A DNA stretch of 64,000 nucleotides from contig JAHHHU010000003.1 in the NCBI GenBank assembly GCA_019359175.1, positions 1 through 64,000 on the forward strand. The letters run 5' to 3'. The position numbers and the translations under genes are program-made. This DNA is from Phormidium tanganyikae FI6-MK23. GTDB lineage: Bacteria; Cyanobacteriota; Cyanobacteriia; Leptolyngbyales; Leptolyngbyaceae. Every line of letters begins with the position of its first letter. Positions within the stretch are counted from its first letter, which is position 1. Shown here one piece after another: positions 1-64,000 of this stretch. The notes beneath the pieces are model-generated. The model was not told the origin of the DNA, did not search any database, and saw only the letters and a list, made by a program, of their open reading frames with translations.

Positions 1-2
1 AA

Positions 3-137
3 CGGTTTATCCGCGAGTGCTATCACCTTGGCAATTCCTTTGCATTGATCAAGTGGTTATTTGAGTTTGTCCTTCATCAACAGGTGTTTAAGTTCCCTAA
101 GCTTGAACTGTATGGCGTTTTTTCACGAGTCAAGTAG
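3..137 (+). CDS. C-terminal fragment of an unidentified protein, cut by the window edge
   Basis: An open frame runs in from the left edge and stops at TAG 135-137. The 44 visible residues read like a real protein end, rich in aromatic and hydrophobic residues (for example ALIKWLFEFVLHQQ) and finishing GVFSRVK. I do not recognise the family. It overlaps the first possible ATG of the next gene (112) by 26 bases, so the two may be coupled or the second may start elsewhere. The start lies outside the window. Confidence 0.45.
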   Translation, partial: RFIRECYHLGNSFALIKWLFEFVLHQQVFKFPKLELYGVFSRVK

Positions 138-533
138 GATCGCTATAGAAGGACTTAATCAAGATGAAAGCCTGCAATATTTCTATCGGAACTTGCTCTG
201 GAGAGCGTTCGAGGAATATCTGTTGACAAGTTGGCAAGCAGGGCAAGAAGAATTTGGTTTTGATGAAGAATTAGATACCTTCCACCCACACTCACATAAT
301 CTGAGAGTTTGGCATACAGTTGTAGATGAACTGGTGGATCGCATCTTCTGGGATCGGGACTGGGCAATAACTTCAAATCATCCAGAAGTGCTGGACGGCA
401 TGGAAGAAGAGTTGAGCCAACCGCCGGACTGGGTGACTATTTCACGAATCGACTGCCGCAAGTGACTCCAGAACAGGCAAAAATTGCGTTAGCTGAAATC
501 CGGAATTGGCAATTAAATACTTCAATCGAATAA
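112..533 (+). pseudogene. Unidentified small protein gene, probably frameshifted near 433
   Basis: The first reading frame begins at ATG 112 (or TTG 61) and ends at TGA 463-465, giving MAFFHESS...PPDW followed by VTISRIDCRK. If the frame slips back one base inside the GGG run at 431-433, the protein instead continues GDYFTNRLPQVTPEQAKIAL and on to a stop at 531-533. That continuation looks more like coding sequence (PQVTPEQAK, ALAEIRNWQL) than the short tail of the original frame. I read this as a gene with a one-base deletion, though a programmed frameshift cannot be excluded. The protein is acidic and rich in Trp and Glu, and I do not recognise the family. ATG 112 has no clear Shine-Dalgarno sequence. 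Confidence 0.45.
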
Positions 534-536
534 ACT

Positions 537-665
537 TCAAATGGCTTGTCGATGAGAATGTACTTCATTCAATAGAAGTTCCCGTAGCTCTTTCGCGGTG
601 TCGCCAGTTTCAGGGTTCAGTCGGGAACGAATGAACCGGACTTTATAGTTGCAGGGTATTTGCAA
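537..665 (-). pseudogene. Short protein-like remnant on the minus strand
   Basis: A minus-strand frame from TTG 663-665 to TGA 537-539 encodes about 42 residues, including KVRFIRSRLNPETGDTAKEL and ending HSHRQAI. Composition looks coding, but an in-frame TAG lies just upstream at 672-674, so only this tail survives. It sits between the frameshifted gene and the tRNA fragment and is probably debris of a lost gene. It could also be a chance open frame. No family is recognised. Confidence 0.3.
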
Positions 666-705
666 TCCGCTCTAGCTTAAATCCTCACCATTCCTGCCTT
701 ACAGC

Positions 706-755
706 GATTGAGATAAAGATTGAGATAAAACGGTGTGCAATGTCGATTGAGATAA
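706..755. repeat. Three direct copies of GATTGAGATAA
   Basis: The 11-mer GATTGAGATAA occurs at 706-716, 718-728 and 745-755. The first two copies are head to tail with a one-base gap. They sit about 45 bases upstream of the tRNA fragment. Role unknown. Confidence 0.7.
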
Positions 756-797
756 GCTACAATCCTCTCTAGCGTTAGGTTTTAGAAATTAATCGGA

Positions 798-844
798 CTC
801 GATTCGTAACCGATCGGTCGTGGGTTCAAATCCCACCATCGGCT
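798..844 (+). pseudogene. 3' half of a tRNA-Thr (anticodon CGU), 5' half missing
   Basis: From the anticodon arm onward the geometry is exactly that of a tRNA. The 7-base anticodon loop is at 803-809 with CGT at 805-807. The 3' anticodon strand is 810-814, the 5-base variable loop 815-819, and the perfect T-stem GTGGG/CCCAC (820-824, 832-836) encloses loop TTCAAAT. The acceptor strand CATCGGC plus discriminator T is at 837-844. No matching 5' acceptor or D-arm lies upstream, and the 5' anticodon strand pairs at only three of five positions. It is therefore a 3' tRNA fragment, not a working gene. CCA is not encoded. Confidence 0.75.
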
Positions 845-1126
845 TTTTTAAGATAAATTCTGTCTAGGTTGAGTCGCATCACAGAACTCGATTTTGGCTT
901 ATAGCTCTAGCTAAATATTGTTTGTTGTGAACAGTCTCTCCCTTTTTGTAGGGGTTCATTTGGTTTGAGAAAGATAACCTTAACCATAAAGACGACTCAA
1001 ACAGTTCAGTGACATTGAACGATCGCTTTATGAGATTTGGCTTTGGGTGCTGCAAAGTCGATTTTTTAGCATTGATTTCACTGAATAAATCTGGTCTGCT
1101 GACTACAACATTTTGGAGATTGTTTT
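845..1126. other. Intergenic stretch before the carotenoid protein gene
   Basis: No convincing gene is seen here. The T-rich start (844-850) directly follows the tRNA fragment. The end presumably carries the promoter of the next gene, whose ribosome site GGAG lies at 1114-1117, nine bases before ATG 1127. Confidence 0.4.
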
Positions 1127-1621
1127 ATGACTTCTATTAATACGAGCAACTTGGATCAAGCGATCGTAGTATTTCAGGGTTTGCCCGTCGAGGAGCAACT
1201 TGCAACATTAGGAATGTTGTTCAAAGAAATTTCTGGCTCTATTCCCGCTAACACCTTTGGTACAAGCGAAGAGAGTACGCGATTGATTGATCAAATTAAA
1301 GGACAGCGACAGGATGAACAACTGCAAACTCTCAGCGATTTCTTAGCAAATAAGACCGCGAAAGGGGATGAAGTGGCGCTTGACCCCCATCCGAGCAAAG
1401 CGTTATTAGAACTGATACCGGGTAGCACTCAGCCTGCTCTAACGCGCTACGAATCTCTAGATGCCAATTCTCGCTTGGCGTTCTGGTACCAACTCGGCCA
1501 ACAGTTGAACGATAGCATTCCGGTGAACTCCTCCCTATCTTCGGAGGCGACTGAATTGCTTACTTCTTTACGATCGCTAGGTGTTGAGCAGCAAGCCGCT
1601 TTTCTGAGGCAGATTGCATAG
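1127..1621 (+). CDS. Helical carotenoid protein (OCP N-terminal domain homologue)
   Basis: The 164-residue protein matches the all-helical N-terminal domain of orange carotenoid protein and lacks the NTF2-like C-terminal domain, so it belongs with the stand-alone helical carotenoid proteins. Those bind a ketocarotenoid and quench singlet oxygen or phycobilisome energy. Recognisable signatures are FQGLPVEEQLATLGMLF near residues 16-32 and LAFWYQLG at 117-124, where Trp120-Tyr121 correspond to the carotenoid-contacting Trp-Tyr of OCP. The position of the OCP tunnel Tyr44 is Phe here by eye. ATG 1127 is preceded by a good GGAG. It is monocistronic, with a strong terminator immediately after. Carotenoid binding is inferred from the family. 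Confidence 0.75.
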   Translation: MTSINTSNLDQAIVVFQGLPVEEQLATLGMLFKEISGSIPANTFGTSEESTRLIDQIKGQRQDEQLQTLSDFLANKTAKGDEVALDPHPSKALLELIPGSTQPALTRYESLDANSRLAFWYQLGQQLNDSIPVNSSLSSEATELLTSLRSLGVEQQAAFLRQIA

Positions 1622-1624
1622 TGA

Positions 1625-1665
1625 ATTGAACGATCGTACTTCAAAGTACGATCGTTCAATTTTTT
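1625..1665 (+). terminator. Rho-independent terminator of the carotenoid protein gene
   Basis: A 16-bp perfect stem (1625-1640 with 1645-1660) encloses a TCAA loop and is followed by five T at 1661-1665. It begins three bases after the stop codon. Confidence 0.9.
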
Positions 1666-1749
1666 GACAGATAAAACCGAATGGATTAGCCCATATCTCA
1701 AGCGATTCACGGATAATAAGAAAGTTTCCTGTACGGTGAAACCGCTTGT

Positions 1750-3153
1750 ATGAATTCTAAGCTACTCAAACAAGAAGCAAACTCGCTCTATAAAGCGCTA
1801 TCGCCACTTTTAGCGCTAGATCCCAGATTTGCTGATGTGATTTTGTTGGATCTTGCAAAGCTTGTTCAGCAGTGTGCGCGGGGTAATGGTGAGGTACGCT
1901 CTCCTGAGCTACTCGCTTTTCTCGTGGTATATGCCTTGATTAAGCAAGATGCAGAAAAACTGAACGTCGCCATTCATCAATGGGATTCAGAGCGAACGAA
2001 GTATGAGAAAACAACGCTGCAAATTATCTTAGATCTAACTCAAAACCAGGCTCAACCCGAACAGTTTCTTCTACCTTCGATCGTGAATCGACTTGATGAA
2101 GAAAAAGGAACAAATTATTTGGGCAGTACAGTTAATGCAATTTATAAATTTGCTCAAACGATCGTTAAATCAGATGGCTCTATCAGTTTGCAAGATTTGG
2201 AAACACTTTCTCTAATCTGGCAGCGGCTTCATTCTTATCAAAGAATCGCTAACTATCAAGCAGGTTTAGCTTCGGTTTCTAATGCGCCTAATTCAGATAG
2301 CCCAGAGCAAGTTTTAGAGGAAGCATTATCTGAACTGAATGACTTGATTGGGCTTGGAAACATCAAGGAGGAAGTGAAAACCTTGGCGAATTTTCTCAAA
2401 GTTCAGAAAATTCGAGCAGATCGCGGTTTAGCAAAAACTTCGGTTTCGCTTCATGCGGTGTTTTGCGGCCCGCCAGGGACAGGAAAAACGACCGTTGCTC
2501 GATTAATGAGCCGGATTTATCAAGGACTCGGATTTTTGAGCAAAGGTCATCTGACTGAAACCGATCGCTCAGGCATGGTTGCGGGATATATCGGACAGAC
2601 TGCTGAAAAAGTAGATAACTTGGTGAATTCTGCGCTGGATGGAGTCTTGTTTATTGATGAAGCTTATGCTTTGGTTCCTGGAGAATCGGGACGAGATTTT
2701 GGACAAGAAGCGATCGACGTTTTGCTAAAGCGAATGGAGGATTATCGCGATCGATTAGTAATCATTGTGGCGGGATATACCGATGAGATGACAACCTTTA
2801 TTGAGTCGAACCCTGGATTAGAATCGCGGTTCAATCGCTACTTTTACTTCAATCACTATGAGCCAGAAGAACTGCTAGCGATTTTTGAAAAAATGTGCAA
2901 CAAAAGTCACTTCAAACTAGCCGAGAGTGCGCGTGAAAAACTGCGATCGGTGTTTGAAGATCTTTATGTAAAACGAGATAAAACTTTCGGAAATGCAAGG
3001 CTCGTTCGGAATCTGTTTGAAAGAATTATTGAAAGACAGGCAAATCGTCTTGCTGTTTTGACTTCGCTCAGCGACGAAACTTTGACGACGCTTCTCGCTG
3101 AAGATATTCCGGCTGAAGTGGGCAGTCGTTACGCGGGGCAAGTCAAGAATTGA
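1750..3153 (+). CDS. AAA+ ATPase of the CbbX/SpoVK type with an N-terminal helical (TerB-like) region
   Basis: The 467-residue protein has a C-terminal AAA+ module. Walker A GPPGTGKT is at 240-247, Walker B LFIDEAYAL at 300-308 with D303-E304, and an Arg-finger region SRFNR is near 359-363. The module resembles CbbX, the red-type rubisco activase, and SpoVK-type ATPases. Residues 1-180 are helical, and a segment around 135-160 (KSDGSISLQDLETL) resembles the acidic repeat of TerB domains. Rubisco activation should not be assumed: cyanobacteria have form IB rubisco and CbbX serves form I red types. I infer a remodelling ATPase of unknown substrate. No clear Shine-Dalgarno precedes ATG 1750. Confidence 0.75.
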   Translation: MNSKLLKQEANSLYKALSPLLALDPRFADVILLDLAKLVQQCARGNGEVRSPELLAFLVVYALIKQDAEKLNVAIHQWDSERTKYEKTTLQIILDLTQNQAQPEQFLLPSIVNRLDEEKGTNYLGSTVNAIYKFAQTIVKSDGSISLQDLETLSLIWQRLHSYQRIANYQAGLASVSNAPNSDSPEQVLEEALSELNDLIGLGNIKEEVKTLANFLKVQKIRADRGLAKTSVSLHAVFCGPPGTGKTTVARLMSRIYQGLGFLSKGHLTETDRSGMVAGYIGQTAEKVDNLVNSALDGVLFIDEAYALVPGESGRDFGQEAIDVLLKRMEDYRDRLVIIVAGYTDEMTTFIESNPGLESRFNRYFYFNHYEPEELLAIFEKMCNKSHFKLAESAREKLRSVFEDLYVKRDKTFGNARLVRNLFERIIERQANRLAVLTSLSDETLTTLLAEDIPAEVGSRYAGQVKN

Positions 3154-3189
3154 GGCTTGATGAGATCTTTGCGCTCATTCTAGCTATCG

Positions 3190-3380
3190 TGTACACGCAA
3201 GTCGATTGGATCTGTAATCGCCTAGACCTCTCGCCCCCTAAATCCCCCATTCTGGGGGACTTTGAGCAGAAAGAATTTCTAGAACGCCAAGGAATTTCTC
3301 AGTTTCAAAGTCTCCCAAATTCGGGGGATTTAGGGGGCTGAAGCCGGCTCAAACGAAGTGATGAACGACTTGTGTGTACA
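3190..3380. repeat. Nested inverted-repeat element (MITE-like) upstream of carB
   Basis: The outer arms are 3190-3204 and 3366-3380 (15 bp, one mismatch). The inner arms are 3233-3265 and 3305-3338 (about 33 bp, near perfect, based on GCCCCCTAAATCCCCC). The core 3266-3304 contains two GAATTTCT copies. This G/C-run palindrome is of the kind found scattered in filamentous cyanobacterial genomes. It fills most of the 384-base gap between the AAA gene and carB, and I see no gene inside it. Confidence 0.75.
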
Positions 3381-3537
3381 TGGTAGATTCTAGAAAGTGA
3401 GAAAATCTCGGTATGCGTAAATCCGATAGAATTCTGTTGTTTTGGGCGGATTCTGGGAAATAGATAAAGGTGCAACAGAAATCCGAACGAAACCCACTAG
3501 AATGGTTTGGATTTAGAGAAGAGAGCAGAGTTGTACT

Positions 3538-6500
3538 ATGCCCCGTCGCCAAGACCTCCACAAGATTTTGTTAATCGGTTCCGGCCCGATTGTGATCGGG
3601 CAAGCCAGTGAGTTTGACTACTCCGGAACCCAAGCCTGTAAAGCGTTGCGGGATGAAGGATTTGAAGTGATTTTGGTCAACTCGAATCCGGCGACGATCA
3701 TGACCGACCCCGAAACCGCCGATCGCACTTATATTGAGCCGCTGACTCCAGAAATCCTTGAACAAATCATTATTAAAGAGCGTCCCGATGCGCTATTGCC
3801 CACGATGGGCGGTCAGACTGCCTTAAATTTAGCGGTCACACTGGCGAAAAGCGGCGTTCTGGAAAAATATAACGTCGAACTGATCGGCGCGAAATTACCC
3901 GCGATCGAGATGGCGGAAGATCGCAAACTATTCAAAGAGGCGATGCTGCGGATCGGGATTGGAGTGTGTCCGTCAGGGTTGGCGGAAACGCTCGATGAAG
4001 CAAAAATGATCGGACAGCAGATCGGTTCTTATCCGTTGATTATTCGTCCTGCATTTACGATGGGCGGATCGGGCGGCGGGATTGCCTACAACCAGCAGGA
4101 ATTTGAGGAGATCGCACAGTCGGGTTTGGATGCAAGCCCTGTATCGCAGATTCTGATCGAGAAATCGCTGCTCGGTTGGAAAGAGTACGAACTCGAAGTC
4201 ATGCGCGATCTGGCAGATAACGTCGTGATTATTTGTTCGATCGAGAATCTTGATCCGATGGGCATTCACACGGGCGATTCGATTACAGTTGCTCCCGCGC
4301 AGACGTTGACCGATAAGGAATATCAGCGGCTCCGAGATGCTTCGATCAAAATTATTCGCGAAATTGGGGTCGAAACGGGCGGATCGAATATTCAATTTGC
4401 GGTGAATCCAGTCACGGGTGAAGTCGTTGTGATTGAGATGAACCCGCGCGTTTCCCGCAGCTCTGCGCTGGCTTCTAAAGCGACAGGATTTCCGATCGCG
4501 AAAATGGCGGCAAAACTTGCGGTCGGCTATTCGCTCGATGAAATTCCAAACGATATTACGAAAAAAACGCCCGCGAGTTTTGAACCCACGATCGATTATG
4601 TCGTGACTAAAATTCCCCGATTCGCGTTTGAAAAATTTCCCGGTTCTAAGCCTTATTTGACTACTCAAATGAAATCGGTTGGGGAAGCAATGGCGATCGG
4701 GCGAACCTTTCAAGAATCGTTCCAAAAAGCGCTGCGATCGCTCGAAACCGGACGCGCGGGATGGGGTTGCGATAAGCAAGAAGTGCTTCCGAGTTTGGAA
4801 CAGATTCGCGCAGGCTTGCGGACTCCAAACCCCGATCGCATTTTTACCGTGCGTCACGCGATGCTGATGGGAATGCCCGTAGACGAGATTTTTGAACTCA
4901 CCAATATTGATCCCTGGTTTCTCGATAAATTGTTTGATCTGCTCGAAACTGAGAAAGCTCTGAAGCGATCGAGCCTCAAAGAGTTGACTGGCGATAAGCT
5001 GTTGGTGATTAAGAAGAAGGGGTTTAGCGATCGACAAATTGCGTTTGCTACAAAGACGACTGAAGATGAGGTTCGCGCTTATCGGAAATCGCTGAATGTG
5101 ATTCCGGTTTACAAAACGGTCGATACTTGTGCGGCTGAGTTTGAGGCGTTCACCCCTTATTACTATTCGACTTACGAGGAAGAAAACGAAATTCTGCCCT
5201 CAAGCAAGCCGAAAGTGATGATTCTCGGTGGCGGGCCCAATCGCATCGGGCAGGGGATCGAGTTTGATTACTGTTGCTGTCATGCCTCGTTTGCTCTGCG
5301 CGAAGACGGCTACGAGACGATCATGGTGAACTCAAACCCCGAAACCGTTTCGACCGACTATGACACCAGCGATCGCTTATATTTCGAGCCGTTGACGAAA
5401 GAAGATGTCCTCAACATCATCGAAGCCGAACAGCCTGAAGGCGTGATCATTCAATTTGGGGGACAAACGCCGCTGAAGCTTGCCGTTCCGCTCGATGCCT
5501 TTCTGAAACTGGGAACCGTTCCGACAAAAATCTGGGGAACTTCACCGGACTCGATCGACACTGCCGAAGATCGCGAACGCTTCGAGAAAATTCTCCGAGA
5601 GTTAAACATTCAACAGCCAGCCAACGGAATGGCACGGGATTATACAGACGCGAAAAAAGTAGCGCGTGAAATCGGCTATCCGGTCGTTGTGCGTCCAAGC
5701 TATGTGCTGGGCGGACGGGCAATGGAAATTGTTTACTCAGATGCCGAACTTGAACGGTATATGACCTATGCCGTTTTAGTCGAGCCGGATCATCCGATTT
5801 TGGTCGATCGATTTCTCGAAAATGCGATCGAAGTCGATGTCGATGCGATCGCAGATCACACCGGAAACGTCGTCATCGGCGGCATTATGGAACACATCGA
5901 GCAAGCGGGAATCCACTCCGGCGATTCTGCCTGCTCGATCCCGACCATCACATTGAGCGTAGAGGTTGTTGATCAGATTCGCACCTGGACAGTCCAACTC
6001 GCAAAAGCACTAAAAGTCATCGGTCTGATGAATATTCAGTTTGCGATTCAAGGCGATCAGGTTTACATCATCGAAGCGAACCCGCGTGCATCCCGAACGG
6101 TTCCATTTGTGTCAAAAGCGATCGGCGTTCCCCTCGCAAAAATGGCATCTCGCGTCATGTCGGGCAAAACGCTCGAAGATCTCAACTTCACTAAAGAAGT
6201 GATCCCCAAACATATTTCAGTGAAAGAAGCCGTTCTGCCGTTCGATAAATTCCCTGGAACCGACACGATTTTAGGCCCTGAAATGAGATCGACCGGAGAA
6301 GTGATGGGGATCGATTCTGACTTTGGCAAGTCTTATGCGAAAGCTGAACTGGCAGCGAGTCAGCGCCTTCCGCTTCAAGGAACCGTTTTTGTATCGATGA
6401 ATGATCGAGAAAAATCTGCTGTCGTTCCTGCCGTGAAAGACTTGATCGATCTCGGCTTCAAAGTTGTAGCGACTTCTGGAACCCGCAAAACGCTGAAGGA

Positions 6501-6774
6501 ACACGGACTCGATGTTGAACTTGTGCTAAAACTGCACGAAGGTAGACCCCATGTTCTCGACTCGATCAAAAACGAGCAAATTCAACTGATCATCAATACC
6601 CCCGCCGGACAGGAGGCACACGAAGACGATCGCTTAATTCGCCGTACTGCCCTTACGTACAAGATCCCCATGATTACAACGATCGCAGGAGCGAAAGCTA
6701 CAGCAGCAGCGATTCGATCGCTCCAATCCCAACCGCTTACCGTGACCGCACTGCAAGACTACGTCCATCACTAA
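3538..6774 (+). CDS. carB: Carbamoyl-phosphate synthase large subunit
   Basis: This enzyme makes carbamoyl phosphate from bicarbonate, ATP and glutamine-derived ammonia, feeding pyrimidine and arginine synthesis. It works with the small subunit CarA, which is not in this window. At 1078 residues it is full length. It has two homologous ATP-grasp synthetase halves, starting [20 protein letters not shown] near residue 10 and [20 protein letters not shown] near 560. Each half has its ATP-grasp core (for example [12 protein letters not shown] and [12 protein letters not shown]). The C-terminal MGS-like allosteric domain begins about residue 940 ([12 protein letters not shown]). It is transcribed alone and followed by a strong palindrome. 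Confidence 0.98.
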
Positions 6775-6782
6775 CCCTCACT

Positions 6783-6816
6783 GGAGCGGAACTCGATCGA
6801 GTTCCGCTCCTTCTAT
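6783..6816 (+). terminator. Palindromic terminator after carB
   Basis: A perfect 28-base palindrome lies at 6783-6810 (GGAGCGGAACTC and its complement around a central GATC). It starts 9 bases after the carB stop and is followed by TTCTATC. The U tract is weak, so it may act only as a 3' stabiliser. Confidence 0.7.
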
Positions 6817-7332
6817 CAAAGGATAGATGACAATTTTAGGTTTAACCTTGTATTTCTATAGAACGATTTATGCACAGTTCGGCGCTAAACTTGACCCATT
6901 CATCTCTAAATCCTTCAGCGCAATTCTTAAAACTTTGTAAAGCATTTTCATAAACCGTTTTCTTAGTCGAGTTCGATCGATGAATTTCTGATTAAACCTG
7001 CTATTCTGTCTCAAAGAAGACATTAGGGAAACTTGTTTTTGATAATGTGTACTCTATGGTGTGGATTGACTGGTAAAGGCACTCGTTTATTGCCGTTCTA
7101 GCTGCAATCTTCCTCAGAAACTTTACAAACCTTAATCGAATAGTAGATAATCCTTAATACAACCGTTTGTGCTGCGGTTGAGATGAGTGTTAGAAGCAGC
7201 ACATTCGTTCACAGCTCATTGAATGAGTTACACCAGCTTTCCCCTTTGTGCTTACGAGCAACAAGCGATCGCTCTAAGCTGCCCTACGGATCTTTTACTC
7301 TCTTTGTCTCCCTCACCACTGCTGATGCTTCT
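6817..7332. other. Long leader/promoter region of the sigma factor gene
   Basis: About 500 bases without a convincing gene. The sigma frame is open back to ATG 7183, but the extra 50 residues are Ser/Leu-rich and unlike sigma factors. I therefore treat 7183-7332 as untranslated leader. No promoter hexamer pair stands out clearly enough to assign. Confidence 0.4.
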
Positions 7333-8289
7333 ATGAAAACTGCTCAGACTCCTACTGATTCCGTTCGGGCTTACCTGCGTGAGATTGGTCGTGTGCCGCT
7401 CCTGACGCACGAACAAGAAGTCCTCTATGGTAAGCAGGTACAGCGACTAGCGATCGCCAACTCAGTCAAAGCATCCCTGTTTGAGAAACTGGGCGAAGAA
7501 CCGGACGATGCGACTTGGGCGCGGACTGCCGAACTCTCAGAAACAGAACTGCGGCAGGTTTTAGCCGAAGGCGAACTCGCGAAGCGCCGCATGGTTGAGG
7601 CGAATTTGCGTCTAGTCGTTTCGGTGGCGAAGAAATACACGAAGCGCAATGTTGAACTGATGGACTTGATCCAAGAAGGAACGATCGGGATGCAGCGCGG
7701 CGTTGAGAAATTTGATCCCACCAAAGGCTACCGATTTTCGACGTATGCTTACTGGTGGATTCGTCAGGCGATTACAAGAGCGATCGCGGAAAAAGGTCGC
7801 ACGATTCGCTTACCGATTCACATCACTGAGAAGCTAAATAAAATTAAAAAAGCGCAGCGGAGTTTGTCACAGCAGTATGGACGAGCCGCAACGCTTTCAG
7901 AATTAGCGACCGAATTAGATCTACCGATTTCCCAAGTGCGGGACTACCTTGAACGCGCTCGCGTACCGCTGTCGTTAGATTTGCGGGTTGGCGATAATCA
8001 AGATACCGAGTTGGGCGAACTGCTCGAAGATCCGGGAGTTTCGCCGGAAGAATTTACGACGCAAACTTCGCTGAAGCTGGATCTGGATGCCCTGATGGCA
8101 GATTTAACTCAGCAGCAAAGAGAAGTTTTGATTCTTCGCTTCGGATTAGATGATGGAAAAGCGTTGACGTTGGCGAAAATTGGTGATCGCCTAAACATCA
8201 GTCGTGAACGAGTGCGGCAAATCGAGCGGGAAGCGCTGACAAAACTGCGGAAGCGCAAAGGCGATATGGGCGAGTATTTGGCAAGCTGA
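7333..8289 (+). CDS. RNA polymerase sigma factor, sigma-70 group 2
   Basis: This is a non-essential-type sigma factor that redirects RNA polymerase under stress, light or nutrient change. From ATG 7333 it is 318 residues. Region 1.2 is [20 protein letters not shown]. Region 2 contains [21 protein letters not shown] and the core-binding/-10 segment [20 protein letters not shown]. Region 3 is [12 protein letters not shown], and region 4 contains the helix-turn-helix [20 protein letters not shown]. The lack of a long acidic region 1.1 marks group 2 (SigB/C/D/E type) rather than the principal SigA. I cannot assign which paralogue. The start at 7333 fits the family better than ATG 7183. Confidence 0.92.
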
Positions 8290-8359
8290 TTTAACCCTCC
8301 GGGTAGTGATGTAAAGCTTGAAGCCTTGATACAGTCAGAAAAATCTTCTGGACAAGGCG

Positions 8360-9139
8360 ATGAATATCCAAATGCTCGATCGTACCGTTAGCTTAGGGGA
8401 GTTTAGTCTTCACTATCAGCAGTGTGGACGAAATGACGGGCAAGCGTTCCCCATGCTGTTTCTCCACGGTTGGGGAATCTCGGCAGAACCGTATCAAGCA
8501 GTTTTAGAACGACTAGGACAAGTGCATCCGGTGTTTGCGCCGGACTTGCCGAGTTTTGCTCGTTCACCTTATAACAAGATGATCCCAGACTACAAAAGCT
8601 ACGCCGCGTTTCTGGTTGATTTTTTGGATGCTTTAAATTTGGAGCAAGTGCATTTAGTTGGGCACTCGTTTGGGGGTGGGATTGCGATTACGATCGCTGC
8701 ACTTTTTCCAGAACGAGTGAAGAGCGTTGTTCTTCTGGGCAGCACTGGGATTCCGACCGTTTCGATTCCAGAAATCATTCCGAGACGAGCGATCGAAATG
8801 GTAGCGCAACTGTTTTTACCCGAACTAGGGTTGAAATTGACGACCATTCCAAAAGTGTTTTCGCACAATTTACTTTTTAATACAGCGAATTTGCTGCAAG
8901 CGTTGCTGCTGTCGTTATACGGGGATTTGAAACATTTATTGCCCAGTGTGCAAGCCCCCACGCTGTTACTTTGGTCAGAGCAAGATTTAACGGAACCATT
9001 ATCGATCGCTGAAGAAATGGCGGCAACGATCCCAAATTCCGATCTAATAATCGTGCCCGAAGGCTTTCACGAATGGGGGCTTTGGTATCCTGAGAAATTC
9101 ACTTCAATGGTGCTTGAATTCACAAGCCAAATCACCTAA
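8360..9139 (+). CDS. Alpha/beta hydrolase
   Basis: The 259-residue protein has a single alpha/beta-hydrolase fold. The oxyanion region is LFLHGWG (33-39), the nucleophile elbow is GHSFGG with Ser103, and the C-terminal catalytic His is probably in EGFHEWGLW near residue 240. It is likely cytoplasmic, as there is no signal peptide. The substrate cannot be deduced. It lies 70 bases after the sigma gene in the same direction and ends three bases from the convergent pxcA. Confidence 0.88.
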   Translation: MNIQMLDRTVSLGEFSLHYQQCGRNDGQAFPMLFLHGWGISAEPYQAVLERLGQVHPVFAPDLPSFARSPYNKMIPDYKSYAAFLVDFLDALNLEQVHLVGHSFGGGIAITIAALFPERVKSVVLLGSTGIPTVSIPEIIPRRAIEMVAQLFLPELGLKLTTIPKVFSHNLLFNTANLLQALLLSLYGDLKHLLPSVQAPTLLLWSEQDLTEPLSIAEEMAATIPNSDLIIVPEGFHEWGLWYPEKFTSMVLEFTSQIT

Positions 9140-9141
9140 AT

Positions 9142-10590
9142 CTATTCGTTCATTTCTCGATAAGTTGCCACTGCGGACGGTGAAACGCGATTAAGGTAAC
9201 GGAAGATCCAATACTTAAAGATCGTGTCTAGAATCACTGGGAAAGTCGCAATAAACAAGAAAATGAAATCGTGATTAGCAGGCAAACCAAAATGTTTTGA
9301 AATCCCTTCGAGAATAACTTCCCAACCGTGTGGAGAGTGAAATCCTACAAAGACATCCGTAAACAGAATGATGATAAATGCCTTTGCACTATCGCTCAGA
9401 CCGTAAACGGTTTCGTCCATAAAAGACTTGAGAATTTCGATTTCACGTTTGCCATTGAGCAACACAAACGTAAAACCGATCGTGGCTAAAATATCTGCAA
9501 TCCAGTTCTTAATGGCGTTCGCGCTTTGACTAGAAAATGTTTCTGCAACTTCGGTTGCTTTTTCGCGGACTCGAACTTCTACTTCTCCCGATCGCTCTCT
9601 TGCTCTCGTTTCGACTTCTTCGGGCGTAAGGATATTGCGATCGAGCGTTTCTTTGATAATATTTTCAAACTTCAAACGCTCCTCAAATCCCTGCAATTCT
9701 CGCAATGCTTCTTCTGCCATTTCGCCATTTAGGAAAATCTTGTCCGGATTCTCAATTCTGAACTGATGCGAAATCCAAGCGCCTGGGGGTAATCCATTAG
9801 CTAGAACAAAGTTACGGGTCACTTGCTGTACCAACAACGGCACAAGAATCAAGACCAAAACAAATCGCACCGCTAACAAAGTTTTCACTTTAGAAATGCG
9901 GTAACTTTGAACGAATTCGGCTTCAGATTTCGGATCAAGATCGCGTCTTAATCGATTTAGCGTAGCGAGAATTGATCGCGGAAGTAAACCTGTTTTATCA
10001 GAAATACTTTCAAAATCTTCGGAGGTTTTTACAGCAGTTGTTGGGACTTTTTCAGTATCAGAAGTTGTTAATTTTTTGTTGGAATCTTTTTTATCAAGGC
10101 TGCCATTATTTTCAACAGAAAGTAGCGAAGTTGAAACAGCTTCGAGTGTCAATTGTTCATCGGCATATCGCGCTAAGATTTCATCAATAAATCGCAGTTT
10201 TTCTAAGGTGATAGAAGGTTTATCGCGCACCGTTGGCACAAATCGAGACGAACCGATCTCAGTGGTTTCGATCGTGCGAATTTCTTGCACCGTTTTGTTT
10301 GGGTTCGTGATTGCAAGAGCCGATCGACTTTGGCGAAACTCGGTCAAACGCATCCGAATCACGCGGAGATATTTTTGCAAATCGGACTCAAAGTAGTCGA
10401 ACGCATTGCCCCGAAGTTGAGTCGAAGGGGACGCGATTTTCTTGCCGCCGAAATGCTCATTCTCGATCGCTTTAATTTTCAGTGCGGCATCGTAGGCTTG
10501 GTCGAGCGCACGATCGGGAGTTTCGAGATACCATTGTTCAGCCCGACGTACATAAGCTCTCAGTTGCGAAAGTAGCGAATTATTGTTCAT
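9142..10590 (-). CDS. pxcA: Proton extrusion protein PxcA (CotA/CemA family)
   Basis: PxcA is needed for light-induced proton extrusion and indirectly for inorganic carbon uptake, and it is located in the membrane. The 482-residue protein has a long soluble N-terminal half characteristic of cyanobacterial PxcA (starting RAYVRRAEQWYLETPDRAL). A CemA-like membrane half follows. Its segments include TLLAVRFVLVLILVPLLV, an ADILATIGFTFVLL helix, KAFIIILFTDVFVGFHSPHG and a last helix FIFLFIATFPVILDTIF. The C-terminal signature SPSAVATYREMNE matches the family. It is convergent with the hydrolase gene. Confidence 0.93.
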   Translation of the reverse strand: MNNNSLLSQLRAYVRRAEQWYLETPDRALDQAYDAALKIKAIENEHFGGKKIASPSTQLRGNAFDYFESDLQKYLRVIRMRLTEFRQSRSALAITNPNKTVQEIRTIETTEIGSSRFVPTVRDKPSITLEKLRFIDEILARYADEQLTLEAVSTSLLSVENNGSLDKKDSNKKLTTSDTEKVPTTAVKTSEDFESISDKTGLLPRSILATLNRLRRDLDPKSEAEFVQSYRISKVKTLLAVRFVLVLILVPLLVQQVTRNFVLANGLPPGAWISHQFRIENPDKIFLNGEMAEEALRELQGFEERLKFENIIKETLDRNILTPEEVETRARERSGEVEVRVREKATEVAETFSSQSANAIKNWIADILATIGFTFVLLNGKREIEILKSFMDETVYGLSDSAKAFIIILFTDVFVGFHSPHGWEVILEGISKHFGLPANHDFIFLFIATFPVILDTIFKYWIFRYLNRVSPSAVATYREMNE

Positions 10591-10742
10591 AGCTCAGGTC
10601 GTGTAGCAAACTGCGATCGGATGGGAGTTTTTGGGCAGTCGTTCTATTCTAAAACTGCTTTTTTCAGAAGGATTAGGATAGAAGCAGCATCTTAATGAAG
10701 CGGTTAGTATCCTAACAAATCCGGTTGAGAGGATTTCGTCAA

Positions 10743-12800
10743 ATGCAAACATTTCGGTCCGTGTGGATTCAAGGCGCGTCTCGCAGCGGGAAAACGGCGC
10801 GGTTAGTCGCTCAGGCTTGTGAGTGGATGCGAGTGAAAAAAGCTGGAATTTTAGTCTTGGCGGCGATCGGGGATAATCGTCTGGAATTAAGCGATCGATT
10901 AACCGATGCGACCCAAGGAAAGTTTCCGTTTCGCGCGACGACTCCACTGGGATTTTTTGAAGATGAAGTGACGCTATTTTGGTCGCTGTTGGTGCAGCAT
11001 TTGGATCTTAAGGCTCAGTTTCCAGTAAGATTGCGCCCTGAAAATGAGCAGGAATTAGCGACGAAACTCTGGCGCGTTGAGTTGGATCAGGCGATCGCTG
11101 AATCCGGAATTCCAGAAGCGCGGTTAGTTCGTCGAGTTCTGGACTTAATGCAGCTTGGATCGTTAAGCGGAATCGAAATCGATGACATTCCCACAATGCT
11201 TGATCGAGGTTTGCCGAAACTCGAAGAAAATAGCGCAGAATTGCCGCTGTCGCCAGAGACGATCGGGGAAATGATGCGACGTTGGCGATCGTGGTGTTTG
11301 CGGCGTGGATTGCTTACTTATAGTTTGATTACCGATTTGTATGGGCGTTATCTGCTGCATGATCCCACGTATCAAAAACATTTAACCGAACGATATCAAG
11401 CCGTGATTGCGGACGATGTTGATGAGTATCCGGCGATCGTGCGTCAACTGTTTGAGTTTTTGATCGATCGACAGATTCCTTGTGCATTTAGTTTTAATTC
11501 AGATGGAGCGGTGCGATTGGGACTGGGAGCCGATCCGAACTACTTAGGAGAATTGAGCGATCGCTGTTCGGTAGTGAAATTAAGCGATCGAACAAATCCC
11601 TGTTTGATGGACGAATTAGGCGAATCAATTTTAGACCTCGTTACTGATCCTGTTTTCTTTGCCAGTTTGCCGGATGCAATTCAAACGATTCAAACGACGA
11701 CACAAGCGCAATTGATTCGCCAAACCGCAGAAGTGATTATCAAAGCAGTGCAGGCGGGAACGGTTGAGCCGCGAGATATTGCGCTAATTGGGCCGGGAAT
11801 CGATCCGATTTCGCGCTACGCCTTGCGGGAGATTCTCACACGCCAAAACATTCCCGTTGAATTTCTCAACGATCAGCGACCGTTAGCCAGTAGTCCAATC
11901 GTGCGGGCACTGTTAACGCTACTGACCTTGATCTATTCGGGACTGGGACGATCGACGAATCGAGATACGATCGCGGAAATGCTCGTCATTCTCAGCCAGA
12001 AATCTGAATCGCCTGCCACTTATGCGATCGATCCCGTTCGGGCTGGACTGCTCGCGGATCATTGTTTCGAGCCACATCCTGATCGACCGCGCCTGCTGCC
12101 CTCGAATACCTTCCCGCGATGGGATCGATTGGGCTATCAAACCACCGAAGCCTATGAAAGCATGGTGCGCTGGATCGAATCACAGCGATCGCAGTTAGAA
12201 AATCGCTTGATTGCCAGTCCCGTTGTGATGCTCGATCGGGCGATTCAGCGATTCTTTCTCGGTGGCAGTCATCTCCCGTTTGATCAACTGGCAGGACTGC
12301 GAGAACTGATGGAAACCGCCCAACATTATTGGGAAGTAGACGATCGACTTAGACGCAGTGATCTCAGCGACGCACCGCAATCCTTGACGGTGCGAAATTT
12401 TATTCAACTGCTGAGAAGCGGTACGGTGACTGCAAATCCATTCCCGGTGCGATTAGTGCAGCCGAATTCTGTGACATTGGCAACTGTGTTTCAATATCGA
12501 TCGACTCGACGATCGCATCGATGGCAGTTTTGGTTAGATGCGGGATCATCACGTTGGCTCAGTGGGGTAGATTCGCTGTTTGCGGCTCCGTTGTTTTTGC
12601 AGGAATGGTCGGGGCAAGTGTGGGATGTGGAAGACACGCAGCAGATGAACGAACAGCGATTACGGCGTATTTTGCTGGATCTGTTGGGTCGTACCGAGGA
12701 GCGATTGTTTTTGTGCTACAGCGATCTTTCGACCAGTGGACAAGAACAGACAGGGGTTTTAACTTCGCTGGTCAATGCGGCGATTCCGTTGGGGTATTGA
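10743..12800 (+). CDS. Recombinase-family / UvrD-like ATPase of cyanobacteria
   Basis: The 685-residue protein carries Walker A GASRSGKT at residues 10-17 and the general layout of a superfamily 1 helicase/AddB-like protein. LTYSLITDLYGRYL and AVIADDVDEYP (motif II-like, with DDVDE where helicases have DExx) follow in the first third. A later helicase-like region has ALIGPGIDPISRYALREIL and VEFLNDQRPLASSPIVRAL. The C-terminus does not show the four-cysteine Fe-S cluster of AddB. Cyanobacterial homologues are usually called recombinase family proteins. A DNA repair role is inferred. ATG 10743 is preferred over TTG 10725 because GAGAGG lies nine bases upstream. Confidence 0.7.
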   Translation: MQTFRSVWIQGASRSGKTARLVAQACEWMRVKKAGILVLAAIGDNRLELSDRLTDATQGKFPFRATTPLGFFEDEVTLFWSLLVQHLDLKAQFPVRLRPENEQELATKLWRVELDQAIAESGIPEARLVRRVLDLMQLGSLSGIEIDDIPTMLDRGLPKLEENSAELPLSPETIGEMMRRWRSWCLRRGLLTYSLITDLYGRYLLHDPTYQKHLTERYQAVIADDVDEYPAIVRQLFEFLIDRQIPCAFSFNSDGAVRLGLGADPNYLGELSDRCSVVKLSDRTNPCLMDELGESILDLVTDPVFFASLPDAIQTIQTTTQAQLIRQTAEVIIKAVQAGTVEPRDIALIGPGIDPISRYALREILTRQNIPVEFLNDQRPLASSPIVRALLTLLTLIYSGLGRSTNRDTIAEMLVILSQKSESPATYAIDPVRAGLLADHCFEPHPDRPRLLPSNTFPRWDRLGYQTTEAYESMVRWIESQRSQLENRLIASPVVMLDRAIQRFFLGGSHLPFDQLAGLRELMETAQHYWEVDDRLRRSDLSDAPQSLTVRNFIQLLRSGTVTANPFPVRLVQPNSVTLATVFQYRSTRRSHRWQFWLDAGSSRWLSGVDSLFAAPLFLQEWSGQVWDVEDTQQMNEQRLRRILLDLLGRTEERLFLCYSDLSTSGQEQTGVLTSLVNAAIPLGY

Positions 12801-12838
12801 CGCTTCCGTGTCCTTTAGGAAGCCTCAATCTGACTATC

Positions 12839-14023
12839 CTACGGGCACACACCACCCGCACCGCTCGGCAATCCTCGGCAAACATCCTCTAGTTTAAGAA
12901 ATCCATCCGCGATCACTGTTTGTTTGATATTCGATTTATCTACCACCTGCGGATTCGATAAGGCTGAAGCAATTTCTGCACCATCACTCGTCTTAGTCGA
13001 AGCAGTCGTCAAGGCTTTCGTATCCGCGCCGTTGCTCAATGCTCCAACAATCTTTCCAGTCGCTTGAGCAATTTGAACGAGCGGTTTATAAATCGTCATT
13101 GCTTGATCGCCTGTCAGGATGGCTTGAATATTTGAAGCGTTGGCATCTTGTCCCGTGACTAAAACTTTGCCGTTGAGATTTTGATTTCGCAGTGCCGCGA
13201 TCGCACCCGTAGACAAAATATCACTGGCTGCATAAATCCCCTGAATGTTATTTTTCTCTTGCGTCAGAAATCCATCGGTTAAGGATTGCGCTCTTGTCAC
13301 ATCCCAGTTAGGCGTGTATTGATCAAAGACTTTATTGAGTTCTTTGCTATCAAATAACGGTTGGAGCTTATTCAGTGCCCCTTGACGAAATTGCAGCGCG
13401 TTATTGTCCGTTTGAGAACCATTCAGCAGCGCAATATTCGAGCCGCGTTTGAGTCCATAAGCGCCTTTGCGATATTGGTCAATGATGTACTGTCCTTGCA
13501 ATTCACCGACGCGCACATTATCAAACGAAACATAGTACGCCAAATCATTGTCTTGAATTAAGCGATCGTATGCAATGACCGGAACGCCAGAGTTTTTCGC
13601 AGACTGTACGATCGCGGAAGCTTTTTGACTATCTTTTGACCCAACAACTAAAATGCACGCGCCCCGCGTTAGCATTGATTCGGCTTGATTCTGTTGAGTG
13701 TCAGCATCATTGTTCGCGTTAGCATACTGAATCTGCACACCTGGAAGGTTCTTGGTGATTTCCTGCTGAAGTAATGGGCGATCGTAAGTTTCCCAGCGAG
13801 TTGAGGTATCCGTTTCAGGCAAAAGAAGCCCTACATTTTTGCACCCTTTCGCAGCTTTGAAAGTATCAGCCGTTTGAGTCAGAGCAGCAGTATTGTTACC
13901 CGAATTATTGGGCGCGGTTGGGGTGGAATTAGAAGCAGAATTGTTACTGCAAGCGTTGAGGAGTGGAAGCGAGCAAAAAACTCCTAACACAGTCGCGATC
14001 GAAAGATTTCTAAACATTTTCAT
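12839..14023 (-). CDS. Sugar ABC transporter substrate-binding lipoprotein (XylF/ChvE-like)
   Basis: A lipoprotein signal ends in lipobox LLNAC with Cys25, followed by a Ser/Asn/Thr-rich tether. The mature part is a type 1 periplasmic binding protein. It begins KNVGLLLPETDTSTRWETYD and contains GACILVVGSKDSQKA, VPVIAYDRLI, NIALLNGSQTDNNA and GKVLVTGQDANASNIQAI, which match xylose/multi-sugar binders. It is expected to be anchored outside the inner membrane. No permease or ATPase gene is beside it, so it is an orphan here. It could serve a distant transporter or a sensor. Confidence 0.85.
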   Translation of the reverse strand: MKMFRNLSIATVLGVFCSLPLLNACSNNSASNSTPTAPNNSGNNTAALTQTADTFKAAKGCKNVGLLLPETDTSTRWETYDRPLLQQEITKNLPGVQIQYANANNDADTQQNQAESMLTRGACILVVGSKDSQKASAIVQSAKNSGVPVIAYDRLIQDNDLAYYVSFDNVRVGELQGQYIIDQYRKGAYGLKRGSNIALLNGSQTDNNALQFRQGALNKLQPLFDSKELNKVFDQYTPNWDVTRAQSLTDGFLTQEKNNIQGIYAASDILSTGAIAALRNQNLNGKVLVTGQDANASNIQAILTGDQAMTIYKPLVQIAQATGKIVGALSNGADTKALTTASTKTSDGAEIASALSNPQVVDKSNIKQTVIADGFLKLEDVCRGLPSGAGGVCP

Positions 14024-14195
14024 AAAGGCGGAATTGACAAGATGAAGCGCAGAATGAGCGGTAACTTTGTTTAGATGCGTTCACTAAAACAATTCAATGA
14101 CCCCTGAAGAGAAAGGCTCGAATTGCTCTGAAACGCGGCCAAACAAGCAGTTAGCTTTCTGGAATAACATCTATTCTTGACAATTTGTACAGACT

Positions 14196-14224
14196 CTAGC
14201 TTCATTCCTAAAGCTAGTTTTTTT
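14196..14224 (+). terminator. Orphan plus-strand terminator, possible end of a small RNA
   Basis: A 7-bp stem CTAGCTT/AAGCTAG (14196-14202, 14211-14217) encloses an 8-base loop and is followed by seven T at 14218-14224. Both flanking genes are on the minus strand, so no known plus-strand gene ends here. Confidence 0.65.
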
Positions 14225-14309
14225 CACCCTAAAGGTAGATTCTCTAACCCAGGGTCGTGAATTCAATATCTTCTATTGTTAAATAATCTGCATCCACTAA
14301 TCTACATTC

Positions 14310-15038
14310 CTAAGAGCCGCGAATCTCCGATCGTAGTTTTTCGAGTTCTGGATCGAGCAATGGATTCGCTTGCGGTAGCTTTCCACTGATTTGCTCTTTC
14401 ATCGCTGCTAATTCTGCATCGAGATCATCGCCTTGCCCCAAAGCTTCAAACCGCTTTTCGAGATCGTCACCGCCCAATTCTGCCATCGCTTCCGATCTCG
14501 CTTCGAGCTGCAAAACTTTATCTTCCATCCGCTCAAACGCACCCATCGCGCTTCCAGTCCCTACACGATTGAGCATTTCATGAAGTTGCTCAGAAGCTTT
14601 TGCCGATCGTGCCCGTGCAATGTACATATCCTTCTTGGTTTTCGCTTCGGCAATTTTGCTCTCAAGCTTCATCATGTTCTGTTTGAGTTGCGTCACGACA
14701 GAAGCTTGCTGGCTTAACTGCGATTCCATTGCATTCGCGGTTTCGACATAGCTTTTACGTCGTGCCAGTGCTTCTCGCGCTAGATTTTCATCGCCTTTTG
14801 AGAGAGCTAACTGGGCGCGGCGGTACCATTCTTCCGAGCTCGATCGAGCTTGAGCGGCTTGGCGTTCGGTGCGTTTCTGCGTTGCGATCGCTTGCGCCAC
14901 TGCTTGCCGGAGCCGAATCAAATCATCCTGCATATCCAAGACAGTCTGTTCCAGAATCTTCTCTGGATCTTCCATCTGTCCTACTAGATGATTGAGATTT
15001 GCGCGAATTGCACGCCAAATTCGGTCAAATAGTCCCAT
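14310..15038 (-). CDS. PspA/Vipp1 (IM30) family membrane-stress protein
   Basis: ESCRT-III-like protein that forms rings or rods on membranes. In cyanobacteria PspA protects the membrane and Vipp1 maintains thylakoids. It starts MGLFDRIWRAIRANLNHLV, the conserved amphipathic helix, at CAT 15036-15038. A long alpha-helical coiled-coil core follows, including EDPEKILEQTVLDMQDDL and AMGAFERMEDKVLQLEARS. The 242 residues end with PELEKLRSEIRGS, a short Vipp1-like terminal helix after a brief linker. Length and linker lie between PspA and Vipp1, so I do not choose a symbol. A 12-residue upstream extension is open but not family-like. Confidence 0.9.
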   Translation of the reverse strand: MGLFDRIWRAIRANLNHLVGQMEDPEKILEQTVLDMQDDLIRLRQAVAQAIATQKRTERQAAQARSSSEEWYRRAQLALSKGDENLAREALARRKSYVETANAMESQLSQQASVVTQLKQNMMKLESKIAEAKTKKDMYIARARSAKASEQLHEMLNRVGTGSAMGAFERMEDKVLQLEARSEAMAELGGDDLEKRFEALGQGDDLDAELAAMKEQISGKLPQANPLLDPELEKLRSEIRGS

Positions 15039-15143
15039 ATCAGCAACTCCCAGGAAGAATAAAGCGCGGCGCACTTTTTCACTTCCCTAAATCCTACCGC
15101 ACGATATTCAATCGGTTCCTCTAACGATCGTCAGATCAATCGG

Positions 15144-16217
15144 TCAAGGCTGGCGAATTTCTGCGGCAAGCCCACGGTTTTTTAATTCCTGGGCTTTCTT
15201 TTGTGCCTCTCCTTGCGTGGAAGTTGCCGCAAGCTGGATTTTGCCATCGGAACGCACAAACGCATCGGGAACAACCTGACGCGCTGCCGCTAAAGATTGA
15301 TCGCCTGTAAAGGGAATCTCTACTTTATATTGCAAGCTTTGAGGGACAGGGCTTGCGGCGATTTGTGGAACGGATTGCGGAACGGAAACGGAGGGTAAGA
15401 GAACTGAGGAAGAAGTAGTGACAGGGGCAGGAGAAGCAGAAGGCACCACGATCGCAGAAGGATCAGCGGGCGATGGGCTTGGAGACGGACTTGGAGACGG
15501 ACTTGGAGAAACTGCGATCGCAGCAGGCTTGGTTCTGAGAACAGAAAGGGTATCGAGTCCAATTTCGGAAAATTCATCTCGATCGAGCGGTGGAGAATTC
15601 GGAATGTTCCCCGATTCTGAAACCGGAGTTTCAGCAACTTCAGTTTGTCCGCCTCGTTGAGCGATTCCACTCAGAATCGAAGGATTCATAATCACATAGC
15701 CCAACATCGCGCTAGACACCAGCAGCGTTAACATCGAGCCGATTCCTAGCGGGGTTGATAAGCTCTGAAGAAATCCGCGCTCGACTTCGACTTTGGCTTC
15801 CTCACGCTTCAAGCTCTTAAGCAAATGTTCAGAAGATTCGAGATAGTCATCAGGCGGCGATGTCTCATCGGGGTTCGCCAACTCAAACAGCGCTTCACCA
15901 GCGGTTTCTGGCTCATAAGGAACCATTGCGCTACCTTCGTTTGAGTTGGCATTTTCAGCGATCGCAGAGCGACCCAAATCGAACGAAATCGCTTTTGGAG
16001 GAGTTCCAACGGTTGCGGGGGCTTCGGGGGTTGACTCGATTAGATCAAGAGATTTTTTCGGGGATTGTTTGGGACGCAGCACGATCGGAGAAACACTCAA
16101 TCCGGCTCGTTGCCGACGATAGCGCGTCAGTTCATCTTCTAACCGTAAATCTAGACAGCTTAACGCCTGTTGAAGTTTAGGATTAGGAACAGTATTGGCG
16201 GTTCGACCATGACGCAT
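15144..16217 (-). CDS. Single-pass membrane protein with Pro/Ser linker and SPOR-like C-terminus
   Basis: From ATG 16217 (MRHGRTANTVPNPKL) it is 357 residues; an earlier start at 16256 is possible. The N-terminal ~165 residues are cytoplasmic and charged, and one transmembrane helix follows (GIGSMLTLLVSSAMLGYVI). Then comes a low-complexity stretch of seven Ser-Pro pairs encoded by 12-bp DNA repeats near 15478-15510. The C-terminal ~75 residues (YKVEIPFTGDQSLAAARQVV, then IQLAATSTQGEAQKKAQELK) resemble a SPOR/peptidoglycan-binding fold by spacing and by the ending LKNRGLAAEIRQP. The topology suggests a cell-wall-facing tail. The function is unknown and the SPOR assignment is inference. Confidence 0.7.
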   Translation of the reverse strand: MRHGRTANTVPNPKLQQALSCLDLRLEDELTRYRRQRAGLSVSPIVLRPKQSPKKSLDLIESTPEAPATVGTPPKAISFDLGRSAIAENANSNEGSAMVPYEPETAGEALFELANPDETSPPDDYLESSEHLLKSLKREEAKVEVERGFLQSLSTPLGIGSMLTLLVSSAMLGYVIMNPSILSGIAQRGGQTEVAETPVSESGNIPNSPPLDRDEFSEIGLDTLSVLRTKPAAIAVSPSPSPSPSPSPSPADPSAIVVPSASPAPVTTSSSVLLPSVSVPQSVPQIAASPVPQSLQYKVEIPFTGDQSLAAARQVVPDAFVRSDGKIQLAATSTQGEAQKKAQELKNRGLAAEIRQP

Positions 16218-16387
16218 GGGGTAGACTCCTCGATTGAAAGCCGTTAAATTCGTCAAAACGTAAGCATCGGAAAATCTGAGATTTTAGTGTAGTTCAGAGT
16301 TTGCAAATCGACGCACAAATCTTGGAGTACATTTGGTGGCAGAATCTTTGCAAGTGTCGGCAAATTTCTCAAACCGTCGCAGGTTGC

Positions 16388-18082
16388 ATGATAAAACGAT
16401 TTTTTTTTCCAAGTTTGGTCGCGATTAGCATTGTTGTGGCTCCGATCGCTCGATCGCAGTCTTTTCCGCTCGATCGCACAAAGCAAGGCATGGTGGCATC
16501 CGCGCACCCGTTGGCTTCTCAGGTTGGGCTAGAGATTCTCAAACAAGGGGGAAACGCGATCGATGCTGCGGTGGCGACGACGTTAGCAATTTCTGTCGTC
16601 GAGCCATTTTCAGCGGGCATTGGGGGCGGCGGGTTTATGCTGTTTTATCAGGCGCAGAACAATGAAATGAAAGCGCTGGATTTTCGGGAACGTGCGCCGA
16701 TCAAAGCGACGCAAAATCTGTACTTGGATGCTCAAGGGAAAGTTCGCCCGAATGCAAGTACGGATGGATATTTAGCGGTTGCGACACCGGGCACGATCGC
16801 AGGTCTTTATCAAGCCCATCAGCAATACGGAAAATTACCTTGGAAAACAGTCGTCGCACCTGCGATCGAGCTTGCTAAAACTGGATTTCCAGTAAGTCAT
16901 CGCTTGACCGAAGCAACCGAAGCGCGGAAGTTTCAGAATGCTGAAGCCCGCAAGATTTTTACACACAATGGAAAACCCTATCAGCCAGGTGAGATTCTAA
17001 AACAGCCGGAATTAGCAGCAACGTTGAGCGAGATCGCACTTGATCCGAATCAGTTTTATCAAGGCAATGTCGCTCAAGCGATCGTAAAAGATATGCGGGC
17101 AAACAATGGATTGATCACGCTGGAAGATCTCAAGCAGTATCGTCCGACTTGGCGCACTCCGGTGTGTGGCAATTTTCGCCAGACGCGAGTTTGCTCGATG
17201 CCGCCGCCCTCTTCGGGAGGGGTACATCTGCTTCAGATTCTCAATTTGATTGGGGATAGTGATCTCAAATCTATGGGCTGGCACAATCCCAATGCGTTAC
17301 ATTTACTGATCGAATCGATGCGAATTGCTTACGCCGATCGTGCAACTTATCTGGGCGATCCGGATTTCGTCAAAGTTCCCGTCTCTGCTTTGATCAGTCC
17401 TGATTATGCCAAGATTCGACGGCGAGAAATCGATCCGAAAAAAGCTGCAACTCAAGTGAAACCAGGCGATCCAGCGGTATTACAGAACCTCTCACGCGAA
17501 TCGACCGAAACGAGTCACTTAACGATCGTGGATCGCGATCGCAATGCGGTTAGTCTCACATTCACGATTAATCTCGGATTTGGTGCAGGCATTGTTGCCC
17601 AGGGAACCGGAATTGTATTGAATAACGAAATGGATGATTTTGCGATCGCGCCGAATACCCCGAATGCATTTGGATTAGTAGGCGGTCAAGCGAATGCGAT
17701 CGCGCCTCGAAAAATTCCGCTTTCCAGTATGACTCCGACGATCATCACCGAAAACGGAAAGCTCCGAATGGCGGTCGGAGCGCCCGGCGGCAGTACGATT
17801 ATCACAACGGTTTTGCAAACGATTTTGAACGTACTGGTGTATGACATGGATGCACGAAGAGCGATCGCAGCATCCCGAATTCATCATCAATGGCAACCCG
17901 ATCGATTAATGGTTGAGCAATGGGGATTTGATCCGCTCACGATCGAGGAATTGAAACGGCGAGGGCATCAGATCCAGCAACGCGAAAAATGGGGAAATGC
18001 GAATGCGATCGTGGTGCTGCCAGATGGCTCGATCGAAGGTGCTGCCGATCCGCGTGGCGAAGGTGTTGCTTCTGGATATTAG
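16388..18082 (+). CDS. ggt: Gamma-glutamyltransferase, exported
   Basis: Hydrolyses or transfers the gamma-glutamyl group of glutathione, and matures by self-cleavage into two chains. ATG 16388 gives a 564-residue precursor with a signal peptide (MIKRFFFPSLVAISIVVAP, probable cleavage after IARS). The family signatures MVASAHPLASQVGLEILKQG, GNAIDAAVATTLAISVVEPF and GIGGGGFML follow. The self-processing and catalytic Thr is about Thr375 in TSHLTIVD. The small subunit has LNNEMDDFA, PLSSMTPTI and GAPGGSTIITT. ATG 16301 would put 29 odd residues before the signal, so it is not used. It is divergent from the SPOR-like gene. Confidence 0.95.
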   Translation: MIKRFFFPSLVAISIVVAPIARSQSFPLDRTKQGMVASAHPLASQVGLEILKQGGNAIDAAVATTLAISVVEPFSAGIGGGGFMLFYQAQNNEMKALDFRERAPIKATQNLYLDAQGKVRPNASTDGYLAVATPGTIAGLYQAHQQYGKLPWKTVVAPAIELAKTGFPVSHRLTEATEARKFQNAEARKIFTHNGKPYQPGEILKQPELAATLSEIALDPNQFYQGNVAQAIVKDMRANNGLITLEDLKQYRPTWRTPVCGNFRQTRVCSMPPPSSGGVHLLQILNLIGDSDLKSMGWHNPNALHLLIESMRIAYADRATYLGDPDFVKVPVSALISPDYAKIRRREIDPKKAATQVKPGDPAVLQNLSRESTETSHLTIVDRDRNAVSLTFTINLGFGAGIVAQGTGIVLNNEMDDFAIAPNTPNAFGLVGGQANAIAPRKIPLSSMTPTIITENGKLRMAVGAPGGSTIITTVLQTILNVLVYDMDARRAIAASRIHHQWQPDRLMVEQWGFDPLTIEELKRRGHQIQQREKWGNANAIVVLPDGSIEGAADPRGEGVASGY

Positions 18083-18310
18083 CCTGACTGAGATCTTGCA
18101 CCGTCCGTCGCAAATTCGCCAACAGTATCTTCTAGTCACGGGCGAGGCTGAATCGCAGTGAAAGAACTTGTCGAACCAACATAACCAGTTGAATCTCTCG
18201 TTTTGGAAAGTCTTGGATTAGCGATCTAACTTGTAACGATTTCAGCGATCGACATTTCCCAAAGACGGAATTGTAAAACCTGCTTCAGTGTCCTGACCCT
18301 AATCGAATTC

Positions 18311-18823
18311 CTACGATGAAAACCGCTCCAACCAGCGTCGAATTCTGACCTTTCCTGCCACATAAAACGGCAGTTGATAATGTTCCGCCATCAGCCATGC
18401 CACAAACGCGAAATGACAAAAGAACGTCAACCCAATCCAAAACGTGGGAAACCAATCCCCAGAGCTTCCATCCAGCGGCACAAAAATCTGTGCAGGCAGC
18501 CAAATTAGACTTGGGGGCAATATCACCAACGCCAATCCAACGATCCAAATGACGATCGACAAATCCAAATCTGGTTGGTTCGCCGCCTGCCACTTGCGCC
18601 CATTCCAGCGCCACGTCATCGGCTGCGAACTATCTTCCACATGAACCGTCTGTTCTTTCAAATTTGCTGTAAAAATGTGGCGGCAAAAATTACAGGCAAA
18701 CGCATCCATCAGCGTCAATCCTTCCACCTGTCCATGACGGCAGATCGGACAGGGGAAAGCTTCCTGATAATTTAATGTGCGTCGCTCTGGAGACACACTC
18801 GAAACTGATTTCGGATACTGCAT
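18311..18823 (-). CDS. Membrane protein with N-terminal zinc-ribbon-like region, unknown function
   Basis: The 170-residue protein has two CxxC pairs (CPICRHG and CNFCRHI, around residues 25-48) that could bind zinc. A WRWNGRKWQAANQPDLDLS segment follows, then two to three hydrophobic segments (WIVGLALVILPPSLIWLPA, and FWIGLTFFCHFAFVAWLMA). It ends in a basic tail. It looks like a conserved cyanobacterial membrane protein, but I cannot name a function. The 228 bases between it and the ggt stop show no gene. Confidence 0.75.
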   Translation of the reverse strand: MQYPKSVSSVSPERRTLNYQEAFPCPICRHGQVEGLTLMDAFACNFCRHIFTANLKEQTVHVEDSSQPMTWRWNGRKWQAANQPDLDLSIVIWIVGLALVILPPSLIWLPAQIFVPLDGSSGDWFPTFWIGLTFFCHFAFVAWLMAEHYQLPFYVAGKVRIRRWLERFSS

Positions 18824-19010
18824 GATCCGCCCTAAAAATATCTAAATTTAAGCCTCTCTTAGTCTATCGATTTTCCCAAATTCAATGCGGTTTCCCCCAA
18901 ATCCCTTCAACTTCATATCATTGCCATCAGAGATTTCGTTTGCGAGTTGAGCATTTCCACCTAGAATAGAATTGACGGTAAGTACATATACACAGCTTAG
19001 GGATATCCTT

Positions 19011-19289
19011 ATGTCAGATGGTGGATCTCAAGCACAAGCGCCTCTTTCGGAACGCGAATTGCAGGTTATTGAACTAGTAGCCTCTGGCTTAACAAACCAG
19101 GACATCGCGGAAAAGCTCGAAATCAGCAAGCGCACCGTCGATAATCACATCAGCAATATCCTGACGAAAACCGAAACCGAAAACCGCGTCGCCCTTGTAA
19201 GATGGGCATTACAGTGGGGCAAAGTTTGCCTCGACGAGGTGAATTGCTGTACGCTGCCTCCGTACAATTCCAACGGAAAATCCCTGTGA
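19011..19289 (+). CDS. pedR: LuxR-type redox regulator PedR (Ycf29-like helix-turn-helix)
   Basis: Small DNA-binding regulator that senses photosynthetic electron transport through the thioredoxin system. The 92 residues are almost entirely a GerE/LuxR helix-turn-helix: PLSERELQVIELVASGLTNQ, then IAEKLEISKRTVDNHISNI, followed by VALVRWALQWGKVCLDEVNCC. The cysteines of CLDEVNCC correspond to the redox-active cysteine region reported for PedR. There is no receiver domain. ATG 19011 is used because AGGGA lies 8 bases upstream and residues before it are not family-like. It overlaps the next gene by four bases (GTGA). Confidence 0.82.
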   Translation: MSDGGSQAQAPLSERELQVIELVASGLTNQDIAEKLEISKRTVDNHISNILTKTETENRVALVRWALQWGKVCLDEVNCCTLPPYNSNGKSL

Positions 19290-19555
19290 GTTATTCAGTC
19301 CAAAATTCAACGCTACCGCTGGCAGTCTATCGCGAAGTTGCCGCGCATCTTACTCAGGTTGAAGGCGTTCAAACTCGTTTAACGCCTCAGACTTCACAGC
19401 CGTTTGAATACACACTGAGCCAGGTTGGAAGCTTGGAAATCCAATTTTCTGATCCCAATAACACACAAGCGCAGGCTCAAGTTGAGAAAATTTTGGCTTA
19501 CTATGGCGATCGCTTTGGCAAATGGACGATTCTATCCAGTCTCGAAACCCGATAA
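19286..19555 (+). CDS. Small conserved protein coupled to pedR
   Basis: Starts at GTG 19286, overlapping the pedR stop as GTGA, so it is translationally coupled. The 89-residue product begins MSYSVQNSTLPLAVYREVAA and contains VEGVQTRLTPQT, QVGSLEIQFSD and KILAYYGDRFGKWTILS. It looks like a small soluble alpha/beta protein. No function is recognised. Placement between pedR and a phytol-kinase-like gene hints at photosynthesis-related regulation, which is inference only. Confidence 0.75.
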   Translation: MSYSVQNSTLPLAVYREVAAHLTQVEGVQTRLTPQTSQPFEYTLSQVGSLEIQFSDPNNTQAQAQVEKILAYYGDRFGKWTILSSLETR

Positions 19556-19585
19556 AGTAAAGACATCGGGTTAGATGGAAAACTT

Positions 19586-20275
19586 GTGATTTCTAGCTGG
19601 ACTCATTCTCTGTTGGGACAAATCGCGATCGTCCTTCTCTGGTTGTCGATCGTGGGCTTGTGCGCTGAAATTGTTAACCGCTCCACTCCAGACGGCAGCG
19701 AACTCGTTCGGAAAGTCGTCCACATCGGCACAGGAAACGTAATTCTGATCGCCTGGTGGCTGAATACTCCCCTGTGGCTGGGAGTCTCTGCCTCGATTCT
19801 ATTTAGCGCGATCGCACTGATTTCCTACTACGTTCCCATCCTGCCCAACATCAACAGCATCGGACGAAAAAGCTTCGGAACCTTCTTCTATGCGGTAAGT
19901 ATCGGCGTTTTAGTCGCTTGGTTCTGGACAATTCAACGTCCTGAATTTGCAGCGCTCGGGATTCTCGTGATGACATGGGGCGATGGATTTGCTGCACTGA
20001 TCGGACAGCGATTTGGAAAGCACCCTTACCGACTCTGGGACATGAAGAAAAGCTGGGAAGGCTCTGCTGCGATGGCGGTGATTAGCTGCCTCGTTTGTGC
20101 GCTGATTCTGCTTGCTACGATTGGAAATATCTGGCAAATTTGGCTCATCTCTTTGATTGTGGGATTGAGTGCTGCAACACTAGAAGCGTTTTCAAAATTT
20201 GGCATCGATAACCTAACAGTGCCGATTTTGAGCGCTGTGATCGCGTTTCTCCTAACTCGAAGTTTAATCAGTTGA
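19586..20275 (+). CDS. Phytol/dolichol-type kinase (VTE5/VTE6 family), integral membrane
   Basis: Membrane CTP-dependent lipid kinase family, which phosphorylates phytol or phytyl phosphate for tocopherol, phylloquinone and chlorophyll salvage. GTG 19586 gives 229 residues with about six transmembrane segments. Family marks are SELVRKVVHIGTGNVILIAW near the start, VMTWGDGFAALIGQRFGK (the WGD of the nucleotide site) and KSWEGSAAMAV. It follows the pedR pair by 30 bases in the same direction, so it may be co-transcribed. The exact lipid substrate cannot be told from sequence. Confidence 0.85.
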   Translation: MISSWTHSLLGQIAIVLLWLSIVGLCAEIVNRSTPDGSELVRKVVHIGTGNVILIAWWLNTPLWLGVSASILFSAIALISYYVPILPNINSIGRKSFGTFFYAVSIGVLVAWFWTIQRPEFAALGILVMTWGDGFAALIGQRFGKHPYRLWDMKKSWEGSAAMAVISCLVCALILLATIGNIWQIWLISLIVGLSAATLEAFSKFGIDNLTVPILSAVIAFLLTRSLIS

Positions 20276-20433
20276 AACTCTATCGAATGGCGGAAGTTTT
20301 CCATTCGTTTCCGTCGATCGGCTAATTTGTGATTGAATTTAGGCGGGGAAACAAATTGAAATCTAAGTGAGTCGCTGTTTCAAGACCTGTAACCATCCGC
20401 CCATTGCTAAGGGTGTCTATATAAGCTGAATCT

Positions 20434-21033
20434 ATGACCTCGATCGTGCAGCCAACCGCTCCTTCCAACTGGGAAGACCATCACCTCTCCGCTCAACCGA
20501 ATCCCGACCAGTTAGACAACATCAAAGCTCAACTGGATCTGATTCTGCTGGCACTCGAAGCGATCGCCAATCTCTCCTCGGAAGCCATGCTCCAAGCAGC
20601 AACCGAACTCAATCTCGAATCGATGATCAGCGATCGTGTGTCACTCTGGCGGCTCCGTCAATCGAGTCCCCTGCGGAAAGGGCAAGGCGGACGCAAAAAG
20701 CTCGATGTCGATGAAGCACGGGCACTCACCCTCATCATTTGCCACTTGGCAAAACAGCAAAACGAACTCGTTCGCCGCGCCGTTGCGCTACTCGAACAAC
20801 TCACCGAACAAAACCGCGAACCCCATCAAGCTGCGCTCTTAGGCAACTATTTGGACGCTTTCCACAACACCTATCAAGAGCGAATGGAACAAGACGAAAC
20901 GGTTTCGACCGATGCCCTCACGAATCTTGCTCTGAAATTACTGATCGATTTGCTGTTTTATGGCAGTCCACAAGGCGTTCGGCGGCTTTGGCTGACCTTA
21001 CTCGATCGCTCACTGCCCGCATCCCCGAACTGA
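20434..21033 (+). CDS. DUF3038 protein of cyanobacteria
   Basis: The 199-residue soluble helical protein contains the DUF3038 core: QLDLILLALEAIANLSSEAM, then RVSLWRLRQSSPLRKGQGGR, a long helical region and a C-terminal LLFYGSPQGVRRLWLTLLDR. The family is restricted to cyanobacteria and its function is unknown. It is followed 20 bases later by a DUF4335 gene, the usual partner, so the two likely act together. Confidence 0.85.
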   Translation: MTSIVQPTAPSNWEDHHLSAQPNPDQLDNIKAQLDLILLALEAIANLSSEAMLQAATELNLESMISDRVSLWRLRQSSPLRKGQGGRKKLDVDEARALTLIICHLAKQQNELVRRAVALLEQLTEQNREPHQAALLGNYLDAFHNTYQERMEQDETVSTDALTNLALKLLIDLLFYGSPQGVRRLWLTLLDRSLPASPN

Positions 21034-21053
21034 CGCGCTCAACCTTTGAACCC

Positions 21054-22394
21054 ATGTCCTCACCTAACTCTGTGATCCGCCGTTACACCCCACCCACCTG
21101 CACATTAGAGATCGCCGCGAAAGACTCGTCGCTTTCCCGCTGGATGGGGCAATCCGTCCTCAAACATCTCCGCTTCAAACTCAGCTTTGACGATCCACGA
21201 GTCAGCGAAGATCAGTGGATTACCGTCCGAGGCGATCGCGCTCAACTCCAAGCCCTCAGTGATGCGGTCAGCCACTATGTCCAGAATTTTCTCAGTCAGT
21301 CTAGCCGCTTCGCCAATCATTCCTCTGCCACTGTTGCAGAACCGATCACCGATGTCATCACTCAATCCGAGCAAAATCCCGCCGGAGTTCATTTGCAACC
21401 CAAGGGGCTGATCTCGCACGAACTTCACCTCGGGACACTTGCCAGCGATTCTTCTGGCACAACTCTACAACTGAGCGCCGTTCAACTCGCAGATTTAGCC
21501 GCTGCACTTGATGAATATTCTGCTGATGTCACTGCACTCCCAAGTTTAGAAAAACCTCGTTGGCTTAACGCTACACCCGCTTGGGGAACGATCGCGGCTG
21601 GGTTAATCGCAGCGATCGGTATCGGCGTTCCTCTCACCTTAAAAATCTTCGAGCCATCCGCTCCCACTCAAACCGCCACTAGTCAAGGAGCCAGCAGCAA
21701 CGATCAGCGCCTCCCAGTGCAACCGTTAAATACGCCCGCACCAAATACGATCGCAACTCTTCCGACCACTCCGCCCCCGCTCATTTCTCTTCCCCGTGGG
21801 ACAACCACCCCTCCCACGGGAGCGACTTCCACCACCCCCACTCAACCCGCCTCAGCGCCCCAACTCAAAGTTTCTCAGGAAGCTCCTGTCGCTGCCCCTG
21901 CGCCTCAGCTTGAGATTCCAGTGCGAGATGTTCCCGTCGCTGCGATTCCTGACCAAACGGAAGCGCCCACTACAGCCCCAAATGCAGCAACTCGATCAAC
22001 AAACCCAACTGCTGATCCTGTTCCACCTCCAAGGGGTGATGACAAAATTGCAAGCCGTAGCGCTTCACCCGCTGCCGCCAGTCTTCAAGCTCCTCGTCCT
22101 GTAGCATCCGGTACGACGATCCCACAAATCGATGAAGTCAAATCGTACTTTCAGCGCAACTGGAAACCCCCGCAAGGCATGACTGGAGACATCGAATACC
22201 GCCTGATTCTTGCTCCTGATGGCTCGATCGCTAGAATTGAACCCATGAATGAAGCGGCTGGTCGGTTTCTTGGTCCCGAATTTCCGCTAATTGGCGATAA
22301 GTTTGTCTCTCCAGTCAAAGGTGGCGGATCACCCACGATTCGATTGCTCCTGACTCCGAAGGGTGCAGTTCAAACCTTTCTGGAATTTCAATAG
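21054..22394 (+). CDS. DUF4335 protein with transmembrane anchor and Pro-rich linker
   Basis: From ATG 21054 (MSSPNSVIRRYTPPTCTLEI) it is 446 residues. The N-terminal ~165 residues are the DUF4335 domain (SRWMGQSVLKHLRFKLSFDD, and GDRAQLQALSDAVSHYVQ). One transmembrane helix near 185 follows (TIAAGLIAAIGIGVPL), then about 160 residues rich in Pro, Ala and Thr. The C-terminal domain (VKSYFQRNWKPPQGMTGDIE ... YRLILAPDGSIARIEPMNEA) resembles a TonB C-terminal fold by eye. Function unknown. The open frame extends upstream to 20739 inside the DUF3038 gene, but those residues are not coding-like. Confidence 0.82.
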   Translation: MSSPNSVIRRYTPPTCTLEIAAKDSSLSRWMGQSVLKHLRFKLSFDDPRVSEDQWITVRGDRAQLQALSDAVSHYVQNFLSQSSRFANHSSATVAEPITDVITQSEQNPAGVHLQPKGLISHELHLGTLASDSSGTTLQLSAVQLADLAAALDEYSADVTALPSLEKPRWLNATPAWGTIAAGLIAAIGIGVPLTLKIFEPSAPTQTATSQGASSNDQRLPVQPLNTPAPNTIATLPTTPPPLISLPRGTTTPPTGATSTTPTQPASAPQLKVSQEAPVAAPAPQLEIPVRDVPVAAIPDQTEAPTTAPNAATRSTNPTADPVPPPRGDDKIASRSASPAAASLQAPRPVASGTTIPQIDEVKSYFQRNWKPPQGMTGDIEYRLILAPDGSIARIEPMNEAAGRFLGPEFPLIGDKFVSPVKGGGSPTIRLLLTPKGAVQTFLEFQ

Positions 22395-22431
22395 AAAAAG
22401 GAGTGATCGCATAACACGATCACTCCTTTTT
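22395..22431. terminator. Bidirectional terminator between convergent genes
   Basis: A 15-bp stem (22395-22409 with 22417-22431) encloses a 7-base loop. It is AAAAAGG on one side and CCTTTTT on the other, so it can terminate both the DUF4335 gene and the kinase gene. Confidence 0.9.
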
Positions 22432-22446
22432 CCCCTGTTCAGCGCT

Positions 22447-24300
22447 TTAGTAAATCTCGAATCCCAGAGCAAAGCCTTGTTTTTGTTTCGAGGAGACTTC
22501 GATCGTATACTCTCCATCCATTGGCAATCGCGATTGCCAGTTCTGCGACTCTGCCGAACTTCCTCCAATTCGCTGTCCCGTCGGAGCTAGCACCACGATT
22601 GAAACATCTCCTTTAAGTGCCCGAACCGCCATAATCTGACGAGCGCCTGCCTTGAGCAGATATCGCCGTTTCTGTTTGGGTTGAATGTCTCCAGTAACAG
22701 TAGTTTGGCTCTGACCGCGTGGGAACCGAACGTGCTGAACATTCGAGTCTGTGAACTGAGAAATCGGAGTAATTGCCACATCTAGAGAATACGCTCCGGT
22801 TCCAGTCACTTCGATCGTATACTCATCCGTTTTTGGAAGCTGACCTGTCCAACTCCGAGCTTGATGCGACGAACTATCGATCGCCTGCCCACTCTGCTGA
22901 AGCAAATTCATTGACACGCCCGCTCCCTCGATCGTCACAGTCATGATTTGCCCTTGAGCCGCCTCGATCGTATAAGGCTGAAAATTTCGTTCCTGCAAAT
23001 TCCCTTGCACCACTGCCGAGATGTCTCCTGGCGCAAATTCAATTCGGCGTGGCTTACCATTGCTGATTTCTCCAGCATTGCGAAATGGAGCATTCGCTTT
23101 AATTTGCTGAGCGCTAGGCAATGGCTCCGTCATCCGAAATAAGTGCGTTCCAATTCCGGTCGAAACCATTAAGCTTGTTGCGATCGCAGCGGGCACCGTC
23201 CATCGGCTCATCGTTGCCCCCTTTCTCGAAGGATTTCTAGAAAGACTAGATTTTGGTGTGTCCGAAGTTCCACCCTCAGCATTGTTTGTCATAAACAGTT
23301 GCGTCCTAATCGTCGTGGCGGTTCGCTTGAGACTGATATCTCGTGCCGCAGGTGCAATATCTTGTTCAATCGATTGGGGGGGCTGCACCATTGGATTGAG
23401 CAGCGTGCTTTTGACCGATCCTTCCATCAAGGGCTGCAAGTCTGCCCATGCTTCTCGCGCGGACTGATAGCGATCGTTAGGATGCAACGCCAGCATTTTC
23501 TGAAAAACGATCGCTAATCCAGAACTAATCTGCGTATAAGGTTGCCATTGCCATGCCAAAGTCTGACTGTCTAAAAGTGCTTGTGGCTCTCGTCCAGTGA
23601 GCAATACGAGACAAGTCGCACCCAACGCATACAGATCGCTGTGGGGTGAAACATTTCCGGTTTGCAGTTGTTCAGGTGGCGCGTATCCAACCTTACCGAC
23701 GCGAGTAATCGTTGAAATAATGGGCCAATGGCTTGCCGCTTCTTTCACGGCTCCAAAGTCGATCAAAACAGGTAAGCCTTGATTCGTGGTCGGTGTGACT
23801 TCTGCTGGAATCACCACCTCACGAGTCTCTAGCGTTCTTAAAATGATGTTGTCGGGCGAAATATCCCGGTGAACAATATCTCGATCGTGTAAATAAGTCA
23901 GAACAGGCAGCAAATGATTGAGCAGATGAAGAATTTCGGCTTCAGAAAATGCTTGCCCTTGCTGTCTACGCGCCTGCAATAGATTTCGATAAGTTTGACC
24001 CTGCACAAAGTCCTGAACGAGAAATAACCGCTGCTCGCTTTCAAACGCCGCCCAAAATCTTGGAATCTGTGGGTGTTGAATTTGGTAAAGCGTACTCGCC
24101 TCCCGTTGAAACAGCGTTTTCGCTTTCTCCACCAGACCATCATCTTGGTACGGAACAGTGAACTCCTTAATCACGCAAAGTTCGTTAAAGCGTTCCTGGT
24201 CGATCGCGAGGTAAGTCCGCCCAAATCCCCCTTGACCAAGGATTTGCTTGATTAAATATCGCTGCCGTAACAGAGTTCCTAACGTGATAGAAGACACCAT
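22447..24300 (-). CDS. Membrane-anchored Ser/Thr protein kinase with two C-terminal PPC-like domains
   Basis: From ATG 24300 the protein has 617 residues. The cytoplasmic kinase domain spans about 15-290. It has G-loop GQGGFG (22-27), Lys45 in VIKEF, catalytic HRDISPDN (His144-Asn151) and DFGAV (Asp181). The usual HRDxK lysine is Ser148 (HRDIS). A transmembrane helix near 375 is followed by two related beta domains of about 90 residues. The first contains AAQGQIMTVTIEGAGVSMNL and the second GARQIMAVRALKGDVSIVVL. Both end with TIEV after a LP..(D/G)EY turn, and both resemble pre-peptidase C-terminal domains. The tail should face the periplasm or thylakoid lumen as a sensor. It is divergent from the DUF2997 operon. 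Confidence 0.9.
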   Translation of the reverse strand: MVSSITLGTLLRQRYLIKQILGQGGFGRTYLAIDQERFNELCVIKEFTVPYQDDGLVEKAKTLFQREASTLYQIQHPQIPRFWAAFESEQRLFLVQDFVQGQTYRNLLQARRQQGQAFSEAEILHLLNHLLPVLTYLHDRDIVHRDISPDNIILRTLETREVVIPAEVTPTTNQGLPVLIDFGAVKEAASHWPIISTITRVGKVGYAPPEQLQTGNVSPHSDLYALGATCLVLLTGREPQALLDSQTLAWQWQPYTQISSGLAIVFQKMLALHPNDRYQSAREAWADLQPLMEGSVKSTLLNPMVQPPQSIEQDIAPAARDISLKRTATTIRTQLFMTNNAEGGTSDTPKSSLSRNPSRKGATMSRWTVPAAIATSLMVSTGIGTHLFRMTEPLPSAQQIKANAPFRNAGEISNGKPRRIEFAPGDISAVVQGNLQERNFQPYTIEAAQGQIMTVTIEGAGVSMNLLQQSGQAIDSSSHQARSWTGQLPKTDEYTIEVTGTGAYSLDVAITPISQFTDSNVQHVRFPRGQSQTTVTGDIQPKQKRRYLLKAGARQIMAVRALKGDVSIVVLAPTGQRIGGSSAESQNWQSRLPMDGEYTIEVSSKQKQGFALGFEIY

Positions 24301-24816
24301 GATGGGTTGCACAGTTCTAAAAATAGAACAAAAGACTACGTACTGTAGCAATTGTCACTCATGCTTTAAAAATTCTCCCAAGGGGCAAGACCCCTCACCC
24401 TCTTTAAAACTGGATTTAGAGCATGAAAAGCACGCTTTCCTAAGTGCTATTGCTTATAAAAATGAAGCAAATACAATCGAATTCTTTCTCAGTACCCGCA
24501 ATTTCAACTAACGAATCCAGCAGAATAATTGACTCTGTTTGATCGGGATCACTCCATCGGTAGAAGCTTACAAGACTTGAGTAAATACATATTTATATAA
24601 AGCGTTGCAACGAATTTTTATCTTGACTCTGACTTGAAGTTAAGCGAAACTGACAATTAATCAGAAACTACTCCTATTAATTGCGAAGTTCTGTAACGCT
24701 TTAAAGTGAAATAGCTATGTTCTTAAATACAGGCAAATTTCAATCGATCTAATTGAGATTTACCTCTAAAGCGAAATCGCTGTTTTGCTAGATACCTTCT
24801 AACTTGGGCAAAGCGC
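24301..24816. other. Divergent promoter region, kinase versus DUF2997 operon
   Basis: This 516-base A/T-rich gap presumably holds both promoters. A short 5-bp hairpin AGGGG/CCCCT lies near 24379-24393. I see no coding sequence I would defend and no clear operator. Confidence 0.4.
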
Positions 24817-25026
24817 ATGGAAACGTTAGAGTTCATCATTTATCCAGATGGTCGGGTGCAAGAAAAAGTGACCGGAATTGTGGGTGCTTCCTGTGAGGAA
24901 GTGACTGCCGCGATCGAGGCTCAACTGGGTCGAGTCATTACCCAGGAATGCACCTCCGAATACTTTGCCCAGACGGTCAAGCAGTCCGAAACGGTGAAGA
25001 CCCAAGCTACATATAGCGATTGGTAA
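24817..25026 (+). CDS. DUF2997 protein
   Basis: The 69-residue protein starts METLEFIIYPDGRVQEKVTG and continues GASCEEVTAAIEAQLGRVIT, the complete DUF2997 signature. The family is small and common in cyanobacteria and plastid relatives, and its function is unknown. It is the first gene of a three-gene set with ycf35 and a ferredoxin (41-base gap to the next). I infer an iron-sulfur or photosynthesis-related role from the neighbours only. Confidence 0.85.
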   Translation: METLEFIIYPDGRVQEKVTGIVGASCEEVTAAIEAQLGRVITQECTSEYFAQTVKQSETVKTQATYSDW

Positions 25027-25067
25027 TTTTTTTAAACCCCTTGCAATTCGATTCCTAACTATTTGCC

Positions 25068-25454
25068 ATGTCACACTTTAGCCAAATCAAAACTCAAATC
25101 CGTAATCTTACTTCCTTGCAGTCTGCTCTATCTGATATAGGCATGGACTGGAAATCTGGCCCTTGTGAAGTCCGAGGCTATCGCGGTCAGACCCAAACTG
25201 CGGAAGTCGTGATCGAACAAAATAATGGTTACGATGTGGGTTTTGCCTGGAACGGTCACGAGTACGAATTGGTTGCTGACTTGCAATATTGGAACCTCGA
25301 CAATTCGGTCGATCGCTTCTTGAGCAAGGTGACTCAGCGCTATGCATACCACACGATCGTCAACGAGAGCGCTCAGAAAGGTTTCCAAGTTTCCGAGCAG
25401 CAGAAAAATCAAGATGGCTCAATTCGGTTAGTTCTACAGCGCTGGAGTGCGTAA
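25068..25454 (+). CDS. ycf35: Ycf35 / DUF1257 protein
   Basis: The 128-residue protein carries the Ycf35 signatures: MSHFSQIKTQIRNLTSLQSA, then ALSDIGMDWKSGPCEVRGYR, DVGFAWNGHEYELVADLQYW and RFLSKVTQRYAYHTIVNE. The family is encoded in red-lineage plastids and cyanobacteria. The function is not established. Its TAA shares one base with the ATG of the downstream ferredoxin (TAATG), which indicates tight coupling. The same ycf35-ferredoxin pairing is known in other cyanobacteria. Confidence 0.9.
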   Translation: MSHFSQIKTQIRNLTSLQSALSDIGMDWKSGPCEVRGYRGQTQTAEVVIEQNNGYDVGFAWNGHEYELVADLQYWNLDNSVDRFLSKVTQRYAYHTIVNESAQKGFQVSEQQKNQDGSIRLVLQRWSA

Positions 25455-25927
25455 TGGCTGACTCCTTCCAACCGTCCGAAGGCGATCATTCCTCCTCTGA
25501 ATTTGCTCCCGAACGGTCTGGTTTGGAGCCTGAGTTAGGTGGGTTCCTGCGCGAGACTGAAGGGCGATCGGGTCTTGAACCTGAGTTGGGAGGAGTTTTT
25601 CGACAGCGTGGTGTCTACGTCGATGAGATTACTTGCATTGGCTGTAAGCACTGCGCTCATGTTGCGAGAAATACGTTTTACATCGAACCAGATTACGGTC
25701 GATCGCGAGTGATTCGGCAGGATGGAGATTCTGAGGAATTAATTCAAGAAGCGATCGAAACTTGTCCGGTTGATTGTATTCATTGGGTGAATTACGCTGA
25801 GTTGAAGCAATTAGAGGAAGAGCGGAAATATCAAGTGATTCCAGTTGCTGGATTTCCAGTTGATCACGCCATGATTACTGTGAATCGACGCAAACAGGAA
25901 TCCAAGGCGAAACGTAAGCAGAGCTAA
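25454..25927 (+). CDS. 4Fe-4S ferredoxin with duplicated N-terminal decapeptide
   Basis: Start ATG 25454 overlaps the ycf35 stop. The 157-residue protein has one 4Fe-4S site: Cys61, Cys64 and Cys67 in CIGCKHC, and Cys104 in ETCPVDC. Cys108 is extra. Residues 1-55 form an acidic extension containing RSGLEPELGG twice (21-30 and 38-47). The C-terminal ~45 residues are basic (NRRKQESKAKRKQS). It resembles the single-cluster ferredoxin encoded beside ycf35 in other cyanobacteria. The electron partner is unknown. Confidence 0.88.
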   Translation: MADSFQPSEGDHSSSEFAPERSGLEPELGGFLRETEGRSGLEPELGGVFRQRGVYVDEITCIGCKHCAHVARNTFYIEPDYGRSRVIRQDGDSEELIQEAIETCPVDCIHWVNYAELKQLEEERKYQVIPVAGFPVDHAMITVNRRKQESKAKRKQS

Positions 25928-25939
25928 ACTCAGTAAATT

Positions 25940-25970
25940 GAAAGCTCCAAGCAGTTGCCTGGAGCTTTTC
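25940..25970. terminator. Terminator after the ferredoxin gene
   Basis: Stem GAAAGCTCCA (25940-25949) pairs with TGGAGCTTT (25960-25968) around a 10-base loop, followed by TTC. It is A-rich on one side and T-rich on the other, so it can serve both convergent genes. Confidence 0.8.
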
Positions 25971-25972
25971 AC

Positions 25973-26557
25973 TTATTCTTCGGTTGGGCTGAATTGCGTT
26001 GTTTCCGCTAATTCATCCGCTTGCTCAGTGCTGCCTTGTACCGCAAAAGGTAAATGCGCCCCAAGCAACCCTCGCTTAATCCGTTCAGGAGTCTCTTCAA
26101 ATACAACGAAAAGCGGGTAGATTTTATCGGCTCCGTCGTTCAGAATGTGTTGATACCGGGATGGCATCACCCACTCATAGTCCTTACCCACTGTGAGTTG
26201 TGTCCGCCGCCACCGACCCAGCAAATCAGAGAAATCCTCATCAGGTCGGTGAATAAACACAAAAATCTCTTTACCTGTTTTGATCTTCCACTCTGGATCA
26301 CACATCAAAATTGCCAATTCACAAGGAAGAAGCTGAGGTTCCACGATCGTAATGTTAGTCGCGTTGCTTGTCGGGGCTGAATGGCGAATTCGCACGATCG
26401 GTAATGGGATCGTGATGACGCTTTCCTTAGCACGCCGCATACTCGGAATCATTTCCAGGTAAACTCGATGGCACTTCAGAAGTTCGATCGCTTCGATCGA
26501 ATGGCTATACGTCGCGAGTAATTCCTCGTACTGAATTTTTTGAGCAGATATTTCCAT
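25973..26557 (-). CDS. Protein of unknown function downstream of pilC
   Basis: From ATG 26557 (MEISAQKIQYEELLATYSHS) the protein has 194 residues; an in-frame TTG 26569 is also possible. It has a helical start, then beta-rich regions such as TNITIVEPQLLPCELAILMC and GKEIFVFIHRPDEDFSDLLG, and an acidic tail. No signal peptide or membrane segment is seen. The family is not recognised. It is 92 bases downstream of pilC on the same strand and could be the last gene of the pil operon. Confidence 0.65.
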   Translation of the reverse strand: MEISAQKIQYEELLATYSHSIEAIELLKCHRVYLEMIPSMRRAKESVITIPLPIVRIRHSAPTSNATNITIVEPQLLPCELAILMCDPEWKIKTGKEIFVFIHRPDEDFSDLLGRWRRTQLTVGKDYEWVMPSRYQHILNDGADKIYPLFVVFEETPERIKRGLLGAHLPFAVQGSTEQADELAETTQFSPTEE

Positions 26558-26649
26558 AGCATCGACCAAACGGTAAAGGTCAGATGCGAGAGAGCAAAAG
26601 CTTCGTACATCTGACCCACATCAACAAAAACACTTGCTCGATCAACGAC

Positions 26650-27873
26650 TTAGCCGAGCTTGTCGAAAATTGCAAACATCGGTAAATACATCGCAACGAG
26701 AATACTTCCGACCATTCCGCCCAGAAACAGAATCATGATGGGTTCCATGATGCTCGTCAGGGCTTTAACGGCTTGTTCCACTTCATCTTCATAGAAGTCG
26801 GCAACTTTCATTAGCATCTTATCGATTTCCCCGGTTTCCTCTCCGATGCTAATCATCTGAATTGCCATCGCTGGAAAAACCTGCTCTTTTTGCAGAGCGA
26901 TACTGATCATGCCGCCCGTTTGAATTTCTTTGCGGGCTTCGTCGATCGCGTTTGCCACAATCTGATTACCGGATGTATCACGCACAATCTCTAAACAAGT
27001 CAAAATTGGAACGCCTGAGCGGGTCAAAGCTCCAAAAGTACGGCAAAATCTTGCGGTTGCAGTTTTTTGGATCAAATCACCAAACAACGGCATTTTCAGA
27101 AAGAAACGATCCATCGTCTCCCGTCCTACCCGCGTTTTGTAGTATTGCTTATAAGCAAAAATAATCAACGGGATAATCACGACAAGGCTGAGGGCAGATG
27201 GACTCGTGAGAAATCCACTGATATCGAGCATCAATTGAGTAAAGACTGGTAGATCGCCCCCAAGTTGCTTAAAGATCCCTGCGAAGATCGGGATGAGAAA
27301 GATCGTCATCCCTAGAAAGATTGCTGTTGCAAGAAAACCAACCACAACCGGATAGCTCATCGCTGATTTGATTTGGTTCTGCAAGCGGGCGACATCTTCG
27401 AGCAGTTTGGCGAGACGATTCAGCACTTCATCGAGTACCCCGCCTGTTTCTCCAGCTTGCACCATACTGACGTACAAGCCATCAAAACATTGGGGATGTT
27501 TCCGCATCGCATCGGATAAGTTCACCCCCTGCTGGACATCTGCACTAATTTCCATCAGCGCTTTTTTCAGTTTGGGATTGGTGCATTGGTCTGCCAACAC
27601 ACCGAGACCTCGAACCAGTGCCACGCCTGCATTCACAAGTGCCGCAAATTGACGGGAGAAAACGGCTCTATCTTTGACGGTGACAGACACCATTGAAGTT
27701 TGAAACTTCGCGAAGCTCGAATTGATATTAAAGCTTTCGTTTTCTTTCAGTTCTTGCACAAACAAGCCTTGTTCGCGCAACGCCGATCGCGCTTCACTGA
27801 GAGATTCCGCAACGATTTTCTCTTTCTTGGCGTTTCCTTTCGCGTCTCGGACGCGGGCAACGTAGGTTGGCAT
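26650..27873 (-). CDS. pilC: Type IV pilus inner-membrane platform protein PilC
   Basis: Inner-membrane core of the type IV pilus machine, which transmits PilB/PilT motion to pilin assembly and is needed for motility and DNA uptake. The 407 residues hold the two T2SSF repeats (VFSRQFAALVNAGVALVRGL near 70 and TARFCRTFGALTRSGVPILT near 270). Transmembrane helices are near 170 (VVVGFLATAIFLGMTIFLIP), 225 and 380 (IMEPIMILFLGGMVGSILVA). It is the third gene of pilB-pilT-pilC, 45 bases after pilT. Confidence 0.96.
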   Translation of the reverse strand: MPTYVARVRDAKGNAKKEKIVAESLSEARSALREQGLFVQELKENESFNINSSFAKFQTSMVSVTVKDRAVFSRQFAALVNAGVALVRGLGVLADQCTNPKLKKALMEISADVQQGVNLSDAMRKHPQCFDGLYVSMVQAGETGGVLDEVLNRLAKLLEDVARLQNQIKSAMSYPVVVGFLATAIFLGMTIFLIPIFAGIFKQLGGDLPVFTQLMLDISGFLTSPSALSLVVIIPLIIFAYKQYYKTRVGRETMDRFFLKMPLFGDLIQKTATARFCRTFGALTRSGVPILTCLEIVRDTSGNQIVANAIDEARKEIQTGGMISIALQKEQVFPAMAIQMISIGEETGEIDKMLMKVADFYEDEVEQAVKALTSIMEPIMILFLGGMVGSILVAMYLPMFAIFDKLG

Positions 27874-27918
27874 AGGGTTTCAGTAGGGGTGGTGAGAACT
27901 TGAAATATGGCTGTTGAA

Positions 27919-29025
27919 TTAGCGCTTCATGGCTGCGCCAGCACCGTTTGGTGTTCCGCCAAGCAATCGTTGAAGTTCGTCCGGGCGCGAGGTCTTAGAG
28001 GCAGCCGATTCAAAAGTGATCAGTCCTGCTTTGTATTGATCTGCAAGGACTTTCTCAAGGGTTTGCATTCCCAGCTTTCCGCCTGTTTGGATAGCAGAGT
28101 AAATTTGTGCGGTTTTACCTTCGCGGATTAGGTTTGCGATCGCAGGAGTCACAATCATGATTTCCTGTGCCATTACTCGCCCATATTCACCCGGCTTCGG
28201 ATTTTTCTTAGGAACTAGCGTTTGGCTGAAGACAGCGACGAGCGAGTTAGAAAGCTGAACCCGGACTTGGGTTTGTCGCTCAGACGGGAAGACATCGATC
28301 ATCCGGTCAACGGTTTGAGCTGCAGAGCTGGTGTGCAGCGTTCCGAAGACTAAGTGACCTGTCTCAGCCGCAGAGATCGCGAGCGAAATGGTTTCCAAGT
28401 CCCGCATTTCACCGACCAGAACGATGTCTGGATCTTCACGAAGAGCCGCTTTTAGCGCGTTTGCAAAACTTTTGGTGTCTTCACCGAGTTGGCGTTGGTG
28501 AACTAGGCTCTTGATGGGTTCGTAAACGAATTCGATCGGATCTTCGATCGTTAAAATATGTTCAGCACGAGTGCGATTGATCAAATCGATCATTGCTGCC
28601 AGTGTCGTTGTTTTACCTGATCCAGTCGGGCCTGTCACCAGAATCAAGCCTCTTGGTTTTTCAGACATTTCCCGCACAACATCAGGAAGATTGAGCTTCT
28701 CAAAATTCGGAATTTTGGAACTGAGGGCCCGCAAACAAGCCGCATAGGTTCCGCGATCCTTGTAGACGTTTACGCGAAACCGCGCCAAACCGCGAACGCC
28801 GTAAGAACAGTCAAGCTCCCAGTTCTGCTCTAGCATTTTGCGCTGTGTGTTGTTCAGCATACTGAAGATGAGACGTTGACATTCTTCCGAGTTAAGGACT
28901 TGATCGCCGATCGGTTGCAAGTGCCCACTGATTCGGAAGTAGGGGGGTAGCCCAGCAGTCAAGTGCAGATCTGAGCCACCCATTTCGATCAGTTGTTCCA
29001 TTAAGTCTTCGATCATCATTTCCAT
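27919..29025 (-). CDS. pilT: Type IV pilus retraction ATPase PilT
   Basis: Hexameric cytoplasmic ATPase that depolymerises pili and powers twitching. The 368 residues match family length. It has GGSDLHLTAGLPPYFRI, Walker A GPTGSGKT near 138, the Asp box LTIEDPIEFV, Walker B-type DPDIVLVGEMRD and His box TGHLVFGTLHTSSAA. The PilT hallmark AIANLIREGK near residue 290 separates it from PilB. It lies 71 bases after pilB on the same strand. Confidence 0.96.
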   Translation of the reverse strand: MEMMIEDLMEQLIEMGGSDLHLTAGLPPYFRISGHLQPIGDQVLNSEECQRLIFSMLNNTQRKMLEQNWELDCSYGVRGLARFRVNVYKDRGTYAACLRALSSKIPNFEKLNLPDVVREMSEKPRGLILVTGPTGSGKTTTLAAMIDLINRTRAEHILTIEDPIEFVYEPIKSLVHQRQLGEDTKSFANALKAALREDPDIVLVGEMRDLETISLAISAAETGHLVFGTLHTSSAAQTVDRMIDVFPSERQTQVRVQLSNSLVAVFSQTLVPKKNPKPGEYGRVMAQEIMIVTPAIANLIREGKTAQIYSAIQTGGKLGMQTLEKVLADQYKAGLITFESAASKTSRPDELQRLLGGTPNGAGAAMKR

Positions 29026-29096
29026 CTGATTTGCTCCTGATTGCTGAGTTGAAGATTGAAAAGCTGAAAATTAGTCTGCCTTGAAGCGGGAAAGAA

Positions 29097-31097
29097 TTAA
29101 TCTTGGAAGCGGGGAGTCGTACAGTAGAGGCAGTCGAGCCATTCTTGCTGCATTTCTGCGGCACAAGTGCGGCAGGTGAGCGAACTTTTACGTTTCGCTT
29201 TGAGTTCTGCTTCTAGCCCAGTGTCGGTAAAAGTCACACGCTCGATCTCCTCCAGTGTGCAAAGCCCTTGACGCACAAGATCTAAGCTGTAGGCGAGCAG
29301 CGTTTGCATTCCTTCTTCGACAGCAACTTCTTTGATTCGCTCAGTCGGTGCGCCTTCGGTAATCAGAGTTTGCAGCGATTCGGTCACACGCATGACTTCA
29401 TAAACGCCAAGTCGTCCTTTGTAACCAACTCCACCGCATTTCTGGCAGAGCTGATTCCGAGATCGTGCTTCTTGAATCTCTTGCGGATGCAGCGAATTTG
29501 CCTTGTACAACGTCAGTTGAGCATCGCTCGAACTGGTCAAACCAAAGCGAGAAAGCTCGGCTGAACTGGGAGTGTAGGGAATTCGGCATTCGTCACAGAC
29601 TTTCCGAACTAGACGTTGAGCAACGACTCCAAGCAGTGCGCCGGAAACCATGAACGGTTCAACGCCCATTTCATCGAGTCGAGCGATCGCACCTGCGGCA
29701 TCGTTGGTGTGCAAGGTCGTGAGAACTAAGTGCCCGGTCAACGCAGCTTCGATCGCGGTTTTTGCCGTTTCTTTGTCTCGTGTTTCACCCACTAGAATCA
29801 CGTCTGGATCTTGTCGGAGGAAGGCTCTCAAGATCGCGGCAAAGTCCATGCCTTTTTCGCGTATCACCTGAACTTGAGTGATACCAGGAAGCGAATACTC
29901 GATCGGGTCTTCCGCCGTACTAATGTTGACACCGGGATCGTTGCGTTCTGCAAGTGCTGAATAAAGCGTCGTCGTTTTACCCGATCCAGTCGGCCCCGTT
30001 ACAAGAATCAGTCCAAAGGGTCGCTTCACCATTTCCTGAACGATGTGCAGCGAGGTTTCATCGGTGATCAGTTTGTTGAGTCCCAATTGAGTCGATGAGT
30101 TGTCGAGAATCCGCAGCACGACTTTCTCACCGTATCGGCTCGGTAACGTATTGACCCGAAAGTCCACTTTGCGCGCGTCATAAATCCGGCGAATCCGACC
30201 GTCTTGGGGTTGGCGACGCTCTGCAATATCAAGTTGAGCGATAATCTTGAAGCGGGCAATGACCGCAGGAATAATCTTTTTCGGAAATGGCTCAAAGGCT
30301 TCGCGGAGTACACCATCTTTGCGGAAGCGAACCCGGAGAGATTCTTCTTGTGGCTCAACGTGAATATCGGAAACCGCCATCTGAAGCGCTTTGATTAGAA
30401 TCTTATTCACCAAGGCAATAATTGGAGCCGCTTCTGCATCTGCCGACGCATCGAGATCCATTTCTGCGCTGTCGTCGTCTCGAAGTTCTGCGAGTCCTTC
30501 CAAGCCTTCGAGATCAGACCGGACATCCACTCTAGATTGGGCTTCAAGTTGTTTTTCTTGTTCCAGCCGCGCATCCATGTAAGTCGATATAATGCGCTGA
30601 TAGTCATCGATCGTAATGACTAATCGCTGAAGCCCTAAACCCTTGGGGCGCAAAATTCGATTCAGTTCATCTTGAGCTGCGAGGTTGTCCGGATCAACCA
30701 TTGCCACCAGCACGAACGGTGGCTCATTCTGGCTCTGGGATAACGGAATTAAGTTGTAGCGACGACAAAGCTCGATTGGGATCAGTTCGCCAATCAGTTG
30801 ACCGATTTGAGCCGAGGAAACTTCATTTAGCTCAGGATCTAACGATTCAACTCCGTAGAGAATTTTCAACTCAAACAGCTGTTGCTTTTTGTATTGACGA
30901 ATCAGATCCGGGGACAACTGCTGCCCCGTCATTGATTCTAGAACTGCGGTGAGTGGCTTGCCTGACTTGCGGCATTCGATCAGCGCTTGTTGCATCTGCT
31001 CGTTGTTGATATAGCCAGATTGGATGAGTTTGTTGCCGAATGGCGAAAAATTGTTTTGAACAACAAGCGCACGCCGCTGAGAAGAAGAATTTGTCAT
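29097..31097 (-). CDS. pilB: Type IV pilus extension ATPase PilB
   Basis: Drives pilus polymerisation. The 666-residue protein has an N-terminal MshEN/GspE-N region (KLIQSGYINNEQMQQALIEC) and a core ATPase. The core has Walker A GPTGSGKTTTLY near 365, ISTAEDPIEYSLPGITQVQV, RQDPDVILVGETRD and LTGHLVLTTLHTNDA. The tetracysteine zinc site uses CDEC and CQKC. The C-terminus carries a second zinc-ribbon-like CRTC...CLYC, which I believe is usual for cyanobacterial PilB. It is the first gene of the operon and divergent from grpE (213-base gap). Confidence 0.96.
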   Translation of the reverse strand: MTNSSSQRRALVVQNNFSPFGNKLIQSGYINNEQMQQALIECRKSGKPLTAVLESMTGQQLSPDLIRQYKKQQLFELKILYGVESLDPELNEVSSAQIGQLIGELIPIELCRRYNLIPLSQSQNEPPFVLVAMVDPDNLAAQDELNRILRPKGLGLQRLVITIDDYQRIISTYMDARLEQEKQLEAQSRVDVRSDLEGLEGLAELRDDDSAEMDLDASADAEAAPIIALVNKILIKALQMAVSDIHVEPQEESLRVRFRKDGVLREAFEPFPKKIIPAVIARFKIIAQLDIAERRQPQDGRIRRIYDARKVDFRVNTLPSRYGEKVVLRILDNSSTQLGLNKLITDETSLHIVQEMVKRPFGLILVTGPTGSGKTTTLYSALAERNDPGVNISTAEDPIEYSLPGITQVQVIREKGMDFAAILRAFLRQDPDVILVGETRDKETAKTAIEAALTGHLVLTTLHTNDAAGAIARLDEMGVEPFMVSGALLGVVAQRLVRKVCDECRIPYTPSSAELSRFGLTSSSDAQLTLYKANSLHPQEIQEARSRNQLCQKCGGVGYKGRLGVYEVMRVTESLQTLITEGAPTERIKEVAVEEGMQTLLAYSLDLVRQGLCTLEEIERVTFTDTGLEAELKAKRKSSLTCRTCAAEMQQEWLDCLYCTTPRFQD

Positions 31098-31310
31098 AAC
31101 GGATGAACGAAGATCACCTTATTGATAATTCCCAAAATGTTTTTTGAAGAACGCTCAACGTCGATCGCTTGCGCAGAGAGAAAGCGTCAAACTGAGATCA
31201 GTGCGATATGATGCTTAACGGTTGTAAGCGGTGCGGCATCCGACAGCCCATTCGCTAGGATGGAAGAGGCTTGCTTAAGCCAGCGTTCTATACAGGGGAA
31301 TTAGCGCACA

Positions 31311-31982
31311 ATGATCGACGAACAAAATCAGCAGTCTGAAGAAGTTCAAGTACCCGTCAGTGAATTTTCTGAGACTCCTCCGTCTGAGCCGACGAGTGAG
31401 GCGGTAGAGACAGAAGGGGTTGCAGAAGCTCCCGCAGAAGAAGACACGACGAATTATGAAGCGGCGTTCATGGAATTACGATCGAACTATGCCGCCAAGG
31501 AACGAGAGATCGAAGGACTCAAAAAACAAGCGGAAGAACTGAACAATCAGTACGTGAGAATTGCCGCAGATTTTGAGAACTTCCGCCGCCGCACTCAGCG
31601 GGAACGAGAAGAGTTAGAAACCCAAATTAAGTGCAACACCGTGAAAGAGTTGCTTCCTGTTGTGGACAACTTTGAGCGGGCGCGATCGCAGATTAAACCG
31701 CAAACTGACGGCGAATCGGCGATTCACAAGAGCTATCAGGGTGTGTATAAGGATATGGTCGATCGCTTAAAGAAGGTAGGCGTGGCACCGATGCGGGCAG
31801 AAGGCAAAGAGTTTGATCCGAATCTGCATGAAGCGGTCATGCGTCAACCGACCAGCGAACATCCAGAAGGAACCGTAGTCGAAGAGTTGATGCGAGGCTA
31901 TATGCTCGATGACAAAGTATTGCGTCATGCGATGGTCAAGGTTGCAGCGCCCCCAGAAGACGGCTCATCGAGTGAAGGTTAA
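31311..31982 (+). CDS. grpE: Nucleotide exchange factor GrpE
   Basis: Releases ADP from DnaK. The 223-residue protein has a disordered Glu/Pro-rich N-terminus and a long coiled coil (ELRSNYAAKEREIEGLKKQA). The conserved block RIAADFENFRRRTQREREEL follows, and then the C-terminal beta wing (VAPMRAEGKEFDPNLHEAVM, ending VVEELMRGYMLDDKVLRHAM). It begins the grpE-dnaK-dnaJ heat-shock group. No CIRCE-type HrcA operator (TTAGCACTC-N9-GAGTGCTAA) was noticed upstream. Confidence 0.96.
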   Translation: MIDEQNQQSEEVQVPVSEFSETPPSEPTSEAVETEGVAEAPAEEDTTNYEAAFMELRSNYAAKEREIEGLKKQAEELNNQYVRIAADFENFRRRTQREREELETQIKCNTVKELLPVVDNFERARSQIKPQTDGESAIHKSYQGVYKDMVDRLKKVGVAPMRAEGKEFDPNLHEAVMRQPTSEHPEGTVVEELMRGYMLDDKVLRHAMVKVAAPPEDGSSSEG

Positions 31983-31995
31983 GTGACTAGCCTGT

Positions 31996-32152
31996 GAAAG
32001 TACGGAGATCGGCAAGCTCGGCTTGTTTGTGAACGCAACGTTAAGAAAACTCTGAAATTAGGGAATCATTCGGAAAGTTAGTTCAAGTTTATCCGTATTG
32101 TACGGAGAACTAACCGAGAACATTACGTTCTGCGTTCACCTCGCGTACTTTC
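31996..32152 (+). ncRNA. Candidate structured leader RNA between grpE and dnaK
   Basis: Arms nest through the gap. P1 is GAAAGTACG/CGTACTTTC (31996-32004, 32144-32152). A side hairpin CAAGC-TCG-GCTTG occupies 32013-32025. P2 is GTGAACGC/GCGTTCAC (32029-32036, 32132-32139), extended after a 2-base bulge by AACGT/ACGTT (32037-32041, 32125-32129). P3 is GTTAGTTC/GAACTAAC (32077-32084, 32107-32114). The terminal hairpin is TCCGTA-TTG-TACGGA (32092-32106). P1 ends 13 bases before the dnaK ATG and could govern access to it. RNA thermometer, processing element and foldback repeat are all possible, and none is demonstrated. Confidence 0.6.
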
Positions 32153-32165
32153 GGCAGCGCTAGAT

Positions 32166-34115
32166 ATGGGAAAAGTCATCGGCATCGACTTAGGAACAAC
32201 CAACAGTTGTGTAGCTGTGTTGGAGGGCGGGCAGCCCGTCGTCATCACCAACTCTGAAGGCGGACGAACCACACCGAGCATGGTGGGGTTTGGGAAGACG
32301 GGCGATCGCTTAGTCGGTCAGTTAGCAAAACGGCAAGCCGTTACCAACGCTGAAAACACGGTATTTAGCATCAAACGCTTCATTGGGCGACGGTGGGAAG
32401 ATACGCAGACGGAGCGATCGCGGGTTCCGTACAACTGCGTCAAGGGAAAAGACGAAACCGTTGATGTTCAAATTCGCGGTCGAAACTACACCCCGCAAGA
32501 AGTAAGCGCCATGATCCTGCAAAAACTCAAGCAGGACGCGGAAAATTATTTGGGCGAACAAGTTACGCAAGCTGTGATTACGGTTCCAGCTTACTTTAGT
32601 GATGCTCAACGGCAGGCAACGAAGGATGCAGGCACGATCGCTGGACTCGAAGTTCTGAGAATTATCAATGAGCCGACTGCGGCAGCACTCGCTTATGGTT
32701 TAGAGAAGCAAGATCAAGACCAGTGTGTTTTGGTGTTTGACCTTGGCGGCGGAACGTTTGATGTCTCGATTCTGCAATTGGGCGACGGCGTGTTTGAAGT
32801 GAAAGCCACGTCGGGTAATAACCATTTGGGGGGTGATGATTTTGATGCTTGTATTGTCGATTGGCTGAATGAGATTTTTCAGCAGCAAGAAGGCATTAAC
32901 TTGACCGAGGATAAAATGGCACTGCAACGCCTGAGAGAAGCGGCTGAAAAGGCAAAAATCGAGCTTTCTGGGACCCACAGCACTTCGATCAATTTGCCAT
33001 TTATCACTGCCGATGAAACTGGGCCCAAACATCTGGAAATCGAGTTGACTCGTGCCAAATTTGAGGAGCTATCGAGCCGATTAATTCAAGGCACGATCGA
33101 GCCGATGGAACAGGCGCTAAAAGATGCAACCCTGACAACAGAAGACATCGATCGAATTCTTCTCGTCGGCGGCTCAACTCGGATTCCAGCCGTTCAAGAT
33201 GCGTTGAAGAAGTTTTTCAACGGCAGAACTCCTGATCGCTCTGTGAATCCTGATGAAGCGGTTGCACTTGGAGCTGCGATTCAAGCAGGCGTGTTGGGCG
33301 GCGAAGTGAAAGATTTGCTGCTTTTAGATGTCACACCGCTTTCCTTGGGGATCGAAACGTTAGGGGAAGTGTTTACCCGAATTATCGATCGCAATACCAC
33401 GATTCCCAGCAGCAAAACTCAGGTTTTCTCGACCGCAACCGACGGACAAACTTCCGTAGAAATTCACGTCCTGCAAGGCGAACGAGCAATGGCGCGAGAC
33501 AACAAGAGTTTGGGTAAATTCCAACTCACGGGAATTCCACCTGCGCCGAGAGGCGTTCCTCAAATTGAGGTGGCATTTGAGATTGATGCGAATGGAATCT
33601 TGAAAGTTGCGGCCCGCGATAAGGGAACAGGACGCGCCCAAAGCGTTGAAATCTCTAACACAGGCGGATTAAGCCATGTAGAAATCGAGCGAATGCGGCA
33701 AGAATCCGAGCTTTTTGCTGAAGAAGATAGCCGTCGGATGCAACTGGTGGAACTCAAGAACCAAGCCGATAGTTTGTTCCACAGCTATGAAACGACGCTG
33801 AAGGAAAATGGCGGGTTGATCAGCGATACCTTGAAAGTGCAGGTAAACGAGAAAATTGTTGAACTGAGAAGCGCGATCGCGGATTCAAAGGTTAGTATCG
33901 ATGAAGTGAAAACACATCTCGATGAGTTGCAGCAACTGTTGTATACAATTGGCTCAACAGTTTATCAAAATGCTCAACCTTCCGAGAATTCTGCCTTTGG
34001 AATGAACACCAATTCTGGTATGAATTTTCAAGATGAAACAGTCTCAGCAGACATGGGTCGTTTCACCTTTGAGGCAGATGCCACGATCACTGCGGATTAT
34101 GAGGCAGTCGATTAG
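32166..34115 (+). CDS. dnaK: Chaperone DnaK (Hsp70)
   Basis: ATP-dependent chaperone. The 649 residues start [20 protein letters not shown] and carry [33 protein letters not shown] and the linker [20 protein letters not shown]-terminal lid follows, ending with an acidic segment rather than the EEVD of eukaryotes. Clustering with grpE and dnaJ suggests the main heat-inducible housekeeping copy (cyanobacteria have several DnaKs), but the paralogue is not certain. No good Shine-Dalgarno sequence is seen, and a structured leader precedes it. Confidence 0.97.
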
Positions 34116-34211
34116 TTGAGCGTGTAGGGTAGTAATATAGGGAGTCTAGACCGTTGCCCAACGCCCTACGCCTCCTTTGTTTAGCCCCCCTTACCCCTGA
34201 ATCTCTACCCT

Positions 34212-35345
34212 ATGGCTCGTGATTACTACGAAATTCTTGGCGTTGCCCGTGATGCAGACAAGGAAGAGGTCAAGCAAGCCTTTCGTCGTCTTGCCCGAAA
34301 ATATCACCCTGATGTCAATAAAGAGCCAGGGGCTGAAGAGCGATTTAAAGAAATTAATCGTGCCTACGAGGTAATTTCAGACCCAGAGAATCGTGCGCGG
34401 TACGATCGCTTTGGTGAAGCTGGAGTTGGTTCTGCCGCTGGCGCGGCTGGCTATCAGGACTTCGGAGATATGGGCGGCATCGCTGATATCTTTGAAAGCT
34501 TTTTTAGCGGATTTTCAGGCGGCGCACCTGGCGGTCAAACTCGGCGACGAGGTGGCCCCGTTCGAGGCGATGATCTTCGATTGGATTTGAAACTCGATTT
34601 TCGCGAGGCAGTTTTTGGCGGTGAAAAAGAAATTCGCATCAGTCATTTAGAGACTTGTACGAACTGTACGGGTAGCGGTGCAAAGCCGGGAACACGTCCC
34701 CGGACTTGCTCAACTTGTTCGGGTGCAGGTCAAGTTCGTCGCGCGACTCGAACCCCGTTTGGAAGCTTCACCCAGGTTTCAGTTTGTCCGACCTGTAACG
34801 GTACGGGGCAGATGATCGAGGAGAAATGTGAAGTTTGTGGCGGAAACGGGCAGCGGCAGGAAACCAAGAAGCTCAAAATTACCATTCCCGCAGGCGTGGA
34901 TAACGGGACTCGGTTGAGAGTGTCGGGTGAAGGAGATGCCGGACAGCGGAGCGGCCCTTCGGGCGATCTTTATGTCTACCTGTTTATCAATGATGATGCT
35001 GATTTTCAGCGCGATGGAGTCAATGTTTTATCTGAAATCAAAGTTAGCTATTTGCAGGCGATTCTCGGATCTCGAATCGAGGTTAAAACCGTCGATGGTG
35101 AGGAAGAGTTGACGATTCCGGTAGGAACGCAGCCTGGAACGGTGCTAACGTTGGAAAATAAAGGGGTTCCGAAGCTTGGAAATCCGGTGAGCCGTGGGGA
35201 TCATTTGATTACGGTATTGGTGGATATTCCGGCGCGGATCAGTCCAGAAGAGCGGGAATTGCTGGAGAAATTGGCGAAGATTCGAGGCGATCGCGTGGGA
35301 AAAGGTGGCGTTGAAGGCTTTATTGGGAAGATTTTTGGCGGATGA
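34212..35345 (+). CDS. dnaJ: Co-chaperone DnaJ (type I Hsp40)
   Basis: Stimulates the DnaK ATPase. The 377 residues have an N-terminal J domain with the HPD motif ([10 protein letters not shown]). A Gly-rich region follows, then four zinc-binding CxxCxGxG-type repeats ([32 protein letters not shown]). The C-terminal substrate domains contain [20 protein letters not shown]. It is therefore a full-length class A DnaJ. Its stop overlaps the next start (ATGA at 35342-35345). Confidence 0.97.
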
Positions 35346-35581
35346 GTCAAGCAGCAGAAACTTCGGATGTGCAGATGGATTTGCGCGGGACACCTTGCCC
35401 GATTAATTTCGTTCGCACCAAGTTACGGTTAGAGCAAATGTCTCCGGGATCACTCCTCGAAGTGTGGCTTGATCCGGGAGAGCCGATCGAGCAAGTGCCC
35501 GACAGTTTGACTATGGAAGGCTATCAAATTGAAAGGATCGAAGATCGATCGAGCTTTTTCGCTGTTAGAATTCGCCGTTAA
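35342..35581 (+). CDS. TusA-like sulfur carrier family protein
   Basis: The 79-residue protein has the TusA/SirA fold signature [20 protein letters not shown] and ends [20 protein letters not shown]. The sulfur-carrying cysteine of the CPxP motif is kept, but the second Pro is Asn (CPIN). It is coupled to dnaJ by a 4-base overlap and followed 17 bases later by rsgA. A sulfur-transfer role is inferred. The link to the chaperone operon is unexplained. Confidence 0.85.
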
Positions 35582-35598
35582 ATTTCTTACTGGATCTT

Positions 35599-36708
35599 AT
35601 GAGTTCTGATGACTTCAGCAAGATTTTGGAAGAGGATCAGCCGCGACAGGTGACTGGTACTGTTGTGGCAGTGCAAGCGAATTTTTATCAGGTACGGCTT
35701 CAAGGGAAGTCTCTGCCTAAATCGATGTTGCTTTGTACTCGGCGGACTCGATTGAAAAAAATCGGGCAGCGGGTGATGGTGGGCGATCTCGTTATGGTTG
35801 AGGAGCCGGATTGGAATGGGGATCGAGGCGCAATTTCGCAGGTCTTTCCGAGGCGATCAGAGTTGGATCGTCCCCCGATCGCGAATGTTGATCAGATTTT
35901 GTTGGTGTTCGCGTTGTCATCTCCAGCGATCGAGCCTTATCAGTTAAGTCGGTTTCTGGTTAAAGCCGAATCCACTGGAGTATCGGTGTGTTTGGCGTTG
36001 AGTAAAAGTGATTTAGCCTCGATCGATGAACAACAACATTGGAAAACTCGATTAGGTGAATGGGGCTATCAACCGATTTTTATTAGTGTTCATCAACAAT
36101 TGGGTTTGATTGAATTAAACCAGTATTTGAGTCAAAAAATTACGGTTGCATCCGGCCCTTCTGGTGTTGGAAAGTCCAGCTTAATTAATCAGATAATCCC
36201 AAGTGTTATTCTACGAGTGAACACAGTTTCTGGGAAGTTAGAAAAAGGGCGACATACGACGCGGCACGTTGAGTTATTTGAATTGCCGTTGGGCGGACTA
36301 TTGGCGGATACTCCAGGGTTTAATCAACCAGATTTATATTGTCTACCACAAGAATTAGTGCAGTATTTTCCAGAAGTGCGGCGGAAATTGGCAGAAGGAA
36401 GCTGTCAGTTTAGTAATTGCTTGCATCGAGATGAGCCTGGGTGCATTGTGCGCGGAGATTGGGAGCGATATGCACATTATTTAGATTTTTTGGAAGATGC
36501 GATCGTTTACGAAACACAATTAAATCAACAGTCTAATCCTGATGAAGTGTTGAAGCTTAAAACAAAGGGAAAAGGAACACAATTTGAACCACGATTAGAG
36601 TTGAAGAAATATCGGCGAGAGTCGCGTAAAAACCAGCAGCAATCTCTCCGAAAGCTTGATATTGATAAGCTGATGAAAAATGAGGAAAACGAGAATTTAG
36701 ATCAGTAA
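35599..36708 (+). CDS. rsgA: Ribosome small-subunit GTPase RsgA (YjeQ)
   Basis: Circularly permuted GTPase that checks late 30S maturation. The 369 residues have an N-terminal OB-fold (RQVTGTVVAVQANFYQVRLQ). The GTPase motifs come in permuted order: G4 LALSKSD, then G1 GPSGVGKSSLIN, then G3 DTPGF. The C-terminal zinc finger is CQFSNCLHRDEPGC. A Lys/Arg-rich tail of about 50 residues extends beyond the zinc finger. It is the last gene of the grpE-dnaK-dnaJ-tusA-rsgA run. Confidence 0.95.
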   Translation: MSSDDFSKILEEDQPRQVTGTVVAVQANFYQVRLQGKSLPKSMLLCTRRTRLKKIGQRVMVGDLVMVEEPDWNGDRGAISQVFPRRSELDRPPIANVDQILLVFALSSPAIEPYQLSRFLVKAESTGVSVCLALSKSDLASIDEQQHWKTRLGEWGYQPIFISVHQQLGLIELNQYLSQKITVASGPSGVGKSSLINQIIPSVILRVNTVSGKLEKGRHTTRHVELFELPLGGLLADTPGFNQPDLYCLPQELVQYFPEVRRKLAEGSCQFSNCLHRDEPGCIVRGDWERYAHYLDFLEDAIVYETQLNQQSNPDEVLKLKTKGKGTQFEPRLELKKYRRESRKNQQQSLRKLDIDKLMKNEENENLDQ

Positions 36709-36810
36709 TTCAACTGCACGATCGACGATCAAAATCAATTAGATTTAGGTCTAAGTTAGGGGCAAGAATTTCTTGGGCACTCTCTCAGCACAGTGTTTGA
36801 GAAAACCATA

Positions 36811-38016
36811 ATGCAGTGGATTGATTTCCAGAAAACCTCTCATCAACGGCTGATTTATACGCAATTAGATGAAGCCCAGAGCCACGCAAAAAACTTCAGC
36901 CTTAGAGGGCATTCCTTAGTGCGTGGAGTAGCGGGATCTGGTAAATCTTTGGTGCTACACCAACGGGCTGAGAAGCTTGTGCAAGAGAAGTTCGATCGTA
37001 TTCTTGTGCTTTCGTACAATCGCTTTATGCAAGGATGGATCGAGGCGAATCTCGGTCGTAATAAGTTACAAGTTGAATGCAGTACTTTTCATCGCTGGGC
37101 ATTTCAACATTTGAAGTATTCTTATGAGCTTGATCGAGAAAAAGAATCAAGACAAAGACTAATCGAATCTGCACACAAATCGAACTTAAGCTATCAAGCA
37201 ATTTTAGTCGATGAAGCTCAAGATTTTTATGATGAATGGTTTCAAGCATTACTGAAGGTTCTCGATCGAGAAACGAATTCTCTCTTCTTTGTGTACGATA
37301 ATACTCAGTCTGTTTATGGCCAATCGCACCGAAGAAAAAGTGGTTGGAGTTGGGCAAAGCTGGGAATTGATGTTGTTGGACGATCGCAAATTTTTGATCT
37401 CAACTATCGTAATGCTCCTGAAATTTTAGAACTTGCTTGGAAATTCATTCAACCTCATTTAGAAAAGGCTGAAATCAAAGTTGAAAAGCGCGAGAATAGC
37501 CCATCGATTGACAAATTAATCGAGCCTAAAAAGAGAACTTCTCGTAGCTCTGGAATTTCTCCCCTTTTGGTACAGGTTGATGCCGATAAAATTGCGATCG
37601 AGATTTCCAATCAAGTCAAACTTGCACTAGAAAGCCACGCAAATTCTTCAATTGGTATTTTGCTACATCCAACGCATCAAGATATCAAGTCCTTAAAAAC
37701 TCAAATCAGCAAAGAACTATTTTGTTTAGAAATCAGACATCATGCACCAATGAGATCGCAGGAACGACTTGGAAATATTGTCGATCGACCCACGGTAATT
37801 GTGGATTCGTGGAATGCAGTGAAAGGAGTTGAATTTGATGCAGTGATTATTGTCGGCGTTGAGACATCAGAAGAGTTTGAAGAGAAGGCAGGGCTTTATA
37901 CTGCGATGACTCGCGCCAAGGATCATTTAGTTTTAGTTTACGAGGAGAGAAGCTCGATCGTAGAGTCGATCGAGGATATTTTGACTGCTCCTGATCAACT
38001 TCAAGCAGTTTCTTAA
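36811..38016 (+). CDS. Short UvrD/Rep-like superfamily 1 helicase protein
   Basis: From ATG 36811 (GTG 36793 is possible) the protein has 401 residues, much shorter than UvrD. It has Walker [21 protein letters not shown] near 40, motif [11 protein letters not shown] near 125, a motif III-like DNTQSVYG, motif IV-type [18 protein letters not shown] and a late [13 protein letters not shown] plus [16 protein letters not shown] (motifs V and VI). The core helicase motifs are all there, but the 1B and 2B insertions are reduced. The function is unknown. It could be a stand-alone repair or defence enzyme. It overlaps the convergent DUF445 gene by four bases. Confidence 0.8.
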
Positions 38017-39284
38017 CGCAGTAGAAGTAAAGCAGATTGAAGCGCACCAATGAGGAGTCCTAAAATTCCGCCCAAATTAACGATCGCTTGTAGTTCGCTT
38101 CGGACAATGCCATTGATTGCGTTTTCTAGCTCGGCGGGGGAAGTCGCTTTTACTCGATCGACAATCACTTGGTCAATGTTCAAAATTGGGATCGCTTGAG
38201 CCACAATATTTTCTAAATCTTTCTCTAAATAGCGCTCTAAAATTAGCGCCAATTCTTCACTAATAAGCTCCATCGAAGAGCTAACAGCTTCTGAATTTTG
38301 TAATCGATCTAGAACGACTGAGGCGACATTTTCCCAGTCTACTGATGCGCTAAGTCCTTGCAATACCTCAGAACCACGATCTTGAAGATAATTGCGGACA
38401 CTATCTCGCATCGTTTTACGAAGCTGTCTCACGGTAGAAACAGGCAAATTTTGTAATGAGACATTTTGCAGCCATTCCTTAAAGCGCTGCTTCACGCCGA
38501 GCGAAAAAGTTAGCTCTGATAAAACAGAATTACTCGATTCTTTCTCGTCCAAACAAAACGTTCTGAGTCGAGTTAAAGTATTCCGAACCCCAAACAGATT
38601 TGCAACGACCCAATAAGTTCCACTTGTTTTTTCTCGAAATCCTTCATCGACTACTTGAATATTACGATCGGTCAAAAAATCGATTAATGTTTGGCGTAGA
38701 ACATCAGGTGGAATGACAACTTGAATCAGCCATTCTGAAAGCTTATCTGCTTGTTCTTCGCTTAACTGAAACTCTAGAACAACTTGATCAAAAATATGAT
38801 TTAACTGGTCTTCTAGAAACTCTTCCTGACGCGCTAACACCTTTAGCAATCGCGGTAAAGATTGACCAAATAGATCTTTTAATATATTTCCTAAGATTTT
38901 TGCTGTTTTTTGCTCTTTGCTTTCTTGAACTTGCTCGATCGCTAATTGCAATAACCAAAGAATCGCAGCCTGAACTCGCTCTGGCTGTAGGAGCCGTCGC
39001 GCTAAATTCTGCAACTCTTCAGGAGTTAACAGTGATCCCATGATCGTGTCAGAAATTCGCTTTGCCAAGCGTTCTTGATTGCGTGGAATCAAGCCTGGAG
39101 TAAACGGAATCCGCCGTCTGCCGATATAGAGCGGACGATAAGGGCGGAACAGCATTTTAATCGCAATATCGTTGGTGAAGTAGCCAATCACTCCACCAAC
39201 AACAGGAGGTCCAACAAAAAGCCAGAACGTCGAGAGATCCACAGGGGTTAGACAGAATGAAGGGTGAAGAGGCGATCGCCTCAT
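38013..39284 (-). CDS. DUF445 family membrane protein
   Basis: The 423-residue protein begins with a transmembrane helix ([20 protein letters not shown]) and the DUF445 signature [20 protein letters not shown] followed by [15 protein letters not shown] long helical middle follows, and a C-terminal transmembrane helix ([20 protein letters not shown]). The family spans the envelope, and its role is unclear. It overlaps the menG stop by four bases (ATGA on the minus strand), so the two are co-translated. Confidence 0.87.
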
Positions 39285-39973
39285 TTTGTGATAACTAATA
39301 CTCCCATCGTACCGCCCGCGATCGGGTAATGGGTGACAGCGACAAAACCTGCTTGATTTGCCAAGCGAATTTGTTCTTTGCCTGTGGGAAATTTGTCGAG
39401 ACTAGGCGCGATGTAGGCGTATTCTTCGGTAAAGCCGAATCGTTGAGCAGCCGGGACGACGACTTCATCGAGATACCATTGCTGAAACGTGCGAATTAAT
39501 TCGCTCTCTGGGCGGTGCATATCTAGAATTGCCGCTTTTGCGCCAGGTTTGAGAACTCGTTGAATCTCTTTCAAACTGCCCAGAATGTCAACTACGTTTC
39601 GTAAGCCATAGCCCATCGTGGCGGAGTCAAATTGGTTATCGGGGAAGGGGAGATCGAGGACATCGGACTTGATCCAGTGAATCGGTGGCTTGATGCAGCG
39701 ACGTTCACTTCGATCGCGTGCGACTTCTAACTGGGCGGCAGAAAAATCAACGCCGTAAACTTGTCCGGTTTTGCCAACTTTTTCCGCTAGCATTTGGGCG
39801 ATGTCGCCGCTGCCGCAACATAAATCGAGGGTCGTATCTCCGGGTTTTGTGCCGCTCCACTTCACGGTCATTTGTTTCCAAATGCGGTGCTGTCCGAAAC
39901 TCAGACCGTTGTTGAGTTCATCGTAGACCGGGGCAATGCGATCGAATAACGCTTGAATATGATCAGAATTCAT
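39281..39973 (-). CDS. menG: Demethylnaphthoquinone methyltransferase (MenG/UbiE family)
   Basis: SAM-dependent C-methylation of the quinone ring. In cyanobacteria this family finishes phylloquinone for photosystem I. The 230 residues contain the UbiE signatures [36 protein letters not shown] (SAM site), [20 protein letters not shown] and the C-terminal [15 protein letters not shown]. It precedes the DUF445 gene in a two-gene operon. Whether plastoquinone is also a substrate cannot be told. Confidence 0.92.
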
Positions 39974-40074
39974 TTATGATGAGCGCTTCTCTAAAGTTGT
40001 TCTCTCTAAAATTCTAAGTTTTGAGAGGTTCACTTGAGACGGGCAATTTTAGAGAAGGCGCTGATCATTAAATG

Positions 40075-40992
40075 TTAGGCAGCGATCGCACTCTGAATCA
40101 AGCGCGTGCAAGTCAATGCAAGGGCGACTTGTTGCGCTGAAAGATGGAGCAACAAAAGTTCATCTTCTCGCAGGCTTTGCGGGTGTTTCCATTGCAAAGA
40201 CAGAACGGCGAGAACTTCACCTCGGAGCGTGACTGGCACAACAAGATGTGCGCCAAACTCTGGATCGCCTGTTTCGGTCACGACCTGCATTTTCTGATTT
40301 GCGATCGCGTCTTTTACCCGCTCAGATTGCGCTAAGTCTAAATCGCCGCTGATTCCATAAGTTCCGGTCTTCGTGAATACACCATCCTCGATCAGTTGAA
40401 TCACACAGCGATCAGTGAAGAAGTTCTGACCAAAGGCAACTGCGATCGGATCTAAAGTGCTTTCGAGGCTGGTGGCATCTTGGGCGACAGCGACAATCAT
40501 CGATAACAAAGCAGTTTGAGATTGCGATCGACGGAGTTCTTCAGTCCGCTGTTTCAGCAATTCGTAAGTTTCGGCTGCCCGCTGGACTACGGCTTTGAGT
40601 TCGTTCGGGTCCCAGGGCTTGGTGATGTATTTGTATACTTGCCCGGAGTTGATTGCCTCAACGAGATCTTCGACATCGGTAAAGCCCGTCAAAATGATGC
40701 GCATCGTATCGGGAAATTTGGGAACCGTGCGGCTGAGAAACTCGGTTCCTTTCATTTCAGGCATTCGCTGGTCAGAGATAATGACTGCAACTTCGCCTTC
40801 TTCCGCTAACACTTGCAGCGCATGAACGCCGCTTTCTGCTTTAAGAACCTGAAAATCGCGGCGAAATGTCCGGTACAGCAAATCGAGATTGTCCGGTTCG
40901 TCATCGACGACGAGCATTTTAGTTTTCTTGGGTCGATCGAGGGTCATGAATTGGCGGCTGATGGGTTCTAATTCTGGAATGATGTATTCCAT
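40075..40992 (-). CDS. Response regulator: receiver domain plus GAF domain
   Basis: ATG 40992 has a good GGAGTGA 8-10 bases upstream. The 305-residue protein starts with an N-terminal receiver domain at about 25-145 (MLVVDDEPDNLDLLYRTF, phospho-Asp in VIISDQRMPEMKG, Lys in YITKPWDPNELKAVV). A short helical linker follows, then a GAF domain (TDRCVIQLIEDGVFTKTGTY, HLVVPVTLRGEVLAVLSLQW). No DNA-binding or catalytic output domain is seen, so it may signal by protein contact. No cognate kinase is adjacent. An unusual 21-bp repeat array lies upstream. Confidence 0.9.
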   Translation of the reverse strand: MEYIIPELEPISRQFMTLDRPKKTKMLVVDDEPDNLDLLYRTFRRDFQVLKAESGVHALQVLAEEGEVAVIISDQRMPEMKGTEFLSRTVPKFPDTMRIILTGFTDVEDLVEAINSGQVYKYITKPWDPNELKAVVQRAAETYELLKQRTEELRRSQSQTALLSMIVAVAQDATSLESTLDPIAVAFGQNFFTDRCVIQLIEDGVFTKTGTYGISGDLDLAQSERVKDAIANQKMQVVTETGDPEFGAHLVVPVTLRGEVLAVLSLQWKHPQSLREDELLLLHLSAQQVALALTCTRLIQSAIAA

Positions 40993-41090
40993 ACGATCGT
41001 CACTCCTTCGTAGCTGGGGAAACAGGGGGATTCAGTACCCCTAGTTTTGCCACTTTGCCTGGATTTGTAACAGAAATTAGGTTCAGATTC

Positions 41091-41198
41091 AGTTACAGAC
41101 TGCCAATTGGTTACAGACATCACGACATTTGTGACAAACGCGACGCAATTCACCACAAATGTCGTGACATTACTGACCAATGGCATGGCGTTCGTTAG
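41091..41198. repeat. Degenerate 21-bp tandem repeat array
   Basis: Read on the minus strand, units begin at 41198, 41177, 41156, 41135 and 41114 (the last is 18 bases) with consensus GTNACNAATGTCNTGNCNTT. Two units form an inverted pair, TCACGACATTTGTG and its complement (41120-41133 and 41154-41167). The array lies 100-200 bases upstream of the REC-GAF start. It is also an open frame encoding a 7-residue repeat like SNVTTFV/TNVVMSV. Confidence 0.65.
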
Positions 41199-41315
41199 TA
41201 ACGTCGCGCCGTTTCCCATAAACCTGAATCAGATGGTCAATTCGAGGGTGAATTGATCTAGCTGACGCGATCGTTCTCAAACAATCCTTTCGATTTGCTC
41301 ATCTGCTTACTCACC

Positions 41316-42119
41316 CTATCCTGAGATTCTCAAGACGAATCCCCCGTTCGTTGTGACAATCAAATCGTTTCCTAGCGTCGTAATACCTGACGGAATCTGA
41401 TATTTTGCCTTCGCCAAGTCAGCGATCGTATTCACCTTTCCCGCTGCATCGACTTGCACGACTAGCCCAGAGTTAGTCGTTGCCGTTAAGAGATCGCGCC
41501 AAATCGTCACATCAAAAGGAATACCGAATCCTAGCGCTTTGAGATCAACGATCGCTTTCGCTTCGCCTTTTTCGACTCGCACCAACTGCCCATAGGATTG
41601 CGCCACGATGATCGCTTGATTCTGCACGACTAACCCGAACGGATTGCCAAACTGAGTTAGATTTGCGATCAGACTTATCTTTCCGTTCGGACTGACTCGA
41701 ACTAACTCACTGGATGATTCAATCACATCCGTTGAGAGCGTGACTAAATAATCGCCTTGGTCAACCGTGACCCCAAACGGCGCACCATAGAACCCGCTGC
41801 GCTGCGTCAAATCTGCGATCGTTTCAACTTTGCCATCCGGCTTAATTCTCAATAAATAATGTTGCGGCAGATAGCCTGAAACCGTCACGATCAAGTCTTG
41901 TTCTTGGTCGATAATTCCAAATGGCACGCCCAATTCAGCCTGGACTAAATTGACGATCGACGAACTCTTTCCATCCGGTGTAATTTTAAGCAGTTGCCCA
42001 TCGAGTGTCGGTACGATCACATTATTTTTGCTGACCGCCACGCTTTGAAGCGTATAGATATTTAGCTTTTGAGCGATTACCGCAATTTGCATCATCGTAA
42101 AGGTGGGAACTAAATCCAT
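41316..42119 (-). CDS. Beta-propeller (NHL/SMP-30-like) protein
   Basis: The 267-residue protein consists of repeated ~40-residue blades with motifs such as GQLLKITPDGKSSSIVNL, YLLRIKPDGKVETIADLT, ELVRVSPNGKISLIANLT and GLVVQVDAAGKVNTIADLAK, giving about six blades. GVPFGI, GAPFGV, GNPFGLV and GIPFDV recur. No clear signal peptide or catalytic metal site is seen. Such proteins are often ScyE-like, NHL or lactonase-like; this one is probably a binding scaffold. A 9-bp hairpin (41235-41243 with 41250-41258) lies just downstream. Confidence 0.8.
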   Translation of the reverse strand: MDLVPTFTMMQIAVIAQKLNIYTLQSVAVSKNNVIVPTLDGQLLKITPDGKSSSIVNLVQAELGVPFGIIDQEQDLIVTVSGYLPQHYLLRIKPDGKVETIADLTQRSGFYGAPFGVTVDQGDYLVTLSTDVIESSSELVRVSPNGKISLIANLTQFGNPFGLVVQNQAIIVAQSYGQLVRVEKGEAKAIVDLKALGFGIPFDVTIWRDLLTATTNSGLVVQVDAAGKVNTIADLAKAKYQIPSGITTLGNDLIVTTNGGFVLRISG

Positions 42120-42425
42120 CGATCGACAACATAAAGCTAAAAGCCCGATTGTTTCAAGTCAAAAAAGCTTGTGATTTCTAAGCGTAGCAATGTTACCCTC
42201 TACTTGCGGTGCAAACCTCAGATTCTGTTTCCATTCATTCCTGGGTTAATGCCAGCTTGCTTCGGTGTTCCCGCGCTTGAATCGTGAGACAACCCATGTA
42301 AAATAACTGAGTTTCTAAAGCTACTTTACGCTGGACACTAGAAAAAAGTGCAGATGCTTTAACTGCCCGATCAGATTTGAGCAATTTGCGATGCCGTAGA
42401 CAACCGTTAGAAGTGTAAAAGCCCG
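42120..42425. other. Intergenic region between the divergent propeller and HpsJ-like genes
   Basis: A minus-strand open frame (42235-42531) crosses it and reads partly coding-like (FYTSNGCLRHRKLLKSDRAV), but it overlaps the HpsJ-like start and has no ribosome site. I do not annotate it as a gene. No other structure is recognised. Confidence 0.35.
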
Positions 42426-43244
42426 ATGAAAGCAACGAATTCTCTTCCCACAGCCCCCTTTGTCCTCCGACTGATTGGCACAATCTTGATTCTGTCATCG
42501 CTGGTAGACTATCTCTCGGTTCTGATTCCACCCAACTTTTCGGACAAAGCTTGGTTTGCGAATGTCGTGACGCAAGTGGTCGATCGCGGCATTATTCCAA
42601 TGGTCGGACTCGGTTTCTTGTTTGCTGGCTCGTTTTTAGAAAATGGATCGCTCGCAGTGGGCGATCGAGCTAAACCGTTCACGACTTTCCGCTTCTGGGC
42701 GCTGCTGTTGTCGATGCTGCTTGGACTGATATTTCTCGTCGCTTTCCCGCTGCATTTGAATAATACGCGCCAGGTTTCTGATCAGGCGTTGGAGCGGATC
42801 GATCAACAAACGAGAGACGCTGAAAGCCAACTCAATGCCCAAGTGCAACAGCGCCAAGATCAAATCAGTGCAGCACTGCGCGACCCAAATCAGGCGAAGC
42901 AGCTAGACGATCAGCTAAAACAAATTGATGCCGCGATCGCCAGCGGTCAATTGAAAGGCGACCAACTGACTCAGGCACAACGCGCCCAGAAAGAACTGCA
43001 AGCGTTAAAAGCCAATCCAAATTCGGTTGCCGATCGAGCAAAAGAATTCCGCAATACACAGCTCACCAAAATCCGCGAAGATCGCACCAAGGCTGAAAGT
43101 CAAGCGAGAGGCGAGTTTTGGAAAACCGGAGTTCGAGTCGGGATTAGCAGCCTTCTGCTTTCACTCGGTTACTTTGTCATCGGTTGGTCAGGCTTGAGAG
43201 AGATGGGCATTCTCGGCGGCAAACGTAAGCCTGTAATGCGCTAA
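42426..43244 (+). CDS. HpsJ-like membrane protein with coiled coil
   Basis: The 272-residue protein has N-terminal transmembrane segments (FVLRLIGTILILSSLVDYLS, IPMVGLGFLFAGSF, FWALLLSMLLGLIFLVAFPL). A charged coiled-coil region spans about 115-225 (QLNAQVQQRQDQISAALRDP). A last membrane helix follows (VGISSLLLSLGYFVIGWSGL). This layout matches HpsJ-type proteins of cyanobacteria, associated with polysaccharide/hormogonium export. Gene naming is uncertain. A glycosyltransferase follows 107 bases later. Confidence 0.65.
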   Translation: MKATNSLPTAPFVLRLIGTILILSSLVDYLSVLIPPNFSDKAWFANVVTQVVDRGIIPMVGLGFLFAGSFLENGSLAVGDRAKPFTTFRFWALLLSMLLGLIFLVAFPLHLNNTRQVSDQALERIDQQTRDAESQLNAQVQQRQDQISAALRDPNQAKQLDDQLKQIDAAIASGQLKGDQLTQAQRAQKELQALKANPNSVADRAKEFRNTQLTKIREDRTKAESQARGEFWKTGVRVGISSLLLSLGYFVIGWSGLREMGILGGKRKPVMR

Positions 43245-43351
43245 ATCTAGCAAACATCATGAGAGATGAAGTGTAAAAAAAGGGAGAAATAGAGAAGCTC
43301 AGGCATTTCACCTGGCATTTCTTCCTTTTGCCCTCTTCATCTTTTTGTTTT

Positions 43352-44221
43352 ATGTTCTCCATCTTCATCCTGACCCACAACGAAGAAGCCGAAATTGCCG
43401 CTTGTATTGAGTCGGCGTTGTTGTCAGATGATGTAGTCGTGGTGGATTCCTATAGTGACGATCGCACAATGTCGATCGCGCAATCTTATCCGGTCAGAAC
43501 CGTACAGCATGAGTTCGAGAGCCACGGAAGACAGCGAACTTGGATGCTGCGATCGGTTCCGGTGAAATATGACTGGGTTTACATTCTCGAAGCCGATGAG
43601 CGCATGACTCCGGAACTGTTCCAAGAGTGTCTGGATACGAGTCAGACTGCTGAACACGCGGGATATTATGTTGCTGAACGCGTGATGTTTATGGGTCAGT
43701 GGATTCGCCGCAGTACGCAGTACCCCCGTTATCAGTTGCGACTCTTTCAGCGCGAGAAAGTTTGGTTTACCGATTATGGACACACTGAGCGCGAGGTTGT
43801 GGAAGGCTCGACCGGATTTTTGAAAGAAACTTACCCGCATTACACTTCTGGAAAAGGCTTTAGTCGCTGGATCGACAAGCACAATCGCTATTCGACTAAT
43901 GAAGCGATCGAGACTCTGAGACAACTCGAAACCGGATCGCTCAACTGGCAGGCTCTTTTATTTGGACGCTCAGAAGTTGAACGGCGACGCGCCCTCAAAG
44001 ACCTCTCACTTCGCCTACCGTTTCGCCCGCTGATTCGATTTCTTTATATGTATTTTTTGCTCGGTGGCATTCTTGATGGTTATCCAGGTTTTACTTGGTG
44101 TACGTTGCAGGCGTTTTACGAGTACTTAATTTTGCTCAAGGTCTGGGAATTCAAACATCTGCCACCTGAAGCACCCAAAACGGCTGAATCTGCTTACCCT
44201 GTGCCGCGAAATGTAAAATAA
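43352..44221 (+). CDS. Family 2 glycosyltransferase (WaaE/KdtX-like)
   Basis: ATG 43352 gives 290 residues, starting MFSIFILTHNEEAEIAACIE. The GT-A features are DDVVVVDSYSDDRT, the second acidic site in VYILEADERMTPEL, and YQLRLFQREKVWF with YGHTEREVVEG. This pattern fits LPS-core glucosyltransferases of the WaaE type. A C-terminal hydrophobic stretch (LIRFLYMYFLLGGI) may sit at the membrane. The substrate is unknown. Confidence 0.85.
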   Translation: MFSIFILTHNEEAEIAACIESALLSDDVVVVDSYSDDRTMSIAQSYPVRTVQHEFESHGRQRTWMLRSVPVKYDWVYILEADERMTPELFQECLDTSQTAEHAGYYVAERVMFMGQWIRRSTQYPRYQLRLFQREKVWFTDYGHTEREVVEGSTGFLKETYPHYTSGKGFSRWIDKHNRYSTNEAIETLRQLETGSLNWQALLFGRSEVERRRALKDLSLRLPFRPLIRFLYMYFLLGGILDGYPGFTWCTLQAFYEYLILLKVWEFKHLPPEAPKTAESAYPVPRNVK

Positions 44222-44442
44222 TATACCGATCTTATTCGGATATGGTCGATCGGGGATCAATGGTTAAATAAGGAAACTTCAGCTTAGAAATCCCTAAATT
44301 ACTTGCAACATTTCTTTACAACCTTTACAAATAAGGTAATGCTGATTGTAGCTGCGCTTCGGGATCGAATCGGTAGCATGGCAAGATTCGATGTTGGCTT
44401 CCGTTCCCGAAGAATTATATTGATGGCATTCGTTGCCGCTAG

Positions 44443-45153
44443 ATGAAGGGGAGTAGAGTGCCTGTGATCCATCGCCTAAAGCAAGATCTCAAGAATGATC
44501 TGATCGCTGGTTTGCTCGTCGTGATCCCTTTGGCGACGACAATCTGGCTCACTTACACGATCGCGAATTGGGTGATCGATTTTCTCACGCGCGTTCCGAA
44601 ACAGTTGAATCCGTTCGACGGCTTGAACCCGATTCTGGTGAACGTTCTTGATTTCGTCGCTGGTTTGGCGGTTCCGCTTCTCAGCATCCTGTTTATTGGG
44701 CTGATGGCGCGAAATATTGCGGGACGCTGGCTTTTAGATGTAGGCGAACAAGTTTTACAAGCGATTCCGTTAGCAGGCGCGATTTACAAAACGCTGAAGC
44801 AACTTCTAGAAACCGTTCTACGCGATTCGAGCGGCAAGTTTCGACGAGTCGTTTTAGTCGAGTATCCGCGTCAGGGCGTTTGGTCGATTGGGTTTGTCAC
44901 GGGTGCGATCGGGGCTGAAGTCCAATCGCATTTCACCAGCGATATGCTGAGTGTCTTCATTCCGACGACTCCAAATCCCACCACGGGCTGGTATGCGGTT
45001 GTGCCTGAGACGGATGTGATTAATTTGTCGATGCCGATCGAGGATGCGTTTAAGGTGATTATTTCGGGTGGAATTGTCAGCCCGGATGCGATGAATGCGA
45101 TCGTCACAACCAGCACAAAGCGCCCCCTCGTTGAAGCCAGTGCCGACGAATAG
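44443..45153 (+). CDS. DUF502 membrane protein
   Basis: The 236-residue protein has two transmembrane helices (IAGLLVVIPLATTIWLTYTI and VLDFVAGLAVPLLSILFIGL). The DUF502 signatures ARNIAGRWLLDVGEQVLQAI and IPLAGAIYKTLKQLLETVLR follow, then FTSDMLSVFIPTTPNPTTGW. Function unknown; plant homologues (COV) affect vascular patterning. The 221 bases upstream contain only a 35-residue frame I do not trust. Confidence 0.88.
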   Translation: MKGSRVPVIHRLKQDLKNDLIAGLLVVIPLATTIWLTYTIANWVIDFLTRVPKQLNPFDGLNPILVNVLDFVAGLAVPLLSILFIGLMARNIAGRWLLDVGEQVLQAIPLAGAIYKTLKQLLETVLRDSSGKFRRVVLVEYPRQGVWSIGFVTGAIGAEVQSHFTSDMLSVFIPTTPNPTTGWYAVVPETDVINLSMPIEDAFKVIISGGIVSPDAMNAIVTTSTKRPLVEASADE

Positions 45154-45189
45154 TACGCTAATTTGAGGGAGTTGCGATTTTAGAAAAAG

Positions 45190-45966
45190 ATGGCTGTTCT
45201 TCCTCGTGTTTTAGCGCTTGATTTCGATGGTGTGATTTGTGATGGGCTGAAAGAGTATTTCCAAACGGCTTGGAAGGCTTACGCGCAAATCTGGCAGGTT
45301 GAAGCGGCTCCGGATGAGCGTTTTGCTCCTGCGTTTTACCGATTGCGTCCGGTGGTCGAAACAGGTTGGGAAATGCCTGTTTTGATTCGGGCGTTGGTCA
45401 CGGGAATTGAAGAAGAAAAAATCTTGCAAGATTGGGTGTCGATCGCAACTCAAATCATTTCAGAAGACAATCTGAAGCCTTTGGAAATTAGCGCGATCGT
45501 AGACACGATTCGAGATCACCTAATCGCAACAGATCTAGAGAACTGGTTAGCAGAACACGAATTTTATCCAGGAATTCTCGCTCGACTACGATCAATTTTG
45601 AACAGTTCGACTGATTTCGTGATTATCAGTACAAAAGAAGGGCGATTTATTAAACAACTGCTGCAAAAGCAAGGGATTGAACTCAAGGACGAACAGATTT
45701 ACGGCAAAGAATCGAAGCGCCCAAAACCTCAGATTCTGAGTGAACTTAAGCAAGCTTATGGCGAAACCGCTTCGATCTGGTTTGTTGAAGATCGGTTGAA
45801 AACATTACAGGCTGTAGAGAAACAGGAAGCTTTAGCGAAAGTTGCATTATTTCTGGCGGATTGGGGATACAACACGACATCCGAGCGGCAACAGGCGGAA
45901 AAAAGCGATCGAATTCGCCTCCTTTCTCTTGCCCAATTTACCCAAGACTTTTTAAACTGGCTTTAG
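45190..45966 (+). CDS. HAD-superfamily hydrolase
   Basis: The 258-residue protein has HAD motif I LDFDGVICDGLKEYF near the start, motif II VIISTKEGRF near 140, and a motif III/IV region KRPKPQILSEL followed by IWFVEDRLKTL (acidic pair). A helical cap lies between motifs I and II. It is probably a small-molecule phosphatase such as a phosphoglycolate phosphatase, but the substrate is not determined. It converges on psaC. Confidence 0.87.
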   Translation: MAVLPRVLALDFDGVICDGLKEYFQTAWKAYAQIWQVEAAPDERFAPAFYRLRPVVETGWEMPVLIRALVTGIEEEKILQDWVSIATQIISEDNLKPLEISAIVDTIRDHLIATDLENWLAEHEFYPGILARLRSILNSSTDFVIISTKEGRFIKQLLQKQGIELKDEQIYGKESKRPKPQILSELKQAYGETASIWFVEDRLKTLQAVEKQEALAKVALFLADWGYNTTSERQQAEKSDRIRLLSLAQFTQDFLNWL

Positions 45967-45968
45967 AC

Positions 45969-45992
45969 AAAAAAAGAGGGCAAATTGCCCCC
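45969..45992 (-). terminator. Probable psaC terminator
   Basis: On the minus strand, a short GGGC/GCCC stem (45987-45990 with 45978-45981) is followed by a seven-T run at 45975-45969. It is 50 bases beyond the psaC stop. The stem is weak. Confidence 0.5.
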
Positions 45993-46042
45993 ATGACTTT
46001 GAACCCACATAAATGAAAAATGATTGCTGTATGAAGTTTTGC

Positions 46043-46306
<264 letters not shown>

Positions 46307-46456
46307 TTAGTGCTTATGACTTGGCATCATCTGTAGTTCTGAAATGGCACGATATAAAACCGCTTACTCTCAGAATCAATGCCTAGTGTACTCTGGCGTG
46401 TTGTTCTACTCTTTGAGACAGTTGCAAAAGTTTAAATTGCGTAATGTGGAAGTGAT

Positions 46457-47723
<1,267 letters not shown>

Positions 47724-47879
47724 TTAGATGCGTCCGCTTCCCCGATGGGCGAGAACTTGCGGAACGGATTGAGCAGCGTTTAACTGAGCGGCGGGGGAGA
47801 AACGCTCGGTGGCGTAGGAACCGATAGCAACTGCTCCGATGAGCCAGCTAAAGAGTGCAACCAGAGTTTGAGCGCGCAT
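47724..47879 (-). CDS. patX: PatX-type precursor carrying the RGSGR HetR-inhibitory peptide
   Basis: A 51-residue gene directly upstream of hetR on the same strand. It starts ATG 47877-47879 with GAGGA nine bases upstream, and stops at 47724-47726. The N-terminus is an export signal or membrane helix (MRAQTLVALFSWLIGAVAIG). A short Ala/Gln-rich stretch follows, and the protein ends HRGSGRI, with RGSGR at residues 46-50 (47730-47744). RGSGR is the pentapeptide of PatS and PatX that binds HetR and blocks DNA binding. Position beside hetR, size, signal and the terminal HRGSGR(I) match the PatX family. Processing and activity are inferred. Confidence 0.88.
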   Translation of the reverse strand: MRAQTLVALFSWLIGAVAIGSYATERFSPAAQLNAAQSVPQVLAHRGSGRI

Positions 47880-47995
47880 AATAGTACGTCCTCAGTGTGA
47901 TATACCCCTTTTCATCCTTGGGGGCATCACATCAGGACAAAACTGATGAATTCACTCAAATTCGGTAGTCGTACCTACTTGACAAACATTGTGTG

Positions 47996-49762
47996 TTAGT
48001 GTAAAGAATTGGTGTTCAGCGCTTCTACGAGAATCCAGTTTCCGGACTGATTATATTTACCGAAGCCGCTCAGTAGTTGCCCGGATTGTGTTTGCTGGAG
48101 TTGGGTGTTGATTTCGGCTTGTACGGTGACGATCGACCATTTTTGCTCAGGTTTGTCGATCGAAGTCAGTGTATAATCTTGTACTGCTTTACATTCAAAG
48201 ATTCCTGAGAAGAGTTGAGCGGTTGCGCTAGGGGGTTGAATCCTAGATGTAGCGGGACATTCGCCGCTGTTGGGATAGCTTTCTGGATGATCAATATAGT
48301 AGCGTTGCCAGTACTGCCATTCGGGGTGCGAAGGTGACAAATTGTGCAAAGGGAAAATTGCGGCGGGTGCGGATGGGTCGGTGATTAGGGCGAGTTGGAG
48401 CGATCGTACATCTAGCTCTCGCGGCTGACAGTTTTGCTTGATGCACAAAGCGGCTGCCATTCCTGCGGCTTGTCCGATGCCTAAAACGACGGGCTGTAAG
48501 CGAGTTGCGCCGTTTGCCATGTGCGTGACGGAGATATTTTTTTCGCAAACTAGGAAATTGTCGATCGATTGTGGGACGAGGCAAGTGTAGGGAATCGTGA
48601 ACGGCGTTCCTGTCCAGCGTCCACCCCAGCGAATCGATTTAGGTTTGAGGGGAATATCGCCGCTCGGATAATGGTGATCGTTGGCGTAGTTGCCGATCGC
48701 GATCGATTGACAGAAGTTTTCGGCGTATTCGCATCCGATCGCTTCGACTTGGAACGGTAAGGGGGCGACTCGTCCTTTTGGCAGTAGGTCTTGTTCGCGT
48801 AGGGTTGTGATACCGATGAGACGGCGACTTTCTCGATAGTAGGGATGGATGGCAAGTGCGCCTGTCGGGAAGGTGTCTTCTGCAAGTCCGTAGCGGGTTC
48901 CGAGTTGGGATTGAATGAAGTGGGCGAAGCTGAAAGAGTGATCTTTGGCTTCTTGGTGAAAGTTCGATCGTGTTTCTCGGTTCAGCAATCGTTCCACGCC
49001 TTCGCCGTAATCGTTGCCGGAGATGGGCCAATTGATCATGAAGCGATCGCCGGGTAAGCGCCCGTAATTTAGGAAGGCTTCGGCTCCATATTTTGTCCAA
49101 GCATTCTCGAATTTTGCTCGATCGTAATTTACGGGTTTGGGAATTTCGGGGGCTTTCGATTCGCCAAAGTCGCGCATGACGACAACCCAGGTGGGGGCTT
49201 GGACTGGGTAAGTTTGGGTGAGTTCGTTTTGTTCGATCGGGGCACTCGGTTCATTAAATTCGGATTGTAGTTCCCAACCCCAGCGGTAAGGGATGTTTCC
49301 GAGTTCGAGCAGATCTCCGAGTTCGGTGGCATCGATCGTGATTTTTGCCTCGATTTTGACGGTTTGGAACTCTACGCCGAGAATACGATCGACGTTTCTC
49401 AATACTTTCTCCGGTGTTTCGCCTTGAATCCACTGTAGATTCGGCAAGGCTTTCACCCAATCGGCGAAGATTTCGGTTCCGATTCGCGGCTCATACGTGA
49501 AAAAGCTCACCCAAGCATTGTCTAATCCTTCGGATTGTCGCTGTTCTAATTCTCGTAAGAATGCGCCCCAGATTCCAGTTTGAAAGGCTGTGAGTTCGTT
49601 GCCATCGGGAGCGGTGACACCTGCACTGGTGAGCATTCCGCCTAACCAAGAGAATTCGCTGACTAAAATCGTTTTGACTCCCCGCCTTGCGGCTTGGATT
49701 GCTGCGGCTGTTCCTCCGGTTCCGCCACCCACGACCAGCACATCTGCATTTAATTTCTGCAT
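47996..49762 (-). CDS. FAD-dependent oxidoreductase
   Basis: The 588-residue protein opens with a Rossmann FAD site (ADVLVVGGGTGGTAAAIQAA) and SEFSWLGGMLTSAGV. Further family blocks are IDATELGDLLELGNIPYRW, NWPISGNDYG, YPSGDIPLKPKS, CEKNISVTHMANGATRLQPV and LGIGQAAGMAAALCIKQNCQ. It matches the large FAD_oxidored family found with carbohydrate and secondary metabolism genes. The C-terminal ~90 residues form an extra small domain. No signal peptide is seen. The substrate is unknown. Confidence 0.87.
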   Translation of the reverse strand: MQKLNADVLVVGGGTGGTAAAIQAARRGVKTILVSEFSWLGGMLTSAGVTAPDGNELTAFQTGIWGAFLRELEQRQSEGLDNAWVSFFTYEPRIGTEIFADWVKALPNLQWIQGETPEKVLRNVDRILGVEFQTVKIEAKITIDATELGDLLELGNIPYRWGWELQSEFNEPSAPIEQNELTQTYPVQAPTWVVVMRDFGESKAPEIPKPVNYDRAKFENAWTKYGAEAFLNYGRLPGDRFMINWPISGNDYGEGVERLLNRETRSNFHQEAKDHSFSFAHFIQSQLGTRYGLAEDTFPTGALAIHPYYRESRRLIGITTLREQDLLPKGRVAPLPFQVEAIGCEYAENFCQSIAIGNYANDHHYPSGDIPLKPKSIRWGGRWTGTPFTIPYTCLVPQSIDNFLVCEKNISVTHMANGATRLQPVVLGIGQAAGMAAALCIKQNCQPRELDVRSLQLALITDPSAPAAIFPLHNLSPSHPEWQYWQRYYIDHPESYPNSGECPATSRIQPPSATAQLFSGIFECKAVQDYTLTSIDKPEQKWSIVTVQAEINTQLQQTQSGQLLSGFGKYNQSGNWILVEALNTNSLH

Positions 49763-49844
49763 GGTTCACCTGAGCCGAAAAACCTTTCTCATCATCTCGG
49801 TGAACGGGTTTTCGAGCAAGTTATTTCAAGGAGCCATCATACTT

Positions 49845-50279
49845 TCAAGCAGATCCAATAAGTACTGCATCTTGTCCGCCTGCTGCTTGGATATAAAACT
49901 CTCTCCAGTAACCGAAGAATCTTGCTGTGTCATCTTCCCAAGCAGACCCACGATTTGAATCGTCCCAACGGTTGGGAACCTCAAATATGCTTTCTGGCGG
50001 AATTTCAAGAAGCAATGTTGCTCCTGCTTGTACCCTTGGAGGAGAGACAATTCTAAAGTCGCTGAATCCATTAACGCGAGAGACTCTGTGAGGATCGAAT
50101 AGCTGATCACCAGAAGAAATCAGTTCGGAGATTAGGGCAGGTTCATGACTGTGTAATGTGTTTAGCGCCTGAATGAGTCTCGGCTCAATTTCGCGTAACT
50201 CGTAGCTGGCTAATACAGTGGTCTTGAGCGAGTAGCTTCTGATGTCGGTTTGAAATTGTTCGATCGTTCTTATCTTCAA
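49845..50279 (-). pseudogene. C-terminal part of a probably frameshifted unknown protein
   Basis: A minus-strand frame opens at TTG 50277-50279 and gives 144 residues (QFQTDIRSYSLKTTVLASYE, PRLIQALNTLHSHEPALISE, SIFEVPNRWDDSNRG). It overlaps the upstream frame by 95 bases. The junction reads most naturally as one protein if the frame changes inside 50240-50275 (upstream DKNDRTI continuing EQFQTDI). No family is recognised. The alternative is two overlapping coupled genes. Confidence 0.45.
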
Positions 50280-50547
50280 TCAAAAATCTGACTTCTTCCT
50301 CAATTTCTTCGGGATCTAGCTCGTCAAATATCGCGAAGTCTATGTATCCAAGAGATTTTGACAGAAGAATATAAAATGCTTTTTCTTGTTGCAGCCGTTG
50401 GTAAACACGACTTTGCAAGGACATGGCGAAGTAGCGAATTGAGTAGCTCATAGGTCGCTCTGAATAGTATATAAATACTATAGTACTTCTTTGAAAATTA
50501 GAAGTAATCGCAAGATCTAAAGCTTTTTGCCAATCCTCATCGAGCAA
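50185..50547 (-). pseudogene. N-terminal part of the same probably frameshifted unknown protein
   Basis: Starts TTG 50545-50547 (LDEDWQKALDLAITSNF) or ATG 50451. The first ~95 residues look coding (YQRLQQEKAFYILLSKSLGY, FDELDPEEIEEEVRFLIEDK). The last ~25 (SNRHQKLLAQDHCISQLRVT) look out of frame. It lies 5 bases after the Uma2 gene on the same strand. Confidence 0.45.
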
Positions 50548-50552
50548 TTTTG

Positions 50553-51146
50553 TTATTGTCCCGCTGCCAAAATCTGTTCAGCCGTAAGTCGTAAACTTGG
50601 GAATGTGGGAGAAGCGATCGCATCATTTCCCCGAAATTCTTGCCCTTTATAAGTTTGATTTTCAAGCGTTAGCACAATCACAATCCTTCGACCTGGATCA
50701 ACCAGCCAGTATTCAGGAATGCCTCGCGCCGCATACTCTTTGGCCTTCTCAACGTAGTCACGATCGTAATTCCCGCTTCCAGGATTGCCCGGAGAAACCA
50801 CTTCAATCACAAGCAATGGGGGCGGCATATTGATCGCAAGCAGCGATTGGGTCTGGGTTAGCAATGCGGTGACAGACGCTTCCGAGTGAACGGTGAGGTC
50901 AGGTTCTCGCGCTGTCACTTCGGAGGAGTTAACAGCGATTTGCTGCTTGTCTCCAACTCGCTCGAGCGAGATGCCCATTTGGGTCACAAAGTAGATGAGC
51001 AGAAATCTCGCAATGATCAGATTGTGCGGGTCTTCGTTCGGCAATTCAATTAACGCTCCATTCACCAATTCATAACGAGCGTTTGTGCCGTCATCATAGT
51101 TGAGATATTCATCGATCGTCTTGAATCGGGATTTGGCTTGTGTCAT
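50553..51146 (-). CDS. Uma2 family (DUF820) restriction-endonuclease-fold protein
   Basis: The 197-residue protein has the PD-(D/E)xK layout of the very expanded cyanobacterial Uma2 family. The N-terminal YELVNGALIELPNEDPHNL is followed by REPDLTV (catalytic Asp), PPLLVIEVVSPGN (Glu), and YVEKAKEYAARGIPEYWLVD. The biological role of the family is unknown and many copies are mobile or variable. It is divergent from the dehydrogenase gene. Confidence 0.9.
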   Translation of the reverse strand: MTQAKSRFKTIDEYLNYDDGTNARYELVNGALIELPNEDPHNLIIARFLLIYFVTQMGISLERVGDKQQIAVNSSEVTAREPDLTVHSEASVTALLTQTQSLLAINMPPPLLVIEVVSPGNPGSGNYDRDYVEKAKEYAARGIPEYWLVDPGRRIVIVLTLENQTYKGQEFRGNDAIASPTFPSLRLTAEQILAAGQ

Positions 51147-51253
51147 TAAGATCTAGCCTCGCTACGCGCAGTTTTGAATCGCTAACCTCTTGTGTTGATT
51201 ATGGCAGATGGATGATAGAGTCTCGATCGACAAAACTCACCAAACAATCAGCT

Positions 51254-52306
51254 ATGAAAGCCCAAGTATTTCGCGGCGTGAATCAGCTTCAATACGAAGA
51301 CGTGCCAACACCGGAGATTGCAGCCGATGAAGTGTTAGTTCAAGTTCGGGTTGTCGGTTTGTGTCAGTCGGATATTAAGAAGATTAAGTATCCACTGCTA
51401 GAGCCGCCTCGGATTTTTGGGCATGAAACCGCAGGCACGATCGCTTCAGTCGGAGCAGCGGTGAAAGATTGGAAAATTGGCGATCGTGTAATCGTCCTTC
51501 ATCACATTCCTTGTATGCACTGCGCGTATTGTTTGAATGAGAATTTCTCGATGTGTGAGGTGTACAAGAACATTACGACGACAGCGGGATTTGCGCCGAG
51601 CGGGGGCGGATTTGCGGAATATGTGAAAGTTCCGGGTCATATCGTGCGGAATGGCGGATTGATGCGAATTCCCGATACTGTGACGTTTGAGCAAGCGAGT
51701 TTTGTGGAGCCGACGAACTGCTGTTTGAAAGCGGTGAAGAAAGCGCAGATTCAGCCAGGACAGACAGTTTTGGTGACGGGAGCAGGGCCGATCGGGCTGA
51801 TGTTTATTATGTTGGTGAAATACTTTGGGGCGAGAGCGATCGCAACTGATTTAATTCCGTCCCGAATTGAGAAAGCTTTGAGCATTGGAGCCGATGCCGC
51901 ATTCGACGCGCGGGATTCTGAACTTTCGAGCAAAATTCAGGCGATGACTCAAGGCATGGGAGTTGATGTCAGTTTGTTGGCGGTTCCGAGTGATAAAGCA
52001 TTTTTTCAAGCGCTGGATTGCACTCGTAAAGGCGGGAAGATCCTATTCTTCGCAGAGTTTCCCGATGAAGTTGAAATTCCGCTGAATCCGAATGTGCTTT
52101 ATCGACGCGAAATCGATTTGATGGGCAGTTATAGTTCCTCGTATCGGGTGCAGGCATTAGCAGCAGAAATCGTGTTCGATCGTCGGATTGATGTTGATGC
52201 TTTGATTAGCGATCGCTTTCCTCTTTCAAATCTTGCTGAAGCGGTCGATCGCGCTGTTTCTCCCACACCCGATACGTACAAAATCTTGATCTACCCTCAA
52301 CAGTAA
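51254..52306 (+). CDS. Zinc-dependent alcohol/polyol dehydrogenase
   Basis: ATG 51254 gives 350 residues of medium-chain dehydrogenase. The catalytic zinc site uses Cys37 (LCQSD) and His57-Glu58 (GHETAGTI). The structural zinc cysteines are 87, 90, 93 and 101 (CMHCAYCLNENFSMC). The NAD-binding region is VLVTGAGPIGLMFIML. It resembles sorbitol/threonine dehydrogenase-like enzymes. The substrate is unknown. An open upstream extension (51140) is not used. It overlaps the convergent next gene by 10 bases. Confidence 0.9.
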   Translation: MKAQVFRGVNQLQYEDVPTPEIAADEVLVQVRVVGLCQSDIKKIKYPLLEPPRIFGHETAGTIASVGAAVKDWKIGDRVIVLHHIPCMHCAYCLNENFSMCEVYKNITTTAGFAPSGGGFAEYVKVPGHIVRNGGLMRIPDTVTFEQASFVEPTNCCLKAVKKAQIQPGQTVLVTGAGPIGLMFIMLVKYFGARAIATDLIPSRIEKALSIGADAAFDARDSELSSKIQAMTQGMGVDVSLLAVPSDKAFFQALDCTRKGGKILFFAEFPDEVEIPLNPNVLYRREIDLMGSYSSSYRVQALAAEIVFDRRIDVDALISDRFPLSNLAEAVDRAVSPTPDTYKILIYPQQ

Positions 52307-52977
52307 GGAGTCACATCTTCGCCGTATTCATCCGCAAGATAAGACAGTGCCCGAAAGCGAATTCCGACTAGCTGTTCGTAAAGCGGATTCAACTTACAGA
52401 GCGGTGGAATGTGAACAACTTTATTGCCGAATAGTTTAATATCTCGCTCAAATGGACATTGTGCGGGAATCATTTTGCATAAGAATCGAGCCACTTTCGG
52501 ATCGTGAATTTCAGTGTGATCGAGCCACGATCGTACCGGATGCAAAACATTTAAATGCAGTTCGGGATGGGGCTGTAAATCTTGCGTTTCGGGATGTCGA
52601 TCGCATAACGTCAGCCGCAGATTTTCTAGAATCTCAGCGCCCGTGTTCAGCGTTTGGCAAAACTGCTCTAAGATTGCGTCTTCGGTTGAAGTGTAAATGC
52701 CATCAGCTAGAGCGACCATCACCGCAGTTCTGAGGAAATTCTCAGCGCATCGGGGACTTTGCCCGAAACTCGATCGTAGTTCATCCATTGAGACAGATTT
52801 GAACGATTGATCCGCTTCTTCCTGAGTGAGTTCATGCTCGGTCAGGAAGAAGCGGATCAAACTTTGTTCAGCAGCATCAAAATCATCGTCTGCCCAAGCT
52901 AAAGTCAGCAAGCCGCGTAGCCAAACTGAAATCTGTTCGTCTGTGTAAGTGGGTCTGACAGGGGTTGGAGAATCCAT
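52297..52977 (-). CDS. TerB-like domain protein with Mo-dependent nitrogenase C-terminal domain
   Basis: From ATG 52977 it is 226 residues. The N-terminal ~110 residues are TerB-like (LTLAWADDDFDAAEQSLIRF, AVMVALADGIYTSTEDAILE). The C-terminal ~90 residues carry the Mo-nitro_C signature (MIPAQCPFERDIKLFGNKVV, then HIPPLCKLNPLYEQLVGIRF and LADEYGEDVTPYC). The latter name is historical: the domain is widespread in cyanobacteria and does not imply nitrogenase. Function unknown. Confidence 0.82.
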   Translation of the reverse strand: MDSPTPVRPTYTDEQISVWLRGLLTLAWADDDFDAAEQSLIRFFLTEHELTQEEADQSFKSVSMDELRSSFGQSPRCAENFLRTAVMVALADGIYTSTEDAILEQFCQTLNTGAEILENLRLTLCDRHPETQDLQPHPELHLNVLHPVRSWLDHTEIHDPKVARFLCKMIPAQCPFERDIKLFGNKVVHIPPLCKLNPLYEQLVGIRFRALSYLADEYGEDVTPYC

Positions 52978-53087
52978 CGAGGTTTTCTTACGCTTCAAGA
53001 CAAATGTAGCTCAAGAAACGAAATTCAAGAGCGAACTCTCACGCTGGCTGTACACTGAAGATCAAATCAATGGCTTAAGGATTCCTT

Positions 53088-53456
53088 GTGAGTATTCAAG
53101 AGTTTGCGTTATTCCTGGTTTCGATCGTGGCAGGTACGATCGGTCAGTTTTTTCTCAAATCAGGCGCGCTGAAATTGGGACAATTGACCGCGAATAATGC
53201 AGTCAGCCATGTGATCGGAATTGCAACGACACCAGAATTGGTAATCGGTCTCTGTTGCTATGGTGTGGGCGCGGTCTTGTATATTCTGTTGCTTACTCGC
53301 GTTCCATTAAGCATTTTGGCTCCAGCGGTCGCTTTACAGTATGTGTTCTCAGTGATGCTAGGAAAGTTTGTGTTTAATGAACCGATTCCGGTTGTGCGAT
53401 TGTTTGGAATCGGATTTATTATTTTCGGCGTTGTGCTGTTGATGGCAAAAAAATAA
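53088..53456 (+). CDS. Small EamA/SMR-type membrane transporter
   Basis: GTG 53088 gives 122 residues with four transmembrane helices (EFALFLVSIVAGTIGQFFLK, PELVIGLCCYGVGAVLYILL, LAPAVALQYVFSVMLGKFVF, LFGIGFIIFGVVLLMAKK). The size and FGVVLL-type ending resemble ArnE/ArnF-type half-flippases. Since it converges on the polysaccharide operon (four-base gap), a role in moving lipid-linked sugars is possible but only inferred. Confidence 0.75.
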   Translation: MSIQEFALFLVSIVAGTIGQFFLKSGALKLGQLTANNAVSHVIGIATTPELVIGLCCYGVGAVLYILLLTRVPLSILAPAVALQYVFSVMLGKFVFNEPIPVVRLFGIGFIIFGVVLLMAKK

Positions 53457-53459
53457 TCG

Positions 53460-54542
53460 CTACAGATATTGCTTCAGAATTTCGGCGGTCTGAGCTGCGG
53501 TTTTCTGCCAGCTAAAGTGCGAAGTCCGATCGAGTCCTTTTTGCCGCAGTTGATCATGCAGTTGAGGTTCAGTCACGATCGCTTTCATGGCATCCGCGAT
53601 CGCAGTTTCATCATACGGATCAACCAATAAAGCCGCATCTCCCGCTACTTCCGGCATTGAGGAAAGATTCGAGGTAATCACCGGAGTTCCACACGCCATT
53701 GCTTCGAGAACAGGCAAGCCGAACCCTTCCCACAAGCTCGGAAATACAAGCGAGACCGCACGATTGATCAATTCAGGCAGTTCAGCATAAGAAACATAGC
53801 TGAGAAATTTAACGCGATCGCTCAGTTGTAGATGTTCGATTTCAGCGATCAGATTGGGTGTATAGCGTTTGTCGATCGAGCCTGCAATCCAGAATTCGTA
53901 GTCAGAAGGTAACGTCGCAAAGGCTTTCATTACGCGATGCAGATTTTTATAAGGCTGATGGCGACCCATATACAGAAAATAATTTTGAGTCGGCAAGTCT
54001 AGAAAGCGAAAATGATTTGCATCGTAAGCTAATGGAACGACTGTGATTTTGTTTGCAGGAACCTGACAGAAATCGATCGCATCTTTGGCGGTCGCTTCAG
54101 AATCACAAAGGATTTGTTTTGCTTGGTTTAGAACTTGTGGAATGTAGTAGCGACAATACGATCGCATTGCAGAAAATCGACTGAAAAATCGCAGCGGAAT
54201 CAGATCATGTAATGTAACAACATGCTGAACATTCGTAAATAATGGAGCTTCAGGAATAGGAGAAAACAGGAGTCTTCCTTGAAGTTGGTGATAGGGTTTT
54301 GGTAATTCAAATTGTATCCAACGGAGTCGATTAAGATGCCCTTTTATTCCATTTTCAGGAGCCAAATTGTCTGGAATTGAATAGCAGTTAAATTCTGGAT
54401 AAGGTTGAGCAGTTAATAAGGTTGGAGCTAGAGATTTTAGAGCAGCGACAACATTCTTTGCATAGATAGAATGTCCAGTCGGTTGAGCTGCAAGAAAAGA
54501 TAGGTTGATCAGAAGAGGTGAACTTGTCTTTAAAGAATTCAT
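53460..54542 (-). CDS. Family 4 (GT-B) glycosyltransferase
   Basis: The 360-residue protein has a retaining GT-B fold. The donor site is [20 protein letters not shown], with the EX7E motif in [20 protein letters not shown]. The acceptor half carries [17 protein letters not shown]. It is probably a mannosyl/rhamnosyl-type transferase. It is the last gene of the surface-polysaccharide operon and overlaps the preceding gene by four bases (ATGA). Confidence 0.9.
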
Positions 54543-55441
54543 GATTTGAATCCTGTTGTTAAAGGATATTGATTAAAGTTTAGAACTAAGCGTAAAATTT
54601 CTAGGTTTACCTTTTGAGAAGAACGAAGCGAAGCATAAGCAAACTTGAGAGCGAGATAACATCTTAAGATCAATTGCTCGGAACGAGGACGATGCTTTTG
54701 ATAATAATAAATTTGACTACGGCGATATTCTAGTCGTAATCGATCGACAGTCTTATTTACCGAATATCCGCCTAAATGAATCAAGTTAACAGAAGGCGTA
54801 TAAATAACTTTTAATCCTTTTTCTCGCACTCGTTGACACAAATCCGACTCTTCAAAGTACATGAAGAACGTTTCATCAAATCCGCCTAAACTTTCAAATA
54901 AATCTCTCCGAATCAATAGCGCAGCGCCGATTACAATATCAACCTCTTGTAGAGTCGTAAATTGCTCAGAAATATGCGATCGAGCTTCTAATTTCTGATA
55001 GTCGATCTTCTGTTTGAGGTCTTGATACTCACCCCAAAGACTAATCGATCGAGCCGTTGATAGCTGTAAGCTCCCGTCTGGATTTAATAGTTTTGGCCCG
55101 ATAATCCCGATCGTAGAATCCTTTTCGATTACCTCAACTAAATGAGGCAATAAATCAGAAGTTAAGATCGTATCGGTATTGAGTAAAAATAGATATTTTC
55201 CGCTTGCAATCTTCGCGCCGATATTATTTCCAGTCCCGAAACCGCGATTTTGACTTTGCCGCAAAAGCTTGACTTCAGGAAATGCTTTCTCGATCGAAGC
55301 CGCACTTTGATCGGTTGAAGCATTATCGACGACGATGACTTCGTAAGGCACAGAATGAAGCTGGCTTTGAATCGAATGGAGACACTCGATCGTAATTTCA
55401 GCGCCGTTATAATTGACTAAAATAATAGAAACAGTAACCAT
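54539..55441 (-). CDS. Family 2 glycosyltransferase (rhamnosyltransferase-like)
   Basis: The 300-residue inverting GT-A protein has SIILVNYNGAEITIECLHSI, VDNASTDQSA, NRGFGTGNNIGAKIASGKYL with DTD-like LLNTDT, GAALLIRRDLFESLGGFDET and FFMYFEESDLCQRVREKGLK. These match the WbbL-type rhamnosyltransferase family. Its last four bases overlap the GT4 gene, and it is six bases from the preceding gene. Confidence 0.9.
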   Translation of the reverse strand: MVTVSIILVNYNGAEITIECLHSIQSQLHSVPYEVIVVDNASTDQSAASIEKAFPEVKLLRQSQNRGFGTGNNIGAKIASGKYLFLLNTDTILTSDLLPHLVEVIEKDSTIGIIGPKLLNPDGSLQLSTARSISLWGEYQDLKQKIDYQKLEARSHISEQFTTLQEVDIVIGAALLIRRDLFESLGGFDETFFMYFEESDLCQRVREKGLKVIYTPSVNLIHLGGYSVNKTVDRLRLEYRRSQIYYYQKHRPRSEQLILRCYLALKFAYASLRSSQKVNLEILRLVLNFNQYPLTTGFKS

Positions 55442-55447
55442 ACTTCT

Positions 55448-56380
55448 CTAAGTTGGCAATTTCCAAGATCGATCGAGATTTCCTCGAAGTCCGTAATAAG
55501 TTCCAATCATACAGGCTTTAATCTTCTCAAACTTGGAACTCCGATCGAATAACAAAATGATCAGACTTCCGACAATTGCATATTTAATTCGTTTTAATCG
55601 ACAGCTTTTTCGGTTTTTTCCTTCAGAATAAGCGAATTCTAAATACGTATGATTTCGACAAATATAGTAATGTCGCAGCGCAGAATAAATCTGAATCGTT
55701 TTCTTCTGTCCCGCAAATCGAACCGCGATCGGTTCTCCGAATCGATGCTGCATTAAAGCTTGAGGGACAACGAAATTTTGAAAGCCCGATCGACGCAATC
55801 GTAAGCCATAATCCAAATCCACTCCATCAATAAACAGCTTCGGATTGGGCGACTCTACTTGCTCATACGTTTTCAACCAGAGCAACGAACCGGACGTAAT
55901 CGGAGAATCACATTCAAACGGTTCGGTCTGGCTCGGTGCTTTATAGCCCTCAAAGCGATCGCCCAAAAAACGAGCAGGTTCGATTGTCGCTCCGGTTCGA
56001 GCATCGATCGCATGAGGCGCAACAATCCCGATCGCATGAGTTTCGCTCAAGTCTGCATACGCTTTAAGCAGCAATTCCAAACAAGTTGGTGACGGTTGGC
56101 TATCTTGATCGAACATCCAGAGAAAATCGTAACTTTCGTTGAGAGCGTGTTCGATCGCAACTCGAATTCCAGCCGCGATGCCGATATTTTCAGGATGATG
56201 AAACACTCGAATTTTAGAATCAGGCTCTAAAAGCAAGGGTCGGCGGGAATTGTCAACGACAAAAATTTGCTCGATCAAGCAGGTCTGAAGTTGCAAAGCA
56301 TGAAGACAAGCATCGAGCGCTGGAGCATCTTCGTAGGCAGTGATATATGCTGCAACCCGATAAGCCTGCCAATTTGCCAT
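55448..56380 (-). CDS. Family 2 glycosyltransferase (paralogue of the 61996 gene)
   Basis: The 310-residue GT-A protein begins NWQAYRVAAYITAYEDAPAL and has VDNSRRPLL, HHPENIGIAAGIRVAIEHAL, DFLWMFDQDSQPSP and ITSGSLLW, then DGVDLDYGLRLRRSGFQNFV. The same order of motifs occurs in the gene at 61996-62922 of this operon. It lies 5 bases after rfbB. Confidence 0.9.
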   Translation of the reverse strand: MANWQAYRVAAYITAYEDAPALDACLHALQLQTCLIEQIFVVDNSRRPLLLEPDSKIRVFHHPENIGIAAGIRVAIEHALNESYDFLWMFDQDSQPSPTCLELLLKAYADLSETHAIGIVAPHAIDARTGATIEPARFLGDRFEGYKAPSQTEPFECDSPITSGSLLWLKTYEQVESPNPKLFIDGVDLDYGLRLRRSGFQNFVVPQALMQHRFGEPIAVRFAGQKKTIQIYSALRHYYICRNHTYLEFAYSEGKNRKSCRLKRIKYAIVGSLIILLFDRSSKFEKIKACMIGTYYGLRGNLDRSWKLPT

Positions 56381-56385
56381 GCTGC

Positions 56386-57474
56386 TTATCCTCGATACAC
56401 TTGCTGATAGTACGCTTGATACTCATTCGACAACAGCGGTTGCCACCAATCGCGATGCGTCAGATACCACTGAACCGTTTTGCGTAAACCCGTTTCCAAA
56501 GTTTCCGAGGGAACCCAATTAAGGTCGGTTTTGATCTTCGTCGCATCGATCGCATAACGTCGATCGTGTCCTGGTCGATCGCGCACAAAGGTAATCAATG
56601 TTTTCGACGGTCGAACGGGTAGTTCTGGCGCAAGCTCATCCATCAACTCACACAGTCGCAGCACCAAGTCAAGATTCTTCACCTCATTGTTGCCGCCGAT
56701 GTTGTAGGTTTGCCCTGGTTGACCTTGCTGAATCACTACATCTAACGCTTGACAGTGATCGCCCACATATAGCCAGTCCCGAATATTTTGACCATCACCG
56801 TAAATCGGAAGCGGTTTGCCCAAAAGGATGTTGATGCAGATCAGTGGAATCAGCTTCTCAGGAAAATGGTAGGAACCATAGTTATTCGAGCAATTCGTGA
56901 TCAAAGTGGGCAGCCCGTAAGTCTCGTGATATGCCCGAACGAGATGATCACTGCCCGCTTTGGATGCAGAATAAGGGCTATTTGGTGCATAAGGAGTCGT
57001 TTCACTAAATGCAGGCGCATCGGGTTCTAGACTGCCGTAAACCTCATCGGTAGAGACGTGCAAAAAGCGATCGTGATCGTGCCGCCCCCGATTTTGCCAA
57101 TGCTCTCGAAAACACTCTAATAAGGTAAACGTCCCAACAACATTCGTTTGAATAAACGCTTCAGGGCCAAGAATCGATCGATCGACGTGCGATTCTGCCG
57201 CGAAATGCGCCACAGTATCGATCTCTTCTTGCTGCAATAAATCCGTAACTAAAGCACGATCGCAGATATTTCCTTGCACAAACCGAAAGGTTTCTCGCTC
57301 TTTCAGCGTGGTCAAGTTATTCAGATTTCCAGCATACGTAAGCGCATCAAGAACAATCACGCGATCGCTTGGATAAGTCTTACACCAGTGATGCACAAAG
57401 TTTGAGCCAATAAATCCGGCTCCACCTGTGATCAAAATGCGTCTTGGAGACTGCGCTGAGGAAGTTACCACCAT
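56386..57474 (-). CDS. rfbB: dTDP-glucose 4,6-dehydratase
   Basis: Second step of dTDP-L-rhamnose synthesis. The 362-residue NAD-dependent extended SDR has [37 protein letters not shown] (catalytic Thr-Asp-Glu) and [20 protein letters not shown] (YxxxK). [20 protein letters not shown] follows. It lies 10 bases after rfbA. Confidence 0.97.
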
Positions 57475-57484
57475 CGCTCAATCA

Positions 57485-58558
57485 TTAAACAACTTCAATT
57501 TGACAGTCATCGCCAATCATAAAGCGCAACGCTTTTGGACGTTGAGGAGCCGCTTTGAGATGCGCCCGTTGACCCACCACGCTATCGACAATCCGCTGGT
57601 GAATGCCTTCGATCTTCGCTCCCTGGAGGATCACACTATGTTCTAGGTCAGTATCAATCAAAGTGACCTCATCCGCAATACTGCTGTAAGGGCCAATAAA
57701 ACAGTTCTCAAGATGACAGTTTTTGCCAATCACGACAGGGCCGCGAATCGTACAGTTTCGCACTTGAGATCCTGAACCAATTTCAACGCGCCCGATCACT
57801 TGACTCCGAGCATCAACTTCACCCTGAATTGAAATCGTTAAGCAGGTGTCTAAAACGATGCGATTGGCTTCTAACAGGTCGTCTTTCTTTCCGGTATCGA
57901 GCCACCAACCCCGGATTTGTTCGGCTTCAACCGATTGACCAGACTGAATTAAAGCTTGAATCGCATCGGTAATTTCCAACTCACCCCGCGCAGAAGGTTG
58001 AATCCGCTCGATCGCAGAATGAATCTGATGCGAAAAAAAATAAAGCCCGACTAATGCCAAATTTGAAGGAGGATGTTTCGGTTTTTCAACTAATCGCAAA
58101 ACCTGCCCTCGATCGTTGATTTCTGCCACTCCGAAAGCGGTTGGATTCTCGACCGCTCGCAGCAAAATCAGCGCGTCCATTTGTTGAGCTTTGAAGCGAT
58201 CGATAAAGTGCCTCAGTTCGTCTTGAATTAAGTTATCGCCGAGATACATCACAAACGGCGAATCTCCGAGAAACGATCGAGCGATTTTGACTGCGTGAGC
58301 GAGTCCTGCGGGTTGCTCTTGGCAAATGTAAGTAATTCGCGCCCCAAATGCTTCCCCTGAACCCGTTTTCGTCTTGACTTCTTCGCCTGTTTCGGGACTG
58401 ATAATAATCCCAATATCGGTAATTCCTGCTGCCACGATCGATTCGATGCCGTACCAAAGAATCGGTTTGTTGGCGACGGGAACTAATTGTTTTGCGCCCG
58501 TATAAGTGAGGGGTCGCAGACGAGTTCCTTTACCACCGCTGAGAATCAATGCTTTCAT
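57485..58558 (-). CDS. rfbA: Glucose-1-phosphate thymidylyltransferase, long form
   Basis: First step of dTDP-rhamnose synthesis. ATG 58558 gives 357 residues (MKALILSGGKGTRLRPLTY). The nucleotidyltransferase domain spans to about 240 (PVANKPILWYGIESIVAAGI, YLGDNLIQ). A left-handed beta-helix tail follows (VIGRVEIGSGSQVRNCTIRG ... GPVVIGKNCHLENCFIGPYS). It is longer than enterobacterial RmlA (~290), and the long form is common in cyanobacteria and actinobacteria. The start overlaps the rfbD stop by four bases. Confidence 0.95.
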   Translation of the reverse strand: MKALILSGGKGTRLRPLTYTGAKQLVPVANKPILWYGIESIVAAGITDIGIIISPETGEEVKTKTGSGEAFGARITYICQEQPAGLAHAVKIARSFLGDSPFVMYLGDNLIQDELRHFIDRFKAQQMDALILLRAVENPTAFGVAEINDRGQVLRLVEKPKHPPSNLALVGLYFFSHQIHSAIERIQPSARGELEITDAIQALIQSGQSVEAEQIRGWWLDTGKKDDLLEANRIVLDTCLTISIQGEVDARSQVIGRVEIGSGSQVRNCTIRGPVVIGKNCHLENCFIGPYSSIADEVTLIDTDLEHSVILQGAKIEGIHQRIVDSVVGQRAHLKAAPQRPKALRFMIGDDCQIEVV

Positions 58559-59439
58559 ACAGGGGTTTGACTGAGGTGTGTCAACATTTGCCGTAATCCT
58601 TGCCGCCAATGAGCGGGATGCCTCCCTAGAATACCGAATATCTTCTGACAAGCAAGGACAGAATAAGCGGGTCGCATTGCAGGGGTGGGATATTCTGCGG
58701 TTGTGATCGGTACGACTTCTTGAATGTTCAATCGCCAGCCTAAACTGCGAGCTTCTTCAAAAACGGCGATCGCAAAGTCGTACCAACTTGCAATGCCACT
58801 ATTCGTAAAGTGATAAGTTCCCGCTGCAATTTGTTCCTGCTCAAATTGCGGCAAGAGTTCTACGATCGCTTCGGCAATGTGTTTTGCCCAAGTTGGACTT
58901 CCGATTTGATCGACCACCACGCGCAATTGTTCGCGATCGCTGCCCAATTTCAGCATCGTTCTAACAAAATTACTTTTGCCGTAAGCGCCGTACACCCAAG
59001 CCGTTCGCAGAATCAGATGACGATCGCACGATTGCACCCCGACTTCGCCCGCGAGTTTACTCCGACCATAGCGACTAACGGGATTCGTTCGATCGCTTTC
59101 TAGATAAGGCGTATTCTGCTTGCCATCAAACACATAGTCAGTCGAGAGATGAATCAATCCTGCTTTCAATCGTTGGGCTTCTTCCGCCATGATTGTGGGC
59201 GCGATCGCATTAATCGTCTGTGCGGATTCCGGCTCACTTTCAGCCCGATCCACTGCTGTGTAAGCCGCTGCATTAATGATCACACTAGGCTGATACTGGC
59301 GAATCGCATCGCGCAAGAGTTCTGGCTGAACTAAATCAATCTGCGATCGAGAAATTGCAAGCGTTTGATCCGTCGGCAAAAGACGTTCTAACTCTTGTCC
59401 TACTTGACCATTACTACCGACGAGAAGAATTCGAGCCAT
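58555..59439 (-). CDS. rfbD: dTDP-4-dehydrorhamnose reductase
   Basis: Last step of dTDP-rhamnose synthesis. ATG 59439 gives 294 residues: MARILLVGSNGQVGQELERL, then AYTAVDRAESEPE and STDYVFDGKQNTPY. The active-site YGRSKLAGE (YxxxK) and the C-terminal MRPAYSVLACQKIF follow. It lies four bases after rfbC and overlaps rfbA. Confidence 0.96.
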   Translation of the reverse strand: MARILLVGSNGQVGQELERLLPTDQTLAISRSQIDLVQPELLRDAIRQYQPSVIINAAAYTAVDRAESEPESAQTINAIAPTIMAEEAQRLKAGLIHLSTDYVFDGKQNTPYLESDRTNPVSRYGRSKLAGEVGVQSCDRHLILRTAWVYGAYGKSNFVRTMLKLGSDREQLRVVVDQIGSPTWAKHIAEAIVELLPQFEQEQIAAGTYHFTNSGIASWYDFAIAVFEEARSLGWRLNIQEVVPITTAEYPTPAMRPAYSVLACQKIFGILGRHPAHWRQGLRQMLTHLSQTPV

Positions 59440-59443
59440 GTCG

Positions 59444-59989
59444 TTAATGAAACAAATCGGCTGACTTAAAGCGTACACCTGCTTGGTCTTTTGCGGAAAG
59501 AATAGGCGGCGTTGTGATTTGCCAATCGATCGCTAAATCTGGATCATTCCAGAAGATACAGCGTTCGTGCTGCGGGGCATAGTAATCGGTTGTTTTGTAC
59601 GCCACTTCTGCACAGTCAGACAGCACCACAAATCCATGAGCAAATCCTGCTGGAATCCAAAGCTGGCGTTTGTTTTCGGCACTCAGTTCATACCCAATCC
59701 ACTGCCCAAAACTCGGTGAATTTGCGCGAATATCAACTGCCACATCAAAGATACTGCCTACTAGAGCGCGAACGAGTTTCCCCTGCGGCTGTTCGATTTG
59801 ATAGTGCAGTCCGCGCAAGACACTTTGAATCGATCGAGAATGATTGTCTTGAACAAAAGGCTGGCGCACTCCGATCTTATCTTCAAACACTTTGGCATTG
59901 AAGCTTTCAAAAAAAAATCCGCGATCGTCACCAAATACGCGAGGTTCGATTACAAAAACATCAGAAATCTCAGTCGGCAAAACATTCAT
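59444..59989 (-). CDS. rfbC: dTDP-4-dehydrorhamnose 3,5-epimerase
   Basis: Cupin epimerase, third step of the pathway. The 181 residues match family length. It has VIEPRVFGDDRGFFFESFNA, QDNHSRS, VLRGLHYQ (catalytic His), DVAVDIRANSPSFGQWIG and PAGFAHGFVVLSD. It precedes rfbD, giving the order rfbC-rfbD-rfbA-rfbB. Confidence 0.97.
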   Translation of the reverse strand: MNVLPTEISDVFVIEPRVFGDDRGFFFESFNAKVFEDKIGVRQPFVQDNHSRSIQSVLRGLHYQIEQPQGKLVRALVGSIFDVAVDIRANSPSFGQWIGYELSAENKRQLWIPAGFAHGFVVLSDCAEVAYKTTDYYAPQHERCIFWNDPDLAIDWQITTPPILSAKDQAGVRFKSADLFH

Positions 59990-59993
59990 ACTA

Positions 59994-60914
59994 TTATTTT
60001 TTTGATTTTATGATTCCTAATCCCTTCAACTTTCGCTTTAGAAACCGTAGCTCTTGCACAATCGTTTCAGCGAATCGCATTGGGAAAGCAAAGACTTCAT
60101 GCGATCGTGATTTTGCAAAGTGTTTAATTTCTGTGGGATGCGCCTGATCTGTTGCTCTCAAGCTGACGAAAAACTCGCAGCCTTTTGTTCCGTAAAACTC
60201 AGTAATCTCAAATTTCAGCAAATCTAAAGCTGCCATATTGCTCAACAATTCCAGGAACGATGCAGGCGTAAACACCCAACAATGCACATCGCAATATTCT
60301 CCAGATGTAAATGCAGTTTTCGCCACATTTAAAGCATCTTGTGTCGAGCTAATTCGAGAGAGTTTGGACGTATCGATCGTGCCACTCCAAGCCGTACTGC
60401 CTCGATAGGAAACCGCAGAATTCACTTGATCAAAAATCTGCTGAGGGGATGGTTTTCTAGAGTGACGCAAGTAAGCTTCGGTCACTTCAGGAAGACGGCT
60501 CACCGGGCGTTGATAATCAAAACATTGACGTTTATCGGGAACTGCTAGCGATAAAATTCCGCCGGGTTTTAGAATCGATCGAATTTCGCTTAACCAACCG
60601 ACTAAATCTGGAACGTGCTCAACCACATGAGAAGCAATTACATAATCAAATGCAGCTTGATCTTGAAACAATTCTGATAAGCCTTTCTCGCCCCAAATGT
60701 AATCTACTTCTACAATTTTTTGAAGATCAATATTGTGGCTTGGATCAGCAAATCGATTTCGCAACGTCTCGGTTGTGTCGTGGTCTACATAGTAAACCTG
60801 TCCCATCTCGCGAGTGACGATCGGTTTATCGAGCGCACCAATTTCAACGCCAACTTGATTGGCAGCATCAATGCAGCGCAGAAGTTTTTGGGCACGGGAT
60901 GGCATGAGATTCAT
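59994..60914 (-). CDS. SAM-dependent methyltransferase, class I
   Basis: The 306-residue protein has a Rossmann SAM fold: GVEIGALDKPIVTREMGQVY (motif I-like), DYVIASHVVEHVPDLVGWLS and ILKPGGILSLAVPDKRQCFD. C-terminally it carries a basic ending (RKLKGLGIIKSKK) like other proteins of this operon. It is probably a sugar methylating enzyme for surface polysaccharide. It lies four bases before rfbC. Confidence 0.87.
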   Translation of the reverse strand: MNLMPSRAQKLLRCIDAANQVGVEIGALDKPIVTREMGQVYYVDHDTTETLRNRFADPSHNIDLQKIVEVDYIWGEKGLSELFQDQAAFDYVIASHVVEHVPDLVGWLSEIRSILKPGGILSLAVPDKRQCFDYQRPVSRLPEVTEAYLRHSRKPSPQQIFDQVNSAVSYRGSTAWSGTIDTSKLSRISSTQDALNVAKTAFTSGEYCDVHCWVFTPASFLELLSNMAALDLLKFEITEFYGTKGCEFFVSLRATDQAHPTEIKHFAKSRSHEVFAFPMRFAETIVQELRFLKRKLKGLGIIKSKK

Positions 60915-60950
60915 CGAAAGATATGCGATTTAGACAAAAGAATATAACAA

Positions 60951-61973
60951 TCACAGCCCCAATTTTCGTTTAATCCGCAGCCATTTCTGCCGCAGTTTCC
61001 AGAATTTGCTGGTTTCCATGGCTCGAATCTGAGTTTCGAGACTGTTAATGCGTTCTTGTAGGGCATAAGTTGAAATCGATGCCGCTTGAGCAGGTCGATC
61101 GAGGTCATTCAGGTCAGTGTTTGTGCGATCGTCAAATCCATTCGGCTTCACAGCTTCAAGTTCAAATCCAGCCGCAAATCTTTCTTGAACGGGCTGAGGA
61201 AGACCGTACATTGTTTCCCACAAAAAGCCTTTTCTCTGGGTTGGATTCGCCCATAGTTCTCTCCATTCGCTGAGTGTAGATTGAGCCACTTTGTTCTTTG
61301 TTTCTGTGCCATAAACTTGCTCAATGTAATAAAGCAAATCGCAAGATAACCAAGCCAGCGTGAATACAGGATTGAAGTTGGCAGAAACATGACAATTTTC
61401 GATTTCAAACCCTGAAAACCAATTCATTACACCGTATTTTGTCGCATTGTAAAAATGGTAGGGTTCTTCATGTAGCGGCTGTAGAAAAGCGGTTCGCATA
61501 ATCAATTTTCCGCCAGGTTTGAGGACGCGAAAAATCTCTTTAGCAGCGCGATTCGGCTCGTAAAGATGCTCGAATACATTGAAGGAAACAACCGCTTCAA
61601 AACTGTTATCTTTAAACGGCAAATAATGAGAATCGGCTACAACATCGGTAGTGTGAAAAATAGAATACTCTAGCTCGATACAAGTTGGAATCTTGGTCTG
61701 AGACGCACCCGCACCAATGTTTAAGCTATATCCATCTAAGTTTTTCAGCCAGCGAACCGTCTCTTCTGGAATTGCATTACTCACATGATCCGGCGGAATA
61801 ATCTTCACTTGATTTGGATCATCAATAAAGACAGGAACGCCTTGAATCATTGGATAGGTTGCCGAGCAATTTTTGCACGTTAATTGATCGATCGTATTAA
61901 CGAAGTCAGGACAATGGCACTTTGGACACTTCAACAAATTGACTAAAGTATCAGAACTCAGTTTATCTACCAT
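60951..61973 (-). CDS. SAM-dependent methyltransferase with N-terminal zinc ribbon
   Basis: ATG 61973 has GGAAAG six bases upstream. The 340 residues begin with a four-cysteine zinc ribbon (CPKCHCPDF, CKNC) like Trm112-type or methyltransferase zinc domains. The SAM fold follows (NIGAGASQTKIPTCIELE, SFNVFEHLYEPNRAAKEIFR, VLKPGGKLIMRTAF). The end is a helix plus the basic motif IRAMETSKFWKLRQKWLRIK, shared with the rightmost glycosyltransferase. Confidence 0.87.
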   Translation of the reverse strand: MVDKLSSDTLVNLLKCPKCHCPDFVNTIDQLTCKNCSATYPMIQGVPVFIDDPNQVKIIPPDHVSNAIPEETVRWLKNLDGYSLNIGAGASQTKIPTCIELEYSIFHTTDVVADSHYLPFKDNSFEAVVSFNVFEHLYEPNRAAKEIFRVLKPGGKLIMRTAFLQPLHEEPYHFYNATKYGVMNWFSGFEIENCHVSANFNPVFTLAWLSCDLLYYIEQVYGTETKNKVAQSTLSEWRELWANPTQRKGFLWETMYGLPQPVQERFAAGFELEAVKPNGFDDRTNTDLNDLDRPAQAASISTYALQERINSLETQIRAMETSKFWKLRQKWLRIKRKLGL

Positions 61974-61995
61974 TGATCGCTTTCCTATCGACAAA

Positions 61996-62922
61996 TTACC
62001 AGGTTCGCCCTAACCGCCCAATTAAACCATCGATCGTGCCTCGCAAACAAGCATAAACCTTGAGTTTTCGCGGAGGTGTCTCGTAGTATCGAATGTGCCG
62101 TAAATTCTGTTTGAGCATTCTCAAGCGATGCAGAATCGCTTGCTTGCGTAGCTTCCTCGGAGCCATGCGGGTTGAGAGAAACGTATGATTTCGCGAACTG
62201 TAGTAATAGCGGAGCGCTGAGGCAGTGTGTGTCACAATTTCTTGCTGACTAAACGGACATTTGACCGTATGCGTTTTGCCGAGTTCGTGCTTGAGAATGG
62301 CAAGCTTGCTCACTAAAATTCGATAGTGATTCTGGCGGAGTGTTAAACAGTAAAACCAGTCCACCGCATCTAAAAATAAGCTATCGAGCGGCAATGGGTT
62401 GTTTTTTGCAGCCGCGATCGAGAGCAAACTTCCTGAAGTAATCAGCGCGTCACACTCGTAAAAATCAAGCGAATCGTCGATTTTCGGTGGCTCAAAATCG
62501 TAGCCGTTCCAGTCGCTTCCGTGGATTGGCAGATTCCTATAAGTATCGATCGGCAAAGGAGCCACAATCCCGATCGGACTGTTTAGACTCTCTTGCGCTT
62601 GATACAGATCGACTAACTTCTTGAGCAAATCTGGATCATCCGGCGTGCTGTCTTGATCAAACAGCCAAAGTAAATCGAATTTTTGCTCGATCGCCCAAGC
62701 AACCGCAATTTTCATCCCGCCTGCAACTCCGATATTTTCGGGATGATGCTCGACAATGATTCGCATTGATGAATCGAGCAGGGAAGTTCGAGAATTATCA
62801 ACGATCAGGATTTGCTCGATCGAGTAATGTTGTCGATCGAGCAGTTGAACACATCGCATCACAGCCTGTTGATCCTCAAAGGCTGTAATATAAGCGGCAA
62901 CTCTGAGCGATCGTTCTGACAT
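61996..62922 (-). CDS. Family 2 glycosyltransferase (paralogue of the 55448 gene)
   Basis: ATG 62922 with AGGA upstream gives 308 residues (MSERSLRVAAYITAFEDQQA). Motifs run as in the 55448 gene: VDNSRTSLL, HHPENIGVAGGMKIAVAWAI, DLLWLFDQDSTPDD and ITSGSLLSI. The C-terminal region includes ALRYYYSSRNHTFL. The two probably arose by duplication inside the operon. Confidence 0.9.
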   Translation of the reverse strand: MSERSLRVAAYITAFEDQQAVMRCVQLLDRQHYSIEQILIVDNSRTSLLDSSMRIIVEHHPENIGVAGGMKIAVAWAIEQKFDLLWLFDQDSTPDDPDLLKKLVDLYQAQESLNSPIGIVAPLPIDTYRNLPIHGSDWNGYDFEPPKIDDSLDFYECDALITSGSLLSIAAAKNNPLPLDSLFLDAVDWFYCLTLRQNHYRILVSKLAILKHELGKTHTVKCPFSQQEIVTHTASALRYYYSSRNHTFLSTRMAPRKLRKQAILHRLRMLKQNLRHIRYYETPPRKLKVYACLRGTIDGLIGRLGRTW

Positions 62923-62951
62923 TTCTCGATTCCTAAAACACGACAGCAAGA

Positions 62952-64000
62952 CTAGACTTCGGGCATAGCTGAATTGAGCAGCTTATTACGAATGCGAATC
63001 CAACGCCGCCGAATCCGCCAAAATTTACTCGATTTCATCGCCTCGATCATTTGATTGGCTTCATGCAGGTGGCTCTGGACTTCGATCAGTTTGAGCTTAA
63101 AGGCATCCTGCTGGACTCGGCTAAAGTTCTGAATCACCGGACAAGCGGGTTCGGTTTCTACATCCTGTCGCCAAGAACCAAACAATCGCGGCGAATTTGG
63201 GCAACGTGCGGCTAAATCTGGAAACCTCTCCAGCAAGTAGCGTGATAGATTCAATCGATAGTGATTGGTGGAATGAATCATCGATGACGTATGGACACGA
63301 TATTGGCTGAGAACCTTTGGCAAATAGCGGCAAGACTCCGCAGATTGAGCAATCTTGAGCCATAGCTCGTAATCTTCCCATCCGAACCAGCCATATTCGA
63401 TCAGTTCTGTCGCGTATCCGCCTAGCTGAATGACTTTTGCTCGATCGAACATTGCCATCGCATCAATATAGGGATCTTCAACCAGCGATTCGACATCCCA
63501 CGATCGACAAGACAACTGCCCCAAACTTTTTCCGGTGAGATTGTCGAATTTGTTGAGCGCAGCATACACACTCACGCCGCCAAACTCTACGATCGCTTTG
63601 TGCAGTTCCACCAAACATTCTGGCTCAATCTTATTGTCTGCATCCAGGACGAACACATAAGGCGAACGCGCTAACCGAAATCCGACATTTCGCGCATCTG
63701 CAAGCCCAGTATTGACGGTCTTTTTCACCAAGCACACTGGATCACCCGTCTGCTCTAAATAGTGCGTCACCAATTCCGCCGAACCATCCGTCGAGCAATC
63801 ATCAATGACTAAAATCTCGATCGATGAAGGTAAGCCGTTTCGCTGGGTTTGCTTGACGCTTTCAAGACACTCTAGAATGTAAGACTCATAGTTAAACAGC
63901 GTAATCAACACCGTTACCGAAGGCGTTTCAACAGAAGCATATGCCGCATTGTGAATCACATTCCAAGGCGCAATTCCCTGCTCTAAGCAAGACTGGGCTG
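62952..64000 (-). CDS. Family 2 glycosyltransferase, probably continuing beyond the right edge
   Basis: The annotated core is 335 residues from GTG 63957-63959, but the frame stays open to the window edge (preceding residues end APWN), so the start may lie outside. GT-A features are VTVLITLFNYESYILECLES, DDCSTDGSAELV, NTGLADARNVGFRL and VFVLDADNKIEPE. FGWEDYELWLKIA follows. The C-terminus has a helix and the basic SKFWRIRRRWIRIRNKLL motif shared with the 60951 methyltransferase. It is the first visible gene of the operon. Confidence 0.85.
   Translation of the reverse strand, partial: AQSCLEQGIAPWNVIHNAAYASVETPSVTVLITLFNYESYILECLESVKQTQRNGLPSSIEILVIDDCSTDGSAELVTHYLEQTGDPVCLVKKTVNTGLADARNVGFRLARSPYVFVLDADNKIEPECLVELHKAIVEFGGVSVYAALNKFDNLTGKSLGQLSCRSWDVESLVEDPYIDAMAMFDRAKVIQLGGYATELIEYGWFGWEDYELWLKIAQSAESCRYLPKVLSQYRVHTSSMIHSTNHYRLNLSRYLLERFPDLAARCPNSPRLFGSWRQDVETEPACPVIQNFSRVQQDAFKLKLIEVQSHLHEANQMIEAMKSSKFWRIRRRWIRIRNKLLNSAMPEV

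Follow-up and report, generated by a model that had tools for sequence, protein, structure and literature searches.

The 51-codon gene that precedes hetR in the cyanobacterium Phormidium tanganyikae FI6-MK23 is almost certainly the patX of this strain. It is a real and ordinary patX, belonging to a kind of gene that has been in print since 2018 (Elhai and Khudyakov 2018, as given in papers citing it) and that is covered by an NCBIfam model. Unlike in all of its congeners, the reading frame in this assembly stops directly after RGSGRI, and the C-terminal tail is cut off. The analysis concerns a stretch of 64,000 nucleotides (positions 1 to 64,000 of contig JAHHHU010000003.1), here referred to as the window, together with hetR loci from across the cyanobacteria. 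The host is presumably filamentous, judging from the presence of hetR and the names of its relatives.

The role of PatX and HetR in filamentous cyanobacteria without heterocysts is a question that this genus can address. Close relatives with and without a PatX tail provide a testable contrast, and a conserved upstream element that is one base away from the heterocyst version can be tested in laboratory strains.

A short gene upstream of hetR

The gene starts with ATG and, by the open reading frame listing, its 51 codons and stop specify the 51-aa product MRAQTLVALFSWLIGAVAIGSYATERFSPAAQLNAAQSVPQVLAHRGSGRI, which begins with MRAQTL and ends in LAHRGSGRI (Table 1). Near the N-terminus there is a hydrophobic run, TLVALFSWLIGAVAIG, of export type by appearance. 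patX lies 367 nt upstream of hetR on the same strand. The hetR product matches NF009718 with 558 bits against a cut-off of 489 and carries the Pfam domains Peptidase_S48 and HetR_C. Three of the traits by which PatX is recognised are thus present: a short protein with RG(S/T)GR near its C-terminus, a hydrophobic N-terminus of export type, and co-occurrence with hetR, of which the assembly has a single match.

Table 1. Features of the patX-hetR region, in window coordinates
Feature	Position	Strand	Evidence
hetR, 299 codons, presumed target	46457..47356	-	NF009718 558.2 bits; R223 kept
Hairpin between patX and hetR, arms GGAGGTCA / TGACCTCC	47633..47662	-	Covariation, genus alignment
Tail remnant, ten codons TEYDFMTIPM and old stop	47691..47723	-	Congener alignment; cut off by TAA 47724-47726
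patX	47724..47879	-	ORF, conservation, dN/dS; NCBIfam NF047413 17.2 bits, under cut-off 30
Codons for HRGSGR, putative HetR-binding hexapeptide, residues 45-50	47730..47747	-	Translation; congener comparison
Ribosome-binding site GAGGA, 9 nt 5' of patX ATG	47889..47893	-	Read from sequence
TCCTGA at -58 from patX ATG, DIF1-like promoter element	47932..47937	-	Motif counts in patX upstream regions
GTA-N8-TAC, NtcA-like site, 99 nt upstream of patX ATG	47965..47978	-	NtcA consensus; comparison within the genus
FAD-dependent oxidoreductase gene upstream of patX	47996..49762	-	Pfam

Short open reading frames are common in this DNA, with 68 of at least 30 aa over about 7 kb, and such abundance would favour a chance frame containing a chance RGSGR. 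We simulated the 639 bp that separate hetR from the FAD-oxidoreductase gene 20,000 times with a first-order Markov model. The rate of RG[ST]GR was 0.36 % when any of the six frames counted, and only 0.02 % when the motif had to lie in an ATG frame and follow 25-80 residues. The frame is moreover conserved in all seven congeners, which by itself rules out a chance origin, and we give that reading a vanishingly small probability.

A search with the peptide across 58 genomes, its own included, gave matches in 26 (E up to 1), a good many of which were weak. Each of the seven other genomes of the genus matched over the full length (E 2.1e-27 to 3.4e-6). In all seven, patX is located 314-368 nt before hetR as measured from the congeners' stops; the corresponding distance in the window, from the old stop, is 334 nt. 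RGSGR is kept throughout, the preceding histidine in 6/7, and the segment conserved in all seven ends with RGSGRI. Across codons 1-51, dN/dS ranges from 0.17 to 0.70 and is below 1 in 15/15 pairs, drawn from six of the eight genus sequences and resting on small counts. The preliminary description had proposed a 51-codon gene with an HRGSGRI end and a ribosome site upstream of hetR, and the sequence, the simulations and the congeners bear it out. Its patX identity is upheld by the position, the hydrophobic N-terminus, HRGSGR, the constrained frame in relatives and a DIF1-like element, and the position beside hetR, which it had called conserved, is indeed so in 7/7 congeners.

Profile models capture this gene poorly. 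NF047413 places a weak match correctly on the 51-aa product at 17.2 bits, under its 30-bit cut-off, and finds no match at E up to 1 in a search of the strain's own genome; a Pfam search with the peptide returned no match at E up to 1, and Rfam gave one match only, far under its gathering score. We treat the failure to reach the NF047413 cut-off as a limit of the model and not as a biological trait. In one Nostocales family the same model finds a match in 112 of 118 genomes (E up to 0.001), and in 111 the match lies above cut-off; of 291 genomes across the class, 22 exceed the cut-off, with no congener among them. We discarded low-scoring NF047413 hits (E up to 1), since 11 of 14 control genomes gave them too, as well as a looser RGSGR DNA pattern, whose 168 places were fewer than the 213 of its reversed control.

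Gene neighbourhoods were more informative. We examined 80 named hetR loci, the 80 best of 311, with up to 2.5 kb around each and little upstream DNA in some. Upstream of hetR, 38 of them contain a short frame on the same strand that includes RG[ST]GR. All 38 read RGSGR, of which only the serine is informative as the search required RG[ST]GR. Three of the named loci, L002 (LEGE 13415), L003 (FACHB-63) and L004 (Prado105), have a patX identical to that of congeners G002, G007 and G004, respectively, and are not independent of them. The other 42 show no such frame in the available flanking DNA; many belong to the Nostocales, and the rest come from outside that order, Laspinema and Planktothrix among them. 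A 2025 survey of 474 genomes, which used profile matches above trusted cut-offs, gives hetR without patX as common, at 12.0 %, with a Leptolyngbya among the examples (PMC12756182). Part of these genomes may well hold missed genes like the one in the window, and profile surveys of PatX at cut-offs, this one included, would then report hetR without patX where patX exists.

The C-terminal tail and its premature stop

All seven congener frames extend past RGSGR, by 12 codons in five (G001, G002, G003, G004 and G006) and by 10 in two (G005 and G007). In the window the isoleucine codon ATC is followed by TAA, at a position occupied by GAA or GAG in the first five congeners and by TAT and CAC in the remaining two; the old stop of the window, another TAA, coincides with the stop of those five. 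A stop directly after RGSGRI is found only in the window strain among the eight genus members. The ending was therefore not conserved as previously claimed: the comparison with relatives proposed earlier, for a short frame ending in HRGSGR, recovered both the frame and RGSGR in 7/7 congeners, but the frame does not end there.

Judged by this alignment, either an 11-residue tail has recently been lost through one nonsense codon or the stop is an assembly error. A single base would explain the stop, and the tail frame is intact down to the old stop, just as a sequencing or assembly error in a fully tailed gene would leave it. The assembly, 96.3 % complete in 77 contigs, gives no positive sign of such an error, and we consider it rather unlikely. 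Somewhat less probable still is that the stop marks the onset of decay, with patX becoming a pseudogene in this strain. A nonsense change at a single codon, set against seven intact congeners, and a remnant that can still be read would fit incipient decay. However, the parts known to matter precede the stop, the body differs from that of G003 by 2 nonsynonymous and 4 synonymous changes, and PatX without a tail exists in 8 of the 38 named loci.

We prefer the loss of the tail from a working gene. The tail evolves fast: over the same 15 pairs its dN is 0.25-1.13 compared with 0.018-0.18 for the body, which argues that the tail sequence matters little. In the 38 named loci the tail measures 0 residues in 8, 3 in one, 4 in one and 7-16 in 28. 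In 84 loci of one Nostocales family it ranges from 2 to 19 residues, with 14 residues in 53; eight further loci of that family were set aside: L242 reads RGGGR, and the other seven encode longer proteins in which RGSGR is deeply internal. Having a tail is thus the usual condition, and the loci of the Nostocales family included no tail-less form. In 14 further PatX genes that lack a tail, inspection by eye revealed no obvious remnant beyond the stop, so that recurrent recent loss through nonsense codons is not supported.

Some tails and end regions are unusual in other ways. Cysteines follow RGSGR in several PatX tails, two in L009, L021, L022 and L159 and one in L024 and L025 (for example RGSGRCEALQCV). 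The long PatX forms of L224, L227, L233, L240, L241, L269 and L271 have an internal RGSGR, behind which the end region recurs in degenerate form (KGGSRRDLM or HRGEGRRR, for example); the part bearing the motif appears to have been partly duplicated. In L151 a patX-like gene has its end region twice in tandem, as HRGSDRREF and HRGSGRREF, with one motif altered.

Upstream element, NtcA-like site and intergenic hairpin

A further trait of PatX genes is a DIF1 element, defined as TCCGGA at -35 of Anabaena patS, patX and hetR and described as hetZ-dependent (PMC7377430). At -58 the window has TCCTGA, not the canonical TCCGGA. Across 43 patX upstream regions (the 38 named loci and five of the genus) TCCTGA occurs within 300 bp in 42, compared with an expected 4.0 and a maximum of 9 in 100 simulations, and in 39 it is positioned 57-68 nt before the first ATG. 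TCCGGA occurs within the same distance in 5, with 2.4 expected. The choice of ATG shifted some motif distances; the counts that follow for the named and the Nostocales loci were taken over all possible ATGs. Of 38 named hetR-adjacent patX genes, 37 have TCCTGA and one (L055) has TCCGGA. L077, whose record is named Richelia, has TCCTGA. The Nostocales family gives the reverse picture: 92 loci from 92 genomes divide into 88 TCCGGA, 4 TCCGGG and no TCCTGA, made up of 84 loci (80 TCCGGA, 4 TCCGGG) and 8 without a fitting frame, all with TCCGGA 63 nt upstream. Twelve loci of other families comprise nine TCCTGA, two TCCGGA (L149 and L150) and one with neither (L145). The TCCTGA/TCCGGA split is strong, and it is a split between groups of loci rather than one by heterocyst formation assigned locus by locus.

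For every patX, the 2018 PatX paper reportedly finds a DIF1 motif no more than 69 nt upstream, and it may describe the TCCTGA form; among the literature matches listed, no paper had the TCCTGA form in cyanobacteria as its subject by title. A canonical TCCGGA 167 nt before the window ATG was rejected as the patX promoter, as it sits in the 3' end of the FAD-oxidoreductase gene, and a scan for consensus sigma-70 promoters found none. As a tentative and rather doubtful scenario, TCCTGA could be ancestral, the heterocyst lineage having switched to the palindromic TCCGGA when an ancient PatX-HetR pair was joined to heterocyst control; the recent tail loss in the window would in addition offer a natural test of whether tail cleavage is required.

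Further upstream, the window contains GTA-N8-TAC, which we take to be the NtcA consensus. The site is equally placed in G001, G003 and G006 and in L002 and L004 (identical to G002 and G004), and is absent from that place in G005 and G007. Anywhere within 300 bp it is found in 14 of the 43 patX regions, with 1.5 expected, and shared ancestry alone could explain part of its conservation. The site thus stands at -99 in most of the genus, though nifH was not found in the window assembly.

Between patX and hetR, a hairpin is kept with compensatory changes in six of the eight genus members. In these six sequences, 3 of 8 pairs have changed on both sides (shuffled mean 1.4, with 32 of 500 shuffles reaching 3), and 95.8 % of cells are paired, a level reached by 1 of 500 shuffles and compared with at most 62.5 % in slid controls. 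A terminator scan did not accept the hairpin and scored no terminator-like site; it may therefore terminate transcription in some other way, mark a processing site or bind a protein.

HetR, a proposed mechanism and known systems

Compared with solved HetR chains, the window HetR keeps R223, a residue reported to be needed for PatS binding (PMC7476756). Elsewhere in the assembly, RG(S/T)GR directly before a stop was not found, none of four pattern places decoding to the motif; the genome may still carry an internal copy of the kind present in HetN. No nifH match above cut-off was found in the 96.3 %-complete assembly, the best candidate being ChlL (226 bits with nifH, 486 with ChlL), and nitrogen-fixing heterocysts are thus unlikely.

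In Nostoc, PatX is described as exported and processed by PatP, and HRGTGR as binding HetR at 88 nM with loss of HetR-DNA binding (PMC12756182). By analogy, patX would most likely be transcribed from the DIF1-like TCCTGA promoter, possibly with NtcA input; the hydrophobic N-terminus would direct export of the 51-residue precursor, and trimming outside the cytosol would yield an HRGSGR-type peptide that would enter cells, bind the HetR Hood domain and make HetR leave its DNA targets. As the nonsense codon has removed the tail, at most one residue would be left to trim C-terminally. We consider it likely, with orthology and mechanism both folded into the judgement, that patX gives rise to such an exported, trimmed peptide acting on HetR, and an inhibitory mechanism in itself is probable, if a little less firmly held. 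Against this account stand the sub-cut-off NF047413 score, the empty search of the strain's own genome and the 42 of 80 hetR loci without a frame.

That the product is a diffusible or exported inhibitor of HetR, as the preliminary description had concluded, we only infer, because PatX effects in the non-heterocystous Leptolyngbya sp. BL0902 looked largely HetR-independent. Deletion transcriptomes of that strain did not reveal PatX acting through HetR, and the authors regard its effects as basically independent of HetR: in the two groups of genes on which loss of patX and loss of hetR act oppositely, the double deletion resembles the patX deletion (PMC11298460). A PatX acting independently of HetR in this non-heterocystous lineage would follow the same pattern. 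However, BL0902 is described as having three hetR-like genes (PMC11298460) compared with the one match in the window assembly; patX is linked to hetR in 38 of 80 named loci, with RGSGR in all 38 and in 7/7 congeners, and R223 of HetR is conserved. We therefore regard HetR-independent action as unlikely and retain the peptide acting on HetR. Its output in this strain would probably be control at the level of the filament (necridia, growth) and not heterocyst spacing, a proposal made because no nifH was found.

Compared with other carriers of the motif, the product is not HetN, a larger, full-size protein with an internal RGSGR, being 51 aa long with the motif at its end. It resembles PatS in having RGSGR near the extreme C-terminus but is not PatS, given as 13-17 aa ending in RGSGR (PMC7476756), since it is 51 aa long with a hydrophobic N-terminus and ends in RGSGRI, one residue beyond the motif. 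Like PatX of Nostoc/Anabaena PCC 7120 and other filamentous cyanobacteria (PMC7761841, PMC12756182, NF047413), it is a small protein that accompanies hetR and has a hydrophobic N-terminus and, toward its C-terminal end, RG(S/T)GR; a DIF1-like element lies about 60 nt before its start codon. Unlike PatX of the Nostocales, its tail is a single residue compared with 2-19 (84 patX genes) or longer (seven more), its upstream element is TCCTGA instead of TCCGGA, it adjoins hetR and it scores below the NCBIfam cut-off. By description, there is also a parallel with PatX of the non-heterocystous Leptolyngbya sp. BL0902, whose gene likewise directly precedes hetR and is predicted to have a DIF1 promoter (PMC11298460); in that strain the two genes are proposed to be co-transcribed, whereas here a covarying hairpin lies between them.
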